This document shows positions 1 to 25,130 of a stretch of DNA of 25,130 nucleotides, in pieces. The stretch covers positions 1 through 25,130 of the IMG/VR virus record IMGVR_UViG_3300005253_001974; one strand, given 5' to 3'. Both the position numbers and the translations under genes were made by a program. The DNA comes from a virus. The notes below the pieces were generated by a model, which saw only the letters and a program-made list of their open reading frames with translations, was not told the origin of the DNA and did no database searches. Positions within the stretch are counted from its first letter, which is position 1; every line of letters starts with the position of its first letter.

Positions 1-1348
1 CGCTGATCGTATTCCCATCCAAGCGGATGTTGTCAACTTCCAACTTGGTGAGCCCGGTGATGTCGTTGTTGGCCGCCCAGGGTGCGGACAGAGGGGTGGT
101 GCCGTCCCGGCGGACGAATATGCTGGTCAAGACCTCGGTGCTGGTCGGAATCTTAGCGCGAGAAGCATTTACACCCTCGGCGTACAACACGATGGTGGTC
201 GGGGCGCCAGTCCCCAGGTCGGCCAGCCACTTTATGATGATCCGATCCGTGTCGTTGATCACGACGTCGCCCGGCAGAACCCCGTGCAGTTCCACTTCGG
301 TCTTGGAGGTTATTTCCGATGATGTCTCCGATGTGATCCGCAGCGTTTCAGTAAACGGAGAATCCGCGAGCCGCGTCCATATCTCAAAATACAGATTGAC
401 CGACCTGTTACCAACTGTGCGCTCAGCATGGAGGTGGCCGGTATACACCCCCTCCGCCATGGTAATGACGCCCGGCACACCCGCGAGCGTCGCCCAGTTC
501 GTCAGGGCTTGACCATCCCCCCCGCCCAAATCAGCCGCCGTGAAGGTACTTTCACCGGCGCCGGTAGAGGTATCCAGCATCTCGAAATAGATGCCGCCGA
601 TGTCAGACGCCACGTTGTTGAAAAAGAACTCTTCTATGAAGTTGATGGCCCGATCGACATACTCTTTTGTCACCAGATGGTTGGACACCGTGGGCTCGAC
701 ACCGACTACCGTTGCGACGAACGGTACCGTGCCGTCGGCCAGCATGATGTTGGCCGTGTCCGACAGGTCGCTGCTGGCAAGCTGGCCGACCGTGATGGCC
801 GCGCCGGCCGACGCCTGCTGCAAGACCTGAGAGGCACCCCCCGTAGCGTTGAGGTCCGCTGCCGTGCCACCTCGCGCCAGAGCCAACAGGCCGCTGGTGA
901 TGTCTGCTGCCGAATGGTTGTGGCTCGAAGCCGCCCCGTCGAAGTTCAGGGTGTCGTTCTCGGCCGTACCGGCAACCGTGATCGCAATACCGCCCGATTC
1001 GGTGATCGTGAGCGTGTCCGAAGCGTTGTCCGCAACCACCGAATTCGCGTCCGGCGCGGTTATGGTTTTGAACGCCTTGGATGCCCCGCCGATGATCTCG
1101 GCCGCAGTGAGGTTCTGCCAGACCGCAGCGCCCGTGGTCGCGTCCGTGCAGAGGAACAGTTCGTCCGAGGTGTCATTGAACCACCACGACTGTACGGTGT
1201 AGCCCTCGCTCTCGTCGTCCGTTACACCGGGATCCGTCGTCGCCGTGAAGTTGTGCTGTGGTGCCGTCCGCCGGTTCAGCTCGACCCGCTGCAGCGCCTG
1301 GCGAACCTCGATCAGAGTCGCTTCGGATGCTCGGATGGGCAGGGTCAT
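1..1348 (-). CDS. Tail fibre / appendage protein, 3' end outside the window
   Basis: I translated the reverse strand from the ATG at 1348: 449 codons are open to the window edge, with no stop. The N-terminal section contains GYTVQSWWFNDTSDELFLC (residues 49-67) and then beta repeats typical of fibre shafts. HNHSAADITSGLLALARGGT (143-162) and LVTKEYVDRAI (225-235) are recurrent phage-fibre motifs. Residues 252-400 form a separate beta domain (GIYFEMLDTSTGAGE, VNLYFEIWTRLADSP). The visible sequence ends in LTKLEVDNIRLDGNTIS, another motif frequently found in phage receptor-binding appendages. The start overlaps the previous TAA. Host recognition is inferred. Confidence 0.78.
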   Translation of the reverse strand, partial: MTLPIRASEATLIEVRQALQRVELNRRTAPQHNFTATTDPGVTDDESEGYTVQSWWFNDTSDELFLCTDATTGAAVWQNLTAAEIIGGASKAFKTITAPDANSVVADNASDTLTITESGGIAITVAGTAENDTLNFDGAASSHNHSAADITSGLLALARGGTAADLNATGGASQVLQQASAGAAITVGQLASSDLSDTANIMLADGTVPFVATVVGVEPTVSNHLVTKEYVDRAINFIEEFFFNNVASDIGGIYFEMLDTSTGAGESTFTAADLGGGDGQALTNWATLAGVPGVITMAEGVYTGHLHAERTVGNRSVNLYFEIWTRLADSPFTETLRITSETSSEITSKTEVELHGVLPGDVVINDTDRIIIKWLADLGTGAPTTIVLYAEGVNASRAKIPTSTEVLTSIFVRRDGTTPLSAPWAANNDITGLTKLEVDNIRLDGNTIS

Positions 1349-4300
1349 TACGGAATCCGTTGTCGAAGCCGCGCTATCCGAAGGACAGGAACCGTACTGT
1401 AGCCCCGCTCGCGCATCTCATCGATCAGAAAGTCTTCAGCTTCCGATACGGATACGCCCAACGCCTTCAAGATACGAGGAACACGTTCGTCAAATTCTTT
1501 GCCGGAAAGCGACCAGACCATGCTACGCAGCAAACCCTCTTCCTCGAATACGCCGCTGATAATGCGATCAACATCCGCCTTGGGGACTGCCACTCGCTTG
1601 TCGTTCAAGACTTCTGCGACTTCATTGTCCGTCAGCCCCAGCACCTTGCTGGCATGGACGATCTTCTGCATTCTGCCGAATATCTCGCGCTCCGCATCCA
1701 CGGCCTTCTCGTAAGCGTCCTGGATTTCCGCCTCGTCACGACCTTCGCGTGCATATGCCGCCGAATAAAAGATGCGGCGTGCGTCTGACCGACGATCCAT
1801 CAATGAACTGGATCGGAAACCTAACGAGAGCGGCACATCATGTGTCCACAATCGTATGCCGAGAAGCACGGCCAAGGCTTCTTCCTTGGGGTCAACGATG
1901 GTGCCGGATTTCAGGGGCTTGCCCTGAATCCCTTTGACTATTCGCTCCATACTGCGAATGGTTCCCGGCTGCAATTTTGAGGTAATGAACTGTGCAATGT
2001 CCGCAGTTTGATCCACGGCGGACGATTCGGGATTATAAATGGCCGCCGTGCTGTTGCTGCTGATCCGCTGGTTGGCTGTGATGTCACGCACTACACCATA
2101 TAGGATCGTCTCATTGAAAAACGGTCGCAATACTTCACGCAATGCACCCTCGGTCGCCTCTCGTGTATCTTCTCCGCGAAGGGCGGCAATAATGGGGGAG
2201 ACCATAAACGACTGCGGTGCGTTGTATTGCGTGTCGACCGTTCGCCATTGATGTTTCTTACCTTCAACCTTGCCCAGATGCGCCCACTGGCTGTTCGCCA
2301 TCCAATCCGGGGCGAGCTCGCGCAGGGCCTCTTCTTCCTTCTTTGACACATTCGTCAACCTGCGCGTTGCCACGCCGACGCCGGTGATCGTCGCCGCCAT
2401 GGCCGTAAATCCGATGGCGCGCCGTATTCCGATGGCCCTCTCTTTCGGGTTGGCCAGCTCCTCTGCAACGAGCCTTGGAATGTTGATCGTCGTGCGGACC
2501 ATTTCGGCGGGGAAGGTCACAAAATCTCCGACGACGATCGCTTTTCGCATGGCTTGGACGGCGTGGGGCGCTTCCGAATAGGTCGGGTACGTCCGTATTA
2601 CCTTATCGGCCGCCTTGCGCTCCAAGGCCTCCAGCGACAATTCGGGGTAAATCCTTTTGAGGGCCGCCAGGTTGCTATAGAAACCATTAACATGCCAAAA
2701 ATCGTCACCCGCCCGGAAGAAATCAAAGAACTTTCTCGGTATCAACGTCAGGGCGCGCAACGCACGGCTCTCGATATACCCGGATGGCCCCGAATGGCGC
2801 GATGCATCTTTGAAAATGGCCCGCAGTTCGCCCGATCGGGAAGCAGCGTTGACGACTCCAAGCCTGATGAGCTTCTGAACGGTCTCTTGTTGTGCCCGAT
2901 TGGACAACTTCAAAAAGGTAAAGACACTCGGAAGAATGTCGGTGCCCGTAGTGCGCGCCGCCCTCAACATGTGCCACGGATTGATGTCTCCGTTGGCCAG
3001 TGCGATAAGGGGATTCGACAGAAAGTTCCGGTTAATACCCATCACCGACCCGGCGGTCTTACCCGCCTTGACCGCGGCGTTCAACCAGAAATACGCCTTC
3101 AGGAACCAGTTGTCGCTGTGTGGAGCGTAGGCTTGGCGCATCGCCCGTTCATACTCGATCGTAGTGAATAGCGGTTTGCCTTGCGTCAGTGGATAGAGGG
3201 CTTCGCCCTTGCCATCGTTGATCTGGGCAATGAACTCGCCCTGCGGCTGTTCAAAGAGCCACTTGCCTAGCCCCCGTTCGCGGAGGTCGCGCAATTGCCG
3301 AACGCTGGCAAGCAGACGAGCCGAGCTAATAACGGTGTTCGCGTATTGCGTAACCGGGTTGGTATCCTCACCCCACACAGCCCGCAACTCGGGCGGGACA
3401 TCCTTGCGAAACTTGAGGATGCCGAGTTCCTTTGTCCCCAACCTGGCGGCACCCGCAGCTTCGATGGGGCTGCCGCGTTTGGCGCTGGTATACAGGAAAG
3501 CGGCCAGGTAAGCATCGGCCTCATCCGCCGTCGGGCGCCGGCCGAGCGACTCTTCCAACTCGCTGCGAAACAGGGCTATGGCGTTGTTGCGGGCTTCGGG
3601 CGAGAGCTTGCGGATAAACTTCGGAATCTTCTTGGGGTCCGTCCGAAAGATCCGATAGGTGCGGTGCATATAGGTGCCGAGATTACCCGTGAATATCGCC
3701 CCCATTTCGCCCTCTACGACACCTTCGCGGATCATCGCTGTAGTCAACGAGTCCACGTCACTGCGGAACTTGACCACCGCGCCGCGGATGGATTCGGGGA
3801 GCGTGTCCGGCGAAACACCTTCCTTCAGAACGGCGTTGATCCTGGCCAAGTCCTCTTTCGGCACACGACCCAGGAGGCCGTAGGTTTTACGGATGCCCCG
3901 GTTGTACTCGTCAATACTGAACTTCATTTGACGGAGGTAGCTGCCCACCGTGCGATCGAACTCGGTTCTCGTCTTGACGGCATCTTCATGCTGGCCGCCC
4001 GTCCGAAGCCAACGGTAAAGTTTCTTGGCCGGATTCAGGCCGAGCCGCTTAGCGCCGACGGTGGCCTCGACCGGCACGACCGGGACAGCTTCGGGTGGTG
4101 TGTCGGCGGTTGCCTTGGCCTGCACGTTCTCAATGACCGTTTCCTGTAGTTTGTCGAGCTTGGCGCCGGGCTCGGGCATGGGCTCGGCCGTAAGTGTTTC
4201 ACGTGGAACAGGTTTTGCCCCTTGGGGCTTACTGGGCTCGGGTTTCTCGACGGCCAGCACCGGCTTGCCCGCCAGTTCATGTAGGTTGGCACGAAGCTGG

Positions 4301-5532
4301 TTGCGCTCGGCGGCGTTGAGGTCGACATCGGGGAGCAACTGCTTGAGCGGACGGAAGTTCTTCCGGCTGGCCGTGGGAGCCTCCGTTAGAGCCTTGGCGA
4401 CATCCGAATGGCGTCGGGCCAACTCCGCAGCCCCTTCGCGGGTCTTGAGCACCTCTTTTGTGAACGCCTGCTCGCTGGTGGCGGCGGTCTGGTCGACTTT
4501 GGCCTTGACCTCCAGCGTCACCCGCTCCTTGACGGTTTCCGGTGTTTGATCGAGGGTCTGCTGTTCTTCCGGCGTCAACGGCTCACCGCGCGACCGCTTG
4601 AACAGGGCTGTCCCAAGCCTTCGCTGCACCGCTCCGCTGACCTTGAGGCCGAGAATGACTCCGGTGGACTCAATGAAATCGTCTGCTGTAGGCAAGCGGC
4701 CTTCCAGGGCCGCGCCACCGGTGGCGAATGCCCCGATCTCCAGGCCTGTACCGACAACCTTGCCGCCGATCGCCCCGGCGCCGATTGCCACAGCACAAAG
4801 AGCCGCCGCTTTGGCGCCTCCCACAGCGGTCGGGCCCAGATCACCCTTTCCTATGGCGCCTTTTTGCCCAGGGGGACCGCGCAGGGCCGTCACCCCCGCC
4901 AGTGTCGTCCCACCAGCCACACCCCGCGCAGCGATACGCCCGGCGAGCTTCGTGCCGACCTTCGCCGCAACGCCCTTTGCCGCTACACCGCCGACGCCAC
5001 CGCTGACATAGGTGATCGGGTCGGCCGCTATGGACAGCACATTCGACAGAATCCTGAATCCCGCACCATCGGGCGGCGGTACGGGCTTTTCGCCCCTAAG
5101 AATCAGTTGAGCCAGCCCGACGGAAGTATTGCCCAGGCCGGACTCTGCGGTCTGTAAGAACGGATCCGCCTTCAGAAGGGAAGCATCCACCTTCAGGAGA
5201 TACGGATCGAGCTTCAGAAGGGCCTTTGGGAGCGACTTCACAAGATTCGCTATAAAGCCCGGCGACTCCAGCTCGGGTGGCAGCGTCAGTACGTCCCTCA
5301 TGCCGACCGATCGACGAATCTGGTTCAGCCTCTTCCGCCGCGATTGTGGTGTCACCGCATCTACGAACAACTCGTCGCGTAAGGCCATCGAGGTGATGTC
5401 GATCTCCTGCGCGATCTCGGCTATGGACGCAGCGTCCTCTTCGTCGGGTGTTGACTGTGCGGCCTCAATCGTCCGCATCAGTTGACGGATGCGCTCACTG
5501 CGAGGATTGAGGCTAGCGGTTGCGTTGGGCAT
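1348..5532 (-). CDS. Giant internal virion protein (1394 aa)
   Basis: The largest gene in the window. Residues 104-126 hold three tandem LLKxDxx heptads. Residues 160-300 are Gly/Ala-rich and membrane-active in look, including a short collagen-like stretch RGPPGQKGAIGKGDLGP (218-234). Residues 310-500 are charged, Pro/Lys/Glu-rich and probably extended. From 503 (KKLYRWLRTGG) to the end the protein is helical. Its late region (QWRTVDTQYNAPQSFMV, FFNETILYGVVRDI, IYNPESSAVDQ, KLQPGTIRSMERIVKG) resembles the C-terminal domain of large polyvalent phage proteins that I recall as the LPD38 type. It is probably injected with the DNA. No clear peptidoglycan hydrolase motif is seen. Its TAA overlaps the next ATG (TAATG). 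Confidence 0.65.
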   Translation of the reverse strand: MPNATASLNPRSERIRQLMRTIEAAQSTPDEEDAASIAEIAQEIDITSMALRDELFVDAVTPQSRRKRLNQIRRSVGMRDVLTLPPELESPGFIANLVKSLPKALLKLDPYLLKVDASLLKADPFLQTAESGLGNTSVGLAQLILRGEKPVPPPDGAGFRILSNVLSIAADPITYVSGGVGGVAAKGVAAKVGTKLAGRIAARGVAGGTTLAGVTALRGPPGQKGAIGKGDLGPTAVGGAKAAALCAVAIGAGAIGGKVVGTGLEIGAFATGGAALEGRLPTADDFIESTGVILGLKVSGAVQRRLGTALFKRSRGEPLTPEEQQTLDQTPETVKERVTLEVKAKVDQTAATSEQAFTKEVLKTREGAAELARRHSDVAKALTEAPTASRKNFRPLKQLLPDVDLNAAERNQLRANLHELAGKPVLAVEKPEPSKPQGAKPVPRETLTAEPMPEPGAKLDKLQETVIENVQAKATADTPPEAVPVVPVEATVGAKRLGLNPAKKLYRWLRTGGQHEDAVKTRTEFDRTVGSYLRQMKFSIDEYNRGIRKTYGLLGRVPKEDLARINAVLKEGVSPDTLPESIRGAVVKFRSDVDSLTTAMIREGVVEGEMGAIFTGNLGTYMHRTYRIFRTDPKKIPKFIRKLSPEARNNAIALFRSELEESLGRRPTADEADAYLAAFLYTSAKRGSPIEAAGAARLGTKELGILKFRKDVPPELRAVWGEDTNPVTQYANTVISSARLLASVRQLRDLRERGLGKWLFEQPQGEFIAQINDGKGEALYPLTQGKPLFTTIEYERAMRQAYAPHSDNWFLKAYFWLNAAVKAGKTAGSVMGINRNFLSNPLIALANGDINPWHMLRAARTTGTDILPSVFTFLKLSNRAQQETVQKLIRLGVVNAASRSGELRAIFKDASRHSGPSGYIESRALRALTLIPRKFFDFFRAGDDFWHVNGFYSNLAALKRIYPELSLEALERKAADKVIRTYPTYSEAPHAVQAMRKAIVVGDFVTFPAEMVRTTINIPRLVAEELANPKERAIGIRRAIGFTAMAATITGVGVATRRLTNVSKKEEEALRELAPDWMANSQWAHLGKVEGKKHQWRTVDTQYNAPQSFMVSPIIAALRGEDTREATEGALREVLRPFFNETILYGVVRDITANQRISSNSTAAIYNPESSAVDQTADIAQFITSKLQPGTIRSMERIVKGIQGKPLKSGTIVDPKEEALAVLLGIRLWTHDVPLSLGFRSSSLMDRRSDARRIFYSAAYAREGRDEAEIQDAYEKAVDAEREIFGRMQKIVHASKVLGLTDNEVAEVLNDKRVAVPKADVDRIISGVFEEEGLLRSMVWSLSGKEFDERVPRILKALGVSVSEAEDFLIDEMRERGYSTVPVLRIARLRQRIP

Positions 5533-7105
5533 TTATCACGTCGCTGAATTCAAGAACCTGGGCGAGTATCGCAAGAAGATTCGGGTCTCTGGTACCGGAC
5601 CTTTCGATATCGAGAACGATGGCGTCTATCGTGTCCCCGGCAAGCACCAACTCTTGTTCACTCCACGTGTCGATGGGCTTTTGATTCACCCTCTGGAGCA
5701 GCGCACCGAAGGCTTGCGTGGCACGTTGCGCCGGTGGAACTTGAGCAGCTTGGCCGGGCGGGCCACCTTGTGCCGCTGGAGCGCCACCCGGCTCTACAGG
5801 ATACAACTCACCGAAGATGTCATACTTGGCTTCCATAGCCTTGTAGACCTCCGGGGGGCCAGGGTCAGGCTGGCCTTTCTGACGCGTAAGAAACAGCTCG
5901 TTAAAAGTGTCTCGGTAAGAGGCTTGCCGTTGCGCCGGGGTCAAACCTCGATAATATGTGCCGAAGTCAAGGTCCATGCCCTTGCCTTTGCCTCCGATCC
6001 AACCCTCCATGTGCATCTCACCGGTAGGATTCTCGGGCGTTCGCCGCCCCCGACGAACCATAAAGGGCCGGCTCAAACTCCCATCGGGCATCGGACGTTG
6101 GACGATAGCGAAATTCTTGCCCCACTCATCCTGCACGGTAGGCTCGACGGGGCGATAGGTCAGGCGGGGCTTGTCCGCCATTATCGCATCAATTCGTTCG
6201 ATCGCCTGTTGCGCGTTCATATCACCATTACGAAATGCGCCGTCAACATCTTCAATGCGATGGTCACGCTCGTTTACGTCACGCGGGACAGCCTGGCGTT
6301 TCATGTTGCCAGCCTGCTGAGCAAAGAAGTCTTGTTCACCTCTAAGATTAGCCAGCCTGTTGGCGTAGGTCTTTTGTGCGGCGGTCTGCACTTCGCGCTC
6401 GGCCTGTTCGCCTTGAGCCGCTTGAAGCACTGCCATGCGGTTCGGGTAAGCACCTTGTTGTACGAGGGCATCAGCATCCTGAGCAGTTCCCGGGAAGCCG
6501 AGTTTGGCCAATCGCTCTCCGAATTGCTCCGTGTTCTCCTGTTCGATCCCCAAGCCGTGAATAATCTCGGGAATGAATTGGCCGGTTTGTGCCGCTATGT
6601 CCTTGAGTTTCGACAGACTCGTACGGACTTTCAGAGCGGCCCGTGTGTAAAGGGCACGATCTTGGGCCGTCACGGGTCCGCCGTAGAGCCGCTGATCGTC
6701 TCGGGCCTGGATGAGGCCGCTTGCCGCCTTGGCCGCTGACGTAAAACCGGCAATATCTTGGCGTGCAACATCACCGCTTGCGAAAACGCTTCCTATTTGT
6801 CCACCCAGTTGAGCCCCAAAACCAGCCCCTGCGGGGCCTCCCACCGCTCCGCCCACCGCCGCACCGGCGAAAGGTAGGACTTTACCGAAGCCCGCTCCAA
6901 AGCGCTCTAAACCCCCTTGACCCTTTACTTCGCCACGGGTCGGAAATGCGCCGATAAGACCACCACCCAGAAAACCGGCAAAATCAAAGGTTCGCTCCTG
7001 GGCCTGCTCTTGCTCGCGGCGCAGTTGCTCCTCGCGCAAGCGGGCCGCGTAATCCAGAACGATCTGCGATCCGACGTCGGGCGGCAGTTGAAAAATTCGC
7101 GGCAT
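5513..7105 (-). CDS. Probable internal virion (ejection) protein with glycine-zipper segment
   Basis: A 530-residue protein. Residues 20-38 form a charged helix (RLREEQLRREQEQAQE). Residues 44-110 are Gly/Ala-rich with many Gly-x3-Gly spacings (GAAVGGAVGGPAGAGFGAQLGGQIG), the type of sequence that packs membrane helices. The remainder is helical and polar, with several Gln/Arg-rich segments and an acidic end. The ribosome site is weak (GAG). Its last 20 nt overlap the start of the giant gene. By analogy with the T7 core proteins it may help form the DNA channel across the cell envelope. This is an inference; no lysozyme motif is seen. Confidence 0.6.
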   Translation of the reverse strand: MPRIFQLPPDVGSQIVLDYAARLREEQLRREQEQAQERTFDFAGFLGGGLIGAFPTRGEVKGQGGLERFGAGFGKVLPFAGAAVGGAVGGPAGAGFGAQLGGQIGSVFASGDVARQDIAGFTSAAKAASGLIQARDDQRLYGGPVTAQDRALYTRAALKVRTSLSKLKDIAAQTGQFIPEIIHGLGIEQENTEQFGERLAKLGFPGTAQDADALVQQGAYPNRMAVLQAAQGEQAEREVQTAAQKTYANRLANLRGEQDFFAQQAGNMKRQAVPRDVNERDHRIEDVDGAFRNGDMNAQQAIERIDAIMADKPRLTYRPVEPTVQDEWGKNFAIVQRPMPDGSLSRPFMVRRGRRTPENPTGEMHMEGWIGGKGKGMDLDFGTYYRGLTPAQRQASYRDTFNELFLTRQKGQPDPGPPEVYKAMEAKYDIFGELYPVEPGGAPAAQGGPPGQAAQVPPAQRATQAFGALLQRVNQKPIDTWSEQELVLAGDTIDAIVLDIERSGTRDPNLLAILAQVLEFSDVINAQRNR

Positions 7106-7114
7106 ATCAAGCTC

Positions 7115-8164
7115 TCAACCGGAGGAACCGAAAATGTTCGGAAATTGCGGTGGCGACGGGAAGGGCACTGTGAGTGGGCCAAAGAAATCGAACGCCTGCC
7201 CTGTAGCCCCCAATTGGGCACTGGCCGAGAAACCACCCGCAGACAGAAGGCTGTTGATCCGATTCGTCGCCGCCTGATCGAACGCCCCCACCTGCCCACC
7301 GGCGATATTGCCCCGGGCGGCCAGGGAACCCATCGCCGTGTTGGCAAAGAGCTGGTTGCCGAACTGCATGGCACCGGCCTTTTGGCCGAAGAGATTGATC
7401 CCCGCGCCAAGTAATCGCTCCCGCGCTGAAAGACCGGCCAGACCGAATGTTTCCTGGACGCCGAGCTGCTGCTGGGATATCTGTTCCTCCAAACCCAGCA
7501 ACGCCGTCGAGCGTTCGCGCTCGATGCCTGAGGTTATGGACGCGCCGAATCCCCCCAAGCCGCGTGCCGCAAGTGCCATCTGCGATTCGGTGCCCGCTTC
7601 GGTGAAACGCCTGTTGATGTCTTGCCGCTCGGCCTCACCGAGCCCGGACACCAACTCCGTCGCCGTGCCCAGAATGTCCTCGAAGCCGCCTGTTATGTCC
7701 GCCGTACCAGCCTGCAATGCCTTAGCCAGACTGGCGTACAACTGCTGGACGCGCTCGTTGTCTGTTCTGATCTGGCCGGGCAGTGCCTCAAGGCCTTCCG
7801 TGACTGGGCCAAAGGCCTCGCCAAAACGCGCCGACGCCTCGCCGGGGTCGAAGAATTCCTCTCCTAGTCCAATAGCTTCCTCGCCGATCTCCTGCGAGCG
7901 TTCGATCATGGGCATCAGAAAATCGTTGACTAGCGCCGCGCCTTGCTCATTCGCCCCCCGAATAACGTCCAAGGCCTCGTCTTGCGCGGCGTCGAACTTA
8001 TCCCCCGCGACCCCCTGGATAATCACCTGACCGGGGGCGGATGCCATGAAGTCTCTAAATGGCGGGAATATCTGCGATAGGATCCCCACAAGAAACGGAT
8101 TGGAAAAAAGACCTTGTAGGCCCTCACCTATCCGTTGGCCTAAATTTCGCGGTTCTTCTGCCAT
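7115..8164 (-). CDS. Probable internal virion (ejection) protein
   Basis: A 349-residue protein. The N-terminus is amphipathic and hydrophobic (LFSNPFLVGILSQIFPPF), and the middle is long, helical and Gln/Glu/Ala-rich (QIRTDNERVQQLYASLAKALQ). From about residue 190 comes Ala/Gly-rich sequence with repeated GLGGFGAS-like and GAGINLFG elements, ending in an aromatic-Pro tail (FFGPLTVPFPSPPQFPNIFG). Such helical, Ala/Gly-rich proteins after the nozzle gene in podoviruses are usually packed inside the head and ejected with the DNA. The function is inferred from context and composition. AAGGA lies 9 nt upstream. Confidence 0.6.
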   Translation of the reverse strand: MAEEPRNLGQRIGEGLQGLFSNPFLVGILSQIFPPFRDFMASAPGQVIIQGVAGDKFDAAQDEALDVIRGANEQGAALVNDFLMPMIERSQEIGEEAIGLGEEFFDPGEASARFGEAFGPVTEGLEALPGQIRTDNERVQQLYASLAKALQAGTADITGGFEDILGTATELVSGLGEAERQDINRRFTEAGTESQMALAARGLGGFGASITSGIERERSTALLGLEEQISQQQLGVQETFGLAGLSARERLLGAGINLFGQKAGAMQFGNQLFANTAMGSLAARGNIAGGQVGAFDQAATNRINSLLSAGGFSASAQLGATGQAFDFFGPLTVPFPSPPQFPNIFGSSG

Positions 8165-8165
8165 G

Positions 8166-10661
8166 CTAAATCTTCCTTGCTCTGGCTGGGGTGGTCAGCA
8201 CGTACAACTCGATCGCTTCCACGGCCCAACTGACCGCACCGGTCGTGGACAGCCGCAGGAAACCCCACTCGCCGAAGTGGCGGATCGGCTGGACATAGTT
8301 CACGCCCGCTTTCGCCGTACCGGATGCGCGTGTCGCTGCATTGAAGGCCTCTTCCGGCGAATTCCCGCTCCTGAATGTCCACAGCACGTCGTCTGAATTG
8401 TCGTCGAGAGTGAACTTCAATGAATCCGCCATGGCCGCCAGCCCGCGATTGAGCGGGATCGGACCGTAGTCAACCTCCTTGACAACCGCTGTTCCGTCGT
8501 CGGCTACCGCCGCCGAATCATGGTGTCGGAGGTACCCGTCACGGCAGCCCAACAGCACACGATTGGCCTTGGCGTCGTAAGCAATGGCAAACGGCTCGTA
8601 GTCGCTACTGCCCAGCGGCTCCGGCCAGAATGATTTTGTGGTCCAGTCGAACCAGTAGTGCGTCGTCGGGCCTACCGTCGAGGGGGCGATGAAAATGAGA
8701 ATCCCCCGAAAGCGCACGTCGTATTCGAGGGTCACGGTGATGTCCGTATTCTGCACCACGTCGATCAGTTCGTCGGGCAGCTTCTCACGTGATATATTCT
8801 GCGGAAACGGTTGCGACGGATGAAAGCTGTAGAGCCCGTCGCGGGAGAGAAAGATCAGGCTGCCATCCGGGATACGGCACCAAGCCGTCCGACTACCGAT
8901 GCCGATCTGGTTGCTGATGTCCCCTCCAATTCCACCCATCGCAGGATCGCCGCGCAGCAGATAAAGTTCGGATTCTGCGGAGACCATCAAATAATCCTCG
9001 GTGATCGCCGCAATCGCAGAGACCGGCGAGGTCAGCCCCCCGAGTTCCGATGTGGGCAGGTTGCCGGGAAGGGCACGCCCGCGATCCGTTGCCGAGGCGC
9101 CGTAGTTAAAATCCAGTGGGTTGCGGTATCGGCCCATAAACAGGGCTCCGTGGTTCTCCGGGTCGCCCGACAAAACCATGCGTTCTCTGAATATCTCGAT
9201 GATCGAACAGCCCAGCGGGATGCTCCCATCATCGGGCACCCAGATCGTCATGGCATCGGTGCTGGAGTCGTAGACCTTCGGGCCGCGCGTGACGCGATAG
9301 GTGATTGCAATAAGGTTACCGGCATTCCCGATACCGGTCGCAAGTTCCAAGTAGCCCGCATTCGATTGTGTAGCGAGCCGGTGAACTCCGACAGCCAGAG
9401 TCACATCGGCGGCATTGCCCGTGGCCGAGATGATCTCCAACCAATCACCGCTGGCTTCGATCCCCATGTCCGTCCAGTCGGTGATCGTGTCACTAACCAG
9501 TCGCTCACCGCTGTTTGAAGATGCAATGACACCGTCGATCTGCCGGGCTTCCTCCGAACCATCAGTGCTGAACCGATTACCGTAATCGGCGATGTAGAGT
9601 TTGCCCAGATAGTCCACCGCCAGCAAAGCACGATCCGACGCCAGGGTAATGTTCGCTTGAGTCACTGTTGCAAGTGTACCATCTGTACTCTCTCGCCGAA
9701 GGATGCCGTTGGTCGCCTGCATAACTGCCTCTGGTGGTACGCCGCCACCAGTGGAAATATAACGCAAAACGAAATTGTCCACAGTCAGAGCACCTGAACC
9801 CTCAGTTGGCGCGAAAAGAGTCGCACCGAATGCCACCCGTTTACCCGTCGACACCGTATTCATAATTACTTCATGTTGGAAATCGACTCCTCCTGAACCT
9901 AATGTGCGAATCCACGCCGCCGAAATGGTATCACCGTCAACCGAAACAACAAAACGACCGGAAGTTATCTGCGTTGTAGTTGACGTAAAACTCGGAGCCT
10001 TTACCAATGCTCCATCGTTATAAAACTTGACAAAGAGCGAATAGCGAGGAGACGGACTGCTTATTCCGTAGTGCATTTGATACCACAGATCGCAACGAAG
10101 ACCGGGGGTCGCGCTTGGCGTTACATCGGCCAACCTGATATAAAAAGAAAAAATGATATCCAGGTCATGCTGAATGCCACTAATAATCTCCGAAAAATCA
10201 ATCAATGCTTCTACTGAATAAGGTGCAACATCAGATAGCACTTCACCGCCTGCGCCGGATGTAATTTTCAGAAGCGCACCCGTATTGGGCGACCCGCTTG
10301 CGAACAAACCAACACCATCACCAACTGTAACCAAGCCCCCCGGAAAGATATTCAAAGCATCTAGTGTTGCTTCCCAGTGCGTCGAACTCAGGGCGTCTGA
10401 AAATGGCTCCGTGAAAGTCACCCTGCCTTCGGAGTTCAATGAGCGCATCACGGTCAGCAGATTCACCTTGTTGTCCGAATCGCGCGTGGAGAATGACTTG
10501 ACTATTCCCGGTCGAGAACCTCCGCGCAGACGATTCTCCAGCGTGCCTTCCGGGCGCACGTTCACCGCGTGCGGCGTCGTAAAGGGCCGCTGTGTCTGAA
10601 AGGCTAAACGCTTGTCCACGCCTCCCAGCGGAAATTGCAATTGGAGAGTGCGCTCGGGCAC
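8166..10661 (-). CDS. Tail nozzle / hub protein, beta-propeller type
   Basis: An 831-residue protein with a GTG start: GGAGG lies 7 nt upstream, and an ATG 2 nt earlier is out of frame. The N-terminus (LQFPLGGVDKRLAFQTQRPF, then AVNVRPEGTLENRLRGGSRPGI) follows the logic of tail-nozzle proteins of T7 gp12 and P22 gp10 type, which start by collecting a parameter-like strand. The C-terminal half has repeated propeller-blade patterns (ITEDYLMVSAESELYLLRG, RIPDGSLIFLSRDGLYSFHP, IAYDAKANRVLLGCRDGYLR). Residues 85-303 form a separate LamG/concanavalin-like domain whose DNA is clearly more AT-rich. It probably forms the short tail tube below the adaptor. Its stop is next to the following start. Confidence 0.72.
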   Translation of the reverse strand: MPERTLQLQFPLGGVDKRLAFQTQRPFTTPHAVNVRPEGTLENRLRGGSRPGIVKSFSTRDSDNKVNLLTVMRSLNSEGRVTFTEPFSDALSSTHWEATLDALNIFPGGLVTVGDGVGLFASGSPNTGALLKITSGAGGEVLSDVAPYSVEALIDFSEIISGIQHDLDIIFSFYIRLADVTPSATPGLRCDLWYQMHYGISSPSPRYSLFVKFYNDGALVKAPSFTSTTTQITSGRFVVSVDGDTISAAWIRTLGSGGVDFQHEVIMNTVSTGKRVAFGATLFAPTEGSGALTVDNFVLRYISTGGGVPPEAVMQATNGILRRESTDGTLATVTQANITLASDRALLAVDYLGKLYIADYGNRFSTDGSEEARQIDGVIASSNSGERLVSDTITDWTDMGIEASGDWLEIISATGNAADVTLAVGVHRLATQSNAGYLELATGIGNAGNLIAITYRVTRGPKVYDSSTDAMTIWVPDDGSIPLGCSIIEIFRERMVLSGDPENHGALFMGRYRNPLDFNYGASATDRGRALPGNLPTSELGGLTSPVSAIAAITEDYLMVSAESELYLLRGDPAMGGIGGDISNQIGIGSRTAWCRIPDGSLIFLSRDGLYSFHPSQPFPQNISREKLPDELIDVVQNTDITVTLEYDVRFRGILIFIAPSTVGPTTHYWFDWTTKSFWPEPLGSSDYEPFAIAYDAKANRVLLGCRDGYLRHHDSAAVADDGTAVVKEVDYGPIPLNRGLAAMADSLKFTLDDNSDDVLWTFRSGNSPEEAFNAATRASGTAKAGVNYVQPIRHFGEWGFLRLSTTGAVSWAVEAIELYVLTTPARARKI

Positions 10662-10686
10662 ATTACGACCTCCACTACTGATCGGA

Positions 10687-11403
10687 TCAGGTGTACGACG
10701 GCGTAGCTACGCTCATCACGAACCCGGTCAAGAACCAGTTCGTCCCGTCGCAATACATCTTGACAACAGTTCCAACACTGGGAAGATTGATCTGGATGGT
10801 TGCGTCATCCGAGCCGTTCGGCACAACGATGGTAACTTCCGACGCCGTGGCCTCAGCGACATCGGATTTGCACCACAGAACTCCGCCCTTGTAGAAGTTG
10901 GTATCGCTGCCGGTAACGATGAGCCAATCATGCCCGTCCGCCGCCTCCATCGTTGACCAAAACTCGTAGTAGAGTCCCGCGGCTGCTGCCGGCAACGTAA
11001 GGGTGGCGTCCTGCGCCTGGTTCAAGATGAGGTGAATCTTGCCCGAGTTCGCTGCCAGCACCGTGTAGGCGGCACCGTCAGGAACCGAGATCATCGGGGT
11101 CTTGTCGCCACCGCTTCTGACGAGCACGCCGCTGATCGTCTGGGCACCTGTGAATGTCTGGGCCGTAGCCAGATTGGGTACGGCCTTGAAGGCCGCCGTG
11201 GTCTTGGTGCCCTCATTGACATAGAACTGCGAACCGGCCGCCGCGTTCGTGTCTATGAACAGCGCACCCGGCGCCCAGCCCTCGATGCCGTTGCCCACCG
11301 TTGTGCCACGCCCAAAACACAGACCTTCCGGCCCATCGAGAATCGAAAGGGCACTTGCCATGAAGGCGGTTTTCAATTCGTTTTCAACAACTGCGATACT
11401 CAT
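10687..11403 (-). CDS. Probable head-fibre-like structural protein
   Basis: A 238-residue protein with AGGAG 6 nt upstream. Near residue 45 it carries WAPGALFIDTNAAAGSQFYVNEG, close to a 'GY/WxPGAxFI(D) ... lYvNxGt' pattern I recall in phage head-fibre and decoration proteins. A repetitive strand region (TAQTFTGAQTISGVLVRSGG) follows. Then comes a compact beta domain (KIHLILNQAQDATLTLPAAAAGLYYEFW) and a C-terminal VKMYCDGTNWFLTG segment that is common in capsid and tail fibre tips. A trimeric fibre with a capping domain is plausible. Whether it sits on the head or the tail is unclear. Confidence 0.62.
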   Translation of the reverse strand: MSIAVVENELKTAFMASALSILDGPEGLCFGRGTTVGNGIEGWAPGALFIDTNAAAGSQFYVNEGTKTTAAFKAVPNLATAQTFTGAQTISGVLVRSGGDKTPMISVPDGAAYTVLAANSGKIHLILNQAQDATLTLPAAAAGLYYEFWSTMEAADGHDWLIVTGSDTNFYKGGVLWCKSDVAEATASEVTIVVPNGSDDATIQINLPSVGTVVKMYCDGTNWFLTGFVMSVATPSYT

Positions 11404-11428
11404 GTCACACTCCTATTCAGAAGAACCG

Positions 11429-12025
11429 CTACGCGGTCCATTGCGGGTTGCGTCCGCCCTTCTTGACTGAAAGGGCGGTAAAGATAGCCCCTAAACTGGT
11501 ACCACCCACAGTGGTCGGCACAACGGCAAACCACTTGTACTGGCTGTTCGTGAAATCCACGTTGAAGTAGCCGGGAAAATCGGCTTCGGTCACCGGGATA
11601 GACAAGGCCACGCCCTGATCGGATGTTTCCGAGTAGGTGTCACATCCCCGCCATGTGGAAGCAAAGGGGAAAGCCTCGACCAGGCTGGGATGAGAGAAAC
11701 GCGGTGCGCCGGCAGTAAAAGACTGGTTAAACGTGCTCTGTACGGCACCGATTGTACCTATATGATGCCCTCCCCCGAACTGCGCCCAGCCATAACAGTC
11801 CACCGCAACCACGTTGGTATCTGAACCAACGCCCCACAGCTCAACACGAATGCCGCCCAACAAGGATACGTTGAGAAGTTCGATCGCCTCAGCGAAATCG
11901 GTGCTGACGGCCGTAGTAATCAACTTGCTGACGACGATAACCGTTTGCGCGGCGCTGGGCGTATGAAGTAACTGCGGCACAGTCAGTGCCGCCAAATCCG
12001 GTTCCAACAAAACTGCACTAGCCAT
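11429..12025 (-). CDS. Virion structural protein of unknown type
   Basis: A 198-residue protein with a strong ribosome site (AGGAG at 6 nt) just beyond the hairpin. It is mostly beta in pattern: hydrophobic strands (AQTVIVVSKLITTAV, GIRVELWGVGSDTNVVAVDCYGWAQF) and a Gly/His loop (GGGHHIG). The end (YKWFAVVPTTVGGTSLGAIFTALSVKKGG) resembles small trimeric or jelly-roll virion proteins. I recognise no specific family. The position between adaptor and nozzle genes and the strong translation signals indicate a particle component. Confidence 0.6.
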   Translation of the reverse strand: MASAVLLEPDLAALTVPQLLHTPSAAQTVIVVSKLITTAVSTDFAEAIELLNVSLLGGIRVELWGVGSDTNVVAVDCYGWAQFGGGHHIGTIGAVQSTFNQSFTAGAPRFSHPSLVEAFPFASTWRGCDTYSETSDQGVALSIPVTEADFPGYFNVDFTNSQYKWFAVVPTTVGGTSLGAIFTALSVKKGGRNPQWTA

Positions 12026-12039
12026 GAGAATCTCCTAAA

Positions 12040-12093
12040 CTCAAGCGCCGTTGGGCTCCATCGCCTGAGTTCTTAAGCCCAGCGGCGCTTGAG
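12040..12093 (-). repeat. 18-bp inverted repeat (hairpin) after the adaptor gene
   Basis: Arms 12040-12057 and 12076-12093 are inverted copies with one mismatch and an 18-nt loop. The hairpin starts 2 nt after the adaptor stop. Its 3' arm ends only 4 nt before the AGGAG ribosome site of the next gene, followed by TTTAG rather than a long T run. It is therefore a poor terminator but a plausible mRNA stabiliser, processing site or translation modulator. Confidence 0.75.
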
Positions 12094-12095
12094 CC

Positions 12096-13115
12096 CTACG
12101 GATAAGAAACACCGCCGACGGTCACGGTCCGCGCCAGCGGCCCATAGTTGCCCCGCCGCCAACGACCCGGACGGGCATCCACGAGGAGGCCCAATGATCC
12201 GGCTCGGCCCCGTTGATCGGCCCGGATACTCAGGGCCAGGAAGCGGTTGTACTGCCGTTGGTACGGACCGTCCGCCAGTTGTTGCTTGCTGCGCTCCATC
12301 GCGGCCAGGCAAGCGTACTTGATCGTCTCGGCGTGCCGCGCACCGCCGTACGGATATCCATTCGCAACCAGTTGGTCGGGCAAAACCTGATACTGATAAC
12401 GAACGGTGTAGTTGGAATCAGCTATGCGCCACGTCAGCAGATCGAAGCGTTGCCCGATCAACCCGGAAACATTGATCGCCTCGACGGTGCAAACCGTCGG
12501 GCGCCCCGTGCTCGTGGACACCTGGAGCAATTCAAGCAGCTCGGCCACACCGGTACTAGACAACGACAACCAGAGCCCGTCGTTGGCCTGAAAATACACG
12601 TCACCGATCAGACCGCCGAAGTCGTCGGGCAGACGATAGCTCCCATCCGCCGTTATCTGGAACGCTTCACCGCTATCCGCGGACGCATCCGACGTCACGG
12701 TAACGACCGTCGAGGACGAATAGCCGTCGATGACGTAAGAGCCGTTCGTCGACACGATCGTATGGCCGACCATGGTGGGGTAGAAGGTCGCCACCGATGC
12801 AGTGATCGTCTTGTCGCTCTCCCCGCCGGTGGTCATCGTCGTGGTCGCCGTGGTCGTCGCCCAGAGCACCGACGTCGCCACCGGCCTCATAAAGCTCCAG
12901 TCGTAGGACAACAGGAAGTCCCGCTGCCCCTCTTCCACGTAGAGACCGACCTCCAACTCTTCAGCGTCGCTGAGGCCCGCAGCCTGATCGGCGCGATAGC
13001 CGTAACCACTACGTTCGGCCACTATCGCCATCAGATTGTCGAACCCCAGCGACGCCGTAGACTCCACTTTGCCCTGAAGCGAAGTCTGGAAAAGCTGGTC
13101 GATCCAGATTATCAT
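12096..13115 (-). CDS. Head-to-tail adaptor protein (tail tubular A / gp4-like)
   Basis: A 339-residue protein that probably sits under the portal and joins it to the nozzle in short-tailed phages. N-terminal helices (residues 1-70) contain LSDAEELEVGLYVEEGQRDFL, then YDWSFMRP at 71-78, a hallmark-like stretch in podovirus adaptors. Residues 85-158 form a Thr/Ser/Val-rich beta insertion (GYSSSTVVTVTSDASAD). The core resumes at RLPDDFGGLIG (161-171) and continues with a helical part (ETIKYACLAAMERSKQQL) and a basic, Arg-rich C-terminus. A GAGG lies 8 nt upstream of the ATG. The position between capsid and nozzle genes supports the call. Immediately after its stop is an 18-bp hairpin. Confidence 0.78.
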   Translation of the reverse strand: MIIWIDQLFQTSLQGKVESTASLGFDNLMAIVAERSGYGYRADQAAGLSDAEELEVGLYVEEGQRDFLLSYDWSFMRPVATSVLWATTTATTTMTTGGESDKTITASVATFYPTMVGHTIVSTNGSYVIDGYSSSTVVTVTSDASADSGEAFQITADGSYRLPDDFGGLIGDVYFQANDGLWLSLSSTGVAELLELLQVSTSTGRPTVCTVEAINVSGLIGQRFDLLTWRIADSNYTVRYQYQVLPDQLVANGYPYGGARHAETIKYACLAAMERSKQQLADGPYQRQYNRFLALSIRADQRGRAGSLGLLVDARPGRWRRGNYGPLARTVTVGGVSYP

Positions 13116-13129
13116 GGGTCAAACCTCAA

Positions 13130-13639
13130 CTATACCTCGACGTAACAAAGCGATCCCTGCGCCTCGGCCGCAACTCCCAGCGACAATTCCAATAACGACC
13201 CGGAAGCCGTCTGGAAATGCCCTAACGGGCTGAAATTGTACTGGACCACAAGAACCGCGGCGGCGGCGGAAGCCTCACCGAGATCACCAGTCAAAGCCGT
13301 TCCACCACCCCCACTCTTGAAGGTGTAGGTTTCATCGCCCGTCAAGACGTCAATCGTCATCAGCAGCGATAACACCCTGATCCTCTTGCCGGTAACGGCT
13401 GCAACAAGCGTGCCGGTCGCGGCCAAGTTGATCACCGCGAACTTGGGCGTAAGCTGCGAACCACTGCTTTGGATCACGCCGGTATTCAACATCGCGTCGA
13501 CCGGCAGCGGGTTGGTCAGCGCCACGTCACCGGCATTCGTACCATCCGCCCCGTGAATCAGCTTTGCCCGCTGATAATGGACGGACGATATCTCATCCGT
13601 TGCGATCGTCTTTCCTGCAACTTCAATGTTGTCGGCCAT
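13130..13639 (-). CDS. Small virion structural protein (decoration-type)
   Basis: A 169-residue beta-rich protein with a very good ribosome site (AGGAG at 6 nt). The segment GADGTNAGDVALTNPLPV (from about residue 30) matches a pattern I recall in many phage structural proteins encoded next to the capsid gene. A C-terminal beta region (FAVINLAATGTLVAAVTGKRIRVLSLLM, then a Gly-rich turn) follows. It is probably a head surface or auxiliary protein. No enzyme motif is present. The gene ends 14 nt before the adaptor start. Confidence 0.65.
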   Translation of the reverse strand: MADNIEVAGKTIATDEISSVHYQRAKLIHGADGTNAGDVALTNPLPVDAMLNTGVIQSSGSQLTPKFAVINLAATGTLVAAVTGKRIRVLSLLMTIDVLTGDETYTFKSGGGGTALTGDLGEASAAAAVLVVQYNFSPLGHFQTASGSLLELSLGVAAEAQGSLCYVEV

Positions 13640-13648
13640 GACTAACTC

Positions 13649-14485
13649 CTAGGCATTGACGACCAGCGCCGCGCGCCACCAGTCCAACGTGAGACTCTGG
13701 GCGCCCGCAGACGTTTCCTTGCAACCCGCCAGAAGCCCCATCTCCTCGCCACCCGGAAAATTGGTGGTGTCGTCGATGAGCGCTTTGGTCACATAGGTGC
13801 CGTTGATAACGCCGTTCTTGAAGATCTTGACCTGCACCGCGTTGGAGTTCTTGTAGTGGTACAGGAGCCCCGTCTTGACGTAAGTGTTCGCCACGATGAC
13901 GTGCATGTTGTCGATCAACGTCGTCGGATTGGCACCGCTCTCCTTGTTGTAGATGAAGTCGGTGCTGTCCGGATCGGCACCCGGCACGTAGAAGCCGAGC
14001 AAGTCCTTGTCGGCAATGGCATTGCTGTCGGAAATCGTGTCCGCCGCCGCCAGACCTTCCTCGCCGAAGCCGACGAATGTGGTACCGATGCTGATGGAAG
14101 ATTTCTTCCAACGCGCCTCGAACGCAATGGTGTGGGGAACCCCGTTGGCCTGAAGGATGAACTTGGCCAACCCACCGCTGACACCGCCCGTCTGAATCCA
14201 CGCCTCTTCGTTGTCTCCGCCATCGGTCGACAGGACCACTTCGCCGTATTCACTGGCGGCGCCTTGCCGGATATCGGCACCGGCATCGCCGAACGACGCA
14301 TAAATAGTGTCCTTGGCGTCCGCTTCGTCCAACGTCGGCATGTTGATGAAGTCGTCGAAAAACACCCAGCCTTCGCGCTCACCGGCCTGGATCTGGTCCC
14401 AGGGAATCTGGTCCCAGATGGACTTCGTCCACATCCGACCGGTGTCGGCGACCTTGGCACTGGGTCTGTATCCTACTGCTCTCAT
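13649..14485 (-). CDS. Probable head decoration or fibre protein, beta-sandwich type
   Basis: A 278-residue protein directly after the capsid gene and expressed from the same kind of leader, with AGGAG 7 nt upstream. It begins with a short basic segment, then an imperfect tandem WDQIP/WDQIQ. From about residue 40 (WVFFDDFINMP) it has the alternating hydrophobic strands of a concanavalin- or jelly-roll-like sandwich (FEARWKKSSISIGTTFVGFGEEG, LLYHYKNSNAVQVKIFKNG, MGLLAGCKE, SLTLDWWRAAL). Such proteins in this position usually decorate the capsid surface and may bind sugars. The role is inferred from fold pattern and position. Confidence 0.65.
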   Translation of the reverse strand: MRAVGYRPSAKVADTGRMWTKSIWDQIPWDQIQAGEREGWVFFDDFINMPTLDEADAKDTIYASFGDAGADIRQGAASEYGEVVLSTDGGDNEEAWIQTGGVSGGLAKFILQANGVPHTIAFEARWKKSSISIGTTFVGFGEEGLAAADTISDSNAIADKDLLGFYVPGADPDSTDFIYNKESGANPTTLIDNMHVIVANTYVKTGLLYHYKNSNAVQVKIFKNGVINGTYVTKALIDDTTNFPGGEEMGLLAGCKETSAGAQSLTLDWWRAALVVNA

Positions 14486-14500
14486 ATCAAAACTCCTGTG

Positions 14501-14554
14501 AAGAAGCTATCAGCTATCAACCCTGAAGGCTGACGGCTGATGGCTGAAGGCTAT
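14501..14554 (-). repeat. Heptamer-based leader repeat, copy 2 (after the capsid gene)
   Basis: A 54-nt element between the capsid gene and the next structural gene, identical to the copy ahead of the capsid gene apart from lacking one 7-nt unit. The similarity extends through the ribosome site: CTTCTT plus a short variable part plus AGGAGTTT lies between the repeat and the ATG in both cases. Both genes therefore share one 5' leader module of about 75 nt. Confidence 0.9.
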
Positions 14555-14559
14555 GTTTA

Positions 14560-15606
14560 CTACTCACCGAACGGCGCGCTGATGGCCACCACGGCTTGTC
14601 GGTTGCGCAACGGACACGCGTAGTTGTAGACCGACAAGTTGTACACCTCGACCGCCGACGGCTGTTTGGCAGCCTGGCGCGGCGGGTACTCGCGGAACTT
14701 CCAACCCTTCTTGAAGACAGGATAGAAGTACGCATGACTGATGATGTACACCGGATTACTGCCTGAGGCCGCCTCGCCATCCAACACAGGCAGCCACGTC
14801 GGCGAAATCCGCGCCAACATGCTTCTGTTAAGCATGGGCTGCGTGTCCGCCCCGAGCTGATCGTTCTGGTTGGCCGCCATGATCTCGTTGTTTTCGATCG
14901 TCTCTTGAGTCATGTAGATCGCGTGCGTCACCTTCTCGTCACCGCGCATGTTCATGGGCGGTCGCCAGTTCGTCTGGCGGATAGCACGAGAGACACGCCT
15001 GCCCAGATCATCCCGCGTGGGGTTCACGTAAGTCGCGGTGTAGTTCTGGTAGGCCGTCTGCACGGCCGGATCGATACCCGCTACAGCCGTATGGCTTCCG
15101 GGCAGATCGGCAGTGAACTTGCCTGCGCTGCTGTCCTCCCAGACCACGTAATACGGAATCCCAAAAGGCAACAGCTTGTCGGAAGTGGCCGGCACTTGCA
15201 TTGACTTGAGCTCGAAGTCGTCTGCGGTGCGAGACCACATGTCGTTGCGCAGCACCTCCATGTCATCCACCAGGGACTCGGGATCCTGCATGGGATCCAG
15301 TTCTCTTTCGTCAATGGCGAATCCCTTACGGTGGTTACGCCAGTCCACGGTCCCTTCGGTCATCACGTCCGGGCGATCAACATCGAAGTCCTCGTACAGG
15401 CCGCTGTGCCCGTCCTCGTTCTCCGAGCCGACACCTATTCTGAAACTCAACTGTTTACCCGACTTCTCACGACCCATCGTCATCGCCACGCGCAGCATCG
15501 GATAATCCTGATACGTCTGCATGGAATCGAACCATTCACCCTTCTGCAAACTCTTGAGCGAATTGATGACGCGATCCTGGATGTCGGTATACGTTTTTGT
15601 CGCCAT
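14560..15606 (-). CDS. Major capsid protein (probable HK97 fold)
   Basis: The main shell protein, 348 residues. Supporting features are its place directly after the scaffold, its size, and its sequence pattern. An N-terminal helical arm (IQDRVINSLKSLQ) precedes a central E-loop-like segment around residues 80-105 (GTVDWRNHRKGFAIDERE). Later come strands and helices with IYMTQETIENNE and a C-terminal domain ending VYNYACPLRNRQAVVAISAPFGE. The start has AAGGAG 6 nt upstream, an excellent ribosome site expected for the most abundant virion protein. It is flanked on both sides by nearly identical heptamer-repeat leaders, which is unusual. Fold membership is inferred; no residues prove crosslinking or cleavage. 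Confidence 0.85.
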   Translation of the reverse strand: MATKTYTDIQDRVINSLKSLQKGEWFDSMQTYQDYPMLRVAMTMGREKSGKQLSFRIGVGSENEDGHSGLYEDFDVDRPDVMTEGTVDWRNHRKGFAIDERELDPMQDPESLVDDMEVLRNDMWSRTADDFELKSMQVPATSDKLLPFGIPYYVVWEDSSAGKFTADLPGSHTAVAGIDPAVQTAYQNYTATYVNPTRDDLGRRVSRAIRQTNWRPPMNMRGDEKVTHAIYMTQETIENNEIMAANQNDQLGADTQPMLNRSMLARISPTWLPVLDGEAASGSNPVYIISHAYFYPVFKKGWKFREYPPRQAAKQPSAVEVYNLSVYNYACPLRNRQAVVAISAPFGE

Positions 15607-15620
15607 ACCAAACTCCTTAA

Positions 15621-15681
15621 AAGAAGCTATCAGCTATCAGCTATCAACCCTGAAGGCTGACGGCTGATGGCTGAAGGCTAT
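15621..15681 (-). repeat. Heptamer-based leader repeat, copy 1 (ahead of the capsid gene)
   Basis: A 61-nt element between the scaffold and capsid genes, made of degenerate 7-nt units (read on the plus strand: AGCTATC three times, then AGGCTGA, CGGCTGA, TGGCTGA, AGGCTAT). It is identical to the copy after the capsid gene except for one extra heptamer. In the transcript, AUCAGCCGUCAGC can pair with GCUGAUAGCUGAU at 12 of 13 positions (one a G-U pair), forming a hairpin about 20 nt ahead of the capsid ribosome site. Confidence 0.9.
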
Positions 15682-16544
15682 TATCTCCAAGCTTCGATCG
15701 CTTCCTCGCGCGGAGACATTGCGGGCTGCTTGCCCTTCACGGGGCGTTCGGCAGACCCTCTTCGTCTCCGATCGATTTTGCCGTCGAGCTTCGTGCGCTC
15801 CATTTCGGCTATGCGATCCCAATGTACGGCATGATGGCTCCGCGTCAGAGCGGTTGATACGCTCATCCGCTGCCTGCGCCGCTGTGCGTCCGCCTGCAAG
15901 CTCTTGGCGCCGTGGAACACTTCCAGGCGCTTCTGGAACTCACTGCTTTGCGGGTCCATGTCCACTGTTGCGCCGACTCCATAGTCCTTCGCCCAGTCTT
16001 CGCCGAGTTTCGTAAGGAAGCCGTCAAAATCGTTGAATTCACGCAGTACGTTCATCGCCCGCAACTCTTCTTGAGCCTGCCGGCGGAAAGCGTGAACCTC
16101 TTGAAGCTGCCCGTTCAGGTGTTCCACGACGGTCTTGATCGGCCCGACGAGCGAATCGTCCAGCTCATCGCTAAATTCAACTTTCAAGGGCGTGTAGTCA
16201 CCCGGCACCACGCCCGGTGCCATGCCCGGCGTCACGGGCGCCGGAGCACCCGGAACCTGGGGCTGGACCTGCCCAGCCGGCGGCTGCATGATCCGGCGAT
16301 CGATCGTCGAAAACATGCGCTCCAGTCGCGGCCCATCGAAGCCTTCCAGATCAGCCGGGGACAGGCCGTAATCCTTAGCCCGCCCTAAGATCGCTTCGCT
16401 GATGGCGGCGCCACTGGGTTCATCCGCAGCCGGAACCGATTCGCTTGCCGGTTCGTCGACTACTTGAACGTCGGACGGTTCAACAACATCGCCCGCCGGT
16501 TCCTGTACGTCATCCGCAACATCGCGGGGTTCTACATCAGACAT
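15681..16544 (-). CDS. Capsid scaffolding protein
   Basis: It guides capsid-protein assembly into the procapsid and leaves or is degraded before DNA fills the head. At 287 residues it has the usual scaffold make-up. Residues 1-48 are acidic (Asp/Glu/Val/Pro-rich) and disordered, and residues 88-116 form a Pro/Gly linker (from PPAGQVQPQVPGAP). A long charged helical middle (VVEHLNGQLQEVHAFRRQAQEELR) and a basic C-terminal tail (KIDRRRRGSAERP) follow; such tails contact the capsid protein in known scaffolds. The ATG at 16544 has GGAG at 6 nt, whereas the ATG at 16550 is too close to that site. Its TAA overlaps the first base of the heptamer repeat ahead of the capsid gene. The assignment depends on composition and position, not on a conserved motif. 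Confidence 0.8.
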   Translation of the reverse strand: MSDVEPRDVADDVQEPAGDVVEPSDVQVVDEPASESVPAADEPSGAAISEAILGRAKDYGLSPADLEGFDGPRLERMFSTIDRRIMQPPAGQVQPQVPGAPAPVTPGMAPGVVPGDYTPLKVEFSDELDDSLVGPIKTVVEHLNGQLQEVHAFRRQAQEELRAMNVLREFNDFDGFLTKLGEDWAKDYGVGATVDMDPQSSEFQKRLEVFHGAKSLQADAQRRRQRMSVSTALTRSHHAVHWDRIAEMERTKLDGKIDRRRRGSAERPVKGKQPAMSPREEAIEAWR

Positions 16545-16556
16545 TGCCATTCTCCA

Positions 16557-16892
16557 TTACCAGCAGTCACCAAAATTCACGTATCCATAGGCGCGGCAGT
16601 ATTTCTTCTGAGCGTTGCGTGATCGAAACGCCACCATGCCGTCGTCCTGGATCTTCACGTCCAAACCTTTAGCGTGCGCATCCTTCCGGTATTTCATAAC
16701 GTCGAGAGGATGCACGCTCAGGGCCAAGCTCGTATGGTTCACCCACGGATCGCCGCTGCGCCGGCCCGCATGTTCCGCGCGGATGTCACGCCGGGCGATT
16801 CTGCCGTTCACCAGCAGCGCCTGGGGGATGTGATCCATCGGTGACGACCAGTCAAAAGTCCTGTCGGCGATGGAATAACAGTAGATTGGCAT
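16557..16892 (-). CDS. Small phage protein with FmdB-like N-terminus
   Basis: A 111-residue protein beginning MPIYCYSIADRTFDW, similar to the 'MPxYxY' opening of FmdB-type zinc-ribbon proteins, although the CxxC pairs of true FmdB are absent. The body includes NGRIARRDIRAEHAG and ALSVHPLDVMKYRKDAHAKGL, then DGMVAFRSRNAQKKYCRAYGY, which I recall as a recurring small-protein pattern beside phage scaffold genes. The frame is open for 39 codons further upstream into the previous gene. The ATG at 16892 is preferred because GGAG lies 9 nt upstream and it avoids a long overlap. Function unknown; it ends 12 nt before the scaffold start. Confidence 0.65.
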   Translation of the reverse strand: MPIYCYSIADRTFDWSSPMDHIPQALLVNGRIARRDIRAEHAGRRSGDPWVNHTSLALSVHPLDVMKYRKDAHAKGLDVKIQDDGMVAFRSRNAQKKYCRAYGYVNFGDCW

Positions 16893-16899
16893 TACACAC

Positions 16900-17241
16900 T
16901 CACTCCAGACGCAACACTCGACTTTCCCACCAGATGTTTGCCAAATCAGACCACCTACATTTCGTTGCACGGCACTCGTGTAGGATGTACTTGGTACGCC
17001 CCCACGCACTCCGTATACGGGATCGCATCGTCGTGCGAAGTTGCATCGGCTGCTCCGTCAGTTCCGTCCAATGAGCCATACCGAGCCCACACAGGCGTCC
17101 TATCTCGCTCCAGAGTCTTGACACACATGGGTCACATAAATGCACGACGTGTCGCGTATGCCTCGCGAACGTTCCGGCACACATCCCGAAAGCGATCCGG
17201 CGAGTAGCTTCACGATCACATTGATTTTCGCATTGGTTCAT
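16900..17241 (-). CDS. Small Cys-rich protein, possible zinc site
   Basis: A 113-residue basic protein with C4-x3-C8 and C36-x2-C39, plus a Cys at 21 and several His around 28-34 (RHTRHVVHLCDPC). This could form a zinc site. The second half is basic with several Trp residues. The ATG at 17241 overlaps the portal stop by one base (TGATG), so translation is coupled to the portal. The stop ends 7 nt before the next ATG. No family is recognised. Small zinc-binding genes between portal and scaffold are often of unknown function in environmental phages. Confidence 0.6.
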   Translation of the reverse strand: MNQCENQCDREATRRIAFGMCAGTFARHTRHVVHLCDPCVSRLWSEIGRLCGLGMAHWTELTEQPMQLRTTMRSRIRSAWGRTKYILHECRATKCRWSDLANIWWESRVLRLE

Positions 17242-18965
17242 CAGCCTTCATCCTCCTGCTTGTTGCTCATCGTGCCGCTGAACATCCGCTCCACCAGCGC
17301 GTCCTCGGCGGATCGCGCAGGGGCCGCACTTGGGCCTTGGGCTCCCGCACCGACCGGCGCGCGCGGCGCACCGCCCGCCGGGGCACTCACAAAAGCATCG
17401 TCCACCGCGTAGTCGACCACTTCCGCCAACTCCGGCAGATTGTCCAGTTCGGAATACTTCCTTAGCAGTTCGGGCGTCTTAAGCACCACGGGCCGCTCAC
17501 TGGGCATCTGCATAGCGGGGATCACCACGGTCTGAATTGCCTTTATCAAATGCTCAAGCTGCTGGGCGCTACTGCGATGCTCCATCGAGTCGGGCACAAT
17601 ATCGATCTCGTGCTCGATGAAATCCCCTTCGCGTATCTCCGGTGACCACATTTCGGAAACAGGTGTCCCATTGCGTCCGACTTTCCGTTCCACGCGCCTC
17701 ATCCGGGTGGGGTGTGTCCATTCGTACCATGCGATGTTCTGTAGGATTTTCTTGGTGAACGCCACCACCTGAAGCTGCATGTCACGAACGAGGCGTGAGG
17801 CATTGACGTTGGCCAGGCGTTCCTGCGTTGCAGTCTCGGCAATCGGCCCGACACCGCCCAGGAGTCGCAGATTACCGGACAACTCGTCGAAGAGCTGCCG
17901 ACCGTGTATGGCGGTGGCCAACGCCTGGGGATTGGTTCCACCCTTGGTGCGCCGCGTGACTGCGTTGTTGCTGTTGACCATGTAGACCCCGCCGTCCATG
18001 GCATCGCGAATCTGTCGGGCATCCTCTTCGGCACCGCCTTCGTAGGTGTAAAACTCGGCGGCCTGATCCTCTTTCATAAAGATGCGCCGATACTGGCCGT
18101 TCACGAAGTCGTGCGTATCGAGCATCATGGCCGCGCGACTGTTGGGCATCAGCTCGTCCAGCACGCGGTCGAACCCCAAGAGCGGGTAGGGGCCGAACTC
18201 CGGGCCGTCGTAGCTTTCAGCCCGCAGCGGGGCCGTCACCCCCGAATCATCGGTCAGATAGACTATGACATTGGCGGGCTGCACCAGGATCGACCAGATG
18301 TCGACCCAATCGAACAGCGAGCCCTGCTCTTCGTTGTAGTCCCAGCGATCCTTGCGATCGTCCAAGTCGGACCGTCCGGATCGTCGGCCCTTCATCTTGG
18401 CGACCTGTTCCTGATCGTAATTCGCATCGTCGAGCAGCTCACCTTTGCGCCTGGCGAAGCGGTGCCCCATGATGTCCGCCTGAGAAAACTCGTCATGCGC
18501 CAGGTCGACCACGAAATCCGGCAGGGGAATAGAGTCGGCAAACACGTCACCGCCCGGATCGATGTTCGTGGTTATGCCGCAATAGACGAGACCCATATAG
18601 CCCAGAATGGCTTCCTGCACCGATCTCCTGAGCGTACTGAGCAGGTCAAGCTCCTGGATCGTGATATTCAGATGCTCCTGGAAGATTCTCGCCGCCTTGG
18701 GGTTGCTGCGTGAAGTCACACGGACAGTCGGGTTGCTCTGAACAAAGGAGCGCACGAGTATCTGCACGAACTGATCCATCATGTTGACCGGATCGCGCAC
18801 GGCGTCCGGCGGATCGTCCTTCGAGCGGTAATAGTGACCGCGCGCCGCCTCGATGTTGAGCTGCCGCACGTCCCGAAAAGGCTTCAGCTCGCGGTAGTTG
18901 TACTTCACCACTTGCCGCAATCTCTTGTACTGCTTGGGCTCGTATGGATCGAAGTTCAGCGCCAT
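17241..18965 (-). CDS. Portal protein
   Basis: The dodecameric vertex ring through which DNA enters and leaves the capsid. It is 574 residues from the ATG at 18965, which overlaps the previous stop (TGATG). The open frame reaches 16 codons further but without support. The assignment rests on position (after terL, before scaffold and capsid), length, and typical portal features. These are an N-terminal helical region with NYRELKPFRD, a central YMGLVYCG segment, an aromatic-acidic wing (DWVDIWSILVQP), a long helical stem (NGQYRRIFMKEDQAAEFYTYEGG), and a C-terminal part with the Leu-rich LFDELSGNLRLLGGVGP. The last 45 residues are Ala/Pro/Gly-rich and then acidic, probably disordered. No frameshift or truncation is seen. 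Confidence 0.85.
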   Translation of the reverse strand: MALNFDPYEPKQYKRLRQVVKYNYRELKPFRDVRQLNIEAARGHYYRSKDDPPDAVRDPVNMMDQFVQILVRSFVQSNPTVRVTSRSNPKAARIFQEHLNITIQELDLLSTLRRSVQEAILGYMGLVYCGITTNIDPGGDVFADSIPLPDFVVDLAHDEFSQADIMGHRFARRKGELLDDANYDQEQVAKMKGRRSGRSDLDDRKDRWDYNEEQGSLFDWVDIWSILVQPANVIVYLTDDSGVTAPLRAESYDGPEFGPYPLLGFDRVLDELMPNSRAAMMLDTHDFVNGQYRRIFMKEDQAAEFYTYEGGAEEDARQIRDAMDGGVYMVNSNNAVTRRTKGGTNPQALATAIHGRQLFDELSGNLRLLGGVGPIAETATQERLANVNASRLVRDMQLQVVAFTKKILQNIAWYEWTHPTRMRRVERKVGRNGTPVSEMWSPEIREGDFIEHEIDIVPDSMEHRSSAQQLEHLIKAIQTVVIPAMQMPSERPVVLKTPELLRKYSELDNLPELAEVVDYAVDDAFVSAPAGGAPRAPVGAGAQGPSAAPARSAEDALVERMFSGTMSNKQEDEG

Positions 18966-19273
18966 CAGTATTTCGCTTTGGCCTTCCGAAGCACAGTCAC
19001 TTTCCGGATGCAAACATTCGGAATCACGTTTCTAGAAGCGATACTCCCCACCTCGGTATCCGACGGTTTGGACTTCTCTGCGTACAACGCCAATGCCCCG
19101 GCCTTCTTGCCGTGGACCCATCCCACGGTTCGACAAGCCCACGGGGTCAGCGGAGGCGCCTCGGCCGAAATCCAACTGTTGCATCCGGCGGCGTCGATCC
19201 AGTCCACCATCACAAGGTCACCCTCGCCATAGCGAGGGCGTGCGGGCTTCTTGTTTGACTTTTTCCGCTTCAT
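18965..19273 (-). CDS. Small conserved-type phage protein, SH3-like pattern
   Basis: A 102-residue protein between terminase and portal. The very basic N-terminus (MKRKKSNKKPARPRYG) precedes a beta-rich part: DLVMVDWIDAAG, a Trp-containing stretch, GWVHGKKAGALALYAEK, and VIPNVCIRKVTVLRK. The pattern 'V-x-W-x-D-A ... G-W ... A-L-x-A ... I-P ... C-I' resembles small phage proteins I recall as SH3-like, but I cannot prove membership. The start at 19273 is chosen because AGAGG lies 6 nt upstream; ATGs at 19279 and 19297 are open but poorly placed. The stop overlaps the portal ATG as TGATG. Confidence 0.65.
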   Translation of the reverse strand: MKRKKSNKKPARPRYGEGDLVMVDWIDAAGCNSWISAEAPPLTPWACRTVGWVHGKKAGALALYAEKSKPSDTEVGSIASRNVIPNVCIRKVTVLRKAKAKY

Positions 19274-19275
19274 GT

Positions 19276-21258
19276 TCATCCTCTTACCAAACACCACGGC
19301 CGCGGCGTATCGCGCGGGCTCCAGCTCCCCTGGCGGACCTCAGCGCGTTCCGCTGCCTTGTGCAGATAGGCCAACGTGTTGCGCGAAACAATCTCCGGGG
19401 AGTCCGGCCGTTTCGTGCGTTTGAGCAACATCCAAGTCAGGGCGTCGCCGATCACGCGGTCGCCGTGGTTCTTCTTAGCGCTGGAGGGATCGGGAGCGGC
19501 AGCGGAACCCACGTGGGCCACGCCTTGCGTCTCCGTCCACTCGTACATCTGGCACTCATTGACCGCCGTTTCGTCCGGGTTGGTGAACTCACGCATGTTC
19601 AAGGCCCGGCCGTATTCGGTAAGCAGCCCGCGTTTCGAGTCCTCGTTGGGGAAGAAGCCCGGTATCTCGGATTTCTTGCCGCCGGAGGTGGTCATGTAGT
19701 ACAGGTTGGGGTAGTTCAGCTCGCGCAATCGACTGCCGAACTCGCGGCCCACGCCGCTGCCCTCGAAAGCGATGAAAGCATCGTTGAACCAAGTGCCCAC
19801 GGCATAGACGTACTCGGCGAACCGTTCCGGGCGCATGTGCGGAGTCGTGAAACCGGCCGTCTTACAGCGCATCCGACAATCGCCGACGCTGATGTGCGAA
19901 TTGCTCATACCGGTCCCGGCGGATATGTCGCAACCGATCACGAAGCGACGGTCCTTGGCGGGTCGACGCAGATGATCGGGATGAAACCACAGTTCCAGCC
20001 GCCCCTCCTTCGAGGGCGCCCACTCGATCTTCTCATAGCCGATGTCGTAGGTGAGTTCGCCCGTGACGAACGGCGTTCTTTTGAACAGGCGCACGTATTC
20101 GCGGATCTCGTCCAGATCGAAGAACGGAGAGCCCGAACCGATGAAGTCCATGTCCAATTCCTGAGCGATCAGCTTGGGAATCGGGCACTGCATACACTCA
20201 TAGTCGTAGTAGGGGCTGCGCACTTTGCCGTCCAGGATGAACGGGTAAGTATGGACGGCCAGACCATCGGACGGCGGCAGCTTTTTCTCTAACTCGGGAT
20301 AGCGAGACAGAATGTCGCGCGGCGTCGTGATGCGCCAGTAGGCATCGTCGACGATCTTCAGCTTGCCCTTGTCGGCCGTATAAAGCCCCGCGCCGTGGAT
20401 AGGGTGCTGGGACCAATGCAGCCGGTGGATCCGAATGTTGCCCGCGCTGATGATCTGGTGGAACCCGTTGCCGATGCCCTTGGGCGTGCTGGCCCAAACC
20501 CGGCACCGGGTGTTGTGCTGCAACGAGCCGATAAGCTCGATGGACTCTTTCCGGTCCCAGGCAGCGTGCTCGTCCACCAGCACCGCATTTTTCCGGCCTC
20601 CACGGCCCATGTCCGCGGTCGTCGAGGAGCCGATGATGTTGGAGCCCGTGGCAGCGTTCTTCCACGTCATCTTCTTGCGGTCGAGCGAGTGCGTCATCCA
20701 GGACGGCAGCCAACGGTGCATGTAGTCGAGTTTGTAGAACAGGCTGTCGGGGTTGTCCTTGTCATCCACGTAGCGTTCGTTTCGGCTGGCCACCATGAGC
20801 GTAACGAAACGCGAGAACAGAAAGTGCTTGTCGAACACGATCAGCGGCATGGTGGATCCGCCGATGTCGCGGGACTTGATGATGCCCACGGAGCGCCGAC
20901 CGATGGCGCTGTCAATGTCGCGCAGCACTTCCTCTTGGAAGTCCCAGGTGATGAACGGCCGGTCGGGGCAATCGGGGTAACGCTTCACGTCCAACGCCCA
21001 GACGAACACGTCGGCGAAGAAAATGACGTCCCGGGCGCATGCCGCGGCCAAGGTCTGCTGGTTGGCGCGCGAATCGGCCGCCCAGCGGATGATCGTGCGC
21101 CGGAATTGAAGGTTTGCCTCCAGCTCCTTCGGTACGATAGCGCTGGGAAGCTCCTCGCCTTTGACCGCCTGTATGTCTGTCAGCTCTCGCATGGTTTTCA
21201 AGCCGGCCCGCGCATAAAAAAACGGCACGTAGGAGTACGGGTCCGTACGTGCCGTCAA
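19276..21258 (-). CDS. terL: Large terminase subunit (ATPase and nuclease)
   Basis: The DNA-packaging motor and headful or site-specific nuclease, which docks on the portal. With 660 residues from TTG it is slightly longer than most. ATPase domain: a Walker A-like loop SVGIIKSRDIGGST (residues 123-136), Walker B AVLVDEHAAW (225-234) with D229/E230, and a coupling motif WASTPKG (255-261). RNase H-like nuclease: D444 in VIGCDISAGTG, E499 in AFIAFEGSG, and D600/D605 in HGDRVIGDALTW. The TTG at 21258 has GAGG 7 nt upstream. However, a terminator-like hairpin spans codons 2-15, so the real start may be the ATG at 21192 (638 residues), which lacks a ribosome site. All catalytic motifs are present. 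No small terminase subunit was recognised nearby. Confidence 0.93.
   Translation of the reverse strand: MTARTDPYSYVPFFYARAGLKTMRELTDIQAVKGEELPSAIVPKELEANLQFRRTIIRWAADSRANQQTLAAACARDVIFFADVFVWALDVKRYPDCPDRPFITWDFQEEVLRDIDSAIGRRSVGIIKSRDIGGSTMPLIVFDKHFLFSRFVTLMVASRNERYVDDKDNPDSLFYKLDYMHRWLPSWMTHSLDRKKMTWKNAATGSNIIGSSTTADMGRGGRKNAVLVDEHAAWDRKESIELIGSLQHNTRCRVWASTPKGIGNGFHQIISAGNIRIHRLHWSQHPIHGAGLYTADKGKLKIVDDAYWRITTPRDILSRYPELEKKLPPSDGLAVHTYPFILDGKVRSPYYDYECMQCPIPKLIAQELDMDFIGSGSPFFDLDEIREYVRLFKRTPFVTGELTYDIGYEKIEWAPSKEGRLELWFHPDHLRRPAKDRRFVIGCDISAGTGMSNSHISVGDCRMRCKTAGFTTPHMRPERFAEYVYAVGTWFNDAFIAFEGSGVGREFGSRLRELNYPNLYYMTTSGGKKSEIPGFFPNEDSKRGLLTEYGRALNMREFTNPDETAVNECQMYEWTETQGVAHVGSAAAPDPSSAKKNHGDRVIGDALTWMLLKRTKRPDSPEIVSRNTLAYLHKAAERAEVRQGSWSPRDTPRPWCLVRG
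21216..21255 (-). terminator. Intrinsic terminator-like hairpin at the 5' end of the terminase gene
   Basis: On the minus strand a perfect 10-bp stem (ACGGCACGTA at 21255-21246, TACGTGCCGT at 21231-21222) encloses a 14-nt loop and leads straight into seven T (21222-21216). This is the form of a Rho-independent terminator for leftward transcription. It lies just after the TTG start of the terminase frame, so it either separates the small-gene operon from the head operon or acts as an attenuator needing antitermination. The hairpin could also affect access to the TTG start. Confidence 0.6.
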
Positions 21259-21307
21259 TCTGCTACCTCGGTCGTCCTGGCCGGAACTTAGGAGGCGGGC
21301 CGGGTTT

Positions 21308-21637
21308 TTAAGTCAGTTGGTCCAGTCTCGCTCCCGTCAATTTCGGTGCTCGCCAATCCTTTTTCGCGTGAGCCGGACGCCTCAACTCGAGCAGAGCGTC
21401 TTTATCCACGTTCGTGTAGGTCGAAGCGAAGTTTCTCCATTTCGGTGTCGGCGAAACCTTTGATGAATGGAATTCACCCCACTCGTCCCATACGGTCATC
21501 GACTTGGAACCACCGACGCCGGTGAAACGGTGCTCAAACCAATACGACCGAGAAATCGGACGCTTCACCAACGCCCACAACGCTCCGGGCGCCACGACGG
21601 CCGCCGCCACAATCGAGAAAAAGCTACGTCGGTTCAT
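21308..21637 (-). CDS. Small protein with Tat-like N-terminal leader (copy B)
   Basis: A 109-residue protein beginning with the same MNRRSFFSIVAA as its upstream neighbour, then AVVAPGALWALV and KRP. The leader lengths are identical, but the remainder (SYWFEHRFTGVGG, then a basic C-terminus rich in Lys and Arg) bears no clear resemblance. The ATG follows the previous TGA by a single base. A twin-arginine export signal or an N-terminal anchor is the simplest reading; no classical cleavage site is seen. The gene lies directly upstream of the large terminase. The mature domain is not recognised. Confidence 0.65.
   Translation of the reverse strand: MNRRSFFSIVAAAVVAPGALWALVKRPISRSYWFEHRFTGVGGSKSMTVWDEWGEFHSSKVSPTPKWRNFASTYTNVDKDALLELRRPAHAKKDWRAPKLTGARLDQLT
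21602..21637 (-). repeat. Tat-like leader repeat, copy B
   Basis: This is the second copy of the 36-nt leader, 364 nt from copy A with 33 of 36 bases identical and only silent changes. The pair suggests tandem duplication of a leader followed by divergence or replacement of the body. Confidence 0.85.
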
Positions 21638-21638
21638 A

Positions 21639-22001
21639 TCAGAATCCTATGAGTTTCGCCCTGCGTCCCGCCTCGGCACACAGGGACTCGAAAGTCATGT
21701 GCTCAGCGCGAAATGTCGGATCCCACACCGTGCGGCGCTTGATCCAGATTACATACCCGCGCGGCCACTCGACGACGTAATGTCCGGGGGCCTTTTGGTC
21801 GGTATACAAAAAACTGAGCCATTCCGGCCAGTCCTCAGCGTCCTTTGGTGCGAATGTGAGAAGTTCTTGCTTGCTGAGTTCTCTGTATCGCGTTGGGTAA
21901 TTTGCGAAGCTGTCCGGCCGTGGTCGCTTGCACAACCCCAACAACACCTTCGGCACCGCAGCCACAGCCGCCACGATCGAGAAAAAGCTACGCCGGTTCA
22001 T
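21639..22001 (-). CDS. Small protein with Tat-like N-terminal leader (copy A)
   Basis: A 120-residue protein opening MNRRSFFSIVAA, which fits the twin-arginine pattern R-R-x-F-x, followed by a hydrophobic stretch to about residue 24 that ends at KRP. No Ala-x-Ala cleavage site is obvious, so the leader may remain as a membrane anchor. The mature part is mixed and aromatic (YVVEWPRGYVIWIKRR), suggestive of a small beta-rich domain. The downstream neighbour begins with the same 12 residues. Only a weak AGAG lies upstream. The body is not recognised. A role at the host membrane (entry, lysis or exclusion) is inferred only from the leader. Confidence 0.65.
   Translation of the reverse strand: MNRRSFFSIVAAVAAVPKVLLGLCKRPRPDSFANYPTRYRELSKQELLTFAPKDAEDWPEWLSFLYTDQKAPGHYVVEWPRGYVIWIKRRTVWDPTFRAEHMTFESLCAEAGRRAKLIGF
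21966..22001 (-). repeat. Tat-like leader repeat, copy A
   Basis: The first 36 nt of this gene match the first 36 nt of the downstream neighbour at 33 positions. All three differences are at third codon positions and silent, so both encode MNRRSFFSIVAA. The homology fades beyond residue 12, although both hydrophobic segments are the same length and end in KRP. Confidence 0.85.
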
Positions 22002-22011
22002 CTGGTTCTCT

Positions 22012-22230
22012 TTACATCATCACCCGACTACGCCAGACAGGTTCGCCAGGGCTACGTTTCATCTGCTCCTCGATCATGAAATGTGTACCACAACGGCACG
22101 GGACGTAAAACAGGGCCGGCCAGCCATCTAGGCATAAAACCATTTCACGGCCGGTAGCTTCTATGTCCGGGCCACTGGCCACCAGACCACACCCTGGACA
22201 CGCAAATGGAGGAGGCTTCGTCTGGATCAT
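22012..22230 (-). CDS. Small zinc-ribbon-like protein
   Basis: A 72-residue protein with C11-x2-C14 near the start (ACPGCG) and C45-x-C47 later (PCRCG). The first knuckle and the spacing resemble zinc ribbons, although the second pair has one residue between the Cys instead of two. A further Cys is at 33. I chose the ATG at 22230 rather than one at 22242, because the upstream ATGGAG itself supplies a GGAG 6 nt before it and because it forms an ATGA overlap with the previous stop. Small zinc-ribbon proteins of unknown role are common in phage accessory regions. No specific function can be given. Confidence 0.6.
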   Translation of the reverse strand: MIQTKPPPFACPGCGLVASGPDIEATGREMVLCLDGWPALFYVPCRCGTHFMIEEQMKRSPGEPVWRSRVMM

Positions 22231-22427
22231 GCGGAACTCCATCTGTGGAACTCTTTGTGGACTGCGATCTCTTCAAAACTGGGGTGCTGAGCCAAGCAAA
22301 CCAACGTGTTCGCGGCGATTTCGGCAACGTCCTCAACAGCTAGGGTCACGGTGGGCCACATCGGGCTACGTAGGCGCTTCTTGAGAATTCGCTTGGCCCA
22401 TTGCCGCTGTTTATGTCGTCGTTTCAC
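22227..22427 (-). CDS. Small basic hypothetical protein
   Basis: A 66-residue protein with a GTG start. GGAG lies 8 nt upstream and the start overlaps the preceding TGA. The first 20 residues (MKRRHKQRQWAKRILKKRLR) are extremely basic and suggest nucleic-acid contact. The rest alternates hydrophobic and acidic residues (VTLAVEDVAEIAANTLVCLAQHP), consistent with one long helix. No family is recognised. The stop overlaps the next ATG as ATGA. Confidence 0.55.
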   Translation of the reverse strand: MKRRHKQRQWAKRILKKRLRSPMWPTVTLAVEDVAEIAANTLVCLAQHPSFEEIAVHKEFHRWSSA

Positions 22428-22657
22428 GTCTCAATCTCCGGGCCGGACTCCACGAGTTTCCCCAGCTTCAGCAACTCCTCCGCCAGGAAGGCCATCGACT
22501 CCTCCAGATGCACAAGCAAAACCGGTTTGAGCTGAAGCTGCACACCCGCCGACTGGGCACGCCATTTGGCCTCCACGATCTGCTTGTGGACCCGAGCGAT
22601 CTCGTCGTACATCTTCGACCGCCGGTCGACGCCCTTGATTACTAGAGGTTTTTCCAT
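22424..22657 (-). CDS. Small helical hypothetical protein
   Basis: A 77-residue protein, predicted from residue pattern to be almost entirely helical. A basic N-terminus (MEKPLVIKGVDRRSKMYDEI) leads into a helix, a short turn near LKPVLL, and a second Leu/Glu-rich helix (EESMAFLAEELLKLGKL). It could form a helical hairpin or short coiled coil. The ATG is 4 nt after the previous stop, without a clear ribosome site, so coupled translation is likely. The stop overlaps the next GTG start by 4 nt (GTGA). Function unknown. Confidence 0.6.
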   Translation of the reverse strand: MEKPLVIKGVDRRSKMYDEIARVHKQIVEAKWRAQSAGVQLQLKPVLLVHLEESMAFLAEELLKLGKLVESGPEIET

Positions 22658-22661
22658 CGTT

Positions 22662-22979
22662 CTACACCGGCACCGGTACCTTACGGGGCCGTCCCGGTCC
22701 CCGCTTCACCGCCGCTGGAGGGGAATCCGCGGTTTTCATCTTGGCCATTTCCTCCTGCGTCAACGGCAGGCGCGGGAGCGGCTCCCGCTTCGTCGGATTC
22801 CGGTCCTGGAATATCAGCTCCCGGAGATCCGTCAGGATGGCCACCCGGTCCCCCTTCTCGCCCAGAATCGTCACCTTCACGCCCCGCAACAGGTAGCTCA
22901 GGCACACCATGCACACCACCTTGTGATCCAGCATGGTCACCGCCCGGCTCCGCCGCTTGCAAATGTCGCACTTGCACAT
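22662..22979 (-). CDS. Zinc-binding, AT-hook protein (putative DNA-binding regulator)
   Basis: A 105-residue protein. The N-terminus has C4-x2-C7 and C23-x2-C26, a spacing that fits one zinc site (a further Cys is at position 2). The C-terminus carries KRGPGRPRKVP (residues 92-102), a textbook AT-hook whose GRP core binds the minor groove of AT-rich DNA. The middle (residues 30-60) reads as beta strands plus a helix. The start has GGAG 6 nt upstream, and codon third positions are almost all G or C, so this is clearly the true coding frame where it overlaps the preceding gene. A consensus promoter lies about 56 nt upstream of the start. A transcriptional or nucleoid-associated role is inferred from the two motifs. 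No close family is recognised. Confidence 0.75.
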   Translation of the reverse strand: MCKCDICKRRSRAVTMLDHKVVCMVCLSYLLRGVKVTILGEKGDRVAILTDLRELIFQDRNPTKREPLPRLPLTQEEMAKMKTADSPPAAVKRGPGRPRKVPVPV

Positions 22980-23826
22980 GAGATTCTCCAGATTCCGGAA
23001 TTACCGGACTTTCAGGCATCCCGGCTTTCCGTATCCGGGCTATTATATCCTCGATCGGGTCTCCGGTGTCAATAAACCCTTTTTCCTGGTCCTCCGCAAT
23101 ACCCCGAGAGGGAATTCTTTTGCAGTCGTACAGGCGCCGATATTCCGTCTCGTTCTGCTGCGCCCACAACAGCATCGCCAGGGCCTCCGGGCCGGGGACA
23201 CCCTCACCGTCGATGCGATTCAAGGGCGTCCGAAGGTTGGCCGAGACCCACACGACGGAATGCCCGATACCGGTCCGCTTGCCGACCGAACACTCACGAA
23301 CCCGTGCCGACAATTGCTCAAACTGCGTCTCCAGGGAAGCCTGCCGCTTGGGAACAGGGGTCGTTGGCGGTGGCAAGGCATTGGTCTTTTCCAGAAGTTC
23401 GACAGCGTCCGAATCCTCAGGTGGCACACCCTTCATCATGGCCAGATTGCCGGACATCGCTTCCTGCGCCGCCTTGTCTCGGGCGGCGTAAGCTCCCACA
23501 CCACCCTTGGGGTCCGGAATGCCGCCGGGACGCAGGGAGTCCAATAAACCGTCGGGCAGCTCATGGGCGGTCGGCAAGGTGGCGGCGAGATCCAGCATGG
23601 CCATCCGATTCGCGTCTCGAAGGTGGTACCGCTCAGCAAGGTACTTGTCGCGCAGCCGCTGAACCTCGGACTTGTAAAACGGCGACAACCGGCCGAGAAG
23701 CCGCCACATGGCACGCTTCCCTTCCTTGACGCCTAGATCGTTCTCCTGGAGGCACTCTACCAGCTCAGCCGCCGTCGCCATCGGCCGGCTCTGCTTGACC
23801 GTCTCTTTCAGGTAGCTTTTAGCCAT
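22681..23826 (-). CDS. Hypothetical protein (381 aa) with disordered, overlapped C-terminus
   Basis: The start is the ATG at 23826, overlapping the previous stop by 8 nt. The frame is open further up to a TTG at 23865, but neither has a clear ribosome site. Residues 1-75 are basic and helical (MAKSYLKETVKQ, then WRLLGRLSPFYKSEVQRLRDKY) and could bind DNA. Residues 123-140 hold the AMSGNLAMMKGVPPEDSD motif, shared with the protein at 24247-24642. Another conserved-looking segment reads VPGPEALAMLLWAQQNE. After about residue 280 the protein becomes Gly/Asp/Glu/Pro-rich, and this part overlaps the AT-hook gene in another frame for 299 nt. The position upstream of the large terminase would suit a small terminase subunit, but I see no diagnostic motif and do not assign one. 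The true C-terminus may be shorter if a frameshift exists. Confidence 0.6.
   Translation of the reverse strand: MAKSYLKETVKQSRPMATAAELVECLQENDLGVKEGKRAMWRLLGRLSPFYKSEVQRLRDKYLAERYHLRDANRMAMLDLAATLPTAHELPDGLLDSLRPGGIPDPKGGVGAYAARDKAAQEAMSGNLAMMKGVPPEDSDAVELLEKTNALPPPTTPVPKRQASLETQFEQLSARVRECSVGKRTGIGHSVVWVSANLRTPLNRIDGEGVPGPEALAMLLWAQQNETEYRRLYDCKRIPSRGIAEDQEKGFIDTGDPIEDIIARIRKAGMPESPVIPESGESHVQVRHLQAAEPGGDHAGSQGGVHGVPELPVAGREGDDSGREGGPGGHPDGSPGADIPGPESDEAGAAPAPAVDAGGNGQDENRGFPSSGGEAGTGTAP
23042..23072 (-). promoter_or_regulatory. Consensus sigma-70-like promoter inside a coding region
   Basis: On the minus strand a perfect TTGACA (23072-23067) is followed after 19 nt by a perfect TATAAT (23047-23042). 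The spacing is 2 nt longer than ideal. It lies within the 381-residue protein gene. Its -10 is encoded by two consecutive ATA isoleucine codons, which look out of place in GC-rich genes. Transcription would start near 23035, giving a leader of about 56 nt to the ATG of the AT-hook/zinc gene at 22979. This would let that gene be expressed independently of the long operon. Confidence 0.5.
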
Positions 23827-24007
23827 TTTCGGAGAAACCCTTCTTGTGTTTCGCCTGGAGCCCAAGCTGAACGATCCCGAGAGGTATTATGCCAGCGTCG
23901 ATCATGGCCTGGGTGGTGCTCTCGTTGCTGGTTTTCTCCACCATGCATGGCGTCAGATCAAAATCCCGCGGGAACTCGGAGGCGGGCATTGGGGTCAGCT
24001 CGAACAT
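23819..24007 (-). CDS. Small hypothetical protein
   Basis: A 62-residue protein starting MFELTPMPASEFP. The start is well supported: AGGAG lies 8 nt upstream of the ATG. The middle (STTQAMIDAGIIPLGIVQLG) could form a short amphipathic helix. One Cys is present and no paired metal site. No family is recognised. Its last eight bases overlap the start of the next gene, which favours the ATG at 23826 as that gene's start. Confidence 0.55.
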   Translation of the reverse strand: MFELTPMPASEFPRDFDLTPCMVEKTSNESTTQAMIDAGIIPLGIVQLGLQAKHKKGFSENG

Positions 24008-24009
24008 CG

Positions 24010-24246
24010 CTACGTCTCCTGGAGGTCCACGGCCTTGATGTCCTCCACCCGAACGATGAACTGCTCCGGCTTGCGATCCGCCAAGTCCCGGAACCCCGTC
24101 AGCTCGAAGAACCGGGGATGCACACCGTCGACCTCTTGAAGCACGCCCCGCAAAGCCTCATATTGCTCGCGTATGGCCGTCTCCTCGCCAGCCACACTCC
24201 ATTGCTGGGAAGAATCGAACGCGATGATGATCCGAGCTGTAGCCAT
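24010..24246 (-). CDS. Small hypothetical protein
   Basis: A 78-residue protein beginning MATARIIIAFDSS, a beta strand followed by a polar turn, then a helical segment (EQYEALRGVLQEVDG) and a mixed C-terminal part ending in VEDIKAVDLQET. The ATG directly abuts the TAG of the preceding gene, so coupled translation is likely. I recognise no family. The strand-helix-strand pattern suggests a small compact alpha/beta fold, but this is only a reading of residue periodicity. The gene ends 3 nt before the next start. Confidence 0.6.
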   Translation of the reverse strand: MATARIIIAFDSSQQWSVAGEETAIREQYEALRGVLQEVDGVHPRFFELTGFRDLADRKPEQFIVRVEDIKAVDLQET

Positions 24247-24642
24247 CTATACCACCGTGCAAAACCATGCCCAGAGCAGACCGCCGGCCAGATAGGCCAG
24301 CGCCTCAAGGCCGATAAGCCAGGGCTCCCAGTTGCAACCCACTTCGTCGTAGATCACCTTAGGTGGATCGCCTCGCATCATCACCAAGTTGCCGGGCATA
24401 GCTTGCCTTGCCGCAGGATCAAGGGTAGGGAAAGGTCCGAATGGATTCCCACTACCGAGCGGCACGCTGAGGCCGGCACCCAAAATATCGCCGATGGGCA
24501 ACCCCAGGAATTGAGAGCGACCCAGCGCGTTCGCTTGATCGAGCTTCTGTACCTGCCAAAGCTCCTGCGCAGTCATCGGAATAATGCTCCCCGCCGGGAA
24601 CGACTCCATGTATCGCTGAAAGGCGATGTCGTCCGTTGCCAT
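24247..24642 (-). CDS. Hypothetical protein with C-terminal membrane segment
   Basis: A 131-residue protein. The start at 24642 is chosen because AGGAG lies 8 nt upstream and the ATG overlaps the previous stop (TGATG). A GTG one codon earlier is less likely. The N-terminal half is soluble-looking, with a Gly/Pro-rich loop around residues 50-75. Residues 81-95 carry the motif AMPGNLVMMRGDPPK, closely echoed in the 381-residue protein encoded at 22681-23826. The last 25 residues (from PWLIGLEALAYLAGG) are hydrophobic with aromatic residues and look like one transmembrane helix with a very short tail. That could make it a tail-anchored membrane or lysis-related protein, but there is no direct evidence. 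Its stop is immediately followed by the next ATG. Confidence 0.65.
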   Translation of the reverse strand: MATDDIAFQRYMESFPAGSIIPMTAQELWQVQKLDQANALGRSQFLGLPIGDILGAGLSVPLGSGNPFGPFPTLDPAARQAMPGNLVMMRGDPPKVIYDEVGCNWEPWLIGLEALAYLAGGLLWAWFCTVV

Positions 24643-24818
24643 CACTGCGTCTCCTTTCCGCGTATGACGCTCTTGATTCGCGCAATCTCGCGGTCCACCT
24701 CCGCCGGGGGGAAACCCCCAAGGGGTCCCAGCAGGTATCGCGCGTTCTCCTCGTCCACGCGGGCATTGGCCTCACGCACCAGCTCAGCGATCGGCTTTTC
24801 GGGCAGGCTAACCATCAT
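24642..24818 (-). CDS. Small hypothetical protein, first gene of the operon
   Basis: A 58-residue, charged, probably helical protein. Its central part (LVREANARVDEENARYLLG) is rich in Ala, Glu and Arg and looks amphipathic. A short Gly-Pro turn and a second basic helix follow. I do not recognise a family. The start is uncertain. The frame is open back to a TTG at 24857 (71 residues), but that TTG is part of a consensus -35 hexamer, so I prefer the ATG at 24818 (a second ATG follows at 24815). Neither has a well-spaced ribosome site. Its TGA overlaps the ATG of the next gene by one base (TGATG), which indicates translational coupling. Confidence 0.55.
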   Translation of the reverse strand: MMVSLPEKPIAELVREANARVDEENARYLLGPLGGFPPAEVDREIARIKSVIRGKETQ

Positions 24819-24828
24819 CTGAACGCGA

Positions 24829-24857
24829 ACCCTAAGAACCCACCGGGACCCTGTCAA
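24829..24857 (-). promoter_or_regulatory. Candidate promoter, TTGACA with 17-nt spacer and TAGGGT
   Basis: On the minus strand a perfect TTGACA (24857-24852) is followed after 17 nt by TAGGGT (24834-24829), which matches TATAAT at three of six positions. Transcription would begin near 24822, just ahead of the ATG pair at 24818 and 24815. The same TTG could instead be read as the start codon of a longer first gene. The promoter and long-gene readings compete, and I cannot settle which is right. Confidence 0.3.
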
Positions 24858-25130
24858 CCCCGGATCCCTGGTTCTCAGATGTCGCTGCCGAGAGAGAGGG
24901 GGGTACCTATAGGGGGGTCGCGCGTATACGCTTAGGGGGTCGATCGGCTTTCGCAGACCCTTGGGACCCCCGAACGCAACATATCAACCATTATAGGACC
25001 ACGATAACCGCACTGGCGCTACCATAAGAGTTGATCGCGCCTTGCTGTCCTGATTCACAGCGCCTTTGTTAGGGCCTTGGGGGGTGGAAACACTACGCAC
25101 GCTACGATGGGTCAATGAGCACCATAAGGC
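24858..25130. other. Non-coding, G-rich control region at the right edge
   Basis: I see no convincing gene on either strand in this stretch. On the plus strand it has runs of five or six G at 24898-24903, 24912-24917 and 24935-24939. The latter two lie in the related contexts TATAGGGGGGTCG and CTTAGGGGGTCG. An inverted repeat (GGGGGTC at 24935-24941, GACCCCC at 24965-24971) could form a hairpin. A perfect TATAAT hexamer lies on the minus strand at 24995-24990. All genes to the left read away from here, so it is the natural place for an operon promoter and leader. What lies beyond the right edge is unknown. A possible rightward ATG at 25115 is too close to the edge to judge. Confidence 0.5.
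24990..24995 (-). promoter_or_regulatory. Candidate -10 hexamer (TATAAT) for the leftward operon
   Basis: The minus strand reads TATAAT here, identical to the bacterial sigma-70 -10 consensus. The matching -35 position is poor: GCGCCA at 18-nt spacing matches only three of six bases, so an activator or another sigma factor would be needed. A transcript from here would carry a leader of roughly 165 nt, containing the G-rich hairpin, before the first gene. This is inference from consensus matching only. Confidence 0.3.

Follow-up and report, generated by a model that had tools for sequence, protein, structure and literature searches.

The two heptamer repeats that bracket a putative capsid gene in a 25,130-nt virus record, the whole of which we refer to as the window, are most readily accounted for by a dispersed hairpin that was inserted or copied at two neighbouring junctions, and not by a capsid-specific device. 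It consists of a variable loop enclosed by two inverted arms, each a tandem array of heptamers (GCYNTCA in the 5' arm, TGANRGC in the 3' arm), and both window copies are members of a hairpin family of the form 5'-(GCYNTCA)n-loop-(TGANRGC)n-3'. This family is widespread in unrelated phages and bacteria and apparently undescribed; its repeat strings were not found in the literature searched. Among its members we observe a near-fixed arm order, intergenic placement, presence or absence at related sites, length changes of 7 nt and loops shared within a phage, and it is the fixed arm order that is the most telling of these facts.

Results

A putative capsid gene between two copies of one hairpin

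Every called gene of the window lies on the minus strand. A large terminase gene (TerL, 19276-21258, phrog_5989) is accompanied by genes with SU10-like matches for the portal (17241-18965) and the adaptor (12096-13115), and between the latter two lie a scaffold-like gene (289 aa, 15681..16550), a capsid-like gene (348 aa, 14560..15606) and the next head-region gene (278 aa, 13649..14485). The capsid-like protein led us to a sole relative among viral contigs, L003, in which homologues of the portal, scaffold-like, capsid-like, next and adaptor genes follow in the same order; identities are 31% for the scaffold-like gene (L003 2044-2970), 44-45% for the capsid-like gene (2974-4038) and 33% for the next gene (4091-4903). 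The gene order TerL, portal, scaffold-like gene, ORF, adaptor supports the reading of ORF 14560-15606 as a putative capsid gene; its product had no match in a family-model search and chance matches only in a PDB profile search, and its AlphaFold model (pLDDT 29) was not usable.

Some further features of the window concern its gene content. In the window, a 169-aa ORF (13130-13639) separates the 278-aa head gene from the adaptor; the corresponding L003 genes are adjacent, so that this ORF resembles an insertion or a loss. From the portal to the scaffold region, the called genes leave a 348-nt gap (16893-17240) that is partly covered by overlapping minus-strand ORFs (16557-17009 and 16900-17241). 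The small adjacent ORFs 21308-21637 and 21639-22001 have a start-proximal stretch of 80 nt in common at 75% identity (window 21308-22001), which suggests a tandem gene duplication.

The longer repeat copy (61 nt, 15621..15681, minus strand) is situated upstream of the capsid-like gene and is abutted by the stop codon of the scaffold-like gene; the shorter one (54 nt, 14501..14554, minus strand) separates the capsid-like gene from the 278-aa gene. In a coding-strand alignment their sole difference is one extra TGATAGC unit, just as the first-pass annotation had described. The pair is the top-ranked direct repeat of the window, and no heptamer array other than these two copies was found across it. 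On the coding strand, the stop-proximal arm is (GCCNTCA)4 and identical in both copies (15651..15678 and 14524..14551), and the start-proximal arm is (TGATAGC)3 in the 61-nt copy (15626..15646) and (TGATAGC)2 in the 54-nt copy (14506..14519). The plus strand correspondingly reads AGCTATC two or three times, AACCCTG, and then AAGGCTG, ACGGCTG, ATGGCTG and AAGGCTA. Each copy thus lies on the minus strand in the spacer that separates a stop codon from the following ribosome site, with the coding-strand layout stop codon, (AGCCNTC)n, GGGTT, (GATAGCT)n, TTCTT, AGGAGTTT and ATG, in agreement with the common heptamer-built leader proposed earlier. That the similarity would run on through the ribosome site holds for the Shine-Dalgarno (SD) core AGGAG and some flanking bases, which are common to the leaders of the capsid-like gene (TTAAGGAGTTTGGT then ATG, 15607..15620) and of the next gene (CACAGGAGTTTTGAT then ATG, 14486..14500); the remainder diverges. 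Both repeat-bearing gaps measure 74 nt, while most other gaps of the head block are no longer than 25 nt.

The hairpin folds, with little sign of a conserved RNA function

The expectation that the leader can form a hairpin was borne out: folding energies of the sense strand are -31.6 kcal/mol for the 61-nt copy (z -6.2 against shuffles) and -22.5 kcal/mol for the 54-nt copy (z -4.9), and the antisense strand of the two copies also folds well (z -6.8 and -4.0, respectively). The fixed core AGC..TC / GA..GCT yields a hairpin whatever occupies the variable positions. At the two variable heptamer positions, we detected no co-variation between arms, which were complementary in 46% of cases within their own hairpin and in 48% when swapped, and the sense strand had no excess of G-U wobbles over C-A mismatches (33 vs 40). 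A search of Rfam covariance models against the window returned no match.

A strong hairpin, the TTCTTTT that follows the 61-nt copy and the location of some bacterial copies between convergent genes might bring to mind an intrinsic terminator or attenuator acting between genes. We regard this as most improbable, as T4 runs behind phage copies (6/74) are about as rare as A4 runs in front of them (5/74), convergent junctions are not enriched (6/81 hairpins vs 24/439 controls, p 0.44), and a terminator search gave no match at either window copy. With arms that do not co-vary, G-U pairs that are not favoured and U-tracts that are rare, a conserved RNA switch or terminator is unsupported. Nothing shows selection for a particular transcript structure; a side effect of the hairpin on mRNA stability or translation is possible.

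A hairpin family with one arm order

Searching bacteria and viruses for the repeat, a check proposed along with the first description, did recover a degenerate hairpin family, although the exact 49-nt element was absent from the viral contigs and blastn with the element against cultured phages and plasmids gave no convincing full-length match. Weak matches were scattered over 13 places of a Pseudoalteromonas shioyasakiensis plasmid (NZ_CP077771.1) and 11 places of a Streptomyces sp. plasmid (NZ_CP098484.1), with no annotated features under the best match in either. With the degenerate hairpin pattern, 85 stretches of viral contigs, some of which may be bacterial chromosome fragments within the IMG/VR sample, had the order (GCYNTCA)n-loop-(TGANRGC)n and 2 the opposite one (binomial p about 5e-23). 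Adjacent opposite arrays in the fetched loci had the family arm order in 59 cases and the reversed order in none. For bacteria the counts were 280 vs 5, raw numbers that include overlapping matches and come from 16 genomes picked for carrying the repeat.

A junction pattern matched 24 stretches in bacterial genomes and 2 in phage contigs, and a single-arm pattern matched 77 phage stretches. The bacteria found by the junction pattern belong to Planctomycetota, Gemmatimonadota, Omnitrophota, Chloroflexi, cyanobacteria, Pseudoalteromonas and Sulfurimicrobium, so that the similarity to arrays of heptamers between genes of environmental bacteria, noted at the outset, proved real. Carriage is patchy: when one phylum was sampled evenly, matches turned up in only 5 of 149 genomes. 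Genomes of Moorena and Tildeniella contain hundreds of three-unit matches and none to a reversed control pattern. In the Moorena bouillonii chromosome, an array of several tens of units is located near 398.0-398.3 kb; an orientation along the replication strands of this chromosome, an impression from a first listing, disappeared with a de-duplicated pattern.

Such arrays could in principle be a neutral heptamer satellite, generated in spacers by local slippage and quasi-palindrome formation without any dispersal machinery, as the degenerate unit and the long pure arrays of Moorena would allow. Either arm order, however, makes the same duplex, and slippage or stability alone should therefore yield both orders. 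The fixed order consequently requires either the spread of a common founder or a factor able to sense polarity. The satellite explanation also leaves unaccounted for the same unit in different phyla and the loops common to different sites of one phage, and we consider it rather unlikely, even though every length change seen comprises whole heptamers.

Placement between co-directional genes

Gene calls were made with a home-made script, so that individual start sites are approximate. None of the 85 non-redundant phage hairpins falls inside a called gene, in loci that are about 89% coding; 74 of this set lie at co-directional, 6 at convergent and 1 at divergent junctions, at median distances of 11 nt from the stop codon and about 24-26 nt to the next start. 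Some bacterial copies are found between convergent genes, and in bacteria the asymmetric arm composition had no bias relative to the genes (six ++, five --).

This placement is one argument for an expression leader, in which the hairpin, as part of a polycistronic transcript, would protect or process the mRNA or tune translation of the gene behind it, analogous to the SAS/ESAS of cluster K mycobacteriophages or the TAACTGA repeats of Beggiatoaceae; the two window copies would then frame a stable capsid segment. The location between stop codon and SD agrees with such a role, as do the depletion of divergent junctions (1/81 hairpins vs 35/439 controls, p 0.03), the weak tendency of single arrays at co-directional junctions to follow the coding orientation (41 along transcription vs 22 against, p 0.02), and the presence of an array or hairpin at several unrelated major head genes, among them the likewise bracketed head gene of contig IMGVR_UViG_3300044798_000503 described below. 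On the other hand, SDs are no more frequent at hairpin than at control junctions (25/59 vs 119/308), neither co-variation of the arms nor a wobble bias of the sense strand is seen, related phages have empty sites, and the genes behind the arrays of other phages (portal, tape-measure, adaptor, ligase, transposition, lysis and head genes) are not confined to abundant proteins. Altogether, we judge an expression leader unlikely, though worth keeping in view.

Gain, loss and copying among phages

In L003, the gap between scaffold and capsid genes is 3 nt and that after the capsid gene 52 nt, and neither contains a heptamer array. The element must thus have been gained or lost since the window phage and L003 split, and the comparison with related phages that was proposed at the outset found it absent from both junctions in this relative. 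Equivalent differences occur elsewhere: a hairpin of about 70 nt in L206 has an empty counterpart at the same site in L082 and L087 (75-84% identical around the site), and a hairpin in L211 faces an empty site in the related L059. At common sites, L204 and L063, as well as L208 and L081, differ in length by whole heptamers. The heptamer hairpin is dispensable at several sites.

Several phages have many hairpin copies. In the 47-kb phage contig IMGVR_UViG_3300044798_000503 (loci L159-L161), about fifteen gaps contain heptamer arrays, and about ten of these arrays are two-armed hairpins; two of the hairpins bracket its major head gene (phrog_1005), and several neighbouring genes are bracketed likewise. 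The contig is well suited as a model of the family. Loops of different hairpins resemble each other more within a contig than between contigs (Mann-Whitney p 7e-7), and the loops of one contig are often inverted relative to each other. A capsid-specific device and the earlier idea of a booster of capsid expression are not supported by these observations, given about ten hairpins in one phage, arrays before many gene types, and the same head-gene order without arrays in L003.

It had also been suggested that the repeats mark a recombination cassette, their short homology serving the exchange of the capsid gene or of modules. Two direct copies that flank exactly one gene would suit this purpose, but homology ending at the element was not clearly commoner than at control junctions, whether counted over all pairs (27/119 element pairs vs 162/445 control junctions) or at up to 85% identity (35/55 vs 164/277). 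A recombination boundary therefore seems very unlikely.

Discussion

The closest described relatives of the heptamer hairpins are REPINs, REP doublets that form hairpins (PMC3116915). As in REPINs, we find intergenic, multicopy inverted doublets with a fixed relative orientation (85 vs 2 viral stretches) and a variable spacer; the window copies fold, no phage hairpin lies within genes (0/85), copies number two in the window and about ten in the model contig, and singlets and doublets both occur. In contrast to REPINs, whose arm is a conserved 16-mer REP, the arms consist of tandem degenerate heptamers in variable number, and the hairpins are found in many phages. Moreover, no RAYT (Y1 tyrosine) transposase is nearby: none of 28 Y1_Tnp loci in six of seven carrier genomes is flanked by a heptamer hairpin, with one 2-unit array only. 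Because the arms are not REPs and no hairpin adjoins these loci, we do not file the element as a REPIN.

Neither of two further definitions applies in full. The TAACTGA repeats of Beggiatoaceae, cyanobacteria and Bacteroidetes (MacGregor 2015, PMC4679880) are likewise direct repeats of a heptamer that lie mostly between genes, frequently immediately ahead of start codons, change in length by 7 nt and have a patchy distribution across phyla. The unit here, TGANRGC, i.e. of TAGCTGA type, is one base away from TAACTGA, and the arrays here form inverted two-arm hairpins of fixed order. TAACTGA repeats are forward and within a few nt of the start codon, where canonical ribosome sites are rare (PMC4679880); single arrays here lean towards the forward orientation (41 vs 22), but SDs are present in the window and as common at hairpins as at control junctions; the word "phage" is absent from that paper. 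SAS/ESAS are repeated sequences before start codons in cluster K mycobacteriophages, half of them with imperfect inverted repeats and a variable spacer (PMC3203893). Inverted repeats with a variable spacer just upstream of start codons are present here as well. SAS/ESAS, however, combine a 13-bp GGGATAGGAGCCC motif with 17-bp repeats and are essentially confined to one phage cluster and to non-structural genes (PMC3203893), while our units are heptamers and the window leaders, TTAAGGAGTTTGGT and CACAGGAGTTTTGAT, lack the GGGATAGGAGCCC motif at the start. From intrinsic terminators the hairpins differ by the general lack of a U tract after the stem-loop (T4 in 6/74), and the terminator search had no match at the window copies.

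We place close to even chances on the copies being small, non-autonomous, dispersed REPIN-like elements with heptamer arms between co-directional genes. More tentatively, they may belong to a family, not named so far, of miniature mobile hairpins whose arms are heptamer arrays. This family would reside in unrelated tailed phages and several bacterial phyla, an enzyme that reads arm polarity would disperse it, and phages would act as its carriers; capture of the heptamer repeat from a host, as surmised at the outset, is possible. In a dispersal of this kind, the hairpin would copy itself, with the help of a machinery that senses polarity, into spacers that separate co-directional genes; lodged after one stop codon and ahead of the following ribosome site, it would cause little damage there, and arm length would subsequently drift as slippage adds or removes whole heptamers. 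We infer true transposition rather than ectopic recombination, and the window copies would stem from one recent event that copied the hairpin to a second junction; any influence on capsid mRNA would be secondary. Several observations speak against dispersal: any insert that a densely packed phage genome tolerates would seem intergenic, the tilt of single arrays towards the coding orientation hints at some influence on expression, no transposase is linked to the hairpins at the 28 Y1 loci, and target-site duplications were not found.

Phage genomes are generally considered to leave little space for dispersed repeats. If dispersal is true, a hairpin family of near-absolute polarity would provide a traceable miniature element that moves between phages and their hosts, and it would become testable whether an enzyme recognises the heptamer arms and whether the hairpins alter the expression of virion genes.
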